Source: Singulisphaera sp. GP187 (GTDB lineage: Bacteria > Planctomycetota > Planctomycetia > Gemmatales > Gemmataceae). From it: DNA of 64,000 bases. The DNA is taken from the NCBI GenBank assembly GCA_945861245.1, contig CAMAUE010000008.1, forward strand, positions 1-64,000. Reading direction: 5' to 3'. Below are positions 1-64,000 of the stretch, piece by piece. The position numbers were made by a program, and so were the translations under genes. How positions within the stretch are numbered: the stretch's first letter is position 1; each line of letters starts with the position of its first letter. A model generated the notes under the pieces. That model made no database searches and was not told the DNA's origin. It worked only from the letters and a program-made list of their open reading frames with translations.

Positions 1-67
1 AGCGGCCTCCCAGGTCAGGCACACGATCTTACCATCGATCGGCTCTGCGCGGCACGTGCTATTGCGT

Positions 68-96
68 TTGATTTTGCTTGCAATGGTCGCGATAAT
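68..96 (+). promoter_or_regulatory. Candidate sigma-70 promoter
   Basis: TTGATT at 68-73 and GATAAT at 91-96 are separated by 17 bases, close to the TTGACA/TATAAT consensus. They lie about 50 bases upstream of the gene starting at 144, which has GGAGG at 128-132. Positions 1-67 hold nothing I can identify. Confidence 0.4.
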
Positions 97-143
97 GCAG
101 TAATGTCAAATCAGGTTTTCATTTCCTGGAGGCGACCGAACCG

Positions 144-3100
144 ATGTCCCTTATCTGCTCGCACTGTTCGCGTATGAATTCACCGAACGCTCGCTATTGC
201 TGGCTCGATGGCGCGTCACTGGTTGGCTCGGCCGGACCGGTCGGCGCGGGGCAAGCGTCGTTTGCATCGCCGTTCGTTTTTTCGACGGGCACTCAATGCC
301 GCGATTTCGCTGAGTTCCTCGTTGGCTGCAACAAACACTGGGACGAAGCGAAGAAGCACCTCGAAACCGATGCTCTGCAGAAGTTCTTTGGCGGCATCGG
401 CCGCATGGACCTCGCGCAAGCAGCACAAGAAGCGGCGCACTTCCCCGACCGTGATCGCGGACTCGACCAGTTCCTGAGCCGAATCCCGGTCCCGAACGCG
501 ACGTCACCCCGGCTCGAAGTCACGCCAAAGCTGATCCAGCTCGGACCGTTAACGCCAGGCAAGGATGGCGCGTTTGACCTGACCCTTGAAAACACGGGTT
601 CGCGCATCGTGTACGGCTCGATCGCGCCGGACTGCGCCTGGCTCGCCGCCACCGAACCCGGCGTGGCGAGGCACTTTCAATTTCGCGAATCAGCGACGAT
701 TTCGATCAAGATCAAAGGCCAACATCTGCACGCCAGCGCCAAACCGCTTGAAGCCGTGATGGTCGTCGAATCCAACGCGGGCACGTTTCGGCTAAAAGTG
801 ATCGCCCAGGTTCCGATCGTGCCGTTCGAGGGCGGCGTGTTCACCGGCGCTCGCACGCCGCGCGACATCGCCGAGTACGCCAAAAAATACCCGAAAGATG
901 CCGCGAAACTGTTCGAGGACGGCGTCGTGGCCAAGTGGTACGCCGATAACGGTTGGACCTATCCCGTTCAAGGCCAGGCCACGAGCGGCTTGGCGGCGGT
1001 GCAGCAGTTCTTCGAGGCGCTCGGCCTGAGCAAGCCGCCAAAAGCGATCGTCGATCAGTCGCCGATCCGGTTGCGCGGCAAGCCCGGCGAGACGCTGACA
1101 CACAACGTGCAGATTCGCACCAACGAGAATCGCCCGATCTACGCCCATGCAGCAAGCCCAGATTCGTGGATCGTCGCGAAACCCAGCCTGACCCATCAGA
1201 ATGTCGTCACCTTGCCGTTGGAAATCACGATCCCCGATCGCGCCGGCGCGAACGTGGATGCGACCATTACGGTGACGGCCAACGGCAATCAGCAATTTCG
1301 CGTGCCGATCATGGTCACCGTTGATGCGCCGATCTCGATAGCCGCCGCGAGCGTGACCTCGGCGACACCGACGGAGGGTTCCGCTGATTGTCGTTTTTCC
1401 GAGCCGCGACCGTCAGGGATCGGCCAACAAAGTGCCGAGCGTACAGGTCGCGGCTCGGAAAAGTTTCGATTCAATCCGCGTCAGGTACTCATGCACGCCG
1501 TGCCGTTGGTGCTGCTGGCATTGGTGTTGTGCGGACTGCTCGTCAAGGATTTGTTGAGCAACAATCCCCGTCGGCCAGTCGCCATTGTCAAAGACGACTC
1601 GCCCGATACGCAAGCGAAACAGGACGCGCCGAAGGTCGTCGTCACCGATGAACCCGACGAAGGCACGAATCTCGCCAGCGGTCCACGCTTCAAAATCGAG
1701 GACGAACCCGAGGAACGCATCGGGTCGGCTCGTTTGCAACCGGTCAAAGTCGAAATCAAAGACGAACCGGCAGAGAACAACGGCCCCGGCCAGGCCGTGC
1801 CGATCGGCGCCACGCCGCTCGTCACCTATCTCGCCACCAATCCGCCGAAACGTTTCGGCATCACCGGCACAGCAGCGGCAGGACCGGCGGCCTTCAAACA
1901 GCTCACCTACTCGGCCAACGGCAGCACCAACACCACCGTCGTCAGCGTCAACGGCGCGACGGCCGAACTCGGCGGGTTCCAGGGCAAATGGACCCGCCTA
2001 AATCTCCCACTCGACGGCATACCGCCGACCGCGAATGCCGTTCGTGGCACGCATTCGACCTGGCAATTCGGCACTGTCACTTACAACCAGGTCCTGGAGA
2101 TCGTCCCGGGCCAACCGGTCACTGTCAATGGCGTCTCGCGGCGGAACCTCGACACCGTCTTGATCCGCTGGGTCATCCACAACATCGACAGTCGTCAGCA
2201 CTCCGCCGGCCTGCGTCTCCAACTCGACACGTTGATCGGCAGCAACGACGGCGTGCCGTTCACCGTCCCGGGCCAAACCGGACTCGTCAGCACCTTCGCC
2301 GACTACCGCGATCCTGCCACCGTTCCCGATTTCATCCAGGCACTCGAACGCTTCGACCTCAACAATCCCGGCACGGTCGCCCACATGACGCTCAAGCCCG
2401 GCGGCGGCATCGAACCGGCCCAGCGCCTCAGCCTCACCCATTGGCCCGGCGCGTCGCTCGTCTGGAACATTCCCGTGCGCAGCCTCACGGGCGATTCCGC
2501 GGCCGTACTCTATTGGCCAGAAAAGACGCTCAAACCCGGCGAGAAACGCACCATCGGTTTTGCCTATGGTCTGGGCAACGTCTCTGCGACCGACAAGCTC
2601 GGCCTGACGCTCGGCGGCTCGTTTGAGCCAGGTCAGGCGTTCACGGCGACGGCCTACGTCGAGAGCCCGATCGTCGGCCAGACGGTGCGTCTCGAGCTGC
2701 CCGACGGCCTCAAGCGAATCGAAGGCGCCGAGACCCAGCCGGTCGCCATCCAGAATGCCGGCGGGCGCAACACGAGCGTCGTCACCTGGAAGATACTCGT
2801 CGAACGCACCGGGGATCATCGCCTGAAAGTAGTCTCCAGCACTGGATTGTCTCAATCGAAAACGATCTCCATCTCCGGCGGTGCAACGTCTGGTGGCGGT
2901 AGGCTCGCCATCGATTTGCAGGGTTCGTTCGAGCCAGGCCAGACCTTCATCGTGTTGGGTAAAGTCACCGATCCGAGCGAGGACCAGACGCTCACGTTAA
3001 ACCTTCCCGCAGGCCTGCAACTTTCAAACGGCTCGTCGACACAGCGTGTGCCCACGCCGCCCGCGGAATTGAAGTATGCGTTGGTCCAGTGGAGTGTCCG

Positions 3101-3782
3101 CGTAATCTCAGCAGGCAGGTATCCCGTGCGCGTTGTCTCTAGCACAGGTGTCACGCAGACCAAGACCATCACCATCGAGCAACCAGGCCGGGCCGATGGC
3201 GCGTTCAACATCGTGCTGACTGGCGACTTCGAGCCGGGCAAGACGTTCAACGTGTCGACCAAAGTCGTAACGCCTGTGCCTGGCCAGGCGTTGACGTTGA
3301 TCCTTCCCACCGGCCTGACGCGCGAGGATGGCGCCGAAACGCAGACCGCCACGTCCGATGCCTCGCTCGTTTGGAAGGTGCGCGTCACGCAGGTCGGCAA
3401 GTATACCGTCGGCGTGAAATCGACGACCGGCATCACCCAACGCAAAACACTAATGATCGAACCGCCCGGCGAATCCGCTGGCCGATTCACGTTTGAACTC
3501 GTTGGCGACATCCAGCCGGGCAAAGAATTTACGGTGAAGGCCCAGGTCGCGAAACCGGTGACGGATCAGAAGCTGACCTTGAATCTGCCCAAGGGTTTGA
3601 CGCTCGTGAAGAGCGACGCCGAGCAGCTGGTTCCGCGCGAGGGAAATCTCGCTACACTAACCTGGCAGGTCCGCGTCACCGGTTCGGGGCGTTTGCCCGT
3701 GCGCGTCGAATCGTCAACAGGTTTGGCACGCACGAAAACGATCTCGCTAACCGACGGGAACAGTTCGCTGTTTGGCAGGTGA
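144..3782 (+). CDS. Large single-pass membrane protein with zinc-ribbon-like N-terminus and four C-terminal beta repeats
   Basis: The 1212-residue product is not a family I can name. Residues 5-19 contain a C-x2-C-x10-C zinc-ribbon-like start that lacks an obvious fourth cysteine. Residues 120-400 look like beta-sandwich (Ig-like) domains. A single membrane segment lies at about 448-468. The C-terminal third has four repeats of about 95-103 residues, each opening with a G-x-(F/I)-(E/Q)-P-G-(Q/K) motif and ending in a S-(S/T)-T-G-x-(S/T/A)-(Q/R)-x-K-T pattern. Much of it is probably extracytoplasmic, in a scaffold or adhesion-like role; this is inference. A palindromic repeat lies in frame at codons 415-440, just before the membrane segment. 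GGAGG lies 11 bases before the ATG. Confidence 0.8.
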   Translation: MSLICSHCSRMNSPNARYCWLDGASLVGSAGPVGAGQASFASPFVFSTGTQCRDFAEFLVGCNKHWDEAKKHLETDALQKFFGGIGRMDLAQAAQEAAHFPDRDRGLDQFLSRIPVPNATSPRLEVTPKLIQLGPLTPGKDGAFDLTLENTGSRIVYGSIAPDCAWLAATEPGVARHFQFRESATISIKIKGQHLHASAKPLEAVMVVESNAGTFRLKVIAQVPIVPFEGGVFTGARTPRDIAEYAKKYPKDAAKLFEDGVVAKWYADNGWTYPVQGQATSGLAAVQQFFEALGLSKPPKAIVDQSPIRLRGKPGETLTHNVQIRTNENRPIYAHAASPDSWIVAKPSLTHQNVVTLPLEITIPDRAGANVDATITVTANGNQQFRVPIMVTVDAPISIAAASVTSATPTEGSADCRFSEPRPSGIGQQSAERTGRGSEKFRFNPRQVLMHAVPLVLLALVLCGLLVKDLLSNNPRRPVAIVKDDSPDTQAKQDAPKVVVTDEPDEGTNLASGPRFKIEDEPEERIGSARLQPVKVEIKDEPAENNGPGQAVPIGATPLVTYLATNPPKRFGITGTAAAGPAAFKQLTYSANGSTNTTVVSVNGATAELGGFQGKWTRLNLPLDGIPPTANAVRGTHSTWQFGTVTYNQVLEIVPGQPVTVNGVSRRNLDTVLIRWVIHNIDSRQHSAGLRLQLDTLIGSNDGVPFTVPGQTGLVSTFADYRDPATVPDFIQALERFDLNNPGTVAHMTLKPGGGIEPAQRLSLTHWPGASLVWNIPVRSLTGDSAAVLYWPEKTLKPGEKRTIGFAYGLGNVSATDKLGLTLGGSFEPGQAFTATAYVESPIVGQTVRLELPDGLKRIEGAETQPVAIQNAGGRNTSVVTWKILVERTGDHRLKVVSSTGLSQSKTISISGGATSGGGRLAIDLQGSFEPGQTFIVLGKVTDPSEDQTLTLNLPAGLQLSNGSSTQRVPTPPAELKYALVQWSVRVISAGRYPVRVVSSTGVTQTKTITIEQPGRADGAFNIVLTGDFEPGKTFNVSTKVVTPVPGQALTLILPTGLTREDGAETQTATSDASLVWKVRVTQVGKYTVGVKSTTGITQRKTLMIEPPGESAGRFTFELVGDIQPGKEFTVKAQVAKPVTDQKLTLNLPKGLTLVKSDAEQLVPREGNLATLTWQVRVTGSGRLPVRVESSTGLARTKTISLTDGNSSLFGR
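1386..1463. repeat. In-gene palindromic repeat, family A copy 1
   Basis: Perfect 17-base inverted arms at 1396-1412 and 1446-1462 flank a degenerate centre. The first 28 bases match the family A copy at 12815 exactly, including eight bases outside the arm. The element is translated in frame within the gene at 144-3782. Confidence 0.85.
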
Positions 3783-3786
3783 ACGA

Positions 3787-3818
3787 TATATAGCCCGTCA
3801 TCATTCGCGGACTATATA
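3787..3818 (+). terminator. Weak hairpin after the first gene
   Basis: The arms TATATAGCCCG and CGGACTATATA pair with one mismatch around a 10-base loop, five bases after the stop codon at 3782. There is no T-run, so an intrinsic terminator role is uncertain. The rest of 3819-4063 shows nothing clear. Confidence 0.3.
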
Positions 3819-4063
3819 GAACGAAAATCATCCGTTGATTCTCGCCCAGCTTCCCTGGATTCGCTCACTCGTGTATACAATGATGTAAAATAGATCCAGA
3901 TCGTTTCGCCCAGGTTGAAATCGCTGTTGACAGTTGTCCCGTCTCTCGGCATAGTCCCGCTTCTTCATTCCGGGAGATATTTTTTTCGAGACCGCCCGTC
4001 TCGGCATCCAGACCAGGGGAGCCGCGCTCTGCTCGGCAAGTCGGATGAATTGGGGGTTAGAAC

Positions 4064-4942
4064 ATGAACACCATAGGCAAGATACTCGTTATCTTGAACT
4101 TTCTTTTCGCCGTCATCGTCGGCCTATTGATCGTTCTCACAGCCGCGACGCGCAACAAACTAAAGCAGAAATACGATGAAGTCGAAATCCAGGCGAAAAT
4201 CATCGTGGACGGCCACAAAACCACCAAAGAAATCGTCGGTCGAGTCGCGGGCGATAATGTCCAGGCTCAGAAAGAACTCGATAAGATCAAGCAAGACCTG
4301 GCTGACAAACAAACGGAGTTGAAAGTCTCCAAGGATCTGTTCGACCAGAAAGAACAGCAATATATCGAAACGCTCCGCATCAAGGACACGACCGTCGAAG
4401 CGATCAAGACGGCCAAGGAGCGATTGACCAAGGAAATCGATTTCCTCAACGGCGTCATCAAAGAACGCGAGAATTCGATCGTCGGTCTCGAAGCCAACGT
4501 GAAAACCTTCCGCATCATTGCCCAGAACCAGGAAGCAAATTTCAAGACCGCGCAGATTCGAAACGAGAACCTGCTGGAACAACTACGAGGCATATCCGGC
4601 AAGCTCGCGCGGTATGAAGCAGGCGTCACCGGGACCGATGCCGCTATCATTCGCAATCCGAACGCGCCAAATCCGCCCAGCGTTCTGGTCAACGGCAAGA
4701 TCGAAATCGTCAGCGGCAGCGACCTCGTACAGATCAACCAGGGCACCGACCACGGCTTGGAAAAGGACCACACACTCGACATGTACCGCCTGTCGCCGGA
4801 TGCGAGGTACCTCGGCATGGTCCGCATCATCGACGCCAACACGCACACCTCGGTTGGCCGCATCGTCGCCGCGGGGAATGCCGCGCTCCGCTCCCAGCTG
4901 AAAGTCGGCGACCTCGTGACGAGCAAGTTGACATCGCGGTAA
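4064..4942 (+). CDS. Membrane-anchored coiled-coil protein of unknown function
   Basis: The 292-residue product has one N-terminal membrane segment (about residues 7-28), then a long charged helical stretch to about residue 180 that should form a coiled coil. A compact C-terminal domain (about 205-292) is rich in beta strands with a G-K-I-x-I-V start and an L-K-V-G-D-L-V end. The layout resembles MreC or periplasmic adaptor proteins, but I cannot assign a family. It may form a pair with the small membrane protein at 5083, with a palindrome between them. Confidence 0.75.
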   Translation: MNTIGKILVILNFLFAVIVGLLIVLTAATRNKLKQKYDEVEIQAKIIVDGHKTTKEIVGRVAGDNVQAQKELDKIKQDLADKQTELKVSKDLFDQKEQQYIETLRIKDTTVEAIKTAKERLTKEIDFLNGVIKERENSIVGLEANVKTFRIIAQNQEANFKTAQIRNENLLEQLRGISGKLARYEAGVTGTDAAIIRNPNAPNPPSVLVNGKIEIVSGSDLVQINQGTDHGLEKDHTLDMYRLSPDARYLGMVRIIDANTHTSVGRIVAAGNAALRSQLKVGDLVTSKLTSR

Positions 4943-4965
4943 TCGGGGTGTCGTCGATTTGTCGA

Positions 4966-5043
4966 CTTCCCTAAATTCCGCTTGCGGTTTAGCGCTCACG
5001 TCGGGCAATCCGAGCGCTAAGCCGCAAGCGGAATTTAGGGAAG
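4966..5043. repeat. Palindromic repeat, family B copy 1
   Basis: Arms of 32 bases at 4966-4997 and 5012-5043 pair with one mismatch around a 14-base loop. The core (CCGCTTGCGGTTTAGCGCTC) recurs at 15611, 19646, 43237 and 60080. Confidence 0.9.
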
Positions 5044-5082
5044 TTTATTAATATCGTGCCCTGAACACGTTGGGATCCAACC

Positions 5083-5490
5083 ATGGCGAAGCACAAAACA
5101 GACGAACCTGCGGACGGCTCGATGCCTGTCAATGACGCCTGGACAGGGTTGCTGGCGATTTCGCTGATCGCGCTGAGCGTTGCCACCGGCTTCCTCGCGT
5201 GGGATTGGTACCTATACGACGAAAACGCCGTCGCCAATATGAAACTCCCAAATCTAGCCGGCACCCTGCCCAAAAAGCCCGACGCTGACGCCAAGAAGAT
5301 CGTCGAAAAGAAAGTCGACGGAAAAACGGTCGAGGAAAAGAAAGTCGAAGAAAAAAAAGACGAAGCCAAGAAGGACGCGGCGATGCGGTGGCGTGCGATT
5401 CCCTATGCTGAATTCGGTATCTTCACCGCAGCGGCACAAAGCCTGCCGGGTTACCCTACGCCAAATTCTTTACGAGCCGCGTCGATTTGA
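5083..5490 (+). CDS. Small membrane protein with lysine-rich segment
   Basis: The 135-residue product has one membrane segment at about residues 22-43 followed by a Lys/Glu/Asp-rich stretch (about 65-105) built from repeated E-K-K-V-E/D units. I recognise no family. The last 30 residues have a different, less charged composition, so a late frameshift is possible. It follows the coiled-coil membrane protein in the same direction. Confidence 0.6.
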   Translation: MAKHKTDEPADGSMPVNDAWTGLLAISLIALSVATGFLAWDWYLYDENAVANMKLPNLAGTLPKKPDADAKKIVEKKVDGKTVEEKKVEEKKDEAKKDAAMRWRAIPYAEFGIFTAAAQSLPGYPTPNSLRAASI

Positions 5491-5561
5491 ACTGGTACCT
5501 TAGCCCTAGCTATCGCGCTTCGTCTAATGGAATGGCAATAAGCTTCGGGATTCGCGGCGTT

Positions 5562-5732
5562 CTATTCGCAGACTTTGTCGTTGGTGTCTTGCAGGCCGAT
5601 TTTTGCCCCCGTAATTTCACTTTTCCGATAATATACTTGACCCGCATCCTCTGTCGGCTTAACATATTCTTCAACTGCAATACGCCCGGTCGACTTTTTC
5701 CCTCCATTTGGTTGTCCCTTTTTTTGGGCCAT
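5562..5732 (-). CDS. Possible 56-residue hypothetical protein
   Basis: An open frame starts at 5732 with a Lys/Gly-rich N-terminus (M-A-Q-K-K-G-Q) and has a plausible, mixed amino acid composition including YVKP and YYRKSE. It is the only coding-looking frame in the 320-base gap between 5490 and 5810. The ribosome binding site is weak and I recognise no family, so it could be chance. Confidence 0.3.
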   Translation of the reverse strand: MAQKKGQPNGGKKSTGRIAVEEYVKPTEDAGQVYYRKSEITGAKIGLQDTNDKVCE

Positions 5733-5809
5733 CGCGAATAACCCCACTCGCTTTGAGTCCGCTTCGTAAGGCGTCCGGGCTGGACGTGATCGCGAAGGAG
5801 TGAATTCCG

Positions 5810-8374
5810 ATGACAAACAGACGTTGCTTTTCAGGTTTTGTGGTAATTACTGCTACCATCGTGGCATCGGCGATATTCTCGTTGCCGGCGTACGGGCAGT
5901 TCATCAATGGACACCAATGGCCGGTGCCACGCTTGAATACGCTGACGCCGCCGGGCGGTAAAGTGGGCACGACTGTCGAAGTGACGTTTGCGGGCACGGA
6001 GGTTGAACAACCGGATGCCTTGCTGTTCAGCCATCCGGGGATCAAGGGGGTGCCGGTCATTCCGCCTCCGCCCGCGATCGATCCGAAAGCGAAGCCTGAT
6101 CCGAAGAAGGTAATCGTCGCGCCGCCGATCACAAAATTCAACGTCACAATCGCCGCCGATGTGCCTCCTGGCGAATATGACGCACGGCTCGTCAACAAGA
6201 ACGGCATCAGCAACCCCCGCCGATTTGCGGTTGGCACGTTCATCGAAGTCGCTGAAAAGGAACCGAACAACGACGTCGAACAAGCTCAAAAGATCGAGCT
6301 TGGCACGACAATCAGCGGCACGATCGCCGCGGCCACCGATGTTGACTATTTCAGCTTCGTCGCCAAAAAGGGGCAGCGCGTGTTGGTAACCTGCCGCGCC
6401 CCCGGAATCGACAGCAAACTGGATCCCGAAATTCGCGTTATCAGCTTGGCAGGGCGCGAGTTGGCATATTATCGACCATCGCCGGGCCAAGATGGGCTGG
6501 CCGACGTTTCCATTCCCGAGGACGGCGAGTACCTCATTCGGCTTAACAAATTCACCTACACTGCGGGAGGAGCCGACTATTACTACCGCCTCACCGTCGG
6601 CACCATGCCTTACATCGACGCCGTTTTTCCGCCCGTGATCGAGCCGGGCAAAACGACAACCGTCACGCTCTTCGGTCGCAACCTACCCGGCGGCAAGCTC
6701 GATCCGGCGTCGATCATCAATGGTCAGGCGCTCGAAAAAGCTACGGTGTCCATCACCGCCCCTGCCGACCCGGCCTCGCGTTCGCAGCTCAAATTTTCCG
6801 GTACGGTCACGCCGTTGGCCGGCACGTTGGATGGATTTGAATACCGCATCAACGGCCCGACAGGCGCCTCCAATCCAGTGCTTATCGGCTATGCCAGCGC
6901 TCCCGTCGTAATCGAGAACGACGATAACGACACCGTTGAGAAAGCCCAGACCGTTCCCGTGCCCTGCGAAATCGCGGGCCGAACCGATAAGAAGCGCGAT
7001 CGCGACTGGTACGCTATCGATGCGAAGAAGGATGACGTGCTGATGATCGAGGTCTCCAGTCATCGTTTTGGGGCACCGACCGATATGTACTTCGTGCTCA
7101 AGAATCTCGCCACGAAAGCGGATATCGTCCTGCAAGATGACACGCTCGAATCGGTGAGCAATCGCTTCTTCACAGCGAACCGCGATCCTCTGCCGTATCG
7201 TTTCGTCGTGCCGGCCGATGGCAAGTTTCATCTGATGATCGCAAGCCACACCGGCGACAACCACGCCGACCCGACGCATCAATACCGTGTGCGGATTACG
7301 CCGGAGAAGCCCGAATTCCGCCTATTCGTCATGCCGGCGGATGAAAATCGGCCTGATTCGTGCCGGGTTGGTCAGGGCGGCACGCATCATTACACGGTGT
7401 ATGCCGTGCGACACGATGGCTTCCGCAGTGACATCGTGCTCAGTATCGAAAGCTTGCCAGCGGGCGTGACCTGTGCGCCACAGACGCTGTCGGGTAACAT
7501 GAAGATGACGCAACTCGTCCTCGTCGCCGCCGACAACGCCGCGGAATTCACGGGCTTCGTGAAAGTCGTTGGCACAGCGACTGTCAAGGGGCAGAAGGTT
7601 GTGCAGCAGGCCCGCCCAGCCAGTGTTGTCTGGGGCGTACCGAATCAGCAGAACATTCCGACAATCACGCGGTTGAATTCGGACCTGGCACTGGCGATTC
7701 GCGACAAAGCGCCGGCCAAGTTTGTGGCAACAATGGACAAGGCTGCCGTATCATTGGGCGATAAGATCGAGATTCCACTCAAGCTTGTTCGGACATTCGC
7801 TGAGTTCAAAGCGAACTTCCAGGTGGCGCCGGTTCCAGGCGAGCTGCCGGTGGGCTTGACGTTCGCCAACCTGACGTTCGCTCCGGGTAAGGACGACTTG
7901 AAGGCAGTCGTCACGGTCGGCGCCAATACGCCGCCGGGAACCTATAACATCGCCTTCCGCGGGTTTGCCACGATTTCTCCGGATGCGAAGGCCAAGCCGG
8001 TGAATACGCTGCTGATCTCCACGCCCGTGCAGCTAACGGTGCTGCCGAAACAAGTCGCCACGCTGACGGTGGATAACGCGAACCCGACGGTGAAGGCCGG
8101 CGCCGAAACGGTCATCGCCGTGCGCATCGCGCGACTGTTCGACTATGCCGACGCTTTCAAGGTCGAACTTATCCTGCCGCCGAACGTGAAGGGCGTGTCG
8201 GCTGATAACGTCACGATCGCTGCCGGCGCCAATGAAGCGAAGATGACGCTCCGCATCCCCGCCGGCACGCCGCCCGCGGCCTTGCAGAACCTGACCCTCC
8301 GCGCCACGGCCGTTGTCAATGGCAACGTGACCTTGACGCACGAAATCAAAATCGGTGTGAACATTGCGAAGTAG
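5810..8374 (+). CDS. Secreted protein with two PPC-type domains
   Basis: The 854-residue product has a signal peptide (about residues 1-31). An IPT/Ig-like segment with a G-G-x-V-G-T-T-V-E-V start follows at about 45-90. Two bacterial pre-peptidase C-terminal (PPC) domains follow: one near 145-265, opening with E-P-N-N-D and containing DVDYFSF; the second near 370-490, with D-N-D and RDRDWYAIDAKK. The C-terminal third is beta-rich. PPC proteins of this kind are common in planctomycetes next to cytochrome C proteins, as here. No protease catalytic domain is present. AAGGAG at 5795-5800 supports the start. Confidence 0.8.
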   Translation: MTNRRCFSGFVVITATIVASAIFSLPAYGQFINGHQWPVPRLNTLTPPGGKVGTTVEVTFAGTEVEQPDALLFSHPGIKGVPVIPPPPAIDPKAKPDPKKVIVAPPITKFNVTIAADVPPGEYDARLVNKNGISNPRRFAVGTFIEVAEKEPNNDVEQAQKIELGTTISGTIAAATDVDYFSFVAKKGQRVLVTCRAPGIDSKLDPEIRVISLAGRELAYYRPSPGQDGLADVSIPEDGEYLIRLNKFTYTAGGADYYYRLTVGTMPYIDAVFPPVIEPGKTTTVTLFGRNLPGGKLDPASIINGQALEKATVSITAPADPASRSQLKFSGTVTPLAGTLDGFEYRINGPTGASNPVLIGYASAPVVIENDDNDTVEKAQTVPVPCEIAGRTDKKRDRDWYAIDAKKDDVLMIEVSSHRFGAPTDMYFVLKNLATKADIVLQDDTLESVSNRFFTANRDPLPYRFVVPADGKFHLMIASHTGDNHADPTHQYRVRITPEKPEFRLFVMPADENRPDSCRVGQGGTHHYTVYAVRHDGFRSDIVLSIESLPAGVTCAPQTLSGNMKMTQLVLVAADNAAEFTGFVKVVGTATVKGQKVVQQARPASVVWGVPNQQNIPTITRLNSDLALAIRDKAPAKFVATMDKAAVSLGDKIEIPLKLVRTFAEFKANFQVAPVPGELPVGLTFANLTFAPGKDDLKAVVTVGANTPPGTYNIAFRGFATISPDAKAKPVNTLLISTPVQLTVLPKQVATLTVDNANPTVKAGAETVIAVRIARLFDYADAFKVELILPPNVKGVSADNVTIAAGANEAKMTLRIPAGTPPAALQNLTLRATAVVNGNVTLTHEIKIGVNIAK

Positions 8375-8385
8375 TCGTCTGACTC

Positions 8386-8460
8386 GTTTAGCCGTTCGCC
8401 TCAAGCGACCGAGTCCTGTGTGTTTAAATGATCGCGCTCGCCGAAGGCGAGCGGCTAAAC
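8386..8460. repeat. Palindromic repeat, family C copy 1 (degenerate left arm)
   Basis: The right arm at 8434-8460 carries the family C core (CTCGCC..GGCGAGCGGCTAAAC); the left arm at 8386-8410 is degraded. It sits between the PPC gene and the cytochrome/WD40 gene. Confidence 0.75.
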
Positions 8461-8478
8461 CTAAACTGGGAGTTTGCC

Positions 8479-9972
8479 ATGCGTTTCCTGCTCTGTTTCA
8501 CCTTCCTCGCTCTCTCGCCGCTTGTCGCATTTGGGCAGGAGAAGAAAGAGGCTGGTCCGATTGCCGAGATCAAGCTCGTTCGCAAGGATCCGGTGACCTA
8601 TGAAGTCATCGAGCCGATCTTTGAAAAACGCTGTTTCGTTTGTCATTCCGGCAACATTAAAGAAGGCAAGCTCGACATTAGCAGCTATGAAGGCCTAATC
8701 AAGGGCGGCAAACGCGGCGAATCGGTCAAGCCGGGCAAGTCGGCTGACAGCTTGCTCTACAAAGTGGTGCAACGTACAACGAAACCGTTCATGCCGCCGC
8801 GCGGTGAAGACCCGTGCACGGCAGAGGAAGTCGCGCTCATCAAGCTATGGATCGACGGTGGTGCCAAGGCCCCGACGACGATTCGCAAACGCAAGGACCC
8901 GATCGTCAGCGCCCCGCCGGCGAGCATTAAAGTGGTCCGCGCCGTCGCCGTCAGCCCCGACAAGGCCGCCGTCGCCGCTGGCCGCAGCAATCAAATCCAC
9001 ATTTACGATGCGGGTTCGGGCAACCACATCCGCACGCTGTTCTCGCCCGGACTGAAAACGCCCGACGGCAAGGACATCAAGGCCGCGCATCTCTCCATCG
9101 TCGAGTCGATGGCCTGGTCGCCCGATGGCAAATACCTCGTCAGCGGCAGCTTCCGCGAAATCATCATCTGGGACGCCCTCACCGGCGAACAGCGCCATAA
9201 GATCACCGGCTTCGCGCATGCCGTCGTTTCCATCGCTTTCTCGCTGGATAGCAAAATGTTCGCGACCGCTGGCGGCGAGCCGACCGTCGAAGGCGAAGTC
9301 AAAATCTTCGAGATTCCGACATGGAAGCTCATCACCGACATCAAGAACGGCCACTCCGACACCGTCTATGGCCTTTCCTTCAGCCCACCCGATGTGCAGT
9401 ACAACGACCCGAGCTACAAACCCAAAGACCCCAAGAACGCCAAGGATGTCAAGATGATCCCGCTGCCGCCGATGATCGCCACCGGCGCCGCGGATAAGTT
9501 CGTCAAGGTTTGGACGATCAGCGATGGCAAGATGGTCAAATCGTTTGAAGGCCACACGCATCACGTGCTTGACGTGGGTTGGTCGCCCGATGGCAAGCTG
9601 CTCGCTTCCGCCGGCGGCGACAATACGGTCAAGGTTTGGGACTTCGAGAAGGGCGAACAAGCACGCACCATCAACGCGCACGGCAAACAAGTGACGCGTT
9701 TGCTGTTCATCGGCAAGAAGACCGAGTTCCTCACGGCTGGCGGCGACAATTCCGTCAAGGCGTTCAACGCCGTCAACGGCGGCGCTCTCCGCACCTTCGC
9801 CGGTGCCACCGACTTCGTCTACGCCGTCGCTTGCAGTGCTGATGGCAGTGTCGTCGCCGCGGGTGGCGAGGATGGCGTTGTCCGCGTCTACAACGGAATC
9901 AACGCCACAATCCTCCGCTCGCTGCTACCGCCCGACGCGCAGCCGCCGATGAAGAAGGAAGAGAAGAAATAG
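8479..9972 (+). CDS. Planctomycete cytochrome C domain plus WD40 repeat protein
   Basis: The 497-residue product has a signal peptide ending near residue 20 (VAFGQ). A planctomycete-type cytochrome C domain (PSCyt1-like) follows at about 35-125, with the haem motif C-F-V-C-H and a MPP axial-ligand-like motif. The rest is WD40 repeats (about 145-480; repeated S-P-D-G-K and (V/I)-W-D motifs) forming a beta-propeller. It likely acts in the periplasm in electron transfer or as a scaffold. I chose the ATG at 8479 because it directly begins the signal peptide; the longer frame from 8428 starts inside a palindromic repeat. Confidence 0.88.
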   Translation: MRFLLCFTFLALSPLVAFGQEKKEAGPIAEIKLVRKDPVTYEVIEPIFEKRCFVCHSGNIKEGKLDISSYEGLIKGGKRGESVKPGKSADSLLYKVVQRTTKPFMPPRGEDPCTAEEVALIKLWIDGGAKAPTTIRKRKDPIVSAPPASIKVVRAVAVSPDKAAVAAGRSNQIHIYDAGSGNHIRTLFSPGLKTPDGKDIKAAHLSIVESMAWSPDGKYLVSGSFREIIIWDALTGEQRHKITGFAHAVVSIAFSLDSKMFATAGGEPTVEGEVKIFEIPTWKLITDIKNGHSDTVYGLSFSPPDVQYNDPSYKPKDPKNAKDVKMIPLPPMIATGAADKFVKVWTISDGKMVKSFEGHTHHVLDVGWSPDGKLLASAGGDNTVKVWDFEKGEQARTINAHGKQVTRLLFIGKKTEFLTAGGDNSVKAFNAVNGGALRTFAGATDFVYAVACSADGSVVAAGGEDGVVRVYNGINATILRSLLPPDAQPPMKKEEKK

Positions 9973-10003
9973 GCTTTCGCCAAATCGTTTCGTGATAAAC
10001 AGA

Positions 10004-10040
10004 AAAGCCTCGCGGCTAATTACCGCGAGGCTTTCTTTTT
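10004..10040 (+). terminator. Rho-independent terminator
   Basis: A 12-bp perfect stem (AAAGCCTCGCGG with CCGCGAGGCTTT) and 7-base loop are followed by CTTTTT, 30 bases after the cytochrome/WD40 stop codon. Confidence 0.9.
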
Positions 10041-10054
10041 CGGATGCAATTCTA

Positions 10055-10130
10055 GAGGTGAGGTGTTCAGAACCTCTGGCGATTATCTAAACGCGGTCCC
10101 AAGGGTTCGGAGTACCTCACCCTTGGGCTT
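10055..10130. repeat. Palindromic repeat, family D copy 1 (degenerate)
   Basis: The right arm at 10098-10130 matches the family D arms at 27470 and 45702 (AAGGGTTCGGAGTACCTCAC). The left arm is shorter and diverged. It lies between two convergent genes. Confidence 0.8.
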
Positions 10131-10145
10131 GCATTTTCATTTGCC

Positions 10146-12254
<2,109 letters not shown>

Positions 12255-12521
12255 GACTGGCGGTGGCGTCCTTGTTTAGCGTCCGGAAAGAACTTGCGAG
12301 CGCTAAACGAAAAAACCGAGACCGTCTCCTGAGGTAAAAAAACAGGCGGCCCGCCGGGGAACCGATCTCCGGTGAGTTGCCGCTCTTGAAGGTAGTTTTT
12401 GGACTGCTAGGGTTGTTGCCGGGTTCGACCTAGTTCTCCCCGGCAGAGAGAACATCCAATTCAGGACGTAAAGGGAACAATCCATTCCAAATAACCCTGA
12501 TTTCGCGTAAAGCGAAACTAG
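12255..12521 (-). promoter_or_regulatory. Long structured 5' leader of fusA
   Basis: About 270 transcribed bases separate the predicted promoter from the fusA start. On the minus strand they contain a GCCGGG/CCCGGC hairpin, a GC-rich near-palindrome (GGCGGGCCGCC) followed within three bases by seven T, and GAGACGGTCTC followed by a six-T run. These resemble terminator or attenuator modules. No known riboswitch class is recognised. Confidence 0.4.
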
Positions 12522-12528
12522 TGTGAGT

Positions 12529-12556
12529 ATTATAACTTTCGATGCAGTTTTGTCGA
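12529..12556 (-). promoter_or_regulatory. Sigma-70 promoter for fusA
   Basis: On the minus strand TCGACA (12556-12551) and TATAAT (12534-12529) are separated by 16 bases: five of six and six of six matches to consensus. It points into the fusA leader. Confidence 0.65.
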
Positions 12557-12796
12557 GAGGAACTCTGAAAAATCGGAGTGGATGACATTCAGGTCGCCAT
12601 CACTTCTTCCGCATATTCTTTTAAATCAGCATTGTCCGTCGTAGGCGTTATTGCGAAATCTGCAAATCCGCCTCGTCGCCGCCATCCGTGATGTTCCTCC
12701 AAAAACCCGTGTCAAAATCACCAGGCTCCTCCAGGATCTGAAGTAGATGCGAATATCAGGCTTGGCAATCACTGCCTGCTTTGCAACAATCACCGT

Positions 12797-12957
12797 TATA
12801 CCTTCCGCGGATGGGATTGTCGTTTTTCCGAGCCGCGACCGTGAGGGAGCGGCCGACAGCAAACGCACGGCATACTGTCGGCCGCTCCCTCACGGTCGCG
12901 GCTTAAAACCGATTCGATTCGTCCGAAAATGCGACATTTCCAACCGTGTGAAGTATA
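12797..12957. repeat. Two-layer palindromic element: outer arm class 1, inner family A
   Basis: Outer arms at 12797-12810 (TATACCTTCCGCGG) and 12944-12957 are imperfect inverted copies; inner arms of 29 bases at 12831-12859 and 12875-12903 pair perfectly. The same outer arms occur around different inner hairpins at 29079, 30859 and 54303. The remainder of 12557-12993 shows no gene. Confidence 0.85.
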
Positions 12958-12993
12958 CATCAACCGTAGCCCAACGCACAAGCGGAATCAGGT

Positions 12994-13437
12994 ATGAATG
13001 ACTCACGCAATGCTGATTTTGAAACCGACCCGCGATTTCCGTCCGGGCCTTGGGCGGGCTACTTCCTGCAGAAGGCCTTGCCTGGCAAGCATCAAATGGA
13101 ACTTCGCCTTGCCTTCCGCGCCGGCCAAATGCTCGGCGAAGGGCGCGATTGGGTGGGTGCATTCACTATCAACGGCCAGTACGACATCGTCGACGGCAAG
13201 TGCTGGTGGCACAAAAAATACGTCGGCAAACACGACGTCTATTACAAAGGCTTCAACGAAGGTAAAGGCATTTGGGGCATCTGGGAGATCGGCCATCCCA
13301 GCTATGGCGTCGCTACCGGCGGGTTTCACATTTGGCCCGAAGGCATCGGCGACGGCCCTGCCGATCACCTCGAAGCGGAAGCCGAACCGCCCGTCGCGGA
13401 ACATGAAGAGGCGGTTGAATTGGTGGAGACACGTTAG
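12994..13437 (+). CDS. Small conserved-looking protein of unknown function
   Basis: The 147-residue product has no signal peptide. It contains a W-A-G-Y-F motif, G-x-G-x-D-x-V-G-A-F near residue 50, then K-K-Y-V-G-K-H-D-V-Y-Y and I-W-G-I-W. This alternation of aromatic and glycine residues suggests a small beta-barrel. The last 25 residues are Glu-rich. It is convergent with aroC. I cannot name the family. Confidence 0.75.
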   Translation: MNDSRNADFETDPRFPSGPWAGYFLQKALPGKHQMELRLAFRAGQMLGEGRDWVGAFTINGQYDIVDGKCWWHKKYVGKHDVYYKGFNEGKGIWGIWEIGHPSYGVATGGFHIWPEGIGDGPADHLEAEAEPPVAEHEEAVELVETR

Positions 13438-13446
13438 TTTCGGCAT

Positions 13447-13502
13447 TCCGTTGGGCGTTCAGCGCTCGCAGCGAACTATCCGAACGCTAAACGACAAGCG
13501 GG
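13447..13502. repeat. Degenerate family B-like palindrome
   Basis: Imperfect inverted arms around GGGCGTTCAGCGCTCG and CGAACGCTAAACGACAAGCG lie between two convergent genes and resemble family B. Confidence 0.4.
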
Positions 13503-13508
13503 ATGCGC

Positions 13509-14603
13509 TCACGCAAAATGCCCGCACTGCGCTCGAAAACGCAGCCAATGATCTACCAGCACTAGCGCGAACATCGCTTCGCCCATGACGACGAACCTCG
13601 GCAACAGGCACGGGTCGTGTCGGCCTTTCGTCGCGATCTCCGTCGGCTCGCCGGCGCGATTGACGGTTCGCTGCGGGCGTGGCAGGCTGCTCGTGGGCTT
13701 CAGCGCAACTCGGCACAGGATCGGTTCGCCGCTCGATATTCCGCCGAGCATCCCGCCATGGCGATTCGTTTCTGTACCAATTGTCCCGTCGGGTTTGCGA
13801 ATGAACGCATCGTTGCATTCGCTGCCGCGCATGGTGGCAACGCGAAAACCGGCGCCATACTCAAACGCCGTGACGGCGGGCAGCGAGAGCATCGCTTTCG
13901 CCAGGTCGGCCTTGAGCTTGTCGAAGACCGGTTCGCCCAAGCCTGGCGGTACACCGGTAGCGACGAGTTGGCAGATGCCACCGATCGAATCGCGATCCTT
14001 GCGAACCGCCTCAATCATCTGGATCATCTCAACAGCGACGGCCGAGTCGGGACAGCGCACCTCGTTGGCTTCGACTTGCTCCAGGGTGACTGCGGTCGGA
14101 TCGGCGATCTCGGCACAAATGGGACCGACCTGCGCGACATACCCCAGCACGCGCATGCCGGCCTGTGTGAGCAACTTTTTGGCGATTGCGCCGGCGGCGA
14201 CGCGGCAGATCGTCTCGCGGGCGCTGGAGCGCCCACCGCCACGGTAGTCGCGAAAGCCGAACTTGGCGTCGAAAGTGAAGTCGGCATGACCGGGGCGGTA
14301 CTTGTCCTTGATGTCGCCGTAGTCCTTGCTGCGTTGATCGCGGTTGTGAAAGACGATGCCGATCGGCGTGCCATCAGTCTTGCCCTCGAAAACGCCGGAC
14401 CAAATTTCAGGCAAGTCGTCTTCGTCCCGCTGGGTTACGATACTCGATTGGCCTGGACGCCGTCGGCGTAGGTCGGGGATTAGGTCGTCTTCAGAAAGCG
14501 GCAAGCCGGGTGGGCAGCCGTCTACAATGGCGACATACCCCGGCCCATGGCTGACGCCGGCGGTGGTGACGCGAAACAGTTGCCCGAAAGTATTGCCTGC
14601 CAT
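13509..14603 (-). CDS. aroC: Chorismate synthase
   Basis: It converts 5-enolpyruvylshikimate-3-phosphate to chorismate with reduced FMN, the last common step to aromatic amino acids. The 364-residue protein shows the family hallmarks: an M-A-G-N-T-F-G start, G-V-S-H-G-P, an R-P-G-H-A-D motif, the G-G-G-R-S-S-A-R-E-T signature, and a late G-G-I-S-S-G-E motif. I chose the ATG at 14603 over 14636 because the family begins immediately with this motif. No other shikimate gene is adjacent. Confidence 0.95.
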   Translation of the reverse strand: MAGNTFGQLFRVTTAGVSHGPGYVAIVDGCPPGLPLSEDDLIPDLRRRRPGQSSIVTQRDEDDLPEIWSGVFEGKTDGTPIGIVFHNRDQRSKDYGDIKDKYRPGHADFTFDAKFGFRDYRGGGRSSARETICRVAAGAIAKKLLTQAGMRVLGYVAQVGPICAEIADPTAVTLEQVEANEVRCPDSAVAVEMIQMIEAVRKDRDSIGGICQLVATGVPPGLGEPVFDKLKADLAKAMLSLPAVTAFEYGAGFRVATMRGSECNDAFIRKPDGTIGTETNRHGGMLGGISSGEPILCRVALKPTSSLPRPQRTVNRAGEPTEIATKGRHDPCLLPRFVVMGEAMFALVLVDHWLRFRAQCGHFA

Positions 14604-14708
14604 GGTGTGTGTCTTACTTGTGTTGTGGAAGCCCAACAGCTGCCGCGCTCCGTTTGCATTGTACAGCGCTAAACAAAAACAATCGGACTTTTGTCGATAG
14701 GGCCATTC

Positions 14709-15587
14709 CTACCTCCCCCATCGCTTCGTGATGCCCGCATACGCATCAATTCGGCGATCGCGCAGGAAAGGCCAATTGCGCCGGACGTCCTCGGCTCGTG
14801 CGGGATCGCATGTTACGAGTAGGATATCCTCGGTTTCGTGGGTTGCTTTCGACAGGATCACGCCGAACGGATCGCTGATGAACGAAGCGCCCCAGAAATC
14901 GATCCCGCCGTCGGTTGGCCCCTCATGTCCGATGCGATTGATCGCGGCGACGTACAGCCCGTTGGCGATGGCGTGCGATCGCTGGATCGTTTCCCAGGCC
15001 TGGTGCTGTTGGATGCCGAACTCGGCGCGTTCGCGGGGATGCCAGCCGATCGCCGTCGGATAGATCAGCACCTGCGCACCTTCGAGAGCGGTCAGGCGTG
15101 CGCCTTCGGGGTACCACTGGTCCCAGCAGACCAACACGCCGATGCGCGCGAATTTTGTGTCGAAAGCGTGGAAGCCGAGATCTCCCGGCGTGAAGTAATA
15201 CTTTTCATAAAACAGCGGATCGTCCGGGATGTGCATCTTTCGATAAACGCCGGCGATCGAACCGTCGGCATCGAGTATGACAGCTGTGTTGTGGTACAAT
15301 CCCGGCGCCCGGCGTTCAAAGAGCGATGCCACGATTACTTTGCCCAACGATTTCGCGAGTTTGCCGAGCCTATCCGTGGTGGGACCGGGAATTGGCTCGG
15401 CGAAATCGAAGATCGCGCAATCGGTTTTTTGACAGAAGTAACGTGTCAGGAAAAGTTCGGGCAGGCAGATGATTTCCGCACCGCGCCGGCTTGCTTCGGA
15501 GATACGTTCGACCGCACGTTCGAGATTGCGCGCGGGTTCGGCCTCGCATTGCATCTGAACCAGACCGAGTGTGAACGGGTTTGGCAT
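14709..15587 (-). CDS. aguB: N-carbamoylputrescine amidase-type carbon-nitrogen hydrolase
   Basis: A nitrilase-superfamily enzyme of 292 residues with the Glu-Lys-Cys triad: E44 (CLPEL), K117 (YRKMHIPD) and C154 (VCWDQWYPE). The CWDQWYPE context and the R-K-M-H-I-P-D-D-P motif are typical of AguB, which hydrolyses N-carbamoylputrescine to putrescine in the agmatine route. Agmatine deiminase (AguA), the usual partner, is not adjacent. A related amidase activity cannot be excluded. Confidence 0.88.
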   Translation of the reverse strand: MPNPFTLGLVQMQCEAEPARNLERAVERISEASRRGAEIICLPELFLTRYFCQKTDCAIFDFAEPIPGPTTDRLGKLAKSLGKVIVASLFERRAPGLYHNTAVILDADGSIAGVYRKMHIPDDPLFYEKYYFTPGDLGFHAFDTKFARIGVLVCWDQWYPEGARLTALEGAQVLIYPTAIGWHPRERAEFGIQQHQAWETIQRSHAIANGLYVAAINRIGHEGPTDGGIDFWGASFISDPFGVILSKATHETEDILLVTCDPARAEDVRRNWPFLRDRRIDAYAGITKRWGR

Positions 15588-15610
15588 GGGTGTCGCTCAT
15601 CGGAATAATT

Positions 15611-15664
15611 CCGCTTGCGGCGTAGCACTCGCGTGGTATTTTCTGAGCGCTAAGCCGCAAGCGG
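15611..15664. repeat. Palindromic repeat, family B copy 2
   Basis: Arms of 20 bases at 15611-15630 and 15645-15664 pair with a few mismatches, sharing the CCGCTTGCGG core of family B. Confidence 0.85.
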
Positions 15665-15730
15665 CATACAAGTAAAGTTTCTGTTTGTCGACTTCCATAG
15701 TTATTCTGCGCAACCATCGCGCATAAAACA

Positions 15731-15773
15731 ACCGAAGCGGGTCAACCTTCATGGAAGATTGACCCGCTTCGGT
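15731..15773. repeat. Hairpin upstream of the gmhB-like gene
   Basis: Arms ACCGAAGCGGGTCAACCTT (15731-15749) and its near-complement (15755-15773) pair with one or two mismatches around a five-base loop. It lies between divergent genes and 42 bases before the start at 15816. It could affect expression or be another repeat family. Confidence 0.75.
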
Positions 15774-15815
15774 ATGCCGTACGAACTGACACTTGAATTC
15801 AAGGAGGCCTCACGA

Positions 15816-16391
15816 ATGTCGCAACTTCGTCCCGCTGTTTTTTTGGATCGCGACGGCACGTTGAATGTCGAGCGCTCGTATATCACGCGCCCAGAGGATC
15901 TTGTCCTGCTGCCGGGCGTCGCCGCTGCCGTCTTGCGATTACAGCGTGCTGGGTTCGTGTGCGTCGTTGTTACGAATCAGGCGGGCGTGGGTCGTGGCTT
16001 GATGACACATGCCGATCTCGATCGCGTTCATGCCGAACTGGCCAGGCAACTCGCTCACGACAGTGTGACCCTCGACGGCATTTATTTCTGTACGTTTGCG
16101 CCGTCCACCAACGATCAGGCTGCCGTCGAACATCCCGAGCGAAAACCCGCGCCGGGGATGCTGCTGCGAGCCGCGAGTGAACTGCATCTCGATCTCACGC
16201 GGTCGTGGATGATCGGCGACACGCTGCGGGATATTCTCGCCGGACAGGGCGCTGGTTGCCGCGAGTGCATCCTGGTTCGCACGGGGCACGCTATCGAAGA
16301 AGAGGAATTTCATCGCGCCAGCCCCTTCATTTTGCTCGATGACCTATCCGCAGCGGTCGATTGGATCCTTGCCAAACACCCACAGGTTTAA
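15816..16391 (+). CDS. gmhB: HAD-IIIA phosphatase, GmhB-like (heptose-1,7-bisphosphate 7-phosphatase)
   Basis: GmhB removes the 7-phosphate from heptose-1,7-bisphosphate for lipopolysaccharide core heptose. The 191-residue protein has HAD motif I D-R-D-G-T-L-N (nucleophile D11, D13), V-V-T-N-Q-A-G-V (motif II), R-K-P-A-P-G-M-L and M-I-G-D-T-L-R-D. The zinc loop is incomplete: E. coli-type GmhB has C-x-H and C-x-C before R-K-P, but here the pattern is F-C-T-F and E-H-P-E-R-K-P. Substrate could therefore differ (another sugar or histidinol phosphate). AAGGAGG at 15801-15807 fixes the start. Confidence 0.82.
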   Translation: MSQLRPAVFLDRDGTLNVERSYITRPEDLVLLPGVAAAVLRLQRAGFVCVVVTNQAGVGRGLMTHADLDRVHAELARQLAHDSVTLDGIYFCTFAPSTNDQAAVEHPERKPAPGMLLRAASELHLDLTRSWMIGDTLRDILAGQGAGCRECILVRTGHAIEEEEFHRASPFILLDDLSAAVDWILAKHPQV

Positions 16392-16591
16392 TGGCAATAT
16401 TTGTATTCGAACTCCTGTTTAGGAACCTGGAAAATCGCGTTATCGTCATCGTCACGCCGAACGAACCAGTTCTTTTGCTGGACATTTCGGCGTTCCCTGG
16501 GTAGGCTAACCACACTGAACCCCTATACCGTCGCACGCGCGTTCTGCGTGCGGCCATTCTGCGCATTCCCCCGTTTTCTGGGGCCGATCAA

Positions 16592-19500
16592 ATGATGTAT
16601 GAAGCAAACCCGTTCGAGTGCTCCCGAATTGCTCAAGACCTGCAAGTCCGCAAGGTGCAGGTCGAGAGCGTCATGGAGTTGTTCAATGCAGGCAACACCG
16701 TGCCGTTCATCACCCGTTACCGCAAGGAGCGTACCGGCGGGCTTGACGAGGACGTGATTCGCCAAATCCAGGCGAGGCTTACCGCGCTAAAGCAGCTTAA
16801 CGACCGCAAGCAGACGGTTCTCAAGAGCATCGAGAATCAAGGCAAGCTGACGGACGAACTGCGCCGCGAGATTACGAACGCCAATACGATTCGTCGGCTC
16901 GAAGACTTGTACATGCCGTATAAGCCGAAGAAGAAGAGCCTCGCCACAGCCGCCCGCGAAAAAGGGTTGGAACCATTGGCCTTGGCGATTTGGCAGAGCG
17001 ACAGCGCTGCGACGAATCTCGACGAGTTGTGTGTCGGCCTCGTCAATCCCGAAAAACAGTTGGCCGACGCGGAAACCGTGAAGGCGGGTGTGCAGCACAT
17101 CATCGCGGAAATGATCAGCGACGCCGCCGAGGTACGTGCCCAGGTTCGCCGAGCGTTGTGGAAGATCAGTTCGATATTGTCGAAAAAGAACGAAAAAGTG
17201 CCCGATGGCAAAGGCATCGAGTACAAGCCATACTTCGAGTTCAAAGAGAGCGTGCAAGATATTCGCATGCATCGGCTGCTGGCGATCAACCGAGGCGACA
17301 AAGAGGGTGTGTTAAAGGTCGAACTCGACTTTCCAGCGGAGATTATCGGAGGCGTCGCCGCCGAGGCGCTGGCGGAAACGCTATTCCGTGCCGCCGGTCA
17401 TTCATCGGAACCACCGGTCGCAACGCCGGCGCCGTCGGGTGAAGCGCCGCCGCTAGTCGAGACGCTCAAGCCTGACCCGAAACCGGCGCTGACGGGCGAT
17501 CCGTTGTATCACGGGCATCCGTTCCTGTCACCGCATATCGCATTCCTGACGACCTGTCTGCATGACGCACTGGACCGGTTGCTGCTGCCATCGCTGGAAC
17601 GTGAAATTCGCGGCGAATTGACGGATGAAGCCGAGATTCACGCCGTGAAGGTATTCGCGCACAACATTCGCGGTCTATTATTGCAGCCGCCGCTCATCGG
17701 CAAGCGCGTTTTGGCAGTCGATCCCGGTTTCCGAACTGGATGCAAATTGGCGGCGCTCGACGAGTTCGGCAACCTGCTCGAACATGCCGTGATCTATCCA
17801 CACGGCGGCGGACCCGGTGGCGCACGGCGCGGTAAGGACCGCGAAAGAGACAAGAAACCGGTCGAGCAGCTGGCCGTCCCTGTGGAAGCGGCACTATCCG
17901 TTGCACCAGTAGACGCGGCGCCCATTGCAGCAACGAGTGATGCAGTGGCACCGCCGACAGAACCGTCGCCGGATGCATCCGAATCATCGGTCGCGCATAT
18001 CACGGACGTCGTCGTTGTCGAAACGCCAGTCGCGGCGCCAGCAATACCCCAGCCGCCCCCAGTCGATCGGCGCCTTGAGGCCAAGGAGCAAATCGTCAAG
18101 CTCGTCGGCAGGCACAACCTCAACGTCATCGCGATCGGCAACGGGACCGCCTGCCGCGAGACCGAGGAAGTCATCGCCGAGGTCATCGCCGAGCGTTTGG
18201 CCGAGCTGGCCTACGTCATCATCTCCGAGGCCGGCGCGAGCGTCTATTCGGTCAGCCCGTTGGCGAAGGAAGAGTTTGCAAATCTCGATGCCACGCTGCG
18301 GAGTGCGGCGTCGATTGGCCGACGCTTGCAAGACCCGCTCAGTGAACTCGTCAAGATCGATCCGCAGAGCCTGGGTGTTGGCCTTTATCAGCACGACATG
18401 GGCCGCAAGGAATTGAAGGAATCGCTGGAGGCCGTCGTCGAATCGTGCGTGAACCAAGTCGGTGTGGACCTGAACACAGCCAGCGTTCCTTTGCTGCGGT
18501 ACGTGTCCGGTCTAAACCAAATGGTTGCGCGGGAGATCGTCGAGACACGGAAGAACCAAGGCCCATTCACGACACGCGATCAGCTCATGCACGTGACCGG
18601 TATGGGCCCGACGCGGTTTACGCAATGTGCCGGCTTCCTGAAAATCCCGACCGCCCCGAACCCGCTCGATCGCACCTGGATCCACCCGGAAAGCTATTCG
18701 CATGCCGAGCGCATCCTGAGCGAACTGGGCTACACTCTTTCTGTGCTCGACGACAAAGCTCAGCACGAAGAATTGCGTACGAAGGCAAAGTCGGCCAATG
18801 TCGTCGAACTGGCGAAGAAGCTGGAAATAGGCGAGCCGACCGTGGCGGATATTCTCGATTCACTCGTCCGCCCGGGCCGTGATCCGCGAGAAGACCTGCC
18901 GGCGCCGATTTTCAAGAAGGGCATCCTAAAACTCGACGACTTACAGCAGGGCATGGAACTCAAAGGCACGGTGTTGAACGTCGTCGATTTCGGCGCGTTC
19001 GTCGATGTCGGCCTCAAGGAAAGCGGCTTGGTGCACATCAGCCAGCTGGCGAATAAGTATATCAAGAGTCCGTATGAGGTGGTGTCGGTAAATGATGTCG
19101 TGACGGTGTGGGTGCTCAAGATCGACAAGGACAACAATCACGTCTCGCTGACGATGATCGCGCCGGGAACCGAACGCAAGCCGATGGAACGCGGACAACG
19201 TCCGCAGCGCCGCGAGGATGAGCCGCAACGCCAGCCCGACCAAGGCCGCCGTCCGTTGCAGGGCCAAGGCGGTCCGCCGCGTGATCGGCCGCAGGGTCAA
19301 GGCCAAGGACAGGGTCAAGGTCGTGATTCGGGTCCACGCCGTGACGACCGACGTCCGCCACGTGGTCGCAGCGGCCCGCCGGGTCAACGCCGGGACGACC
19401 GCCCAGCTGCGGCGCGAGCACCAGAACAGCCCGCCGCACCGCCCATGCCGCCGACCCCGCCACCAAAACCTCGCCGCGAACCGCCCAAGGCGAAACTGAC

Positions 19501-19627
19501 GCAAGACGCCATCGAAGGCAAAGCGCCGTTGCGTTCGCTTGGCGAGTTGGCCGCGTTCTTCGCCGCAAAGGAAACGAAGGAAACGCCGCCAGAGAACAAA
19601 CCGGAGACGCCGCCTGCGGGATCGTGA
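16592..19627 (+). CDS. tex: Tex-like S1 RNA-binding protein with internal insertion and RG/Q-rich tail
   Basis: Tex is a conserved nucleic-acid-binding protein linked to transcription and RNA decay. Order: helical N-terminus with FITRYRKE near residue 40; an RNase H-fold (YqgF-like) domain from about 366 (LAVDPGFRTGCK); helix-hairpin-helix at about 620-690; S1 domain at about 782-857. It has 1011 residues against the usual 720-790. The excess is an Ala/Pro/Val-rich insertion (about 405-500) within the RNase H-fold, between IYPH and the IAIGNGTA strand, and a disordered Arg/Gly/Gln/Pro-rich tail (about 865-1011). I infer extra RNA binding from the tail. Confidence 0.9.
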   Translation: MMYEANPFECSRIAQDLQVRKVQVESVMELFNAGNTVPFITRYRKERTGGLDEDVIRQIQARLTALKQLNDRKQTVLKSIENQGKLTDELRREITNANTIRRLEDLYMPYKPKKKSLATAAREKGLEPLALAIWQSDSAATNLDELCVGLVNPEKQLADAETVKAGVQHIIAEMISDAAEVRAQVRRALWKISSILSKKNEKVPDGKGIEYKPYFEFKESVQDIRMHRLLAINRGDKEGVLKVELDFPAEIIGGVAAEALAETLFRAAGHSSEPPVATPAPSGEAPPLVETLKPDPKPALTGDPLYHGHPFLSPHIAFLTTCLHDALDRLLLPSLEREIRGELTDEAEIHAVKVFAHNIRGLLLQPPLIGKRVLAVDPGFRTGCKLAALDEFGNLLEHAVIYPHGGGPGGARRGKDRERDKKPVEQLAVPVEAALSVAPVDAAPIAATSDAVAPPTEPSPDASESSVAHITDVVVVETPVAAPAIPQPPPVDRRLEAKEQIVKLVGRHNLNVIAIGNGTACRETEEVIAEVIAERLAELAYVIISEAGASVYSVSPLAKEEFANLDATLRSAASIGRRLQDPLSELVKIDPQSLGVGLYQHDMGRKELKESLEAVVESCVNQVGVDLNTASVPLLRYVSGLNQMVAREIVETRKNQGPFTTRDQLMHVTGMGPTRFTQCAGFLKIPTAPNPLDRTWIHPESYSHAERILSELGYTLSVLDDKAQHEELRTKAKSANVVELAKKLEIGEPTVADILDSLVRPGRDPREDLPAPIFKKGILKLDDLQQGMELKGTVLNVVDFGAFVDVGLKESGLVHISQLANKYIKSPYEVVSVNDVVTVWVLKIDKDNNHVSLTMIAPGTERKPMERGQRPQRREDEPQRQPDQGRRPLQGQGGPPRDRPQGQGQGQGQGRDSGPRRDDRRPPRGRSGPPGQRRDDRPAAARAPEQPAAPPMPPTPPPKPRREPPKAKLTQDAIEGKAPLRSLGELAAFFAAKETKETPPENKPETPPAGS

Positions 19628-19645
19628 GAGTTGCCGTTTAAAAAT

Positions 19646-19709
19646 GTTTTCCGCTTGCGGCTTACCGCTTGCTCGGGCTATCCTGAGCGCTAAGCCGCAA
19701 GCGGAAAAC
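19646..19709. repeat. Palindromic repeat, family B copy 3
   Basis: Arms at 19646-19669 and 19685-19709 share the family core, with a diverged inner part. It lies between the convergent tex and lipoprotein genes and could serve as a shared 3' hairpin. Confidence 0.85.
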
Positions 19710-19727
19710 ACGAATTCTGCTGATCGC

Positions 19728-20153
19728 CTAGTCCACAAGTCCAATATCAAAGTTCGTTTTGCCGCTCGTAATATTCACCTTCAGTCCTGACGTATCGGCA
19801 ATGTTGTACTTTACTGGTATCAAGGACTTCGGCGGCGAGAACAACTCGGGGCTGGGATTCTTTCCAGCCGTTTCGTATTCTTTCCGGATTTCCGCAGGTG
19901 ATTTGTAGTCCTTCGTCACCTGAAGGACGGTGACAATCGTTTCGCCAATTGGAACATCCTTTGCCTCATACTTTCCGGATTCGTCGATGGAGCCGTTGAC
20001 GGGTACGCCGTCAACACCATGAAGAACGACGATACCATGAGTCAGATTCTTACCCTTGTACGTCACCGAGCCAGACACGGTGCTACGCTTCGCGCCACAG
20101 CCTGTGGAAAACAGAACCACGATTGCCGAGAAAGCGAGAAGTCGGACAAGCAT
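19728..20153 (-). CDS. Small lipoprotein with carboxypeptidase-regulatory-like fold
   Basis: The 141-residue product begins with a lipoprotein signal ending in the lipobox F-S-T-G-C. The rest (V-S-G-S-V-T-Y-K-G-K then V-P-V-N-G-S-I-D-E-S-G-K-Y) resembles the small beta-sandwich, transthyretin-like proteins that often accompany DUF1559 genes in planctomycetes. It lies downstream of the DUF1559 gene at 20376 on the same strand. The ATG at 20153 starts the signal peptide; the longer frame from 20207 is less likely. Confidence 0.8.
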   Translation of the reverse strand: MLVRLLAFSAIVVLFSTGCGAKRSTVSGSVTYKGKNLTHGIVVLHGVDGVPVNGSIDESGKYEAKDVPIGETIVTVLQVTKDYKSPAEIRKEYETAGKNPSPELFSPPKSLIPVKYNIADTSGLKVNITSGKTNFDIGLVD

Positions 20154-20238
20154 CGAGATGCCCCTGAGGTAGTCAAGAAATCGAAGTAACACGAAGATAT
20201 ACTGCACGCGGCCTGATTTGGCACAAAGCAGGACGGAT

Positions 20239-20290
20239 CTCCAGTGCCGTCCTGACTCAGCCCGTTCGCCCGAAGGACGGTGCCCTGGAG
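20239..20290. repeat. Imperfect hairpin between DUF1559 and lipoprotein genes
   Basis: CTCCAGTGCCGTCCT (20239-20253) and its near-complement at 20274-20290 form a hairpin. A second GC-rich hairpin (CCCGCCC/GGGCGGG) lies at about 20320-20342. Confidence 0.6.
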
Positions 20291-20375
20291 AGCCATACTA
20301 CACGGCGCCATTCCCGCCCGCTCGAAGGATAGCAGGGCGGGCGATGAAAATGGCGATCAGGAACGATAAATGACA

Positions 20376-21233
20376 TCACGGCAGTTCGATCGATTCGGCG
20401 CCGTTCCGCGATGCGAGCGCCTCGATGACTGAAATGGTGGGATTTCCGGGAATCGATGCGGTTCCGATGCCATAACCAACGAACCGAACCGTTCCGTCGC
20501 CCATCGCCACATGCACGCCGCCGCTATGCTCGCTGAAAAGTGAATTGAACGCGCATTCATCCATCGCCGATTTATAGCCTGTGATGACTGCCGGATTGGT
20601 GCAGGCTCCATTGATGCTGGCGGAATACGTCAGAAAGGTGCTCTTGACGTAGGTATTCCGGTCCATCGTGTAATCGCCGTCCCACCAACCCCACGTCGTG
20701 CCCGCAGCCGGATAGCGCTCGCCAAGCAAGATGGTGTTGCTCGTGCCGTCGGTCACATTAACCATTTTCACTGGTGGATCTGTAACGATCAGAATTCCGT
20801 CATTTTTCGGATTGGCCGAGCCCATGATACCCGCATACCAAGTCAACGCAAAACCTGCATTAGTAAGTCCGCCGCCACGCGAATCCCTGGGACATCGCAG
20901 AACGGCAAGCGGCTGCGTACTCGGCACGTTCGGAAGCTGGTCAATGTGCGGCAGAATGGAACGAATCCACCCGCCGATCTGGTACTTGGCAGTGGTTGGC
21001 GTGTGAATTTGCCAATTAGCAGTCTGGTTGAGTGGAAATCGCTTATTGGCATCGTGAAAACCGTGTACCCCCAAGCAAAGTTGCTTGAGGTTATTGGCAC
21101 ATTGCGTACGCGATGCCGCCTCGCGCACCTTTTGCACCGCCGGCACGAGCAAGCTGATGAGAATGGCAATAATCGCGATCACCACCAGCAACTCGATCAG
21201 CGTGAAGCCGATCCGCTTTTTAAATGGCATCAT
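20376..21233 (-). CDS. DUF1559 pilin-like (prepilin N-methylation) protein
   Basis: The 285-residue protein begins with a type IV prepilin-like leader and N-terminal helix: [19 protein letters not shown], then the C-x-N-N-L-K-Q motif of planctomycete DUF1559 proteins. The C-terminal H[15 protein letters not shown] motif is the other family hallmark. The leader is expected to be cut by a prepilin peptidase before F; pseudopilus or surface display is inferred. GGAGG lies just before the ATG-ATG pair at 21233/21230, so either may start. Confidence 0.93.
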
Positions 21234-21691
21234 TAAACCTCCAACGAATAAGAAGTGAACGGAATAATAACTCCACAGCACGAAGCGTGCCAAATGGACA
21301 ACCTGGCCAATTTCTGGCAACAGGGCCAACGAAACATCAAAATTATCGCAAAAAGAAAACTCAACTGGATCAGCCGAACGCCTCAAGAATTAGCAATCGC
21401 TGCCCAAGAACTTAACCACATCAAACAAACTATCAGCACGAAATGCTCATCAAAAACAAATATATTACATTACTCTAATCAACTCCCCCTGCAAAACGCA
21501 AGGATAAAAAGAAAAAAGGGGAAAATCGTACGATTCAACGCCAAGAATTGCGATCGTCGAGGCTGCGTCGAACCACTTTCTCTTGGTTGCGATAAGCTCC
21601 GGTTTTGCCGAACCTACCCTTGATTCGTCTGCCAACTTCCGCTATCACCGCAGCCGGTTTACTGTCGATCAGTGCGCACACGAGGCATCGC

Positions 21692-22963
21692 GTGAAGCCG
21701 GGCGTTCGCTATTTATTGCTGATTCTTCTCTCGACAACGGGTTGTCACCGCTATCTGGTGGCGACACCGAACATGCTCCACGACCAGGACGCGCGGCAAG
21801 CATTTGCCAACTGTGCGAAAGATAGTCAAGGCTCGGACGTGCCCGTTCTCTACGCGACCGATCGCGCCGACGACGGTGAGAATAAGGATCGGCCCACTTA
21901 TGGATACAAGCGCTCTACTTCGCTGGCATTCGGGGTAGCCCAGGTTCGCCTGAATCCCCATCCCAGCTGGGACGAATTGATCGAAGCGAGCACGCGGTCC
22001 AAGCGAGCTCGTGAATTTGAGCTTCGCCTTGCCGACACCAAGGAACTCGGACGGATCGTGCCGCTCATGGAGAATGCGGAAATCGCCCCCAAGGGGACGG
22101 ACATTACCCGAGCGATGGCGGAACGGATTGTCGCGCATCGCAGCGAATTTCATGAACTGTTGCAAAATCGGCTCGCGCAGACCAGTCAAAAAGACGTGTA
22201 TATCTTCGTGCACGGGTTCAACAATTCATTCGAGGATGCCGTCTTTCGCGCCGCCGAGGTTTGGCATTTCATGGGGCGCGTCGGCGTGCCAATCGCCTAC
22301 ACTTGGCCTGCGGGCCTGGGCGGCATCCGCGGTTATGCCTACGATCGCGAATCGGGCGAGTTCACCGTCACGCACCTGCGGCGATTTCTCAAAATGGTAG
22401 CCGATTGCCCTGAGGTCGAGCGCGTACATATCATCGCACACAGCCGCGGGACGGATATCGCCATTTCGGCGTTGCGCGAACTGAATCTGAGCTGCCGGGC
22501 GGCCGGCGTGTCGACGCAACAACGGCTCAAACTCGAGAACCTGATCCTCGCCGCCCCGGATGTAGACGAGGAAGTATTTATGCAACGCTTTGTCGGCGAG
22601 CATCTGCTCCGGGTCGCAAAACGCACGACGATCTATGCGTCCGAACACGATCGCGCCATCGAGCTGAGCGATTTGGTGTTCGCCAGTCGGCGTCGGCTTG
22701 GCGTGCTCGCTTCCAAAGACTTCAGCCCGAAGATGAAGCAGGCGCTCGCGAAGTTGCCGAACGTGCAGTTCATCGAGTGCAAGCTATCGGGCCTATCGAC
22801 GACGCACAATTACGTGTTCACGCACCCGGCGGCGCTTTCGGATATGATCTTGGTGCTGCGCGATCGTCGCGATCCCGGTGCTGCCAATGGCCGCCCGCTG
22901 CGTCAACCGGCCGAAGGTGTGTGGGAACTAACGGATGACTACTTCGTCCGCAAGTCGCCGTGA
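21692..22963 (+). CDS. Lipoprotein alpha/beta hydrolase (DUF900/COG4782-like)
   Basis: The 423-residue product starts best at the GTG at 21692, with GAGG shortly upstream, giving a signal R-Y-L-L-L-I-L-L-S-T-T-G-C with a lipobox. The hydrolase core shows V-Y-I-F-V-H-G-F-N-N-S (oxyanion strand), Y-T-W-P-A-G and the nucleophile elbow A-H-S-R-G-T; a late T-T-H-N-Y segment may supply the histidine. This matches DUF900 esterase/lipase-like proteins. The substrate is unknown. The 21234-21691 region upstream is comparatively AT-rich and probably holds divergent promoters; I could not place them. Confidence 0.85.
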   Translation: MKPGVRYLLLILLSTTGCHRYLVATPNMLHDQDARQAFANCAKDSQGSDVPVLYATDRADDGENKDRPTYGYKRSTSLAFGVAQVRLNPHPSWDELIEASTRSKRAREFELRLADTKELGRIVPLMENAEIAPKGTDITRAMAERIVAHRSEFHELLQNRLAQTSQKDVYIFVHGFNNSFEDAVFRAAEVWHFMGRVGVPIAYTWPAGLGGIRGYAYDRESGEFTVTHLRRFLKMVADCPEVERVHIIAHSRGTDIAISALRELNLSCRAAGVSTQQRLKLENLILAAPDVDEEVFMQRFVGEHLLRVAKRTTIYASEHDRAIELSDLVFASRRRLGVLASKDFSPKMKQALAKLPNVQFIECKLSGLSTTHNYVFTHPAALSDMILVLRDRRDPGAANGRPLRQPAEGVWELTDDYFVRKSP

Positions 22964-22984
22964 GGTATTTTCTTTTCTGTATAT

Positions 22985-23011
22985 AGCCCGCCAGATATAG
23001 CGGGCTTTATT
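22985..23011 (+). terminator. Rho-independent terminator after the alpha/beta hydrolase gene
   Basis: AGCCCGC and GCGGGCT form a seven-bp stem with an eight-base loop followed by TTATT, 22 bases after the stop codon. Confidence 0.7.
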
Positions 23012-23239
23012 CCAGCTACCCGTTGCGTCTAGCAGCATTGCTGTGATATGGCGGCGGATATGAACGTGCGTCCATATGTCATTGGCCGTGCCATCGACAC
23101 GAATAATAAAAATACTCGCGCAAGTTCCCTTGTGCGGTGCGTTCTAACTATGTCCAACGGGCGGAAGCATCGATTCCTCCCGCTTTCCTCGGCGTTTTCC
23201 CAAAGACGCCGACATAAATTCGGCACCAACTCTTCCCTT

Positions 23240-23288
23240 AAGAAGACGCCTGGGGGCGTTCCCCAGGCGTGCTTCTTTTTTTTCGCCG
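23240..23288 (+). terminator. Strong rho-independent terminator
   Basis: A long stem (AGAAGACGCCTGGGG with CCCCAGGCGTGCTTCT) is followed by eight T. It lies 20 bases from the 3' end of the UvrA-like gene on the other strand and may act in both directions. No gene is seen between 23012 and 23239. Confidence 0.8.
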
Positions 23289-23307
23289 CATTTCTTGCAT
23301 GCCCGGC

Positions 23308-25641
23308 TTAAGCAATTTCCGCCAACCATCGGCCCGTCGGCGATTCGATTTGTTGCGCTAGTTGCTCGGGTGTACCGGTCCGTACCGAGTCCGCTTCCGG
23401 CTCGACGATCCAGTCCGCACTGCGCAGAATCGCCTCGTCGTTATCGAGCGCCACGAGCGAATGGCCCGCCGACAACAGCCGATCAAAGCATACCAGCAAA
23501 TCGGCGACGTCCACCGCGTGCAACCCCGCGCTGGGATCGAGCAGCACGAATAGACATCCAGTCTTGCGGCTCGTCGCCAAATGATTCGCCAGCTTTAGGC
23601 GCTGACATTCGCTGCCTGACAGGGTCTCCACCGATTGGCCGAGCCGAAGATAGTCGAGACCGACATCGAGCAGCACCTTGAGTTTCTTCTCGATTTTCGC
23701 TTGTGCCCGAAAAAAGCGAAACGCCTCGCGAATCGATAGATCGAGCACCTCGGCGATGCTTCGGCTGCGCACCTTGATGTCGAGAATCTCGCGCCGATAA
23801 CGCCGACCCTGGCAGTCGGGGCACACGGTCGTGACATCGGCGAGAAATTGCATGTCGATCGTCAAGCTGCCCTGCCCTTCGCATGTCTCGCAACGACCGC
23901 CCGGTTGGTTGAAACTGAAATGCCCCGGCCCGAAGTTGCGGATCTTTGCATCGACAGCTTTAGAGAAGAGCGCACGGATGTCGTCGAAGACCTTCAAGTA
24001 GGTCGCCGGGTTGCTGCGTGCCCCGCGTGCCAGCGGCGACTGGTCGAGCAACACGACGTCCGTGACGCCCTTGGGCGGCTTCGCCTGGACGAGCGCGTCA
24101 ACCCACCGCCGTCGGGCTGATTCGTCCACGCCGGCGACGACGCACAGAACGCCAAGCGGAAGCCCGATCGTGCTCGCCGATTTCCGGCGATGCCTGGGCG
24201 TCTCGATGTGCGTTCGCCCAGTCCACCAGTCGCTCGTTGGCGATGGTTCCGCCTGTGCGAGTCCGCTGGGCGGTCCGTGGTAGGTGACAGTCCCGCCTTC
24301 CTCGGCGGCGCCGGGCCCGAGGTCAATGACGTGATCCGCCGCCGCGATGACGCTGCGTTCGTGCTCGATGACGACGACGGAGTTGCCTCGATCGCGCAAG
24401 GCCAGCAGCGCGTCGCGCACGCAATCGTGCTGAGTGGGATGCAGGCCCATCGTCGGTTCGTCGATCACGTACATCACGTTGACCATGTTGCTTGCCAACG
24501 CGCCCGCCAACGTCAATCGGCGCAGCGAACCGTCCGACAAATCCTGCGCGCGTTGGCCCAGACATAGTTCGCCCAGACCGAGTTGACGCATCGCGCAAAG
24601 CTGCGTGTCTACAGCCAAACGCAAAGGCTCAAGACTAGCGTCCAGGCGGTTCAGCGTCTCGGCCAGTGCGACGACGGGGAGAGCAAGCCAATCGACAATC
24701 GACCGTCCGGCGACGTGGCCTGCGCGGGCATCGGCGTTGAAGCGCTTGCCATCGCAAGCGGGGCACGGTGCCTTCGACTTGCCCTGCTTGCAAATACCTG
24801 CACCGTCGCACTCGGGGCAGGCGCCGAACGGATCGCCGGCATCGAACAGCCGAGCCGACGGGACGGGAAAAAAGCGATTGCACGCGATGCAGCAATACCG
24901 GCGATCGAACACGCGCGTGTGCTGATCCGCGAGGACGGCCAATCGACCCTCGCCGCGGCGAAACGCCGTCTCTGCCGACTCGGTGATCCGTTCGAGCGTC
25001 GCCTTGCCGACCTCGAGGCGATCGATCAGCACCCAGCCGACATCGGGCGGGACGATCGGCGGAATCGGTCCGTCGTCGAGCCGATGCACCTGCGAGCCGA
25101 TCTGGATGCGGACGAAGCCCTCTTCGAGCAACCCCGCCTGCCAGCCGGCGCGATCGCTCGTATCCGCCGGCGCGGACCGGAAGCCAATCGCACAGCGCGT
25201 CCCCGTCGGCAACGCTTGCACATGTGCGATCACGTCGCCGATTGCATGGGACGTGACGCGCGAGCCGCAACCAGGACAGATAAACTCGGCGAGCCGAGCG
25301 AACAGGAGCCGCAACGCCTCGCCGACATCAGTCAGCGAACCGATCATGACGCGCGGCGACATCACACCGGCACGGCGGATCGCGACGGCGGGCGGGAGAT
25401 CGCCGATCGTGTCGGCATCCGGCTTGTCGAAGCGTTCGAGAAATTGCCGGGTGTACGTGGAAAAGCTCTGCAAATACCGCCGTTGGGCCTCGGCATAGAG
25501 CGTATCGAAGACGAGACTGCGTTTGCCTGCCCCGCTCACGCCGGTGACGACGGTCAACCCGTTCAACGGTAGGCTGACGTTGATTCGCTGAAGGTTATGC
25601 ACCCGCACGCCCGTCAGTGCAATGGAGTTTGGCGCGGTCAT
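23308..25641 (-). CDS. UvrA-like ABC ATPase with one degenerate nucleotide site
   Basis: The 777-residue protein follows the UvrA plan but is shorter than the usual 940 or so. NBD1 Walker A is G-V-S-G-A-G-K-R (34-41), with Arg where Ser/Thr is expected. The NBD1 signature reads LSDGS (368-372) and its Walker B is intact (VIDEP, D394/E395). In NBD2 the Walker A position reads G-V-D-E-S-A-R-R (504-511), with no Lys, and Walker B reads L-L-D-P (700-703), but its signature LSGSE (674-678) is good. Zinc-finger CxxC pairs survive. It is thus probably not the repair UvrA; no uvrB or uvrC is nearby. Confidence 0.85.
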   Translation of the reverse strand: MTAPNSIALTGVRVHNLQRINVSLPLNGLTVVTGVSGAGKRSLVFDTLYAEAQRRYLQSFSTYTRQFLERFDKPDADTIGDLPPAVAIRRAGVMSPRVMIGSLTDVGEALRLLFARLAEFICPGCGSRVTSHAIGDVIAHVQALPTGTRCAIGFRSAPADTSDRAGWQAGLLEEGFVRIQIGSQVHRLDDGPIPPIVPPDVGWVLIDRLEVGKATLERITESAETAFRRGEGRLAVLADQHTRVFDRRYCCIACNRFFPVPSARLFDAGDPFGACPECDGAGICKQGKSKAPCPACDGKRFNADARAGHVAGRSIVDWLALPVVALAETLNRLDASLEPLRLAVDTQLCAMRQLGLGELCLGQRAQDLSDGSLRRLTLAGALASNMVNVMYVIDEPTMGLHPTQHDCVRDALLALRDRGNSVVVIEHERSVIAAADHVIDLGPGAAEEGGTVTYHGPPSGLAQAEPSPTSDWWTGRTHIETPRHRRKSASTIGLPLGVLCVVAGVDESARRRWVDALVQAKPPKGVTDVVLLDQSPLARGARSNPATYLKVFDDIRALFSKAVDAKIRNFGPGHFSFNQPGGRCETCEGQGSLTIDMQFLADVTTVCPDCQGRRYRREILDIKVRSRSIAEVLDLSIREAFRFFRAQAKIEKKLKVLLDVGLDYLRLGQSVETLSGSECQRLKLANHLATSRKTGCLFVLLDPSAGLHAVDVADLLVCFDRLLSAGHSLVALDNDEAILRSADWIVEPEADSVRTGTPEQLAQQIESPTGRWLAEIA

Positions 25642-25743
25642 GAGAACGCTCGACGCGGTGAGAGCAGGCGATGTGGACTAATTTTATGGACCTACGAAAC
25701 ATTCGTCCGCGATCTGCATTCTCGACAATACTCTGCATACCAT

Positions 25744-27420
25744 ATGCTCATGGCTATCTGGACTCTGGCAAAGAAAGACTTGCGTTTGCTCCTGCGCGAT
25801 CCGCGTGCGCTCATCATTTTACTCGCCATGCCGTTGATCTTCATCCTCGTGCTCGGTGTTTCGCTTGGCGAGAATTTCGGCAAAAAGTCGGCGGAGGGCC
25901 TGCGTGTTACGGTGTTGCTCGAAGACGCCGGCGTGCCGCGCTACTTCGATCGGCCGGCGATGTTGCGCGAAGGCCTCGCCTGGTTTACGCTGTCGCCCAA
26001 TCCGGTGACCGGCGCGATGCAGCCGTTCAATGCCTACGCACTCGCATCCGCCAATCATCGCACCTGGTTCCCGCATCAAGATTGGTCGCAGCTTCTCTTG
26101 CACGACCTCAACGAAACCGCCGACATCCGCGTCGAATTCGTGCCCGACCGCGCGACGGCGGAGCAACTCGTTCGCACCGGCAAGCGGGCCGCGGTGCTCG
26201 TCATCGGCAAGTCGTTTAGCAAACGCGTCGCGCGCTGTTCGTTTCTCGCATCGGGTTGGCCGGAGATGTTCAACTTCCTCGCCGCCTATCCGCATCCCGG
26301 CGACCCGATCGCGCTGGCCCTTCGCGGTTCTTTTGATGAAGCGCAGGACGTGCTGCCGATGTACATCCACGACGGCATCAACCCGTTCCACCGCGACGGC
26401 GTCAACCTCGCCGTACTCGATGTCGAAGTGTTGCGCGATCCGACCCAGCAGACCGCGGCGGCGATTATCGACCAGGTTGCTCAAGGCAGCCTGTTGCGCG
26501 TCGTCATGCCGTGGATGATCGGGCGGGCGTTTGAAAAGATCGGCGAACCGCAGTTCATCGACATGATTAGCCGAGAGAAACTCGATGTGACCATCGGGTT
26601 TCTCGATCTGAACGAGGTACTGAAGAGCTTTCCAGCGGCAGAGAAAAAGGCATTAGCGACGGGCATGCAAAACTCGCTGCAAGGCCTCTTCCCCCGCTAC
26701 AACCTCACCGCCAAAACCTGGGCCGCCTTGACTAAGGAACGCGAAGTCACCACCGATAAATCCGACAAGAACAGCGCGTTTCGCGAAGACGGCAGCGGCT
26801 GGCTCAAACGCGGCGGCAGCCGATATCAGCTCCTCGTGCCATCGTATCTCGTCATGTTCGCGTTCTTTCTCATCCTGACGATGGGCTGGCTGTTCGTTGC
26901 CGAGCGCCGCCAGGGCACGATGAAACGCCTCATTGCGGCACCGCTGACGAAGATCGAAATCCTGCTCGGAAAGATGGTCCCGTGCCTCCTGCTGTCGCTC
27001 TTCCAGGGCGGCTTCCTGCTGGTTGCGGGGAAGTTGCTGTTTGGCATGAGTTGGGGCGCGGCTCCGGTTTGGCTGATCGCCGTCGTCGTCGCCACGTCGT
27101 TCGCTGCCATCGGTTTGGCGATGTTGACCGCTGCCGTCGCACGCACCGAATCGCAAGTCGCCATTTACGGCACGCTGCTGGTGCTCGTACTCGCGGGCCT
27201 AAGCGGTTGCATGATGGGCGACCGTGCGTTGATGCCGGAAACGATGCAGCAATGGAGTCGAGTCACGCCGCACGCATGGGCGTTGGATGCGTACCGCCAG
27301 CTGCTGACGAATCCGACGCCGGACATGACGACGGTACACCTGGCGTGTGGCATGTTGTGTGCCTTCGGTGCCGGCTTCTTGTTTGTCGCGTGGTGGTGGT
27401 TGAAGTTGGAGGAGGATTAA
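25744..27420 (+). CDS. ABC-2 type transporter permease
   Basis: The 558-residue protein has a first membrane segment at about residues 22-42 after a cytosolic K-K-D-L-R-L-L-L-R-D-P motif typical of ABC-2 permeases. An extracytoplasmic region of about 300 residues follows, then about five membrane segments including F-V-A-E-R-R-Q-G-T-M-K-R-L, the coupling-helix motif of the NatB/YhaP type. It likely exports ions, drugs or lipids with a separate ATPase, which is not adjacent. The upstream divergent gene is the UvrA-like protein. I chose 25744 (or 25750) because the longer frame has an unlikely N-terminus. Confidence 0.88.
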   Translation: MLMAIWTLAKKDLRLLLRDPRALIILLAMPLIFILVLGVSLGENFGKKSAEGLRVTVLLEDAGVPRYFDRPAMLREGLAWFTLSPNPVTGAMQPFNAYALASANHRTWFPHQDWSQLLLHDLNETADIRVEFVPDRATAEQLVRTGKRAAVLVIGKSFSKRVARCSFLASGWPEMFNFLAAYPHPGDPIALALRGSFDEAQDVLPMYIHDGINPFHRDGVNLAVLDVEVLRDPTQQTAAAIIDQVAQGSLLRVVMPWMIGRAFEKIGEPQFIDMISREKLDVTIGFLDLNEVLKSFPAAEKKALATGMQNSLQGLFPRYNLTAKTWAALTKEREVTTDKSDKNSAFREDGSGWLKRGGSRYQLLVPSYLVMFAFFLILTMGWLFVAERRQGTMKRLIAAPLTKIEILLGKMVPCLLLSLFQGGFLLVAGKLLFGMSWGAAPVWLIAVVVATSFAAIGLAMLTAAVARTESQVAIYGTLLVLVLAGLSGCMMGDRALMPETMQQWSRVTPHAWALDAYRQLLTNPTPDMTTVHLACGMLCAFGAGFLFVAWWWLKLEED

Positions 27421-27423
27421 ACT

Positions 27424-27505
27424 AAGCCCAGCGGGTGAGGTACTCCGAACCCCTGGGATCGTGGGATTCATCCCAGGGGTTCGGAGTACCTCACCCGCTG
27501 GGCTT
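27424..27505. repeat. Palindromic repeat, family D copy 2 (perfect)
   Basis: Arms of 36 bases at 27424-27459 and 27470-27505 are perfect inverted copies around a 10-base loop. It lies between convergent genes, starting three bases after the permease stop codon. Confidence 0.95.
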
Positions 27506-27516
27506 GTGTGCCCGTC

Positions 27517-28890
27517 TCACGTCGCCGCCGATTCCTTCAGGAAGCCGTACTTCTTCATCTTCTTGTACAGTGTCACCCGGCTGATGCCGAGCGAATCGGC
27601 GGCTCGCGTGCGGTTGAAGCCGTTACTGACCAATGCGCGATGGATCACGCCGCGCTCGGCGTGGTCACGCTGCTGATGCAAAGAATCGCCGAGAATCATG
27701 TCGTCATCGAACGATTGTGGCGGCGCTTCTTGAACGGCATCGGGCAGCTGGCGTGCGGAAAGCGTCGGCGTATTCGACATCAGCACGGCGTGTTGGATGA
27801 CGTTCTCCATCTGACGGAGATTTCCCGGCCAACCGAATGCTTCAAGGGAGCCGAGCGCTTCGGGATCAATTTCGAAGAGTTCTTTGTTGAACTTGCGAGC
27901 GAATCGGACCGCCATGCCGCGAGCGAGCGGTTCGATGTCGATGATTCGTTCACGCAGCGAGGGCAAGTGAAACGACAAGACGTTAAGCCGAAAGTAGAGA
28001 TCGGCCCGGAATCGCCCGAGAGCGACGGCTTTTTCGAGGTCGATGTTGCTCGCCACGATAAGCCGTGCTTGACAGCGTTGGGTTTCGGTGCTGCCGACCA
28101 GTTCAAACTCGCCGGTTTCGATGACGCGCAAAAGTGTCGCCTGCTGTTCCAGCCCGAGTGTGTCGATCTCATCGAGTAGCAGCGTGCCTTCGCCGACCGC
28201 GGCAAACTTGCCGATCTTGGTCCTGTCGGTCCCGGTGAATGAGCCTTTGGCGTGGCCAAAGAATTCGCTTTCGATGAGGTTGGCGGAGATGGCGCCACAG
28301 GGAATCGTCAGGAAGCGATGCTGCCGGCGAGGCGAATAATCATGCATCAGCTTGGCGAGATAGGTCTTGCCTGTGCCGGTCTCGCCGTTGATCAGCACCG
28401 TGACATCGTGGCTCGTCGCCAACGCCATGCGCTCGACGAGCGGCAGAAGCGACGGCGTCAGCACGAGTAAGCGTTGACTGAGCAGGTTTTCCATATCCTC
28501 GGCCAGGGCGAATCGAAAATGCCGGCCGCGATCGAAGTCACGGATGAGGAACGCTAGCCGATCGGCGTCGTTCGGCCAAATCAGCCGGCGCGACACATAG
28601 GGATCGAGGGCGCCGAGCCGTGATGCGGCCCCGAGCGCGTCCAGCACAACCGTGCGAACCGGCCACCGCTGAAGCACCAGCTGCTGTACGATTTGGCGAG
28701 CGAGCACTTGTTCGTTCGGATTCGCGACGGCAAGTAGCAGCAGACCGTCGCAATGGCACGTAATTTGATCGGTGATGGCCGTCATCGCGCCGGTATGCAC
28801 AGCCATGCCAGCGTGGTCGCGCAGATGGTTCTGAATCTGCTGCGACAAAACCGGATCATCCGCGGCCAGCACCACACGAGGTTCCGCCAT
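27517..28890 (-). CDS. Sigma-54-dependent activator (NtrC family) with pseudo-receiver
   Basis: The 457-residue protein has an N-terminal receiver-like domain (1-120), a central AAA+ domain and a Fis-type helix-turn-helix (N-R-T-R-A-A-D-S-L-G-I-S-R). Walker A is GETGTGKT (169-176), Walker B LLLDEID (237-243), and the sigma-54 contact loop is G-S-F-T-G-T (216-221; usual GAFTGA). The receiver has the acidic pair at 11-12, but the phosphorylated Asp position at the end of strand 3 reads L-A-V-A-N (53-57), so classic phosphorylation is unlikely. No histidine kinase is adjacent. Start set at 28890 because the receiver begins there. Confidence 0.9.
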   Translation of the reverse strand: MAEPRVVLAADDPVLSQQIQNHLRDHAGMAVHTGAMTAITDQITCHCDGLLLLAVANPNEQVLARQIVQQLVLQRWPVRTVVLDALGAASRLGALDPYVSRRLIWPNDADRLAFLIRDFDRGRHFRFALAEDMENLLSQRLLVLTPSLLPLVERMALATSHDVTVLINGETGTGKTYLAKLMHDYSPRRQHRFLTIPCGAISANLIESEFFGHAKGSFTGTDRTKIGKFAAVGEGTLLLDEIDTLGLEQQATLLRVIETGEFELVGSTETQRCQARLIVASNIDLEKAVALGRFRADLYFRLNVLSFHLPSLRERIIDIEPLARGMAVRFARKFNKELFEIDPEALGSLEAFGWPGNLRQMENVIQHAVLMSNTPTLSARQLPDAVQEAPPQSFDDDMILGDSLHQQRDHAERGVIHRALVSNGFNRTRAADSLGISRVTLYKKMKKYGFLKESAAT

Positions 28891-29078
28891 GATGCCCGTA
28901 TCCCATCCACGCCCACCGCGCAACCCTAGCGAGGGGAGTGTTTCAAGAAGTTAACACTGTAAGCCTTACTGAACAAACATGGGATAGAAATGCGGAGTTG
29001 TCAAGGCGGGAGATACGGTTAGCAAAAAACAAGGAGCCTCATACTCTCGAAGGCAGAGTAAGAGGCTCGATGGTGTGT

Positions 29079-29217
29079 TATACTTCGAGCGGCCGAATTC
29101 AAGACCTTTGGCGAGCCTAGCCGCGTAAGCGGCAGGTTGAATTGGCACTCGAGTGTTCAATCTGCCGCTTACGCGGCTAGGCTCGCCGATGTCTCATTTC
29201 GGACCGCGTAGAGTATA
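29079..29217. repeat. Two-layer palindromic element: outer arm class 1, inner family F
   Basis: Outer arms TATACTTCGAGCGG (29079-29092) and its imperfect complement (29204-29217) enclose 32-base inner arms at 29110-29141 and 29156-29187. It occupies most of the gap between the sigma-54 activator and the DUF1559 gene; 28891-29078 shows nothing else. Confidence 0.9.
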
Positions 29218-29236
29218 GGTTTCAAGCGTGCGGCGC

Positions 29237-30196
29237 TCACCCTTCGGGCGCGACGACCGGAACGCCGTCGTCGATCTTGCAAAGGTATTCCCAGGTCTGC
29301 GGGTCGACGCTGTAGGCCACGGAGCGCACGACGGCGTCACAGAACACGACATGAAGCGCAGCCCTGTGGATTGAGCCGAATTTGCCTTCGCAAACCGTAG
29401 TCGTGTTATTGAAGTAAGCCGGGACACGAGACGGCAAAACGGACCCGAAATTATCACCCTGATACCAAACGACTGTGTCGTTGTCCCAGCCGTTCACATA
29501 TCCTTGATCTTGGTTACAATCTTGCTGGCTCAACTGCGCTCGCTGCGACATATACTTCTCGCCAACCATGACGGTGTTAGATGTGCCATCAGGAATGCCC
29601 GCGATGAACCGTTTCGTTCTGCTCCAATTGGTGGAGGGAACGACCGCTCCGTCAAATGTGTTATTGGTCGCGTTGTAAGTTGGGCTGCCCATGTTGCCCC
29701 AACGTCCGCCGTTGGCGGCGTAATCGTTTTGCGCTCGGTTCGGGCAGTTGCCGCCGTAGGTCGTGATGATGCGCGGATTGCCGACCGCGGGGCAGAAATA
29801 AAGTCCGACAGGGGAACCCGCGATGATGGCGTCCCCACCGCCCGGGCCTTGGGGTTGATTCCACAGTGGATACTGATCGATGTACGGCAGGATCTGGTAA
29901 CCCCAGCCCCAGTATTGGCCGGTAAAGTCAGCTGGCTGCCCAGGTGACGAAAAAGTGCGGATGTCCGTACCCCAATCGACGCCGCCCGACGGGAATGCTT
30001 TGAAGTTGTCGTGGTGCATGTGAAACGCCAGGCCGATGTTTTTTAGATTGTTTCGGCACTGGGTGATCGCGGCCGCTTCGCGCACCTTTTGCACGGCGGG
30101 AACGAGCAACGCAATCAGGATCGCGATGATCGCGATTACCACCAGCAGCTCAATTAATGTGAAGCCGCCGCGTTTCACAGATTCTGAACGACGCAT
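29237..30196 (-). CDS. DUF1559 pilin-like protein
   Basis: The 319-residue protein has the prepilin leader and helix [16 protein letters not shown], followed by V-Q-K-V-R-E-A-A and C-R-N-N-L-K-N. It also has the late [10 protein letters not shown] segment where other DUF1559 proteins read M-G-D-G. It is expected to be processed by a prepilin peptidase and exposed on the cell surface. GGGAGGAA lies upstream of the ATG at 30196. A small lipoprotein gene lies upstream on the same strand, so the two may be co-transcribed. Confidence 0.93.
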
Positions 30197-30295
30197 ACAA
30201 TTCCTCCCAGAGAATGATGAAAATAAACAAAGGTAAGAACATCATCAATTCGCGTAATCTTTGTATCGCAATTTCCAGGTCTGAACAACAAGAAC

Positions 30296-30322
30296 GCGCT
30301 CGCCAAAAGCGAACGGCTAAAC
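30296..30322. repeat. Half copy of palindromic family C
   Basis: Only the right arm (GCGCTCGCC..GCGAACGGCTAAAC) is present, with two changes. It lies between the lipoprotein and DUF1559 genes. Confidence 0.6.
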
Positions 30323-30352
30323 CGGAATAACATGTCAATCCAAGTGGCCAGC

Positions 30353-30781
30353 CTACTTGGCGGGCGCCCTATACCCCAAGGGAAACGGTTTCGTCTTGAG
30401 TTCTTCGTCGGTCAAAAACCAGACGATATGCCCCCACAAGACGTATCGTTTCCCGTCCTTGCCGACTTTTTCGTACGCCAGGACATGGGCGGGATTGGCG
30501 TGAGCGGCAGCACCCCAGTGTATCACGTAGTTCTCGTTATCTTCGGGAGAGCGGAGCAGCTGATCGGTATCGCCCAGATCCTTCAACTCTTGGGTCATTT
30601 GGTCAAGGTTAGCGGGCGGTTGGCCGAGCCGAAGTGTCGCCTCGCGATAGGCCTTCCCGAAGGACATCAGATTTTGTGGTGATTGCTGCATCGACTTGGA
30701 CATTGCCGTCTTACGACAACCCGTCATGCCGCCAAGCGCGATGGCGAGACCCAAAAGGAAAAATGAAATCACGCGTGTCAC
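30353..30781 (-). CDS. Small lipoprotein of unknown function
   Basis: The product of about 142 residues has a lipoprotein signal V-I-S-F-F-L-L-G-L-A-I-A-L-G-G-M-T-G-C, with C as the lipidated residue. The mature part is mixed alpha/beta with a V-I-H-W-G and V-L-W-G-H-I-V-W-F-L segment. The GTG at 30781 with AAGGAA upstream starts the signal directly; an ATG at 30820 would add 13 polar residues. It precedes the DUF1559 gene and may belong with it. I recognise no named family. Confidence 0.7.
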   Translation of the reverse strand: MTRVISFFLLGLAIALGGMTGCRKTAMSKSMQQSPQNLMSFGKAYREATLRLGQPPANLDQMTQELKDLGDTDQLLRSPEDNENYVIHWGAAAHANPAHVLAYEKVGKDGKRYVLWGHIVWFLTDEELKTKPFPLGYRAPAK

Positions 30782-30858
30782 GCGGGTGTTCCTTTCGACC
30801 TGATTGTTGGCAGATCTCAAGCTCCACGAACATTGCTGGTCGTTTTTCCCTGTGGAAT

Positions 30859-30977
30859 TATACTTCGAGCGGATGAATTTGTCCGGTCAGAGCCTGAGCG
30901 CCAGCGAAGGGCCGCTGTGTACCCTTCGCTGGCGCTCAGGCTCTGAAAATGCGCCAATCTCAACCGCCCGAAGTATA
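30859..30977. repeat. Two-layer palindromic element: outer arm class 1, inner family E
   Basis: Outer arms at 30859-30872 and 30964-30977 are inverted copies with one mismatch. Inner arms of 25 bases at 30887-30911 and 30922-30946 are perfect. The same inner palindrome recurs at 54334-54393. Confidence 0.92.
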
Positions 30978-31142
30978 GTGTTCAACCATGCAAAACCACA
31001 ACAAATTCATAGCGTGAAGACTTGAACCGTAGGCCACTGCATGGACTCATTCGATGTAATTTATCGCAGTTTTACCTATTGTACACTAATTACGCTTTAT
31101 GCAATAAGAAAAAAAGTCAATTATTATCAAGAAAGTAACCTT

Positions 31143-31245
31143 TGACGCCGGCGAGAAAAGTCGTTTTACGAGTCGGAGGCGTATGCAATGGCTTGGTGAA
31201 ATCCGTCGCTTACGGTTTCGGCTCGTACTTTTGTCGGTGGCGTCA
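31143..31245. repeat. Two-layer palindromic element: outer arm class 2, degenerate inner hairpin
   Basis: The outer arms (TGACGCCGGCGAGAAAAGTCG at 31143-31163 less its last base, and CGTACTTTTGTCGGTGGCGTC from 31224 less its last base) match the outer arms of the element at 57848. The inner palindrome is diverged. The AT-rich stretch 30978-31142 shows no gene. Confidence 0.7.
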
Positions 31246-31315
31246 TTCATTGAGCAAGGCAGAATTCAGAGATGTCAAGCACAGACCCGATTCTCGTATT
31301 GGAACGAACTCACCC

Positions 31316-32167
31316 TTACGCCGCCTTGCGTGCAACGATCGTGATGCCATAACGGTCCGCCAGGGCGACGGTGTCGTCCTGATCGATGAAGATCGTCCGG
31401 TCGGCCTCGATCGCCAAGACGCGGGCGCCGGCTGTGCGCATCGATTCGATCGTTGTGACGCCGACGGTCGGTACGTCGAAGCGCATGTCCTGTTGCGGCT
31501 TGGCGACTTTGACGACGACGATGCCGCCGCGCGGGCATAACTCGCCGGCGCGAAGGATTGCGCGATCGGTGCCTTCGATCGCTTCGACGGCGAGCACGGC
31601 TTTTTCGCGGACGGCGACGCTTTGGCCTACGTCCAGCCGGCCCATTTCCTTGGCCATTTCCCAGCCGAATTCGATATCGGCCTGTTCCGATGATGACACG
31701 CCACGTCTGGTGAGTATTCCCGGTTTCACGAGCAACTCCGGACAAAAATCGAGTGCCGAGCGGAACGTTAAACCGTCCCGCGCGAATTCGTCGATGACGC
31801 TAAGTGTTAGAGCATCGTCGCGATTGTCTTTCCGCCTGCGGAAGAAATACCAGACGAACGTGCGCCAGTCGGGCAAGAGATTCCAAAGGCGGTACGGCGT
31901 ATTGAGCCGCACCTTGTGGACTTTGCCTGCCATGACGATTTCGCGCACGCCGTCGCCTTTGAAGCAGCGGATCACGCGACCCATGCGCGAGAAGCCGGCC
32001 CAGTGAAAGCGATCACACAGCGCGGCGAGTTCCTCGGAAGCCTCGCCGATGATACCGACGCCGACGACGGGGATTTGCAGTTCGCGTGCCTTGCGAGCGA
32101 AGAGAATCGGAAAACGCCCGCTGCCGGCGAGCAATCCGACGGGGGATGATGTCGTGAGATCGGGCAT
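31316..32167 (-). CDS. lpxI: LpxI-type UDP-2,3-diacylglucosamine pyrophosphatase
   Basis: LpxI (formerly DUF1009) cleaves UDP-2,3-diacylglucosamine to lipid X and UMP in lipid A synthesis, replacing LpxH in many bacteria. The 283-residue protein has the family's start (P-V-G-L-L-A-G-S-G-R-F-P), the M-A-G-K-V-H-K motif and the conserved C-terminal part with A-V-R-E-K-A-V-L-A-V-E-A-I-E-G-T-D. Its start at 32167 lies one base after the lpxD stop codon, which implies translational coupling in an lpxD-lpxI operon. Confidence 0.93.
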   Translation of the reverse strand: MPDLTTSSPVGLLAGSGRFPILFARKARELQIPVVGVGIIGEASEELAALCDRFHWAGFSRMGRVIRCFKGDGVREIVMAGKVHKVRLNTPYRLWNLLPDWRTFVWYFFRRRKDNRDDALTLSVIDEFARDGLTFRSALDFCPELLVKPGILTRRGVSSSEQADIEFGWEMAKEMGRLDVGQSVAVREKAVLAVEAIEGTDRAILRAGELCPRGGIVVVKVAKPQQDMRFDVPTVGVTTIESMRTAGARVLAIEADRTIFIDQDDTVALADRYGITIVARKAA

Positions 32168-32168
32168 G

Positions 32169-33218
32169 TCACGCTGCCTTCTCATGGGCGTAGTCTTCGG
32201 TCAAACCTAGGTGTTTCAGGATGCGCAAGAGGTCACGCCGCATTTCGGGAAGTTTGCACGTGAGGTTGTAAATACGGCTGGTCGCGCGATCACTCTGGGC
32301 AGGGGAGCCGTAAATACGCGAGCCGGCGGCGATCTCGTGCATGACGCCTGATTGGGCGCCGATCACTGCGCCATCGCCGATCGAAATGTGATCCTTGATC
32401 CCAACTTGGCCTCCCATGACGACATAGTTACCGGTGGTGCACGATCCGCCGATGCCGGTTTGGGCCGCCAGAAGGTTGTGCTTGCCGATCTTGCAATTGT
32501 GGGCGACCTGCACATGGTTGTCGATTTTCGTGCCGTCGTCGATGATGGTCTGCTCAAAGGCGCCACCGTCGATGGTCGCGCAGGCACCGATCTCGACGTC
32601 ATTGCCGATGCGTACCCCGCCGACTTGCGGGACCTTTACATGCTTGCCCTGATGGAAACGATAACCGAATCCGTCAGCGCCGATGACCGTATTGGCGTGG
32701 ATGATGCAGCGATCGCCGACCATGATGTTGTTATAGAGGACAACATTCGGGAACAGCACGACGTCGTTGCCGATTCGGCAGTTCTTGCCGATGACAACCC
32801 CGGAATGCAATTGGCAGTGATCGCCGATTGTTGTGTTATCGTTGACGACGGCGAACGCGTGAATGGTCGGATCGGCGCCGACTCGCACACCCGCCCCAAG
32901 GACGGCCTTCGCGTGGATGCCGCTGGATTTGGTTGCCACTATGCCGCGCATGGTTTGGAGAATGCAGGCAAAGGCCATCAGTGGATCACTGCATTCGATC
33001 GTTGTCTTGCCGACGAAGTTGGTTCCGATTGGCACGACGGCGACACTCGCTGCGCTCTGTTCGAGCTTGGCAAGGTAGGAAGGATTCTCGACAAAGGTAA
33101 TGTCGCCTGATTTGGCCTCTTGCAGTGTGTGAGCGGCCTGCACTGGCATCGCGCCATCGCCCACGACGTTGCCATGAACCAACTCCGCAAGCTGGTGAAC
33201 GGTGTAAGGCACGAGCAT
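32169..33218 (-). CDS. lpxD: UDP-3-O-acylglucosamine N-acyltransferase
   Basis: LpxD adds the N-linked acyl chain in lipid A synthesis. The 349-residue protein has an N-terminal uridine-binding domain (F-V-E-N-P-S-Y near residue 42) and a left-handed beta-helix of hexapeptide repeats (about 100-320). The catalytic His in V-A-H-N is H240. A C-terminal helix follows. In the IDxGA motif the usual Arg is Gly. GAAAGGAT lies before the ATG at 33218, preferred over the frame from 33293. It is followed directly by lpxI. Confidence 0.95.
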   Translation of the reverse strand: MLVPYTVHQLAELVHGNVVGDGAMPVQAAHTLQEAKSGDITFVENPSYLAKLEQSAASVAVVPIGTNFVGKTTIECSDPLMAFACILQTMRGIVATKSSGIHAKAVLGAGVRVGADPTIHAFAVVNDNTTIGDHCQLHSGVVIGKNCRIGNDVVLFPNVVLYNNIMVGDRCIIHANTVIGADGFGYRFHQGKHVKVPQVGGVRIGNDVEIGACATIDGGAFEQTIIDDGTKIDNHVQVAHNCKIGKHNLLAAQTGIGGSCTTGNYVVMGGQVGIKDHISIGDGAVIGAQSGVMHEIAAGSRIYGSPAQSDRATSRIYNLTCKLPEMRRDLLRILKHLGLTEDYAHEKAA

Positions 33219-33462
33219 ATCCTTTCTTCCTTGAAAGTCGGCGGCGCGTAGTGTCATCGCGGGTTCCGCCGAATCATACGCAATCGCATTCATAGAAGCA
33301 AGCGAAGTTCCCGCCGCGCATGGCAGCGCCCCAGCCTCGCCGGTTTACGCACTTTGCCAACTAAATAGTGACGGGGTAAGCAGTTTCCTTCTCAGGATCG
33401 GCACGTTCGACCTGGAAATTCACTGGAATTGGGACATTTCTCGCCCATCTCGACTCCGACAT

Positions 33463-33942
33463 TTAACCACAGAGGCACAGAGACACAGCGCGGCGAAGCC
33501 GCAACAAATACAGAATCACGAAAGTACGAAAGAACGAAAACACGAAAGGAAGGCATCACCATTCACGAGGAGTCACAAGCCAAAGCAATTCTCTATAAGG
33601 AAAGCAGGAAGGCAGGAAAAAAAATCGGCTGTTTCAATTCTTGCTTTCCTGCCTTCCTTAGCGTCCCTGCATTTTCCGGTAGTGCGGTGTACGGTTGGGC
33701 GAATCGCTTGGGTTGGGTTTCTATTTCGTGTTTTCGTACTTTCGTGATTCGCATTCTGAATTTTCGCAAGATGAAATCTCCGCGCCTCGCAAAGAATATG
33801 GAAGTAGGTAACACAGAGAGAATGCGAAGAACTGGGGGTTGGGCACTACTGGTTTTTGTTGACTACCGTCATCCATTCATAGGGAGCAGTATCGCATTTT
33901 TCCGATGCTTTTCTCGGTGCCTCTGTGTTTCTGTGGTGAAGT
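33463..33942. repeat. Nested large inverted repeat, ACCACAGAGG family
   Basis: Three inverted pairs are nested: 33463-33487 with 33916-33937 (ACCACAGAGGCACAGAG type), 33514-33547 with 33724-33749 (CACGAAAGTACGAAA type), and 33597-33620 with 33642-33661 (GGAAAGCAGGAAGGCAGG type). This explains most of the 1.1 kb gap between lpxD and the thioredoxin-PDZ gene. I see no supported gene in 33219-34337. Confidence 0.85.
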
Positions 33943-34219
33943 TTATGGTGGGGATCAGTGAGAAGTGTCTCAATTGGTTAAACGAAACGCAAGCCCCACC
34001 ATGACCGCGAGCGATTGGGGGAAGTGGACATCCGAGCGATTGTGCACCTTAAACGACGTCGAAATAAAATCCGCTAATAATCTGACGAGTGATCCAGTGG
34101 TAAGAAAACCAAATCGCATCCGCACGAAAAAATCACCTCCCAAACCCATCCCTCCGCGACGTGCAATACGTCATGGATGGCTCTGCTTGCGTTAGCTCCG
34201 AACGGCATGCCGACGAAAT

Positions 34220-34288
34220 GACAATCCGCAGCGGAGTGGCCCTCGGCGATGTGCGAACACATCGCCGAGGGCCGCTCCGTATTTGTCG
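34220..34288. repeat. Hairpin with GC-rich 21-base arms
   Basis: Core arms at 34233-34253 and 34258-34278 (CCTCGGCGATGTG type) pair with one or two mismatches. Flanking bases (GACAA, TTGTC) extend the inverted symmetry. It lies 50 bases beyond the 3' end of the thioredoxin-PDZ gene. Confidence 0.8.
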
Positions 34289-34337
34289 TTGAACTTTGTT
34301 TTCTCGACGACGACTTCATTTGTGGTTCAATTTTCTT

Positions 34338-35555
34338 CTACCGAAACGTCACCTTCAGATCGAAGCGTTTTCCTTCGCGCACGATGTTGAGAGTCGCGGT
34401 TTCGCCGATGAGGTAGTTTTGGCGGATGTAGCCGAGAAACTGCTCCATTGACAGATGCAACGTGCGGTTATCGATGCCGACGATGATGTCGTTTTCGCGC
34501 ACGCCCATCTTCAAGACTGCGGGATGGATCGGCGTTTCCTGGCGGAAAGCGACGTGTGTTTCCTCGAAGCCCAGGCCCTTTTTCTCCTTGGCGGTCAAGT
34601 CGCTGCCGTAGATGGTGATCGAGGGCAGCAAGTCCATGAGCGACGGTCGCCAGGTGATGTTGGTACGCTTCCACTCGGGTTCGAGGACGAGTTTGCCAAT
34701 TGCCGATTTGCCGTCGCGCTGCCAGGTGATGTCGATGTCGCCCTTGGGCGGCGCTTTGTGCAGGGCAAATTGCACGTCGGCGAACGAACGCACGGAGAGG
34801 CGGTTGAGTGTGTCGAGCAGGTCGCCTGGCTTCAGCCCGATCTTCGCCGCCGGCGAGTTCGGCTTCACATCGCTGACCAGGTTGCCTTTATCGCGATTCA
34901 GTGTGATGCCAATGTTCTCCGGCAAGGGATAGGTGTAGACCTTGTCGCGATGCCAGGTACCGGCCTTCATGTCCTCGGTTCGCAGGATTTCCTTAACCTG
35001 ATGGCAGTGGATGCAGCCGCGGTAGCCGTTGGCGGACGCCACCTTCTCGATAATCAATGGCGGTCGCGGCGGCGTGCTTGGTTTCGCCTCCGGGTCTTTG
35101 CGATGCTCGACGAGGGCCGCCTCCATGGCGTAGCGCAGTCCTTCGAGCGAGTTACGCGTATCCGGACCCTTGCCGTCGCGCCCGCCGAAGCGACCGTAAA
35201 TCTTACCTGATGGATTCATGAAAAACGCGACCCACGTCAGGTCGAAATCGAACTCGAACAGATTGAGATCGGCACCCGATACACGCAAAATTCGCGTGCG
35301 GACGAATTGGTCGGCGACGCCTTCCAGTTTTTCCAGACGGACAACCTGCCCGTCAAATTTATGGCAATCGCTTCAAGGGTCGCAGCGAAAAACGACCATC
35401 ATCGGCCTGCCGGTCTTTTGGGCAAGAGTCCGAGCCGAGGCGAGGTCGTTGAACCAACCCTTCTGCGCCCCGATTTTCGTGGCCGGGCTTTGTGCGATCA
35501 GCGAATTGCCACAGAAAAGGCCGAGGAAGATAGCAAGAGAATAACGCATGTGCAT
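34338..35555 (-). CDS. Candidate selenoprotein: thioredoxin-fold protein with CxxCH motif and two PDZ domains
   Basis: The frame is open from 35555 to 34338 except for a TGA at 35375-35373. Read as selenocysteine, the product has about 405 residues: signal peptide (1-25), thioredoxin-like domain (about 30-150) with R-C-D-P-U-S-D-C-H-K-F-D, so U61 and C64 form a UxxC redox motif; a C-I-H-C-H motif at 181-185 that could bind haem c; then two PDZ domains (about 215-300 and 315-400). The flanking protein (G-R-P-M-M-V-V-F before, F-D-L-T-W-V-A-F-F after) is typical of this fold. A SECIS-like hairpin follows the TGA. The alternative is a nonsense mutation of a Cys codon. Confidence 0.75.
35336..35354 (-). 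promoter_or_regulatory. Candidate bacterial SECIS hairpin
   Basis: On the minus strand GACGGGCA-GGT-TGTCCGTC forms an 8-bp stem (one G-U pair) with a GGU apical loop. The loop begins 26 bases after the in-frame TGA, inside the usual 16-37 base window for bacterial SECIS elements, whose apical loop carries a GU. Confidence 0.65.
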
Positions 35556-35585
35556 GGGTGGGATTCCGGGGGTGGTTCGATGAAT

Positions 35586-35664
35586 GTTTAGCCGCTCGCC
35601 TCTGGCGAGCGCGGACGCGACGTACTGCGAATGAGCCGCGCTCGCCAAAGGCGAGCGGCTAAAC
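35586..35664. repeat. Palindromic repeat, family C copy 2
   Basis: Arms of 27 bases at 35586-35612 and 35638-35664 pair with one mismatch. It lies just upstream of the candidate selenoprotein gene. Confidence 0.92.
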
Positions 35665-35689
35665 AGGCAGCTGGCGTGAGGTTTTTGAA

Positions 35690-36097
35690 CTACTTATCCT
35701 TGTCCTTCGCGGGCGTTTTGAGCACGGTCACTTTCTCTGCACGGAAGCGTTCCTCGTAGACCCATTCGACTTCGACGCGGCTGCCGATTTTGATGGCGTC
35801 AAAGTTCTTCAGCATCTCTTTGTCAAGCCCGCCGCCTGCCGACGGAGCGCCGCCCTTCCAATGCGGCACGAAGCGACGCGACTTTTCGTCGCCCGGCGCT
35901 TTGACTTCGATGGAGTTCTTATCCTTGGAGACCAACGTACCGACGTAGGTTCCCTTTTTTCCTTCCAGCGGATTTTTTTCCTTCTTCTTGTCTTTTTCCT
36001 GTGCGTTCGCGGCCGACGTCTCGACGGGCGAGAACACGCTTATGCCAAACGCCAGTGCGAGTGATGTGACAGCTATTCCGGTGATGCGATGGATCAT
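35690..36097 (-). CDS. Small secreted protein of unknown function
   Basis: The 135-residue product has a signal peptide (about 1-31, ending near S-A-A-N-A-Q), a Lys/Glu-rich linker and a small beta-rich domain (about 48-125) with G-T-Y-V-G-T-L-V and I-K-I-G-S-R-V-E-V-E-W-V motifs, like an OB or SH3-type barrel. It lies upstream of the candidate selenoprotein gene on the same strand, with a family C palindrome between. I cannot name the family. Confidence 0.75.
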   Translation of the reverse strand: MIHRITGIAVTSLALAFGISVFSPVETSAANAQEKDKKKEKNPLEGKKGTYVGTLVSKDKNSIEVKAPGDEKSRRFVPHWKGGAPSAGGGLDKEMLKNFDAIKIGSRVEVEWVYEERFRAEKVTVLKTPAKDKDK

Positions 36098-36188
36098 TAT
36101 TGACTCCGCAACGTTAGTGTGGCGATAGAATGAATTGTAGTGTTAGGCGCGGCAGCGTTCCAACAAAAATAACGAAAGGGCCATTGGT

Positions 36189-36668
36189 ATGTTCCACGGT
36201 GAATTGATCGGCATTTTTGTCACGCCACGCAAAAGCACCGACCTGCAAGCAGTTGAGCGGGTCGAAGCCGTTGCCGGGCAGGGGCTGGTCGGCGATCGCT
36301 ACTTCGCCAAGGAGGGTACGTTTTCGGAGAAGGATGGCCCGGATCGCGAAGTTACGCTCATCGAAATCGAAGCGCTCGATGGATTGGTCCACGAATACGA
36401 GTTGACGCTTTCGCCCGCACAATCCCGTCGAAACCTGCTCACGCGCGGCGTGCCTCTCAATCATCTCGTAGGCAAGACATTCAAGATCGGCACGGTGACG
36501 CTGCGTGGCATCCGCTTGTGCGAACCGTGCGGACATCTCGAAAAGCTGACGTGCAAAGGCGTCGAGAAAGGCCTGAAACATCGCGGCGGGCTGCGTGCTC
36601 AGATCGTCACCGGCGGGACGCTTGCGGTCGGCGCGGCGGTCGTGCCGAATGTGACGGCCCCATCGTAG
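36189..36668 (+). CDS. MOSC domain protein
   Basis: MOSC domains occur in molybdenum-cofactor sulfurases and in YiiM/YuaD-type proteins that handle N-hydroxylated bases. The 159-residue single-domain protein shows the family pattern: G-L-V-G-D-R-Y near residue 33, L-I-E-I-E, S-R-R-N-L-L-T-R-G-V-P-L-N, and the conserved cysteine in L-C-E-P-C-G-H-L. It is convergent with glpD, 11 bases apart. The substrate is not known. Confidence 0.88.
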   Translation: MFHGELIGIFVTPRKSTDLQAVERVEAVAGQGLVGDRYFAKEGTFSEKDGPDREVTLIEIEALDGLVHEYELTLSPAQSRRNLLTRGVPLNHLVGKTFKIGTVTLRGIRLCEPCGHLEKLTCKGVEKGLKHRGGLRAQIVTGGTLAVGAAVVPNVTAPS

Positions 36669-36679
36669 CCATCACGCTC

Positions 36680-38182
36680 TCAGGGAGAGAAATCCACCTT
36701 TCGAACCATGCCGATGCGGCTGCGGCGTAACAAGAAATCGTCCGCGTGAATGGCCATTTCCTCTTCCGCTTGCCAAACCCGCTCGCCGAGGAGGTCCGGT
36801 TCGTCGGGATGCACGCGTTGCAAGCCAGCGGTTAATTGTGTTGCGCGCTGAACGACAGCGAGGGCGTCTGTGCCGTAGCGCTGGATGAGATGGCGAGAGG
36901 TGTCGGGCGCGATGGCGAATTCGGTTTCAAACTGCAGCACGGTTCGAGCGAGAAATGTTTGCCAATCGTCGTCGATCGGCGTGCCTGCCAGGCGAAGCTC
37001 CGCCGTTTTGCAGCGCCGGCGTTTGCCGAGTGATTTGCCGATGCCGTCGATGATCGTTTCCGCCATGTGCCGATAGGTCGTGTATTTTCCGCCGAGCGAG
37101 GTGAACAACCCGGAGGCAGCGCGCTGCAGACGAAATTCGCGTGTCAAGTCGGACGGTTCGCCGGATTTTGAGCGGATCAGCGGACGCAGGCCGACGAAAG
37201 AGCCGAGGATATCCGTAGTTTCGAGGCCAGGCGAGAAGAATTGGTTGTACGCATCGAGCAGGTAGGCTGTGTCATCTGCCGTAACGGCGAGATTATCGGG
37301 TCCGGTGTTAGCGTCGATGTGAGTGTCGGTTGTGCCGATCAGCGTTCGGTTATTCCAGGGAATGACAAAAAAGACCCGATGATCGCGCGGATGCAGGAGC
37401 AGATGCGCGAATCGATGTCCGCGGTCGGGAGCGATGAGATGCGCGCCCTTGGTCGGTTGCAGAAGCGGGCCTGCCTGATCGCCGGCAAGTCGGGTGAGTG
37501 CGTCGGCCCACGGTCCGGTGGCGTTGAGAAAGGTCCGGGCACGGATCGCCAATGCTTTGGCTTGAAGCTTGTCGTGGGCATGGAGTGTCGTAAGGGTTTC
37601 GTTTACCTTGTCGAACCCGATCGCTTCGACGTAGTTGGTGACGACCGCCCCATGCTTGGCCGCTGTCCGAATGACGGCCAGGCAGAGGCGTGCGTCGTCC
37701 ATGCGAGCGTCGAAGTATTGCACGCCGCCCAGGAGGTCGGTTTGTTGCAACGTGGGCGAGATCGCATGCAAGCGCGATACGGAGAGTGGCCGCGATCGGG
37801 CGATGTTCTCCGTGCCGGCGAGAAAGTCATAGAGCGCCAAACCGAGTCGCCATTTCCACGGCGCGACCCGTTGGCCGACGTAGAACGGCAACAAAAAGGG
37901 CAACGGCTCGACAAGGTGCGGCGCGTTGCGCAAAAGCCGGCCACGTTCGATCAGCGCTTCACGCACCAGCCCGAAGTGGCCGTGCTCGAGATAACGCAAG
38001 CCGCCGTGAACGAGTTTGGACGAGACGCTACTTGTGCCCGAGGCGAAGTCGCCCTTATCGATGAGCGCGACGCGCCAACCGCGCGAAGCCGCATCGAGCG
38101 CCGCCCCGGCGCCGGTGATGCCGCCGCCGATGATGCACAGGTCGAATGTCTCATCTGTGAGTGCATCGACGTTCCGTTGCAT
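36680..38182 (-). CDS. glpD: FAD-dependent glycerol-3-phosphate dehydrogenase
   Basis: GlpD oxidises glycerol-3-phosphate to dihydroxyacetone phosphate and passes electrons to quinone at the membrane. The 500-residue protein has the FAD-binding I-I-G-G-G-I-T-G-A-G (18-27), then D-F-A-S-G-T-S-S-V-S-S-K-L-V-H-G-G-L-R-Y-L-E, the family signature, and the late L-T-R-E-F-R-L and G-G-K-Y-T-T-Y-R segments. Length and order are typical. No glpK or glpF is adjacent. Confidence 0.95.
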   Translation of the reverse strand: MQRNVDALTDETFDLCIIGGGITGAGAALDAASRGWRVALIDKGDFASGTSSVSSKLVHGGLRYLEHGHFGLVREALIERGRLLRNAPHLVEPLPFLLPFYVGQRVAPWKWRLGLALYDFLAGTENIARSRPLSVSRLHAISPTLQQTDLLGGVQYFDARMDDARLCLAVIRTAAKHGAVVTNYVEAIGFDKVNETLTTLHAHDKLQAKALAIRARTFLNATGPWADALTRLAGDQAGPLLQPTKGAHLIAPDRGHRFAHLLLHPRDHRVFFVIPWNNRTLIGTTDTHIDANTGPDNLAVTADDTAYLLDAYNQFFSPGLETTDILGSFVGLRPLIRSKSGEPSDLTREFRLQRAASGLFTSLGGKYTTYRHMAETIIDGIGKSLGKRRRCKTAELRLAGTPIDDDWQTFLARTVLQFETEFAIAPDTSRHLIQRYGTDALAVVQRATQLTAGLQRVHPDEPDLLGERVWQAEEEMAIHADDFLLRRSRIGMVRKVDFSP

Positions 38183-38197
38183 GTTCGATTCCGCGTG

Positions 38198-38302
38198 GGT
38201 TTAGCCGCTCGCCTTGGGCGAGCGCGACCGTGATGATTTGGCGCGAATGACGATTACTGCAAAACGCGGTGATCGCGCTCGCCCAAGGCGAGCGGCTAAA
38301 CC
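38198..38302. repeat. Palindromic repeat, family C copy 3
   Basis: Arms of 30 bases at 38198-38227 and 38273-38302 are perfect inverted copies around a 45-base loop. It lies between glpD and the lipoprotein gene. Confidence 0.93.
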
Positions 38303-38305
38303 GAA

Positions 38306-39121
38306 TCAGCGTTTCTTCTTAAACGCAGCTCGGCGTTTGGCGATGTCGCTAGTCACGTCAAGCGTGCTGAGCGATGTTTGGAATGCAGTGTGAATCGCAT
38401 CCTGGTTCGCCGGACGCAGCAGCCGATGCACGGCGACGGCGACTTGCTTGCCGCCGTCGGTGTGGATGTAGACGTCGAACGTCGTATGTTCGCTCGGCCT
38501 GGAGCCAAGCTCGTCGCGATACTCGGTCCAGTCGTAGGCGAGGATCGGAGCATCCTTCGGGTAAGCGCTGAATTGGTGGTAGCGAAACGTCTGATACTTT
38601 CCGCTGCCTTCATCGAGCAGGCGCGTGCGGTTAATTTTGAAATGGTATTCTGCCAGGGCAGATCGCACATATTGGCGAAAAACCTCGGACGTGTACTTGC
38701 CTTCCTCCTGCCCTTTCGGGATGCCGACCAGCGCGGCGGCGACAAAGATGCTCTTCTCGCCTTCCGTGCCGCCGGTGTAGCGAAAACAGGGGAAGTCGAG
38801 GAAATAGTTCTTGTCGTCCTTGGGCAGCGCCGAGTAGCCCTTCGGTAGACGCAAGATGAAATCGAAAGGCCAGGCGGGGGTTACTTCTTTGGTCTTCGCC
38901 CTGGTCATGGTTGGAATTTCGATTGGGTCGTCGAGCAACTTCGCACGCTCGTCGAATTGCGCAACGCGCGTTCGCTGCTCGTCCATGGTGCGTTCGTATT
39001 CGCCCAGTCCGCACCCGCTGACGGCGATTAGCCAAAGAGCCCGCCATTTATGGCGGATTCGCGACAAGATCCGCCATAAATGGCGGGCTCTTTGGCCAGC
39101 AGTTCGTATTGCGTATCTCAT
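38306..39121 (-). CDS. Probable lipoprotein with palindrome inserted in its signal peptide
   Basis: The 271-residue product has a lipobox-like I-A-V-S-G-C, but 22 codons encoded by a perfect palindrome (39031-39096) lie between the first eight residues and this site. The n-region is therefore very long and Arg-rich (R-A-R-H-L-W-R-I-L-S-R-I-R-H-K-W-R) and the hydrophobic core short (A-L-W-L-I-A-V-S-G). The mature part (about 240 residues) is alpha/beta with no family I recognise. GAGGG lies seven bases before the ATG, which is 10 bases after the stop codon of the Gfo/Idh/MocA gene, suggesting an operon. Confidence 0.75.
   Translation of the reverse strand: MRYAIRTAGQRARHLWRILSRIRHKWRALWLIAVSGCGLGEYERTMDEQRTRVAQFDERAKLLDDPIEIPTMTRAKTKEVTPAWPFDFILRLPKGYSALPKDDKNYFLDFPCFRYTGGTEGEKSIFVAAALVGIPKGQEEGKYTSEVFRQYVRSALAEYHFKINRTRLLDEGSGKYQTFRYHQFSAYPKDAPILAYDWTEYRDELGSRPSEHTTFDVYIHTDGGKQVAVAVHRLLRPANQDAIHTAFQTSLSTLDVTSDIAKRRAAFKKKR
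39031..39096. repeat. In-gene perfect palindrome, family G
   Basis: Arms of 28 bases at 39031-39058 and 39069-39096 are perfect inverted copies with a 10-base loop. The 66 bases are a multiple of three and keep the lipoprotein frame open. Confidence 0.95.
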
Positions 39122-39131
39122 CCTCGAACCC

Positions 39132-40439
39132 TCAAACTCGATTGGGCTTTCGGCTCAGTTCCACTCCGCGTGTGGTGACGCCGTACTTGGCGAGCATGTT
39201 CGGTTTTTCCCAGGTCGGCATCGTGTCCTGGCCACGCACATAGCGGAGAAATTGCTTCGTGACCTCGGCGAAGTGGGCCTCGTGCCCGACACGGAATCGG
39301 CTCGGGATGCCCAGGCGAAAATGTGTGCCGAGATCGATCGCTTCGAGGCCTGGAAACATCGCGCCGAGCGATTGAATCTTGCGATCGAGCGCCAGCCGGA
39401 CTAGCGAATGATCCACCGTCCGCACGGGCACGATGTAGAGTTCGGGCTGATACTTCTCCTCGCGGCCCTGGCGGATTTCGACGCGCGACCGGGTGCCGCG
39501 AAAGACGGCGAGGTGCGTATCGCCGCCGCCCGCCGCCGCCTCGTAGTCCCAAATCACGTCGAGTTTGACGTTGACGCCACGGACCGCATAGTGAACGGCG
39601 GTGTTGCAAAAGTACGGCAAATCGTCGTTGACGACAGCGTCGCGCAAGAATGCGGGGTAGTCGCTTTCGCCCGTGATCTGCTGGAAGCCGGTCCTGGACA
39701 CAATCGTAGCCCAACGGCGGGCGGACATGAGGCAGATGTCTTGCTCCAAACGGATCGCTTGATTCGGATAGAGCATCCAGTTGACGAGATCGACGAGGTG
39801 CGTGCCGACGTCGCTGAGTGCTTCGCCCTGTTCGTGCACGTCAAAGAACCACGCAGGCCGACGCAGCGGCGCCCCGGCGACGGTCTTCTTCAGAAAGTGC
39901 ACGCTCTCCATATACACGCCCGGTTCATCCAGTGAGCCAGGGGTGATCGTGCCGAACGTCGGTTCATCTTGCACGAGTTCACGCTGCAGGATCGACGTGA
40001 CCTCGTAACGTTCGGTCATGATGTCATGCGCGATTAGCCCACGTGCGTCGGCCAGGTCGAGTGCACGCTGGAGTTTTTCGAGATCGTTCGGCACGATGAT
40101 CCACGGCTTGTCCGCGAGCACGTTGAGGCCGGCTTCGAGTGCGGCGAGGATGCCGTCGATCTTCCGTGCGTTCCGCCCAGCAAGGACGACGACCGAGCCA
40201 GGCTTCTCCCGTGCGAGGCGTTCAAGGTAGTCGGCATCCGCGTGCACTTCGAGCTTCCAGTTCGTTGGATGCTCGCTGCGATTGTTGAATGCCGCAATTC
40301 GGCTCAGATGCGCGAGCAACTCCGGCCCTAGCGGTGCGTACACATGGACCGTTGGGGAGACGTGTTCGTACATTTCCTTCTGCACGAGCGCCGCGTGAAA
40401 GTGGCCAGGATTGAGCGTGATGAACTGAATTTCCCGCAT
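39132..40439 (-). CDS. Gfo/Idh/MocA-type oxidoreductase
   Basis: The 435-residue protein has an N-terminal NAD(P)-binding Rossmann-type domain, though the first loop reads T-L-N-P-G-H-F-H-A-A rather than a standard G-x-G-x-x-G. It contains the family's A-D-K-P-W near residue 112 (usual E-K-P) and a later S-D-V-G-T-H-L-V-D-L motif. It resembles the planctomycete oxidoreductases annotated with a putative oxidoreductase C-terminal domain. Sugar or inositol substrate is inferred from the family only. It is followed directly by the lipoprotein gene. Confidence 0.88.
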   Translation of the reverse strand: MREIQFITLNPGHFHAALVQKEMYEHVSPTVHVYAPLGPELLAHLSRIAAFNNRSEHPTNWKLEVHADADYLERLAREKPGSVVVLAGRNARKIDGILAALEAGLNVLADKPWIIVPNDLEKLQRALDLADARGLIAHDIMTERYEVTSILQRELVQDEPTFGTITPGSLDEPGVYMESVHFLKKTVAGAPLRRPAWFFDVHEQGEALSDVGTHLVDLVNWMLYPNQAIRLEQDICLMSARRWATIVSRTGFQQITGESDYPAFLRDAVVNDDLPYFCNTAVHYAVRGVNVKLDVIWDYEAAAGGGDTHLAVFRGTRSRVEIRQGREEKYQPELYIVPVRTVDHSLVRLALDRKIQSLGAMFPGLEAIDLGTHFRLGIPSRFRVGHEAHFAEVTKQFLRYVRGQDTMPTWEKPNMLAKYGVTTRGVELSRKPNRV

Positions 40440-40516
40440 AATGATTGCTCTCGATAGTCGGCGATGGTCGTGGACATTATAGGTCGCCTGCTCGCCGTGT
40501 CATCCAGCCAGAAAAA

Positions 40517-40681
40517 CTCACCATGGAGAACACAGAGAGCACAGAGAGAGGAGTGAATGAAAATTACGACGATCTGCAATAAAACAGGATATTCTTCCTG
40601 AATTGATGAAGCAATGACACTAACTCATGACATCCTCGTCTCATTGCATTCCTCCGTGTTCTCTGTGTTCTCTGTGGTGAG
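40517..40681. repeat. Large inverted repeat, ACCACAGAGG-like family
   Basis: Left arm 40517-40548 (CTCACCATGGAGAACACAG start) pairs with 40651-40681 around about 100 bases. It fills the gap between the divergent Gfo/Idh/MocA and threonine synthase genes. Confidence 0.85.
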
Positions 40682-40722
40682 CTTTTGACACTAGGCATAT
40701 AACAACGCATCGGAGGCACACT

Positions 40723-41943
40723 ATGTTTGTAACGCATTTGGAATCAGCGATCGATGGCACGCATCACGATGCCAGCAAGGTTCACACCATGCACGCAGGT
40801 AGGCCGCTTTGGGTGCGGTACGATCTGGCAAAGGTGAAGGCAGCCGTCAAACCGAGCGATCTCGTCGGGCGCGAGAATTCACTGTGGCGCTATCGCGAGT
40901 TGCTGCCTCTGCCCGCTGGCAGCGAACCGGTAACGTTCGGCGAAGGCATGTCGCCGATCCTGCCGTGCCCGCGTATTGGCAAGGAACTGGGTCTGTCGCG
41001 GTTGTCGATCAAGGACGAATCGCAGCTTCCGACGGGCAGCTTCAAGAGTCGAGGCATGGCCGCAGCGGTGTCGATGGCGAAGCATCTGGGCCTCAAACGC
41101 CTGGCCGTCCCAACCGCTGGCAACGCCGGCGGGGCCTTGGCGGCTTACGGCGCTCGCGCAGGCATGGAGGTCTTCGTCTTCATGCCCGACGACACGCCCG
41201 TCATCAACCAACTCGAATCCTATCTCTGCGGTGCCAGGGTCTTTCTCGTCAATGGCCTCATCAACGACTGTGGCAAAATCGTTCGCGAAGGGACCGACAA
41301 GCTTGGCTGGTTCGATATGTCCACTCTCAAGGAGCCTTATCGCCTCGAAGGCAAAAAGACGATGGGCCTGGAAATCGCCGAGCAGCGGGCCTGGAAACTG
41401 CCTGACGTGATCCTCTATCCCACGGGCGGCGGGACGGGCCTCATCGGCATGTGGAAGGCGTTTCAGGAACTGACGACGCTTGGGTGGTTAAAGTCGCCGA
41501 AGATGCCGAAGCTTGTCAGCTGTCAAAGCGATGGCTGTGCGCCGATCGTGCGGGCGTTTGAAGCGAATCTGCGCTTCGCCGAACTGTTCCCCAACGCTCA
41601 TACCGCTGCCAGCGGATTGCGCGTGCCGATGGCAGTCGGCGATTTCATGATGCTCGATGCGATCCGCGCGTCGGGCGGCTGGGCGATGGCCGGACGCGAG
41701 ACGACGATTGTGCCGTGGATGCGACGAGTTGCCAGTGCCGAGGGGATCGCGATCTGCCCCGAGACGGCGGTCTGCTTCGACGTGCTCGACCGCTTGCTGC
41801 GCGAGGGCAAGATCAACCGCGATGACGAGATACTCGTGTTCAACACCGGTGCTGCGCAGAAGTATCCCGAGGCGGTGAAGCTGTCGTTGCCCCGGCTTGA
41901 TAAGAATCAGGCGATCGACTACGATGCATTGGAGAGAGCGTGA
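40723..41943 (+). CDS. thrC: Threonine synthase
   Basis: This PLP enzyme converts O-phosphohomoserine to threonine. The 406-residue protein has the PLP lysine in P-T-G-S-F-K-S-R-G (K108), the phosphate-binding glycine loop T-A-G-N-A-G-G-A and a G-G-G-T-G-L-I-G motif. The early segment L-W-R-Y-R-E-L-L-P and T-x-F-G-E-G-M-S-P is characteristic of the ThrC branch rather than threonine dehydratase. No other threonine-pathway gene is adjacent. Confidence 0.92.
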   Translation: MFVTHLESAIDGTHHDASKVHTMHAGRPLWVRYDLAKVKAAVKPSDLVGRENSLWRYRELLPLPAGSEPVTFGEGMSPILPCPRIGKELGLSRLSIKDESQLPTGSFKSRGMAAAVSMAKHLGLKRLAVPTAGNAGGALAAYGARAGMEVFVFMPDDTPVINQLESYLCGARVFLVNGLINDCGKIVREGTDKLGWFDMSTLKEPYRLEGKKTMGLEIAEQRAWKLPDVILYPTGGGTGLIGMWKAFQELTTLGWLKSPKMPKLVSCQSDGCAPIVRAFEANLRFAELFPNAHTAASGLRVPMAVGDFMMLDAIRASGGWAMAGRETTIVPWMRRVASAEGIAICPETAVCFDVLDRLLREGKINRDDEILVFNTGAAQKYPEAVKLSLPRLDKNQAIDYDALERA

Positions 41944-42053
41944 GATAAGTTGCTCGTTACGCATTCCCGCATGAAGGAAATTCGTTGCAAAGCCATCCTC
42001 GTGCGATAGATTCCATGTATACGCTTCAAAGCGTGGGTTTGACACATGCTTTT

Positions 42054-42132
42054 CCGAGCCGCGACCGTCAGGGAGCGGCCGATGAGATGTCGTGCGCTCG
42101 CTGTCGGCCGCTCCCTGACGGTCGGAGCTCGG
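42054..42132. repeat. Palindromic repeat, family A copy 3
   Basis: Arms of 29 bases at 42054-42082 and 42104-42132 pair with about two mismatches and match the arms of the copy at 12831. A TATACGCTTC sequence at 42018 may be a remnant left outer arm. It ends about 40 bases before the protease start codon, so it probably lies in its 5' leader. Confidence 0.88.
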
Positions 42133-42173
42133 AATTGTTTGAGCCCCAACGCGAAAATTCCTCGGAGCCAATC

Positions 42174-43229
42174 ATGCTGGTTATTCGTTCGTTTGCGACG
42201 CTCGTTCTCGCCATCGCATTCAGTGTTCCGTCATTCGTACCGGCTCTTGCTCAAGATAAAGAGCAACCCGAGTTCAAGGCCCCCGTGTTGAAGCCGATCA
42301 CGGACAAGCTGCCCGGCGTTTTCGCGAAGCCATCACCGGAGAACGTGGACGACCTTCGCGCGATTCAGGATCACGTTGCCACACTCACCGACAAGATCAT
42401 CCCTACCGTCGTCTCCGTGCGGATTGGGCCAGCCTTTGGCAGCGGCGTCATCGTCAGCAAAGACGGCTACGTCCTCACCGCGGGCCACGTCTCCGGGGCG
42501 CCGAATCGCGATGTCACCGTCTTCTTCCACAACGGCAAAACCGCCAAGGGCAAAACACTCGGCGGGAACCACGGCATCGACAGCGGCATGATCAAAATCA
42601 CCACTCCAGGCGATTATCCCTTTGCCGAGATCGGCGACTCCAGCACCCTCAAGAAGGGCGAGTTCCTCATGGTCGTCGCTCACCCCGGCGGCTTCAAATC
42701 GGGCCGATCACCCGTGCTGCGACTGGGCCGACTCCTGAACGCTTCCGCCTCGGCACTGACCTCCGATTGCATACTCGTCGGCGGCGATTCCGGCGGGCCG
42801 CTCTTCGACATGCATGGCCGCGTCGTCGGCATCAATAGCCGAATCGGGCAGTCGCTCAACGCCAATATCCATGTGCCGTCGAATCCGTTCCGCGACAGCT
42901 GGGACAAGTTGGCCAAGGGCGAGGTATTCGGCGGCAAGCTTGGCACACCGAATCTCGTCCCCAAGGGTGGCCCCTGGTTAGGCGTGCAGACGGAAGCGAC
43001 GAAGGAAGGCACCGTCATCCGCGTCGTCACGCCCAACTCTCCCGCCGACAAAGCGGGGTTGAAGGCCGACGACATCCTCCTCAAATTCAACGGCAAAGAC
43101 CTCACCAGTGCCACGGCCCTCAGCGATCTCGTCCGCCAACGCAAAACCGGTGACGAGGTCACACTCGACATTCAGCGCGGCGACACCAAGATCACGCTCA
43201 AACTCGAACTCGGCAAACGGCCGGGGTAA
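42174..43229 (+). CDS. Secreted trypsin-like (S1C/DegP-type) protease with one PDZ domain
   Basis: The 351-residue protein has a signal peptide (about 1-27, A-L-A-Q), a chymotrypsin-fold protease domain with H105 (L-T-A-G-H-V), D136 (H-G-I-D-S-G) and S206 (G-G-D-S-G-G-P-L), and one C-terminal PDZ domain (about 265-350, G-P-W-L-G-V-Q). It is probably a periplasmic quality-control protease of the HtrA group. The frame opens upstream at 41985, but that part is translated from a palindromic repeat. The ATG at 42174 follows CGGAGCC and starts the signal peptide. Confidence 0.92.
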   Translation: MLVIRSFATLVLAIAFSVPSFVPALAQDKEQPEFKAPVLKPITDKLPGVFAKPSPENVDDLRAIQDHVATLTDKIIPTVVSVRIGPAFGSGVIVSKDGYVLTAGHVSGAPNRDVTVFFHNGKTAKGKTLGGNHGIDSGMIKITTPGDYPFAEIGDSSTLKKGEFLMVVAHPGGFKSGRSPVLRLGRLLNASASALTSDCILVGGDSGGPLFDMHGRVVGINSRIGQSLNANIHVPSNPFRDSWDKLAKGEVFGGKLGTPNLVPKGGPWLGVQTEATKEGTVIRVVTPNSPADKAGLKADDILLKFNGKDLTSATALSDLVRQRKTGDEVTLDIQRGDTKITLKLELGKRPG

Positions 43230-43236
43230 TCGATTA

Positions 43237-43294
43237 TTCCGCTTGCGGCTTAGCGCTCTCGCGGGATTTACCGAGCGCTAAGCCGCAAGCGGAA
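43237..43294. repeat. Palindromic repeat, family B copy 4
   Basis: Perfect 22-base arms at 43237-43258 and 43273-43294 start seven bases after the protease stop codon. Confidence 0.93.
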
Positions 43295-43459
43295 AACAAA
43301 AACATCCTTGGTTCCTATTCTCATGTATGTTTGGATTTTGTAAATATTTTGCTTCCATCCATCCCATCGCCCTGTTAGAATTCACCTCATCAGTAGTTTT
43401 ACTTTTGTCGATTCGCGTGCCCTGGACGGTTTCCCCTACACCTCAATGAGAGAAACGCC

Positions 43460-44803
43460 ATGGTTGAAACCGGAATGCTATCTCGCCGAGATGCGCTAAA
43501 ATTGGCGACGGCCGGTGTCGTCGGCTATGCGGCTTGCCCCTGGTGGCAGGCGTTGGCCGAACAGGCAGGCCCGAATCCGCGCCGCACCCGGTCGTGCATC
43601 CTCTTGTGGATGAACGGCGGCCCCAGCCAGATGGACACGTTTGACCTCAAGCCAGGCCACGCCAACGGCGGCCCGTATCGCGCCGTTCAGACCAACGTCC
43701 CAGGCATCCGTATCAGCGAACATCTGCCGCGTGTCGCACGTCATGCCGACAAAATGGCGATCATCCGGTCCATGAACACGCGCGAAGGCGATCACGGCCG
43801 TGGCACGTTCTACCTTCGCACTGGCTATCTGCCCCAGGGACCGCTGCAATATCCCACGCTCGGCTCGATCGTCGCCAAGGAGATTGGCCAGCGCGACCTG
43901 CCGCTGCCGAGCTTCGTCAGCATCGCACCGTATCGCGTCTTCAACCAGGCTGCGTTTTCGTCTGGCTTCCTCGGCCCGCAACATGCGCCGCTCATGGTTG
44001 GCGAGAACAACAACTTCCAGCCGAACATGACCGACTACGACCAGGCGCTGCGCGTGCAGGACCTCGATCATGGCGCCGATGTCACTGCCGCCCAGTTCGG
44101 CGCCCGCGTGAATTTGCTGCAAGACATGGAACGCGACTTCGTGCAACGCACGCAGACCGTCGCCGCACGCAGCCATGAAACCGCCTACAACCGTGCGGTA
44201 ACGCTGATGCGCACCTCGGCGCGGTCGGCATTCGATCTCACCGGCGAACCCGCCGCCATTCGCGACGCCTATGGCCGCAATATGTTCGGCCAGGGCTGCT
44301 TGCTCGCACGTCGGCTCGTTGAGCGCAATGTGCCGTTCGTCGAAGTCACGCTTGGCCCGATGGCGGGAAATCCGATCGGCTGGGACACACACGGGCAGAA
44401 CTTCCAGGCCGTGCAACGCCTGAGCGAAGTGCTCGACCCGGCCTGGGGCATGTTGATGGACGACCTGCGCCAACGCGGTTTGCTCGACACCACGCTCATC
44501 ATCTGGATGGGCGAGTTCGGCCGCACGCCGCGCATCAACGGCGGCCAGGGGCGCGACCACTACCCGAACGCCTGGACCACGGTTCTGGCGGGCGGCGGCA
44601 TCCGCGGCGGGTCGGTCTTCGGCCGAACCAGCGCCGACGGCACAACCGTCGAAGACCCACGCTCCGTGTCCGTGCCCGACCTCATCGGCACCGCGCTCTC
44701 GGCACTCGGCATCGACCCGACGACGGAGAACATGTCCAACGTCGGCCGCCCGATCCCCGTCGCCGACCGCCTCGCCCAACCGATCCGCGAAATTTTGGCG
44801 TAA
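43460..44803 (+). CDS. DUF1501 protein with Tat signal
   Basis: The 447-residue protein carries a twin-arginine signal (L-S-R-R-D-A-L-K-L) near residue 8 and the DUF1501 features W-M-N-G-G-P-S-Q-M-D-T-F-D near 51, W-D-T-H-G-Q-N, and G-E-F-G-R-T-P-R-I-N. The fold belongs to the alkaline phosphatase/sulfatase superfamily. In planctomycetes these genes usually sit beside DUF1549/DUF1553 cytochrome proteins; here none is adjacent. The biochemical activity is not established. Confidence 0.93.
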   Translation: MVETGMLSRRDALKLATAGVVGYAACPWWQALAEQAGPNPRRTRSCILLWMNGGPSQMDTFDLKPGHANGGPYRAVQTNVPGIRISEHLPRVARHADKMAIIRSMNTREGDHGRGTFYLRTGYLPQGPLQYPTLGSIVAKEIGQRDLPLPSFVSIAPYRVFNQAAFSSGFLGPQHAPLMVGENNNFQPNMTDYDQALRVQDLDHGADVTAAQFGARVNLLQDMERDFVQRTQTVAARSHETAYNRAVTLMRTSARSAFDLTGEPAAIRDAYGRNMFGQGCLLARRLVERNVPFVEVTLGPMAGNPIGWDTHGQNFQAVQRLSEVLDPAWGMLMDDLRQRGLLDTTLIIWMGEFGRTPRINGGQGRDHYPNAWTTVLAGGGIRGGSVFGRTSADGTTVEDPRSVSVPDLIGTALSALGIDPTTENMSNVGRPIPVADRLAQPIREILA

Positions 44804-44804
44804 G

Positions 44805-44897
44805 GTTTAACCGCTCGCCTTTGGCGAGCGCGGGCTGGGCGCTTCACGATCTTCGAGATGTGCCGTGTCCGCGCTCGCCAAAGGCGAGCGGCTAAAC
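44805..44897. repeat. Palindromic repeat, family C copy 4
   Basis: Arms of 29 bases at 44805-44833 and 44869-44897 pair with one mismatch. It starts two bases after the DUF1501 stop codon. Confidence 0.93.
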
Positions 44898-44926
44898 GGG
44901 GGACGGCATTTCCGTAAACTATCCGC

Positions 44927-45661
44927 ATGGACTACACCGTCGAACTGCCTACGTTTCGCGGGCCGCTTGATTTGCTTCTGTTTCTCGTGAAGCATCACGA
45001 AGTCGATCTGTACGACATCCCCATCGCGAAGATTACCGAACAATTCCTTGCCTATCTCAACATCCTTCAGGTCATCGATGTCGAAGCCGCCGGCGAATTT
45101 CTCGTCATGGCTGCCACTCTCATGGAAATCAAAAGTCGGCTGCTCCTGCCACGCGAGGAAACGCCAGGCAAGGAAGAGGACGACCCACGCCTCGAGTTGG
45201 TTAAGCAGCTAATCGAGTACAAGAAGTACAAAGAGGCGGCGGCCTTGTTAGAGGAGCACGCCGAGAAGCAGCTGACGCGAATGCCGCGCACTCCGATGGA
45301 ACTGCCCGCACAACCTGATCTGACGAACCAACCATTGCGCAAGGTCGAGTTGTGGGACCTCGTCAGCGCGTTCGGCCGACTGATGCGAGAGACGGCGGCA
45401 TTGCAGACCAGCCCCATCGTGATGGACGAAACGCCGATCCAGGTACACATGGATCGCATCGTCGCCTTGCTGGGCCAGCGTGAATCCCTCACGCTCACCG
45501 AGCTATTCCAGCCACCGCACACCCGAGGCCGACTGCTTGGCTTGTTTCTCGCCACATTGGAGCTTGTGCGAGGCCGACTCATTGTGACGGAGCAAAGCGA
45601 AGCGTTCGGCGATGTCACGTTACGTTTAGCGCCGGCGGAACCAATTCAAGCCCAGGGGTGA
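44927..45661 (+). CDS. scpA: Segregation and condensation protein A
   Basis: ScpA is the kleisin subunit of the bacterial Smc-ScpAB condensin. The 244-residue protein begins with F-R-G-P-L-D-L-L-L-F-L-V near residue 9, followed by the conserved A-A-T-L-M-E-I-K-S-R-L-L-L-P segment near 65, and a winged-helix C-terminus (about 175-235). The last residues (A-Q-G and the stop codon) are encoded by a family D palindrome. scpB, often adjacent, is not seen here. Confidence 0.94.
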   Translation: MDYTVELPTFRGPLDLLLFLVKHHEVDLYDIPIAKITEQFLAYLNILQVIDVEAAGEFLVMAATLMEIKSRLLLPREETPGKEEDDPRLELVKQLIEYKKYKEAAALLEEHAEKQLTRMPRTPMELPAQPDLTNQPLRKVELWDLVSAFGRLMRETAALQTSPIVMDETPIQVHMDRIVALLGQRESLTLTELFQPPHTRGRLLGLFLATLELVRGRLIVTEQSEAFGDVTLRLAPAEPIQAQG

Positions 45662-45737
45662 GGTACCCCGAACCCCTGGGATAAATCGTTGGCATACGCC
45701 CATCCCAGGGATTCAGAGTACCTCATCCCTGGGCTTG
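45647..45737. repeat. Palindromic repeat, family D copy 3, overlapping the scpA 3' end
   Basis: Arms of 36 bases at 45647-45682 and 45702-45737 pair with several mismatches. The left arm contains the last codons and the TGA of scpA. Confidence 0.9.
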
Positions 45738-45756
45738 GTTTTCTGATGGGTTATCG

Positions 45757-47472
45757 CTATTTCGGCAGCACCTTCACAACACGATTACCGTCGATCAATC
45801 CCGCCATTCCGTTGACGCGCACGCCGGCGTGGTCGAGCGCGGTCTCGAATACGTTGCCGACGGCGATCGCGGGTTCAGTTGGTTGGTTGATCTGGATGCC
45901 GACCTGCCAATAATCGCTGATGGTGTTGCGTGACGCGGTCACGCTGGCCTTATCGGCGTGCAGGGCGTGGCGCCAGCCTTTGACGGTGTTGCCGAGGAAT
46001 TCGATGCGAGCGCCAGGCAAGCCCCACACGGCGAATTGCGGAGGCCCGCCGCCCTTGCGTTGCATCGGGCAGATGAAGTCGTTGTCGAGAATACGGACGA
46101 CGCCTTCGGTGCGAACACCGGCCACGCCGCTGCCGCGAAGGATGTTGTTGACGAGTGTCGCTTCGCTGTTTTTGAAGACCATGACGAGAGGAGGCAGCCC
46201 GCCGTCGCTCGCCATTTCGTTGCCGACGAGCCGAACCGTCCAGCCGGGATTGATGCCGACGGCGACGAGTTCATTGGCGATGATCTTGTTTTTGATAAGC
46301 GTCGCCTTGCCCGCCTTGCACTCATCGAAGCCGACGCCAGCCTTTTTGTTGTGATGAATGGTGTTCCCGATCAGCGTGGTCTCGGCATCTTCCATTTGGC
46401 CGATGCCGGCGAGGTCGTTCTCGTAGCATTCATTGTCAACGATGGTGGGTTTGGCCTTTTCGCGTGAGCCGATGCCGGCCATTTTGTTCTTCCAACACTT
46501 ATTGCCAACGATCATCGGAGTCGCTTCAGCGCGGGTGCCGATGCCTGCCATCAGGTTTTCATAGCAGCGATTGCCGCGGATAATGGGCGACGCTTTATCG
46601 CGATTGCCGATGCCTGCCATGGCGTTGCGATAGCAATCGTTGTTTTCGATGATCGGGGCCGAGCCTTCCATTCGACAGCCGATGCCCGCCCGGCGATTGT
46701 CGTGGCATTTGTTACTCCGCACGGTTGGCTTGGCGCCTTCACGGATGCCGATACCGGCGCGGACGTTGTCAAAGCATTCGTTGTCCACGATCAGACCGAA
46801 GGCGTTGCGGCAACCGATGCCGGCGCGAAGGTTGTTCCAACAACGATTCGCGCGAACGATCGGCGAGGCCCCGTCGGCGATGCCGATCCCGCCGCCCATG
46901 TTGCGATACGCGATGTTGTGTTCGATCACCGAGTGGTTGCGTTTGTCCTTCGCACCGGAACAGCCGATACCGGGCGTGCCGTTATCGTGGACGATGCAAT
47001 GCCGAACGATGGCGGTGACTCCCGGCAGCCCGACGGCGGGAAAGCCTTTACCGGCGCCGACGGCGCCGCGATCGTCCGGCAGATTCTCGCCGTGCGTGGC
47101 GTAGTGCTCGTCGTATTCCTTCTGGTCGAACACGCCGACGCGCGTGACGGTGAAGCCATCGAGAGTCGCCGCTTCCGCAAGCAAAACGCCGGGGCCTTTG
47201 GTATCGGCGGCGAGGTCGAAGATCGTCGCTTCGGCACGAGCCAGACCGAGCTTGCCCTTGGCGTCAGTACCGGCGCTCTTGACCGTCACGCTGTCCTTGA
47301 GCCGAACGCGCTCGCGGTACGTTCCCGCCGCGACCAGCACCGTATCGCCCGGCTTGGCGGCATCGATCGCCGCCTGAATCGTAGCGTGCTCCTTCGGCAC
47401 ATGCAGCGTATCCGCGCGGACCGCCTGTTGAGAAAGGAATGCGATCGCTACAAACGCAATTTGGCAACGCAT
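45757..47472 (-). CDS. Secreted right-handed parallel beta-helix protein with cysteine ladder
   Basis: The 571-residue protein has a signal peptide (about 1-20) and an A-T-I-Q-A-A-I-D-A-A-K-P-G-D-T-V segment typical of pectate-lyase or NosD-like beta-helices. Residues about 205-380 contain about eight 23-residue coils of the form N-x-C-x-x-N-x-x-A-G-I-G. The cysteines are at 211, 233, 256, 280, 303, 326 and 349, so they stack along one face. The fold suggests carbohydrate binding or a structural role; no catalytic residues could be placed. Confidence 0.9.
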   Translation of the reverse strand: MRCQIAFVAIAFLSQQAVRADTLHVPKEHATIQAAIDAAKPGDTVLVAAGTYRERVRLKDSVTVKSAGTDAKGKLGLARAEATIFDLAADTKGPGVLLAEAATLDGFTVTRVGVFDQKEYDEHYATHGENLPDDRGAVGAGKGFPAVGLPGVTAIVRHCIVHDNGTPGIGCSGAKDKRNHSVIEHNIAYRNMGGGIGIADGASPIVRANRCWNNLRAGIGCRNAFGLIVDNECFDNVRAGIGIREGAKPTVRSNKCHDNRRAGIGCRMEGSAPIIENNDCYRNAMAGIGNRDKASPIIRGNRCYENLMAGIGTRAEATPMIVGNKCWKNKMAGIGSREKAKPTIVDNECYENDLAGIGQMEDAETTLIGNTIHHNKKAGVGFDECKAGKATLIKNKIIANELVAVGINPGWTVRLVGNEMASDGGLPPLVMVFKNSEATLVNNILRGSGVAGVRTEGVVRILDNDFICPMQRKGGGPPQFAVWGLPGARIEFLGNTVKGWRHALHADKASVTASRNTISDYWQVGIQINQPTEPAIAVGNVFETALDHAGVRVNGMAGLIDGNRVVKVLPK

Positions 47473-47517
47473 GACAGGCCCCCATAGATAAATTCACCGG
47501 CGATCTCAAATGAATTC

Positions 47518-47979
47518 TAACCACAGAGGCACAGAGTACACAGAGAAAATCCCAGGAATAATAGGAACGCGGAGGCCGATTCCCGCCGTCTGTTCTTCCG
47601 GCTCTTGGTATTTGCTCTGTGTCCTCTGTGCTACATTCGCTTTTTTTCTGAGTGTCTCGCGAAGAATTTAGCCACGGAAACACACGGAATGAACACGGAA
47701 AAAAGCACTATTGACAACACTGTCATTCAGCAGTTCCAATATTAGCCACGGATTGAACACGGATGAAACACAGATAAGAGGCAGAAAAGGAACGAAAAAC
47801 GAGGAAAAATTACCATTATTTCCTATCCGTGTTTCATCCGTGTTTCATCCGTGTTTCATCCGTGGCTAATTCCGGGAACTACTGCCAGTGCTTTTTCCGT
47901 GTTCTTCCGTGTTTTTCCGTGGCTGAATTTTCTTCGTCCAATGTCGTTGCGGCTTGCCGCGCTGTGCCTCTGTGGTTCA
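47518..47979. repeat. Nested inverted repeat of about 460 bases, ACCACAGAGG family
   Basis: Outer arm near 47518-47545 pairs with 47616-47635 and with 47961-47979 (TGTGCCTCTGTGGTT). Next layer 47670-47709 with 47889-47926 (CCGTGTTTTTCCGTGGCT type); innermost 47743-47777 with 47824-47870. The innermost right arm holds three tandem CCGTGTTTCATC units. It fills the 580-base gap before the gene at 48052. Confidence 0.88.
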
Positions 47980-48051
47980 AATTGATTTTCAGGTACGCAG
48001 GGTTCATTACAATAGTCCGACAGGGGTCGCAATCTTGTTGAGGATATTGCC

Positions 48052-51000
48052 ATGCGTTTGTCTCTCTCCATCGCTATTGTGCTGTCGTTCGTCGTTCCCG
48101 ACATCGGTCTCGGCCAGTTGCCGGTCCGCATTCTCTTTCTCGGCGACAAGGGCCATCATCAGCCGGAGCTTCGCTTTCGCCAGTTGCAACCCGTGCTCGA
48201 ACAGCGCGGGATCGAGTTGACCTACACCGAAACCATTGATTCACTCAACAATAAGACGCTCAGCAAGTACGATGGCCTTTTGGTCTACGCCAACACGACG
48301 AAGATCACTCCAGCCCAGGAAAGGGCTCTGCTCGATTTCGTCGCGTCGGGTAAGGGCTTCATTCCACTGCACTGCGCATCGTACTGCTTCCTCAATTCGG
48401 AAAAGTACATCGAGCTTGTTGGCGCCCAGTTCAAGTCGCATGGCACCGGCACGTTGCGCACGATCCTAGCGGAGCCGAGCCATCCGATCATGAAAGGTTT
48501 CGTCGGCTTCGAGAGCTTCGATGAAACCTACGTGCATACCAAGCACAACACGAAAGACCGCATCGTGCTCGAATATCGCGCCGAGAAAAAGACAAAGGAG
48601 CCATGGACCTGGGTTCGCACGCACGGCAAGGGCCGCGTCTTTTACACCGCGTGGGGGCATGATGAGCGGACGTGGGGCAATCGGGGCTTTCATTCATTGG
48701 TGGAACGCGGCATTCTCTGGGCCGTCAACCGGCCCCTTACGGGGCTTGGCTCGCCGTTTCGCGATGAACCGACGATGACCGCGAAACGCAAGGACGTGAA
48801 GCCGTTCGAGTACCAGGACGCAAAGATTCCGTTCTATGCACCGAAGGCCGGCGCCAAAGGACCGCTGACGAGGATGCAGTTGCCGCTGCCCGTCGATGAA
48901 TCGATGAAGCACTTCGTGCATCCGACCGATTTTCTGCTCAAGCGTTTCGCGTCCGATCCGCAGATCAAACGCCCGATCTGCATGAACTGGGACGAGCGGG
49001 GCAGACTGTGGATCGTCGAATCGGTCGATTACCCGAACAACCTGCAACGCAACGGCGAAGGCAGCGACCGCCTCGTCATCTGCGAGGACACCGACGGCGA
49101 CGGCGTGGCCGACAAGTTCACCACGTTCGCCGACAAGCTCAGCATTCCTACCAGCTTTGTCTTCGCGCATGGCGGTGTCGTGATGACCGCCGCGCCGAAT
49201 GTTTGGTTTCTGAAATCGACCAAGGGCGACGACGTTTGCGATTCACGCAGCGTGCTCTTCACCGGTTGGGGCGCCGGCGATACACACGCCGGGCCGAGCA
49301 ACCTGCACTATGGCTTCGACAACTGGATTTACGGCATCGTCGGCTACGCCGGCTTCAACGGAATCGTCGCCGGCGAAGGCCACAAGTTCGGCCAAGGCTT
49401 CTTCCGCTTCAAGCTAACGAACGATTCGACGACGGGACTCAAGTGCACCAAACTCGAATTCCTGCGATCCACCAGCAACAACAGCTGGGGCGTCGGCTGG
49501 AGCGAAGACGGCCTGCTGTTCGGCTCGACGGCCAACGGCAACCCGAGCGTTTTCATGCCGATCCCGAATCGCTACTACGAAAAAGTGAAGGGCCTCTCGG
49601 CGAGTGTGCTGCCGACGATCGCGCAGAGCAACAAGATCAATCCGATCACCGACAAAGTTCGCCAGGTCGATTGGCATGGCGGCTTCACCGCGGCGGCGGG
49701 GCATGCGATCTACACCGCGCGCGCCTATCCGAAGGAATACTGGAACCGCACCGCATTCGTGACCGAGCCGACCGGGCATCTCGTCGCCACCTTCGTGCTC
49801 GACCGCGTCGGCAGCAACTTCAGCTCCCGCAATGCCTGGAACCTGCTGGCGAGCGACGACGAATGGAGCGCCCCGATCATGGCCGAGGTCGGACCCGATG
49901 GCTGTGTCTGGGTCATCGATTGGTACAACTTCATCGTGCAACACAACCCCACGCCGCCGGGCTTCAAGAACGGCAAAGGCAACGCCTACGAAACACCGCT
50001 GCGCGATAAGGTGCACGGTCGCATCTATCGGCTTGAGCCGACAAATGTGGACGACAAGAAACCCGCGCGAATCAATCTGCATGGCGCGACGCCCGAACAA
50101 CTCGTGGCCGCCTTGAAGAGCGACAATATGTTCTGGCGCAAACATGCGCAGCGGTTGCTTGTCGAGCGAGGCAAGTCGGATGTCGCGGCTGAATTAGTCA
50201 AGCTTGTCAACGATCCATCGGTCGACGAGATTGGCTTGAACACGGCTGCGATCCACGCGCTGTGGACATTGCGAGGCCTGAACGCGGACCACAATGAAGA
50301 TCGCGCGATCGTCTCATCCGCATTGCGCAAGGCCATGTCGCATCCGTCCGCGGGGGTTCGTCGTGCCGCCCTGGCGGTGCTTATGCCGGGGAACGAAACC
50401 GCCAACATCATCGGCAAATCAGGCGTACTCGACGACCGCGATCCGCACGTGCGCATGGCTGTCTTCCTCGCCTTGGCCCAGATTCCGCAGCACGGCGACG
50501 TGGCCAGCCGACAGCTTGTCGAAGCAGCACGCAAACCGATGAACCTCGCAGACCGCTGGTTGCGTGACGCCGTCGTCATGGCGGCGGCGGGCGATCCGCA
50601 GGCGTTTCTTGCCTATCAGTCGGCTCAGGCAGAGGCGCCGTCACCGGCATATCTCGACATCGTCCGTGCTGTCGCCGCCCATCATGCCACGATGAAGGAC
50701 AGCCGGCCCGAATCGGCGTTGAGCGGTCTCGCCAAGGCGCATCCCGATGTCATCGAAGCGGTGCTCGATGGCTATCTCAAAGGCTCGAAGGCTCGCACCA
50801 TCGAAAACTCGGCGACCGTCTCACGAAACCTTTCCGATTTGATGCTCACGCTGCCGGCGACCGGGCGTGGTAAGGTCATTCGCCTCGCGAAACTATGGAG
50901 CGTGGCCGGCTTCGAGCAGCAGATCGCCGAGATCGGCAAGTCGCTGCTCGCCGTCGTGCTGGATGGGAAACAGTCGGATGCGCGACGGGTTGACGCCGCC

Positions 51001-52398
51001 AAGCAATTGATCGATTCGCAATTGGACGACGCCAAAGGTCTCACACAGATGCTCGACACGATCACGCCGCGCACGTCGCCGGAATTGGCAATGGGCCTGG
51101 TCGAGGCGATTGGCGGCGTCTCATCACCCGAGGTTGGTGTGTTGCTACTCAAACGCCTGACGACATTCACGCCGCAGGTTCGCGCGTCGGCCTTGCGCAC
51201 GTTGCTCAGCCGACAGGAGACGACCAGGCAATTTCTCGACGCCGTCGAGAAGGGCACGCTAACGTTTAGCGAGTTGCCGCTCGATCAGAAGCAAGCGCTA
51301 GCCACGCACCCTGATAAGCAAATCGCCAGCCGAGCGAAGGCGTTGCTCGCAAAGGGCGGCGGGTTGCCGAACACCGATCGGCAGAAAGTCGTCGAGGAGT
51401 TCTTGCCTTTGCTCAAGCGGACCGGCGATGTTGCGCTCGGCAAAGCGGTGTTCAAGAAGCACTGCGCGATCTGCCACACGCATTCCGGCGAAGGCACGAA
51501 GATCGGCCCGGACTTGAGCGGCGTCGCCGTGCATACAAAAGAACACCTGCTCATCGACATCCTCGATCCGAGCCGATCGGTCGAGGGCAACTATCGCGTC
51601 TACACCGTCGAGACCAAGCAAGGCAAGGTGCTGAACGGCTTGCTGGCATCGGAAACAAAGACGACGATCGAGCTGTTCAACGCGGAGGGCAAGAAGGCTG
51701 TCGTCGAACGCGATGACATCGAATCGCTTGCTGCCTCGACGAAATCGTTGATGCCGGAGGGCTTCGAGAAAGTCGCCAAACAGGACGAACTGATCGACCT
51801 GCTGACATTCCTTACCGCCCGTGGTAAATTCGTGCCGATCCTGCTCGACAAAGCCGCGACGATCGACAGCACGCAGGGGATGTTCTTCTCGAAGGATGCG
51901 ACGGTCGAGCGATTGATTCTGCCGGACTGGTCGCCGCGAATGGTCAAGGGCGTGCCGTTCCATTTTGTCGATCCGCTCAAAACCGCCAGGCCCAATGCGA
52001 TCATGCTCTACAGCAAGAACGGCCCGGTGTCGGCGACGATGCCCAAGTCGGCAAAGCTCGATTGCAACATGCCGGCTCGCGCGATCCATCTCCTCAGCGG
52101 CGTCAGCGGTTGGGGCTTCCCGTATGGCAAAGAAGGCGGTGTGACACTTATCGTGCGGTTGCATTACGCGGATGGCAAGACCGAAGACCACGCCCTGAAA
52201 AACGGCGAGCACTTCGCCGACTACATCCGCAAAGTCGATGTGCCCAGGTCGGAGTTCGCGTTCATGATGCGCAGCCAGCAGATGCGATACTTGAGCATCA
52301 CGCCAGGCCGCGATGCGGAATTGCGGGCAATCGAGTTCGTGAAAGGGCCAGACCAATCGGCCCCGATCGTCCTGGCGGTGACGGTGGAGACGAAGTAG
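48052..52398 (+). CDS. ThuA / PVC-type dehydrogenase / HEAT / haem-binding fusion protein
   Basis: The 1448-residue secreted protein has a signal peptide (1-21); a ThuA-like domain (about 25-240, with G-D-K-G-H-H and a late Y-T-A-W-G-H-D); and a Pirellula/Verrucomicrobium membrane-bound dehydrogenase domain (TIGR02604-like, about 275-670, with D-E-R-G-R-L-W-I-V-E and W-G-A-G-D-T-H). HEAT repeats (about 680-1090) follow, then a TIGR02603-like haem domain with C-A-I-C-H at about 1138-1142 and G-P-D-L-S-G. The C-terminus (about 1280-1448) is beta-rich and of unknown type. Probably a periplasmic redox enzyme acting on sugars; the substrate is not known. Confidence 0.9.
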   Translation: MRLSLSIAIVLSFVVPDIGLGQLPVRILFLGDKGHHQPELRFRQLQPVLEQRGIELTYTETIDSLNNKTLSKYDGLLVYANTTKITPAQERALLDFVASGKGFIPLHCASYCFLNSEKYIELVGAQFKSHGTGTLRTILAEPSHPIMKGFVGFESFDETYVHTKHNTKDRIVLEYRAEKKTKEPWTWVRTHGKGRVFYTAWGHDERTWGNRGFHSLVERGILWAVNRPLTGLGSPFRDEPTMTAKRKDVKPFEYQDAKIPFYAPKAGAKGPLTRMQLPLPVDESMKHFVHPTDFLLKRFASDPQIKRPICMNWDERGRLWIVESVDYPNNLQRNGEGSDRLVICEDTDGDGVADKFTTFADKLSIPTSFVFAHGGVVMTAAPNVWFLKSTKGDDVCDSRSVLFTGWGAGDTHAGPSNLHYGFDNWIYGIVGYAGFNGIVAGEGHKFGQGFFRFKLTNDSTTGLKCTKLEFLRSTSNNSWGVGWSEDGLLFGSTANGNPSVFMPIPNRYYEKVKGLSASVLPTIAQSNKINPITDKVRQVDWHGGFTAAAGHAIYTARAYPKEYWNRTAFVTEPTGHLVATFVLDRVGSNFSSRNAWNLLASDDEWSAPIMAEVGPDGCVWVIDWYNFIVQHNPTPPGFKNGKGNAYETPLRDKVHGRIYRLEPTNVDDKKPARINLHGATPEQLVAALKSDNMFWRKHAQRLLVERGKSDVAAELVKLVNDPSVDEIGLNTAAIHALWTLRGLNADHNEDRAIVSSALRKAMSHPSAGVRRAALAVLMPGNETANIIGKSGVLDDRDPHVRMAVFLALAQIPQHGDVASRQLVEAARKPMNLADRWLRDAVVMAAAGDPQAFLAYQSAQAEAPSPAYLDIVRAVAAHHATMKDSRPESALSGLAKAHPDVIEAVLDGYLKGSKARTIENSATVSRNLSDLMLTLPATGRGKVIRLAKLWSVAGFEQQIAEIGKSLLAVVLDGKQSDARRVDAAKQLIDSQLDDAKGLTQMLDTITPRTSPELAMGLVEAIGGVSSPEVGVLLLKRLTTFTPQVRASALRTLLSRQETTRQFLDAVEKGTLTFSELPLDQKQALATHPDKQIASRAKALLAKGGGLPNTDRQKVVEEFLPLLKRTGDVALGKAVFKKHCAICHTHSGEGTKIGPDLSGVAVHTKEHLLIDILDPSRSVEGNYRVYTVETKQGKVLNGLLASETKTTIELFNAEGKKAVVERDDIESLAASTKSLMPEGFEKVAKQDELIDLLTFLTARGKFVPILLDKAATIDSTQGMFFSKDATVERLILPDWSPRMVKGVPFHFVDPLKTARPNAIMLYSKNGPVSATMPKSAKLDCNMPARAIHLLSGVSGWGFPYGKEGGVTLIVRLHYADGKTEDHALKNGEHFADYIRKVDVPRSEFAFMMRSQQMRYLSITPGRDAELRAIEFVKGPDQSAPIVLAVTVETK

Positions 52399-52459
52399 CT
52401 CTTGCCTGGAGGTCGGCGTTGAGCAACAATGGGTATATCCGTCCTCTGTGGAGTTCCTT

Positions 52460-53158
52460 ATGCCGGCAACAATGGAAAGCCCGCCGAAACGCCTGAAGGT
52501 CTTCCTTCAAGGCAGTCTCGTCATTCCCAATTGGGTGGACGACCTGAAATCGTTCTGCCGTTGGCGGCTTTCCGACGAAACGCCTGAACAGGGCGAGATA
52601 GCATTTCTCGATACGGGAATCTGGGTAGACCTGACCATGGAAGAATTCTTCACGCACAACCAGGTCAAGGCGGCATATGATCTCGCCATTGCGAACGTCG
52701 TCCAGCAAGCCGCATCTGGGCGCTATGTGCCGGATCGCATGCTCCTCAAGAACGCCGAAGCGAATCTGAGTTCGGAGCCGGACGGATTGTTCTTTACCTG
52801 GGACACCGTTCGATCAGGCCGGCTGGTTCTCGTCGAAAAACCAGGCCAGGGCGTGATGGTCTTGGAAGGAACAGCCGATTTGGTGCTTGAAGTCGTCAGC
52901 AAATTATCCGTCGAAAAGGACACCGTATTGCTGCGTGAGCTTTATTGGAAGGCCGGCATGAGCGAATATTGGCTCGTCGATGTTCGCGACGGCCAACTGC
53001 AATTCGAGATACTTCGGCACACGCCGGAAGGCTACGTGTCGGTTCCGCCCGCAGATGGCTGGACTGCGTCCCAAGTCCTGAGTAAGAAGTTCCAGCTACA
53101 GAAAAAAATCGATCCGCTCGGGCATCCGCAATTTATCGTCGCCTGGACCGATTCGTAG
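52460..53158 (+). CDS. Uma2 family (DUF820) putative nuclease
   Basis: The 232-residue protein matches the Uma2 restriction-endonuclease-like family: D-L-V-L-E-V-V-S-K-L-S near residue 140 followed by K-D-T and R-E-L-Y-W-K-A-G-M-S-E-Y-W-L-V-D. This is the PD-(D/E)xK-type pattern, with the usual S-x-x-T-x-x-x-D-x-x-x-K-x-x-x-Y-x-x-x-G-I-x-E-Y-W form modified to E-L-Y-W-K-A-G-M. The function of the family is poorly known. The ATG at 52460 follows GGAG by six bases. Confidence 0.85.
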   Translation: MPATMESPPKRLKVFLQGSLVIPNWVDDLKSFCRWRLSDETPEQGEIAFLDTGIWVDLTMEEFFTHNQVKAAYDLAIANVVQQAASGRYVPDRMLLKNAEANLSSEPDGLFFTWDTVRSGRLVLVEKPGQGVMVLEGTADLVLEVVSKLSVEKDTVLLRELYWKAGMSEYWLVDVRDGQLQFEILRHTPEGYVSVPPADGWTASQVLSKKFQLQKKIDPLGHPQFIVAWTDS

Positions 53159-53268
53159 AATGGATGATTGTTACAGTTGCACCGATTGCTGTTACGTATT
53201 CAATCGGCAATCATCAATCCTAAATCATCAATTGCCTCACCCCAAAAATCTCCGAAAGTGAACCGCAC

Positions 53269-54162
53269 ATGAAACCCACCTGGACCGGTATCTATCCCGC
53301 GGCAACGACGCAGTTTCACGCCGATCAATCGCTTAACCTCCCCGCCACCTGCGAGCACTTGGAGAAAATGCTCGCCGCCGGCATGCACGGCATGATCATG
53401 CTTGGCTCGGTCGGCGAGAACACGGCTCTCGAATACGCGGAGAAGCTGGACGTGCTCCGTGCCGCCATCACGCAGATTCGTGGCCGAATCCCAGTCGTCA
53501 CCGGCGTGGCCGAGACAACGACGCGACTCGCCTGCCGATATGCGGAAGACGCGAAGAAGCTCGGCGTCGATGGCCTGATGGTCTTGCCAGCGATGATCTA
53601 CAAGGCCGACCCGCGCGAGACGTTGGCCCACTTCCGCACCGTCGCTCGTGCAACCGATTTGCCGATCCTCGTCTACAACAATCCGCCGGCCTATGGCGTG
53701 GACATCAAACCGGAAATGTTCGTCGAGCTTGCCGACGAGAAGACGCTCGTTGCCATCAAGGAATCGTCAGATAACGTGCGGCGAATCACCGACATCATCA
53801 ACCTCACGGGCGACCGCTACATCATCATGAGCGGCGTGGACGATCTGGTGCTTGAGAGTGTGATGCTCGGCAGCGTCGGCTGGGTGTCGGGCCTGGTCAA
53901 CGCCTTCCCACATGAATCGGTAGCGGTGTGGAAACTCGCCAGCGCAGGCAAGTACGCGGAAGCCCTGAAGATTTATCGCTGGTACACGCCGCTCTTGCAT
54001 CTTGACACGCACGTGAAGCTCGTGCAATACATCAAACTCGCCGCGGCGGAATGTGGCTATGGCGCGGAGACGACCCGCGCCCCACGCCTGCCGATCGTCG
54101 GCAAAGAGCGCGAAGACGTGCTGGCGATCATCCGCAAGGCGATCGCGACGCGACCGGTGTAG
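53269..54162 (+). CDS. Dihydrodipicolinate synthase / N-acetylneuraminate lyase family aldolase
   Basis: A TIM-barrel class I aldolase of 297 residues with the Schiff-base lysine K164 (V-A-I-K-E-S-S) and Y136 (V-Y-N-N-P), as in DapA. The carboxylate-binding loop reads G-S-V-G-E instead of the G-T-T-G-E of true DapA. It is therefore a family member of uncertain substrate (pyruvate aldolase, sugar-acid dehydratase or lyase), not confidently the lysine-pathway enzyme. No dapB is adjacent. Confidence 0.9.
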   Translation: MKPTWTGIYPAATTQFHADQSLNLPATCEHLEKMLAAGMHGMIMLGSVGENTALEYAEKLDVLRAAITQIRGRIPVVTGVAETTTRLACRYAEDAKKLGVDGLMVLPAMIYKADPRETLAHFRTVARATDLPILVYNNPPAYGVDIKPEMFVELADEKTLVAIKESSDNVRRITDIINLTGDRYIIMSGVDDLVLESVMLGSVGWVSGLVNAFPHESVAVWKLASAGKYAEALKIYRWYTPLLHLDTHVKLVQYIKLAAAECGYGAETTRAPRLPIVGKEREDVLAIIRKAIATRPV

Positions 54163-54302
54163 CTTGCGAATTTATGGCGCGGCGCACTGGCGCTTGCCGC
54201 GCCTTCGGATTCGTTATCCCAGACGCTCCGATTGCGGTTCTACCGTGGGAGGGCGGGACGAACGTTTTCGGAGTGGTTTTAGCTGTGTTGTTGTTGGCGT
54301 GT

Positions 54303-54420
54303 TATACTACCAGCGGTAGAGGTTTTCGCGTTTTCAGAGCCTGAGCGCCAGCAAATGGCGCGACATGGCCCTTCGCTGGCGCTCAGGCTCTGACCGGACA
54401 ATTTCTCCGCTTGAAGCATA
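54303..54420. repeat. Two-layer palindromic element: outer arm class 1, inner family E copy 2
   Basis: Outer arms TATACTACCAGCGG (54303-54316) and 54407-54420 are imperfect inverted copies. Inner arms at 54334-54358 and 54369-54393 are nearly identical to those at 30887-30946. Confidence 0.85.
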
Positions 54421-54732
54421 CGCTGCGCTGCCGGTGTTTTTGGAAGCGCTCAGCAGCACCGTCGTTGGCGGGGGTGATGAGCCGAGGCTTATCGGCGGTG
54501 GCGCTTGGAGCGGGCTCAGTCTATTCGCGTTTGTCTGGGTGAGGTGCAGCCTTTGACGAAGCCGGGCCGTGGGCGATTTATTTCTCGTTGAGCCGGTCCA
54601 AATACTGTATTGGTCCCTCAACAACGCATGGCTCGCCAATTCGTAACCAGACATATTACTTGGTACGGCCATAGCCAGAATCGCAAACGATGCAACGCTT
54701 CGCAGTCGCATGCGTCTGGCTAACAAATCCGA

Positions 54733-54843
54733 TTACGCATTGCCATGCTTGTGGCGATCACATTTCTTGCGGCGCCACGGGGATTTGTGGTTGTATGCTT
54801 TACGGCGTCGTTTAGCGGCAGTACGTAGGTGTTTCTTGCGCAT
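54733..54843 (-). CDS. Possible 36-residue highly basic protein
   Basis: On the minus strand an ATG at 54843 opens 36 codons giving M-R-K-K-H-L-R-T-A-A-K-R-R-R-K-A, then H-K-S-P-W-R-R-K-K-C-D-R-H-K-H-G. Over half the residues are Lys, Arg or His, as in small ribosomal or RNA-binding proteins. I cannot match a family; it differs from bL34 and bL36. The ribosome binding site is weak. Confidence 0.4.
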   Translation of the reverse strand: MRKKHLRTAAKRRRKAYNHKSPWRRKKCDRHKHGNA

Positions 54844-55019
54844 CTTCCGGTTCACTCAACAGGGGATCCAACAAAAATAGGTTCGGTTACTTCGCCGAGC
54901 CAATGGTTCATGGATATATTTTATGAATTGTGGGAAATAACGAAAGGCCAGGTTTGATTTCTGCTTTCGCCTAAGCGTTCGCAAAGAGTTATGCGAACTC
55001 TAAGCTGCAATACGGGACT

Positions 55020-55172
55020 TTACTTCTGCGCGGCAACGGCCTGATAGTTTGCGATCATATATTGCGTGCGGTTGACGTTGAAGAGGTAGCCATCGGTCTG
55101 CAAACCGCGCCAGTTGTAGAGATTGAATCGCCACCCCGTGCTGCCGAAGAGGTAGTTGACGCGAGCCCAGGC
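55020..55172 (-). pseudogene. C-terminal remnant of a decayed gene
   Basis: Fifty sense codons before a TAA at 55022-55020 read as convincing protein (L-F-G-S-T-G-W-R-F-N-L-Y-N-W-R-G, then L-F-N-V-N-R-T-Q-Y). An in-frame TAA sits directly upstream (55173-55175) and there is no start codon. It looks like the end of a lost gene. The rest of 54421-55535 contains only frames without recognisable protein, including one at 55231-55464 on the minus strand. Confidence 0.45.
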
Positions 55173-55535
55173 TTAGACTTTTCCGGAGAGCATGTTCATT
55201 TTGATTGGACAACCTAATTCACGTCGAAACTTACTCGATAACCACAAGTAAAACGGCCGAACGCGGATCTCGGTCGCCACGATGGTACCTCGTGAGATTC
55301 CTTGCCTTCGCGAGCAAAATCGGCGACAATGGAATTGTGATTGACTTGCGTTCTCGTACCGTGAATAGGAGTCGCGTTCGGTCCTGCACCTGCAGATCGA
55401 GGCAGGAAAGATGGTACTCCGCAATCGCTCTGAAATCAGCAGCACGTGCGGAATGGCCCCACACCTTGGCGGCATGGCTCTACGCATTGGTGGCCTAAGC
55501 TGGTACAAAATAGAATTCACAAGGAGTCCATTGCC

Positions 55536-56420
55536 ATGTCCACCTACATCGACCCCCATATTCACATGATCTCGCGCGTGACCGATGACTATCATCGCAT
55601 GGCTCTCTCCGGTTGTGCCGCTGTCTCCGAGCCGGCTTTCTGGGCTGGGTTCGATCGCGGGTCCGTTGAAGGGTTTCGCGATTACTTCCACCATCTCACC
55701 AACGTCGAACCCATGCGGGCCGCCCAGTTCGGCATCAAGCATTACTCCTGGCTGTGCATCAACGCCAAGGAAGCCGAGAACGTCGAACTCTCGCGCGGCG
55801 TTATCCAGATGATCCCCGAATTCCTCGACAAGCCGAACGTGCTCGGCATCGGCGAGATTGGATTGAACAAGAACACGCGCAACGAGTCAATCATCTTCCA
55901 AGAGCACGTCGATTTGGCGATGAAGACCAACGAACTGATCCTCATCCACACGCCGCACCTGGAGGATAAGTACAAAGGCACTCGCATGATTATCGACATG
56001 CTCAAGAGCGATCGCCGCGTGAACCCCGAGCGCGTGCTGATCGACCATGTCGAGGAGCACACGGTTCGCCTGGCCCTGGACAACGGCTTCTGGTGTGCGA
56101 TGACGCTCTACCCGACGACGAAATGCACGCCGCAACGCGCTGCGGACATCGTCGAGATGGTCGGTACGGAGCGGATCATGGCGAACTCCGCCGGCGACTG
56201 GGGCCGATCCGACCCGATGGCGGTGCCGGAATTGATGCTGGAGCTGCGCCGCCGCGGGCATCCCGAGACCACCATTCGCAAGCTTGTCTACGAGAACCCG
56301 CTGAAATTCTGGCGTATGAGCAATCGCTGGCAGGAATGGCCCACGGAAGAAATGGACGCTGGTCGCACCGGCAAGGACCACTCGCGTATTCAAACGTCTG
56401 CCGGCATGGCGAAGACTTGA
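55536..56420 (+). CDS. TatD-family metal-dependent hydrolase, EboB-like
   Basis: The 294-residue TIM-barrel hydrolase has the metal-binding H8/H10 (D-P-H-I-H-M), E107 (G-E-I-G-L), H138 (I-H-T-P-H), D-H-V-E-E-H and a late N-S-A-G-D-W-G-R-S-D-P. The segments S-R-V-T-D-D-Y and E-P-A-F-W recall EboB of the ebo cluster more than the DNase TatD. Its usual ebo partners (eboA, eboC, eboD) are not in the window. AAGGAG at 55521-55526 fixes the start at 55536; the longer frame from 55446 is discarded. Its 3' end overlaps the convergent WD40 gene by 31 bases. Confidence 0.88.
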   Translation: MSTYIDPHIHMISRVTDDYHRMALSGCAAVSEPAFWAGFDRGSVEGFRDYFHHLTNVEPMRAAQFGIKHYSWLCINAKEAENVELSRGVIQMIPEFLDKPNVLGIGEIGLNKNTRNESIIFQEHVDLAMKTNELILIHTPHLEDKYKGTRMIIDMLKSDRRVNPERVLIDHVEEHTVRLALDNGFWCAMTLYPTTKCTPQRAADIVEMVGTERIMANSAGDWGRSDPMAVPELMLELRRRGHPETTIRKLVYENPLKFWRMSNRWQEWPTEEMDAGRTGKDHSRIQTSAGMAKT

Positions 56421-57769
56421 GCATGGCCGTTGGCGAGCGAGACAAGCAATCGCGTGTGCTCTGGCGAGACGGCAATTTGTTCGATTGGGCCACGCACGTT
56501 GTCATAGGCGAATAGCAGCCGGCCCGTCGTCAGACTCCAGATTTCGAGCGCCGGCTGGGCATCGGGTAGCAAGCGTTCGCCAAACGACTCACTTTTGCCT
56601 CCCAGCCCGAGAAAGTCAGCGACCCCGTCGCGAAAATCCTTCGCCAGATCGGCGACCAAGGCTCGACCCGGGAGATAATGCCCAAGTTCAAAGCGCGAAT
56701 ATCGCCCCGCGACAATCAAGCGTTTCCCAGTGTGATCGAGCATCGCGCACGACGGCATACATCGCGGCAGACTCGACGGCTGAAATGCCTCGGATGCTGT
56801 GCCGGTATTCAATTCCCAATTCCAGACTCGCGGATGAAAAAGGGTGTCCCGGGCGATTGGGGTCGCCGTGGTTGTCAGATGTTGCCCATCGTTGTGAAAG
56901 GATGTGATTGCACCGGCCGCGCCAAAGAATCGGCGGCGCAATCCGTTGACACCGATCGGCCAGGCCTCGACGCGTCCTTCGCCACCGCCGATGAAAAGCA
57001 GCGAACCGTTCGATGAAAACGCCAGGGCCGTGATCGGCTCATCCCACGGTTCAACGTGAGGCAGTGTCGATGCCGCACCGGCGTCGGTAACCATGGGCCA
57101 AAACCGCACCACACCATCGGCGCCGCCACTCACCGCCAGGGTGGCGTCGCGTGAGATGGCGACGGCGTGAATCGCGCATGTTGGGCCAAGCCAGCGCTTG
57201 TAGATTCCGCGCGAAGGCAGATCCCAACACAGCAGGTTGCCCGCCTCGTCGCCCGATAGCGCGACGACCCCGTCCGAAGCGATAGCCACGCTTGTGATGT
57301 CATGCCGATGCTCGTGAAACACCTCCGCCAATTCGCCGGCCTGCATGTTGAGTATCTGCACATCGTCGCCCAGGCCCGCCAACGCCCATTGTTTGTTCGG
57401 ACCGAACGTAAGACATGATGCTCGCTGCTTGAGCGCCACGATGCCGATCGCTCCATAGAACGAATGCGCATTCGGGTTGACAGGGTGCGATGTCGCCGGC
57501 TTCTCCGGCCCTGGCGTGAGTGCATAAGGCTCTGGCCCGTGATCGTGCCAAACGAAGCGTGGGTCGATTTCTTCGCCGCGAATAATCTCGTCATCACGCA
57601 GGCGAAGCTCGCCTTCGGGAAGAACCGGCGGAGCATCGTCGCTGAAATCCGGCTCGATCGGCAAGAGCGTGGCGCGGTCCAATCGACGATCGCATGCGGG
57701 GCAGCGGATCGTGTCGCCCTCGCTGCTTGCCGCGAATGTGTTGCCACAGATACAAGTCACCGCAAACAT
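56390..57769 (-). CDS. WD40 repeat protein with N-terminal zinc ribbon
   Basis: The 459-residue cytoplasmic-looking protein begins with C-I-C-G and C-P-A-C, a zinc-ribbon-like pair at residues 6-26. An acidic linker follows, then WD40-type repeats (about 115-455), seen in I-T-S-V-A-I-A-S-D-G, L-L-C-W-D-L, A-V-S-G-G-A-D-G-V-V-R-F-W and A-L-E-I-W-S-L. It probably forms a beta-propeller for protein interaction. No enzymatic domain is seen. Confidence 0.85.
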   Translation of the reverse strand: MFAVTCICGNTFAASSEGDTIRCPACDRRLDRATLLPIEPDFSDDAPPVLPEGELRLRDDEIIRGEEIDPRFVWHDHGPEPYALTPGPEKPATSHPVNPNAHSFYGAIGIVALKQRASCLTFGPNKQWALAGLGDDVQILNMQAGELAEVFHEHRHDITSVAIASDGVVALSGDEAGNLLCWDLPSRGIYKRWLGPTCAIHAVAISRDATLAVSGGADGVVRFWPMVTDAGAASTLPHVEPWDEPITALAFSSNGSLLFIGGGEGRVEAWPIGVNGLRRRFFGAAGAITSFHNDGQHLTTTATPIARDTLFHPRVWNWELNTGTASEAFQPSSLPRCMPSCAMLDHTGKRLIVAGRYSRFELGHYLPGRALVADLAKDFRDGVADFLGLGGKSESFGERLLPDAQPALEIWSLTTGRLLFAYDNVRGPIEQIAVSPEHTRLLVSLANGHAQVFAMPADV

Positions 57770-57847
57770 GAGTAGCGCTCGATCCTCGGAAAAAACGACG
57801 AACGAGGAGGTTTCGCCGTTGTGCCTATTATTCGCTGTTCGCTGCGG

Positions 57848-57970
57848 AATATTGACGCCGCCGACAAAAGTCGATTTGGCCCGTTAGCCCGACGCGCAAG
57901 CGAGGGGTTTTGCGTGTCCCTCGCTTGCGCGTCGGGCTAACAAACGACTTTTGTCGGGCGCGTCAATATT
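57848..57970. repeat. Two-layer palindromic element: outer arm class 2
   Basis: Outer arms at 57848-57873 (AATATTGACGCCGCCGACAA start) and 57945-57970 pair with one mismatch. Inner arms of 24 bases at 57883-57906 and 57918-57941 are perfect. The outer arm is shared with the element at 31143. It occupies most of the gap between the genes at 57769 and 58067. Confidence 0.92.
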
Positions 57971-58066
57971 GACGCGCCCCTCAAAAATCTTCTACCACGT
58001 TTAGCGCCTGCTGGATGCCTCGCCAGCACGGCATCGCGCGGGCGCTAATCGTAAACAAACGAACTC

Positions 58067-59983
58067 TTACTCGTTCGCGCCTTGCACCTTCTTTGCGATG
58101 ACGCGGATCTCCGACGCCGGCATGCGCGTTTGCACGTGCAGCGATTGCGAGCCAAGCGTCAACGCCATCGACGTCAACTCCGACGGCGGGCCGATCCCGG
58201 CGTTTTGCGTCACCAATCGCATCACACCCTCAAGACCGACGTGCAGCTCAAACAGCCGGCTTGCGTTGGCCTGTTCATGAAAGCGTGCGAGTCGTTTGCC
58301 CGCGACGAGGCCCGGCGTTCCCTTCGTCACGTTTCGCATGCACTCGTCGAAGAGTCGCGCGTCCGACCCGAGCATGATGATGATCTGCTTGCCTGCGACG
58401 CCGATGCGGAGTTTGTCCCAGTCGGGTCCGAACAGATCGGCGTATTGCTTGGTCCTCGCTTTCTCGCCGCCGGGTAGAACGACCTGGATGATGTCCAGGG
58501 AAACGCCGTCGCGCTTCTCGCCGTTCGCGACATAGGTAAGCTTGGGATTGGGAAAGAGCGGCTTGGCTTTGACATCCAAGAGCAGTTTACGGCGCTCCGC
58601 TGCCTCGTTCTGGATGCGAACGAGCAGGCCCTCGACACGGCGCGTCGATTCGAGATCGAGCGACTTGGTATCGACGGCTTTTTGCAGATGAATCACAGAT
58701 CGTTCGCCGATCAGCGCTAGCCGCGTCGTGGCGGATTGGCGAATCTTGTAGATATTGCTTTCCAGTTGCTTGACGAGTTTGGCGATGTCGATTTCCTCGG
58801 CTGTTTCCTTCTTGGTCCAGTCCAGCGAATCGGCCTGGCCCATTTTGAGCAGCGCTTTCAGATCGCGCAAGAACCGCGGTGCATCGTCGGTGTCGAGAAT
58901 CGCAACGGCGCTGAACAGGCCATGCTTCGGTTCGTCGGCGTTCTGATACACCGCGAGGCGATTGCTCTTGAGTTGGCGCCAAACTTCGTGGAGCACGCCG
59001 AGATAGTGCAGCCGATCGATCGGAGCGATGACGCGATTGTCGATCAGCGCGATGTCGATCAGGAAATGAAACATGACTTTGGCGAGAAACGCCTGCTCGT
59101 CGGCGTCGCCCGAGGCGGCCTGGGCGAAAAGCACGTTGCCGTCCGGTAGGCCCTGCAAACTCGATGGCTGTCGGCGATCACGCAGCGATGCCAGCAGCTT
59201 CTCGCCCGTGCCGCCCTTGGGGAAGGTCGCCAGCAGTTGCGCGTCCAGCCCGTCGTCGATGCGAAAACCGAGCACGGCGTTGCGTATCTCGGTGATGGCG
59301 CCAGCAAGCCTCTTGGCGTAGCCGTCGTCGCGCAGATCGGGATTGTGTCTCATGAGGTCTTCAACGAGGCGAACCTCGGCGACCTCCTTCTCCCAAAAAT
59401 AACGCCCCAGGTGAATGACGATATCGCTCTCATTGAACGGCTTACGCTGTTCCGGCGTGAGATCGTCAGCGAGCGACTTGCTGCGCAAAATCCGGCGCAG
59501 CGTCTCGGACGAACTGGAAAGATAGAAATGGTCCTTCGTGCGCATGGCATTGTGTCGAAGCATGCCGCCTTTTGTCACATGCACGGTTTTCAACGGCAGC
59601 TTGCCTTTGGCGATGCCAAAATTGTCGGCCATCTCGTCGGCGTTGACATAGGGGATGACAGGCACGAGCAGATTTTCGAGATGCTGTAGACCGATGCGTT
59701 CCTTGCCGGGCGGACTCATCAGCACGATCGCCGCTGAGCCTTTGCGATTGAGTCCGCCGCGGATGCCGAGAAAATTGTTGGCTTCCTCGAAAAGCTTGCT
59801 GGGCCTGAGCGGCATCTTGATTTGCGTTTCGTCGAGAAACTTGTCGCCTTTCTTGAGCAGCGAATCGAGATCGCGAATCGCAATCGCCGCCGCGGCGTCC
59901 TGTGGCAAGATGTCGAGTACCGCCTGGGCATGAAGCGACGGGGCCAACGCAAAGAGTAAAGCGAGCGGAAGAAGCGGCTTCAT
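58067..59983 (-). CDS. Large secreted protein of unknown function with HEAT-like segment
   Basis: The 638-residue product has a signal peptide (about 1-19, S-L-H-A-Q-A). The N-terminal part (V-L-D-I-L-P-Q-D-A-A-A-A-I-A-I-R-D) is similar to DUF3352-type planctomycete proteins, which model substrate-free beta/alpha folds. Residues about 410-465 (L-V-K-Q-L-E-S-N-I-Y-K-I-R-Q-S-A-T) match the HEAT-like repeat common in planctomycete secreted proteins. Its role is unknown. A family B palindrome lies upstream of its start. Confidence 0.82.
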   Translation of the reverse strand: MKPLLPLALLFALAPSLHAQAVLDILPQDAAAAIAIRDLDSLLKKGDKFLDETQIKMPLRPSKLFEEANNFLGIRGGLNRKGSAAIVLMSPPGKERIGLQHLENLLVPVIPYVNADEMADNFGIAKGKLPLKTVHVTKGGMLRHNAMRTKDHFYLSSSSETLRRILRSKSLADDLTPEQRKPFNESDIVIHLGRYFWEKEVAEVRLVEDLMRHNPDLRDDGYAKRLAGAITEIRNAVLGFRIDDGLDAQLLATFPKGGTGEKLLASLRDRRQPSSLQGLPDGNVLFAQAASGDADEQAFLAKVMFHFLIDIALIDNRVIAPIDRLHYLGVLHEVWRQLKSNRLAVYQNADEPKHGLFSAVAILDTDDAPRFLRDLKALLKMGQADSLDWTKKETAEEIDIAKLVKQLESNIYKIRQSATTRLALIGERSVIHLQKAVDTKSLDLESTRRVEGLLVRIQNEAAERRKLLLDVKAKPLFPNPKLTYVANGEKRDGVSLDIIQVVLPGGEKARTKQYADLFGPDWDKLRIGVAGKQIIIMLGSDARLFDECMRNVTKGTPGLVAGKRLARFHEQANASRLFELHVGLEGVMRLVTQNAGIGPPSELTSMALTLGSQSLHVQTRMPASEIRVIAKKVQGANE

Positions 59984-60079
59984 GGCGTGGTCTCATGGGT
60001 TGGTGGTTGTTATCCATTCCGTTCCGCGCATCGTGTTGGAGCAGTTGATCGGTACAGGCGAACGGGTCGCGTTTGTGTA

Positions 60080-60137
60080 TTCCGCTTGCGGCTTAGCGCT
60101 CGGAACATCCCGCGCGAGCGCTAAGCCGCAAGCGGAA
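60080..60137. repeat. Palindromic repeat, family B copy 5
   Basis: Perfect 22-base arms at 60080-60101 and 60116-60137, between the DUF1501 gene (its 3' side) and the large secreted protein gene, all on the minus strand. Confidence 0.93.
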
Positions 60138-60163
60138 ACCAGGAAAGCGGCTTAACGCAAACA

Positions 60164-61573
60164 CTACGCCAGCACCTCGTGGATCACGTCGCCGTGCACG
60201 TCGGTCAAGCGCATGTCGCGGCCGCCGAAGCGGAAGGTTTGGCGGGTGTGGTCGACGCCGAGGAGGTGGAGCATGGTAGCGTGAAGGTCATGGATTTCGC
60301 GGATGTTTTCGACGGCTTTGTAGCCGAACTCGTCGGTAGCGCCGAACGACACGCCGCCGCGAATACCGCCGCCGGCGAACCACATGCTGAAGCCCCACGG
60401 ATTATGGTCCCGGCCATCGCCGCCCTGTGCGAAAGGCGTGCGCCCGAACTCGCCGGTAAAGACGACGAGCGTATCGTTCCATAGGCCGCGCGTTTTCAGA
60501 TCGCGCAGCAGCCCGGCGATTGGTTGATCGACGGCGCGGGCGTTGTCCTCATGGCCGCGGCGTAGGTTGCCGTGCTGATCCCAGCGATCGTGGCCGAGGT
60601 TCGGGCAGGTCAGTTCGATGAAGCGCACACCGCGTTCAACAAGCCGACGCGCAACGAGGCATTGCGTGCCGAAGATGCGCGTGCCGTTGTTCGTTGACGT
60701 GACGCCGTAGATCGCTTTGGTGGCGTTCGATTCGCCGCTGAGGTCCATGAGTTCGGGCACGGCGGCTTGCATGCGAAATGCAGTCTCGGCATTGGCGATG
60801 GCGGATTCGATTTCGTCCACTCGGCCGCCGCGATCCTGAGCTGCGCGGTCGAGTTGACGAAGCAGTGCCAATTTCTGGTTCTGGTGGTCGGGGGTTGTCT
60901 CAATCGGGCGGATGTTGGAGACGGCGGGATCGCTCGGACGAAATACCGAGCCTTGATACGCGGCGGGCAGAAAGCCGCTGTTGAAGTTGTCCAACCCGCC
61001 CGGCGGAACCAGGCCGCCGTTAAGGATGATGAAGCCCGGCAGGTTGCGATTCTCGCTTCCGAGGCCGTAGCTGCACCAGGCACCCATGCTCGGTCGGCCC
61101 TGCAAGCCGCTGCCGGTGTGGAGGAAGTAGTTTGCGCTGGTGTGTTCGGAGAAGCGCGAGGTCATTGAATGCACGATGGCCAAATCGTCGGCTTGCTGGG
61201 CGATATGCGGGAACAAATCGCTGATCCAGGTTCCCGATTGGCCATATTGGCGGAAACGCCAGGGTGATTTCATTACGCGGCCGATGTTGTTGAACTGCGT
61301 TGGTTCAACGCGAAGGACGCTGTGCGGGTCTTGACCGTGATAGCGTTCGAGTGCGGGCTTATAGTCGAACGAATCGACCTGGCTGACGCCGCCGTCCATG
61401 TACAGGAAGATGATGTTCTTCGCCCGAACTGGATGATGCGTGCCGATGACCTGTGGTTGCGCTTGCTCGGCACAAAGCGCGGCGAGCGCGACAGCACCAA
61501 ACCCGCTGGCGCAGGTTTGCAACATTTCGCGGCGTGTGATCGGCGTGGAACGAAAGCGATGGCAATGCGGCAT
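60164..61573 (-). CDS. DUF1501 protein with Tat signal
   Basis: The 469-residue protein has a twin-arginine motif T-R-R-E-M-L-Q near residue 13, then the DUF1501 segments Y-M-D-G-G-V-S-Q-V-D-S-F-D-Y, R-W-D-Q-H-G-N, G-E-F-G-R-T-P-F-A and G-R-D-H-N-P-W-G-F-S. It belongs to a different DUF1501 subgroup from the copy at 43460. A DUF1549/DUF1553 partner is not adjacent. Expected location: periplasm, folded before export. Confidence 0.93.
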   Translation of the reverse strand: MPHCHRFRSTPITRREMLQTCASGFGAVALAALCAEQAQPQVIGTHHPVRAKNIIFLYMDGGVSQVDSFDYKPALERYHGQDPHSVLRVEPTQFNNIGRVMKSPWRFRQYGQSGTWISDLFPHIAQQADDLAIVHSMTSRFSEHTSANYFLHTGSGLQGRPSMGAWCSYGLGSENRNLPGFIILNGGLVPPGGLDNFNSGFLPAAYQGSVFRPSDPAVSNIRPIETTPDHQNQKLALLRQLDRAAQDRGGRVDEIESAIANAETAFRMQAAVPELMDLSGESNATKAIYGVTSTNNGTRIFGTQCLVARRLVERGVRFIELTCPNLGHDRWDQHGNLRRGHEDNARAVDQPIAGLLRDLKTRGLWNDTLVVFTGEFGRTPFAQGGDGRDHNPWGFSMWFAGGGIRGGVSFGATDEFGYKAVENIREIHDLHATMLHLLGVDHTRQTFRFGGRDMRLTDVHGDVIHEVLA

Positions 61574-61624
61574 GGCATCTATCTCCAGGTGGGACCGCGG
61601 AATCGGTTGGAGATATTGTATGAC

Positions 61625-61709
61625 AAGCCCGCAGGCGACGAAGGAGCCTGCGCGGGTTTTATCCGCGCGGGTTTGAACCCGCGCAGGCTCCTTCGTCGCC
61701 TGCTGGCTT
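61625..61709. repeat. Hairpin between dnaK and DUF1501 genes
   Basis: Arms of 34 bases at 61625-61658 and 61676-61709 pair with one mismatch, starting six bases after the dnaK stop codon on the minus strand. It has no T-run, so it may act as an mRNA 3' hairpin rather than a classic terminator. Confidence 0.9.
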
Positions 61710-61714
61710 GGGAT

Positions 61715-63652
61715 TTACTTCTTCTCTTCAAACTCCGCGTCGATGACATCATCCTTCGGCTTGGCCGGCGCGGCTGCACCGGCACCGCCGGGGGCACCGC
61801 CTTCGGACGCGAATTTCGCCAACGCCTGGGCGGCGGCTTGCAGGCTGCTCATTGCCTGGCGGATTGCTTGAGCATCGGTGCCTTTCGATGCTTCCTTGAC
61901 TTTGTCGATCGCTGCGGTGATCGGCGCCTTGTCGCTGTCGCTGATCTTGCTGCCGTGCGTATCCAACAAGCGTTCAACTTCGCGGATGGACCGCTCGCCC
62001 GAATCCTTGGCTTGCGCGAGTTCGAGCTTTTGCTTATCCGTGTCGGCGTTCAGTTCGGCTTCCTTGCGCATCCGTTCCACGTCTTCCTTGCTGAGATCGC
62101 TCGAACGTTCGATGCGGATGTCGGCCTCTTTACCGCTTTCCTTGTCTTGAGCCGAGACTTTGAGGATGCCGTTGACGTCGATGTCGAACGTCACGATGAT
62201 CTGTCCCGGATTACCGGTACGACTAGGCGGCAGGTTTTGCAGGTTGAACTCGCCGAGCAAGCGGTTATCCGTCGCCATCGCGCGTTCGCCCTGGAAGACC
62301 GGGATGACCGCAGTCGCCTGATCGGGCTGGCGGACGAAATCCTCGCGCATCTTGCGCACAGGGATCGTCGTGTTCTTTTCGATGATTTTGACCATCTCGC
62401 CGCTGGCAACGCCGATGCCGAGCGAGAGCGGCGTGACATCGAGCAGGATGACCTTCGACGCGCTGCCGAGTAACAGCTGTGCGCCCTGAATCGCCGCCCC
62501 GATCGCGACGACTTCATCGGGGTTCACGCCCTTGTGACCCTCTTTGCCGAAAATCTCCTTCACCATCTGCTGCACGCGTGGCATGCGCGTCATGCCGCCG
62601 ACGAGAACGACTTCATCGATATCGGAATTTTTGTAGCCCGCGTCTTTCATTGCCGTCAGCACAGGGCCCCGACAACGGTCGATCAAATGCTCGACGATAC
62701 GTTCAAATTGCGAGCGTGCAATCGTCATCTGCAAGTGCTTCGCGCCGGTGGCATCAGCGGTGATGAACGGCAGATTGATGTCGGTCTGCGTCTGCTGCGA
62801 GAGGTCCTTCTTGGCTTGCTCGCACGCTTCTTTCAAGCGTTGCAGTGCCATCGGGTCTTTGCGTAGATCGATGCCGTGGTTTTTCTGAAACTCGGCGGCA
62901 ACGTGATCGATCAGCGCTTGATCGAAGTCGTCGCCGCCGAGGTGCGTGTCGCCGTTGGTGGATTTAACTTCGAAGAGGCCGTCGCTGACATCGAGAACCG
63001 AGACGTCGAACGTGCCGCCACCGAGATCAAACACGGCAATCTTTTCGTTTTTCTTCTTTTCGAGGCCGTACGCCAACGAAGCGGCGGTCGGCTCGTTGAT
63101 GATGCGCATCCGCTGTTTCGATTTCTTGCCGGTCTGTGGGTCTTCGATTTCCCAATCGGTGTCGAAGCCGGCGATCTTGGCGGCATCCATCGTCGCTTGG
63201 CGCTGAGCGTCGTTGAAGTACGCTGGCACGGTGATGACCGCCTTGCGAACCGTATGGCCGAGGTACGCTTCCGCCGCTTCCTTGAGCTTGCGCAGGACCA
63301 TCGCCGAGATTTCCGGCGGCGTGTAGTCCTTGCTATCGATGTCAACCTTCACAAGCTCTTGCTCGCCGCCGACGACCTTGTAGGGAACAAGTTTCTCTTC
63401 CGACTGCACTTCGCTGTGGCGTCGGCCCATGAAGCGTTTGATGGAATAGATCGTTCGCCGGGAATTGGTAACGGCTTGGCGCTTGGCCGGATCCCCAACG
63501 AGGCGTTCGCCTTTGTCAGTAAACGCGACGACGCTGGGCGTGATCCTATGCCCTTCCTGATTGGCGATGACTTTGACTTCACCGCCCTCCATAACGGCGA
63601 CGACGGAGTTGGTTGTGCCGAGGTCGATGCCAATGATTTTTTCTTCAGCCAT
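61715..63652 (-). CDS. dnaK: Chaperone protein DnaK (Hsp70)
   Basis: The 645-residue chaperone has the nucleotide-binding motif G-I-D-L-G-T-T-N-S near residue 8, [24 protein letters not shown] and V-G-G-M-T-R-M-P-R. The substrate-binding domain and a C-terminal tail end in V-I-D-A-E-F-E-E. A short insertion ([13 protein letters not shown]) sits before the INEPTA motif. The ATG at 63652 follows AAGGGA and is preferred over 63691. grpE and dnaJ are not adjacent on this side. Confidence 0.97.
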
Positions 63653-64000
63653 GAATAGGTCCCTTTCGACCGGTACTTCACTGTTTTGCATGCGTGCGCT
63701 ACTGAATCAATTGATCTAATGTAGCACGACGCACCGCCTCGTATAACCTTCGACGTGGAGCGTCATGCCATTGAAGCGATTCAAGTTTCGTTGACATGTC
63801 AGCCGAACTCGCAAGCGGCTAACGACACACTCAACCTATCAGGATGCAAACTCCGTGCCGCTGATTTCGGCTTCCGTGCGTTGACGGTAACCTGTTATTT
63901 GGTTTTAAGTTACAGCTAAATTGTCACCAAAAAGCAAGAGTTTCATTCTGATGGAATGGTCGTTTTTCGCTGCCAAATTGACAGCCGCCAGTAAATTCTG
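63653..64000. other. Intergenic region upstream of dnaK
   Basis: I see no gene, CIRCE inverted repeat (TTAGCACTC-N9-GAGTGCTAA) or clear sigma-32 promoter here. A small inverted pair (GTAAC..GTTAC) lies near 63889-63914. The dnaK promoter must lie here but I cannot place it. Confidence 0.5.

Follow-up and report, generated by a model that had tools for sequence, protein, structure and literature searches.

The window analyzed here, a 64-kb stretch of DNA, comes from a Gemmataceae bacterium (Planctomycetota) whose genome assembly comprises 6.04 Mb in 289 contigs and is 94.7% complete. On the minus strand, a reading frame of 405 codons followed by a TAG stop runs from an ATG at 35555 to 34338 and is open from start to finish apart from a single internal TGA at codon 61 (35375-35373), where the surrounding residues read R-C-D-P-U-S-D-C. 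A first-pass annotation of this DNA had described this frame as broken by that one TGA, which re-reading the frame confirmed, and had proposed that the UGA encodes selenocysteine (Sec) in a thioredoxin-PDZ protein. That proposal is now supported by the presence of the Sec machinery in the genome, by homologues carrying either TGA or Cys at this codon, and by covariation in a hairpin downstream of the UGA. The features of the locus, all on the minus strand, are as follows.

35690..36097, minus: conserved upstream gene for a 135-aa secreted protein without a Pfam match; a similar ORF lies directly upstream on the same strand at 19 loci, a count that includes the window and two near-copies
34338..35555, minus: trx7_PDZ gene, almost certainly a selenoprotein gene with Sec at codon 61; frame open except for one TGA, NF041199 match of 444.2 bits, TGA in approximately 60 homologues
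35493..35555, minus: probable N-terminal signal peptide (residues 1-21), suggested by the hydrophobic run that follows MHMR; pLDDT under 50 over residues 1-27
35211..35456, minus: Thioredoxin_7 domain, residues 34-115; PF13899 at 42.2 bits (cut-off 27), AF2 mean pLDDT 92.5, Foldseek matches to ERp18/AGR2
35382..35384, minus: codon of Cys58, three residues ahead of Sec61 and its invariant partner (Sec instead of Cys in the UxxU relatives)
35373..35375, minus: predicted Sec codon UGA for residue 61, which aligns with the leading Cys of canonical thioredoxin CxxC
35364..35366, minus: codon of Cys64, the second thioredoxin Cys position, lost in 17 of 158 relatives
35336..35354, minus: predicted SECIS hairpin GACGGGCA-GGU-UGUCCGUC; 8 bp, 3-nt loop, -10.5 kcal/mol
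35001..35015, minus: C-x-H-C-H motif (residues 181-185) in the stretch linking the thioredoxin domain to the PDZ domain
34707..34913, minus: PDZ domain, residues 215-283; PF13180, PF17820 and DegP/DegQ PDZ matches
34347..34607, minus: second PDZ-like domain, approximately residues 317-403; two stretches matching PF13180, two stretches in DegP-type chains, AF2 secondary structure

An inverted repeat (AGCCGCTCGCC..GGCGAGCG / CGCTCGCC..GGCGAGCGGCT) lies at approximately 35588-35660, in the gap separating the selenoprotein gene from its upstream neighbour. Downstream, adjoining LpxI and LpxD genes (31316-33293, minus strand) give this planctomycete two genes of the lipid A pathway.

Domain architecture and family membership

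The protein scored 444.2 bits against the NCBIfam family NF041199, 'Trx7/PDZ domain-containing (seleno)protein' (trx7_PDZ_seleno), for which the cut-off is 300. It has the domain order of that family, i.e., Thioredoxin_7 (PF13899) followed by PDZ (PF17820/PF13180), and its CxxU motif, present as C58-D-P-U61 with the in-frame UGA. A 2026 review lists NF041199 as 'Trx7/PDZ domain-containing protein' with the motif CxxU and one Sec (PMC13188914). A 2022 review includes a selenoprotein 'PDZ domain-containing protein, pfam13899, CxxU', credited to the 2008 GOS survey (PMC9312934), and the survey itself reports a 'putative secreted serine protease MucD' selenoprotein with CxxU (PMC2398784), which is probably the same family as NF041199. 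Scoring 444 bits for an already catalogued family, the gene is an addition to that family and shows no essential difference from NF041199 in domain order, CxxU motif, single Sec or downstream bSECIS. The first-pass description of a 'UxxC thioredoxin-PDZ selenoprotein' is supported as to the selenoprotein; the family had already been catalogued, and its motif is CxxU. The gene very probably encodes a secreted NF041199 Trx7/PDZ selenoprotein. The same family model matched all 106 members of our representative alignment at an E value of 1e-10 or better, and ten members tested, drawn from all three Cys/Sec states described below (CxxC, CxxU and UxxU), each passed its cut-off.

The PDZ domains are of the same type as those of the DegP/DegQ (HtrA) proteases. 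The trypsin-like protease domain of HtrA/DegP is absent from the Pfam matches, which consist of PDZ and thioredoxin domains only. A plasmid search returned PDZ matches only, one of them to an annotated Do-type protease. As PDZ domains also dominated the fold search with the whole model, the N-terminal module was modelled alone, and its nearest solved folds were those of ERp18 and AGR2. ERp18/TXNDC12 and AGR2/AGR3 share the Thioredoxin_7 fold, and in a profile alignment of the N-terminal module with AGR2, U61 is matched to the only active Cys of CPHS and C64 to its Ser. Unlike ERp18, AGR2 and AGR3, the protein encoded here is bacterial, predicted to contain Sec, fused to PDZ domains, and equipped with an extra Cys three residues ahead of the active residue.

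Between the thioredoxin and PDZ domains, C181, C184 and H185 are present in 106/106 aligned members and H183 in 105, the sole exception being one H183R, and the CxHCH motif is kept across all three Cys/Sec states. The residues C181-I-H-C-H185 have the form of the CxxCH heme attachment motif of c-type cytochromes; no cytochrome c domain or fold was found by Pfam or among the best Foldseek matches listed. The motif is probably, and we say so with reserve, a second redox site or a metal/heme site.

The in-frame UGA, its hairpin and the selenocysteine machinery

In 95 genomes from the same family group, approximately 60 close homologues carry one in-frame TGA each, a few of them two, and a more distant clade carries none. 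In the Gemmataceae bacterium Baikal-deep-G178 (Planctomycetota), the only relative returned by a scan of named genomes, the homologue is 99% identical over the protein. The TGA is found at the same codon in a relative genome of 99% identity and in relatives down to approximately 35% identity, with the downstream protein conserved. The host genome itself encodes a paralogue (L002, on contig C146 of genome G000) of 36% identity with an in-frame TGA in the motif CKHURDE, no downstream Cys and hence no UxxC, and a normal TGA stop at its end. Aligning homologues, a check that the first-pass annotation had proposed, revealed TGA or Cys in the column of residue 61 throughout and never another residue.

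The first-pass annotation had also pointed to a hairpin with an 8-bp stem and a GGU loop 26 bases after the UGA and had suggested folding the RNA downstream of the TGA. We found this hairpin (35354-35336) in both the MFE and the centroid folds, with the stem beginning 18 nt and the loop 26 nt past the UGA. The published bSECIS rules call for a loop of 3-9 nt, a stem of 4-16 bp, a G in the first two loop positions, a spacing of 16-37 nt and an MFE of at most -7.5 kcal/mol (PMC13188914), and the hairpin agrees with all of them (3 nt, 8 bp, GGU, 26 nt and -10.5 kcal/mol). The folding energy of the single sequence is not significant (z -1.24, with 28/200 shuffles equally stable), and as such, the case for the hairpin rests on comparison. 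Likewise, an Rfam search of the window returned zero matches, so the SECIS had to be tested comparatively. ARAGORN found zero tRNAs in the window.

Among relatives, the loop reads GGU in 59/59 TGA-bearing sequences, and in 53/59 the Val found there is encoded by GTT, which makes up 15% of the Val codons in the rest of these genes. Since RNAalifold recovered only four inner pairs from the alignment, we counted the full 8-bp stem directly: 95.5% of cells were paired (56 distinct rows), and double-sided changes occurred in 27 cells versus 5.6 expected in shuffles, with 0/500 shuffles as high. One stem pair is seen as GC, AU, CG and GU among relatives. The hairpin lies over the conserved coding motif FDxQVVRL, so its conservation is partly due to the protein; nevertheless, the Val codon bias and the compensatory pairs are beyond what protein constraint explains. 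When the bSECIS rules were applied at the homologous position, 54/73 CxxU genes and 43/56 UxxU genes passed, most of the failing TGA genes still showing this hairpin but with a stem that is shorter or weaker. In comparison, the rules were passed by 3/29 CxxC genes and, as a chance rate, by 9.8% of other codon positions in family genes. The CxxC forms are without the SECIS hairpin, three in 29 being the chance level.

Searching the genome for selA, selB, selC (tRNA-Sec) and selD, as the first-pass annotation had also suggested, turned up every component. The tRNA-Sec was detected by Rfam at 69.8 bits (cut-off 47) and by ARAGORN with the anticodon tca, and selA (564 bits), selB (363 bits) and selD (286 bits) each scored above the curated cut-off. 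The SelB product carries a C-terminal SelB-wing_3 domain (PF09107), a domain that binds SECIS in known systems. At the level of the phylum, where 122/392 genomes have a homologue, selA is present in 70/76 genomes with a TGA-bearing copy versus 16/44 with only TGA-free copies; the Fisher p-value of 1e-10 overstates the strength of this association because the test takes related genomes as independent. The six TGA-bearing genomes in which selA was not matched are all drafts, and several are incomplete assemblies.

The internal TGA is almost certainly read as Sec, and three other readings have to be set against this one. A TGA is one base away from TGC or TGT, and the first-pass annotation had allowed that a nonsense mutation might have left a pseudogene. 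We regard this as practically excluded, the TGA being retained in dozens of relatives, among them the 99%-identical one, those reaching to approximately 35% identity and the paralogue, with the downstream protein conserved, the SECIS covarying and the Sec machinery present. Standard ORF calling gives a 316-aa product from a TTG at 35288, downstream of the TGA, as would be expected of two genes, one for a short piece of thioredoxin that stops at the UGA and another for a separate PDZ protein. However, the PF13899 match (residues 34-115) spans the UGA, the region folds as one domain in the model, and the cysteine-form homologues are single continuous ORFs, all of which makes two genes very unlikely. 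The frame would also be open under any code in which UGA is a sense codon, whether by stop-codon reassignment or by SelB-independent readthrough. Against the insertion of another amino acid stand the use of UGA as a terminator within the family (by the paralogue), the presence of Sec tRNA, SelB and SECIS together, and the homologous residue being Cys rather than Trp or Gly; we give this reading hardly any credence.

Cysteine and selenocysteine states among relatives

We classified 158 sequences from 132 genomes and 36 family groups as CxxU (73), UxxU (56) or CxxC (29), counts that are not prevalences since the sequences were fetched by choice with TGA-bearing copies favoured. The state UxxC was not seen among them. 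In the UxxU relatives (L037, L085, L086, L087 and many of L098-L171), residues 58 and 61 are both predicted to be Sec, with two UGAs nine nucleotides apart and a single SECIS. Measured to the loop, the spacing is usually 34-35 nt for the first UGA and 25-26 nt for the second, and because both values fall within the published 16-37 nt, one hairpin could serve both UGAs. Searching the literature for a bacterial SECIS that decodes two UGAs retrieved nothing relevant. The review table (PMC13188914) gives the family as CxxU with one Sec and does not contain the double-Sec relatives found here. Other families that it lists as UxxU, i.e., Prx-like, putative mercuric reductase and FmdB, resemble relatives such as L098-L171 in having two Sec two residues apart; they are unrelated to Trx7/PDZ, and the protein at 34338-35555 has only one Sec.

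With the motif columns masked, the tree requires no fewer than 16 state changes and shows the CxxU and UxxU forms interleaved; it was a rapid FastTree reconstruction in which many nodes are weak, so the count is approximate. Read from their sequences, the Trx7/PDZ relatives show one or both motif cysteines swapped between sulfur and selenium many times. More tentatively, the family may form a natural series (CxxC, CxxU, UxxU) marked by repeated interchange of Cys and Sec at two neighbouring redox positions, with one SECIS serving two UGAs in the UxxU form and a diselenide-capable centre placed beside an invariant CxHCH heme/metal site; we consider this extended picture possible rather than probable.

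Proposed activity and significance

Based on the conserved parts, SelB and Sec-tRNA(Sec) would bind the GGU-loop hairpin 26 nt past the UGA and thereby place Sec at residue 61. The protein would then be exported, consistent with the probable signal peptide at residues 1-21. Lying at the reactive-Cys site of the ERp18/AGR2-type thioredoxin folds, Sec61 is probably the nucleophile of a thiol/selenol oxidoreductase, to which the two HtrA-type PDZ domains would probably recruit protein clients. The activity that we consider most likely, with about even confidence, is that of a thiol/selenol oxidoreductase working on protein clients in the periplasm; peroxide reduction and redox sensing are the alternatives.

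The full motif, C58-x-x-U61-x-x-C64 (CxxUxxC), offers two possible partners for Sec61. Conservation suggests that Sec61 would form a selenylsulfide with the invariant Cys58 and that Cys64 would be an accessory cysteine, position 58 being Cys or Sec in all 158 classified relatives. If the functional pair were instead Sec61-Cys64, i.e., the canonical UxxC, the mechanism would differ and Sec insertion would be unaffected. This pairing agrees with the AGR2 alignment, in which U61 and C64 hold both thioredoxin motif positions, and with the retention of C64 in 141/158 relatives. On the other hand, another residue replaces C64 in the remaining 17, including the paralogue, and position 58 is always Cys or Sec; we therefore consider Sec61-Cys64 unlikely, though a good deal less so than the readings without Sec. 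The first-pass annotation had proposed this UxxC pair, and its placement of U61 on the first thioredoxin Cys holds in the AGR2 alignment, whereas the invariant partner has turned out to be C58. Judging from the alignment, the published label CxxU fits the conserved pair of C58 and U61.

The family is known in the literature from metagenomic surveys, and our comparison finds it to be widespread in Planctomycetota; the gene described here contributes a well-supported selenoprotein of an uncultured Gemmataceae bacterium to it. Ordinary ORF callers would split or truncate such genes. For specialist follow-up, the double-Sec UxxU form and the recurrent Cys/Sec switching are more interesting than the trx7_PDZ gene itself. 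The matched CxxC, CxxU and UxxU proteins provide a system for asking what selenium adds at each position, and the UxxU genes provide one for asking how a single SECIS decodes two closely spaced UGAs.
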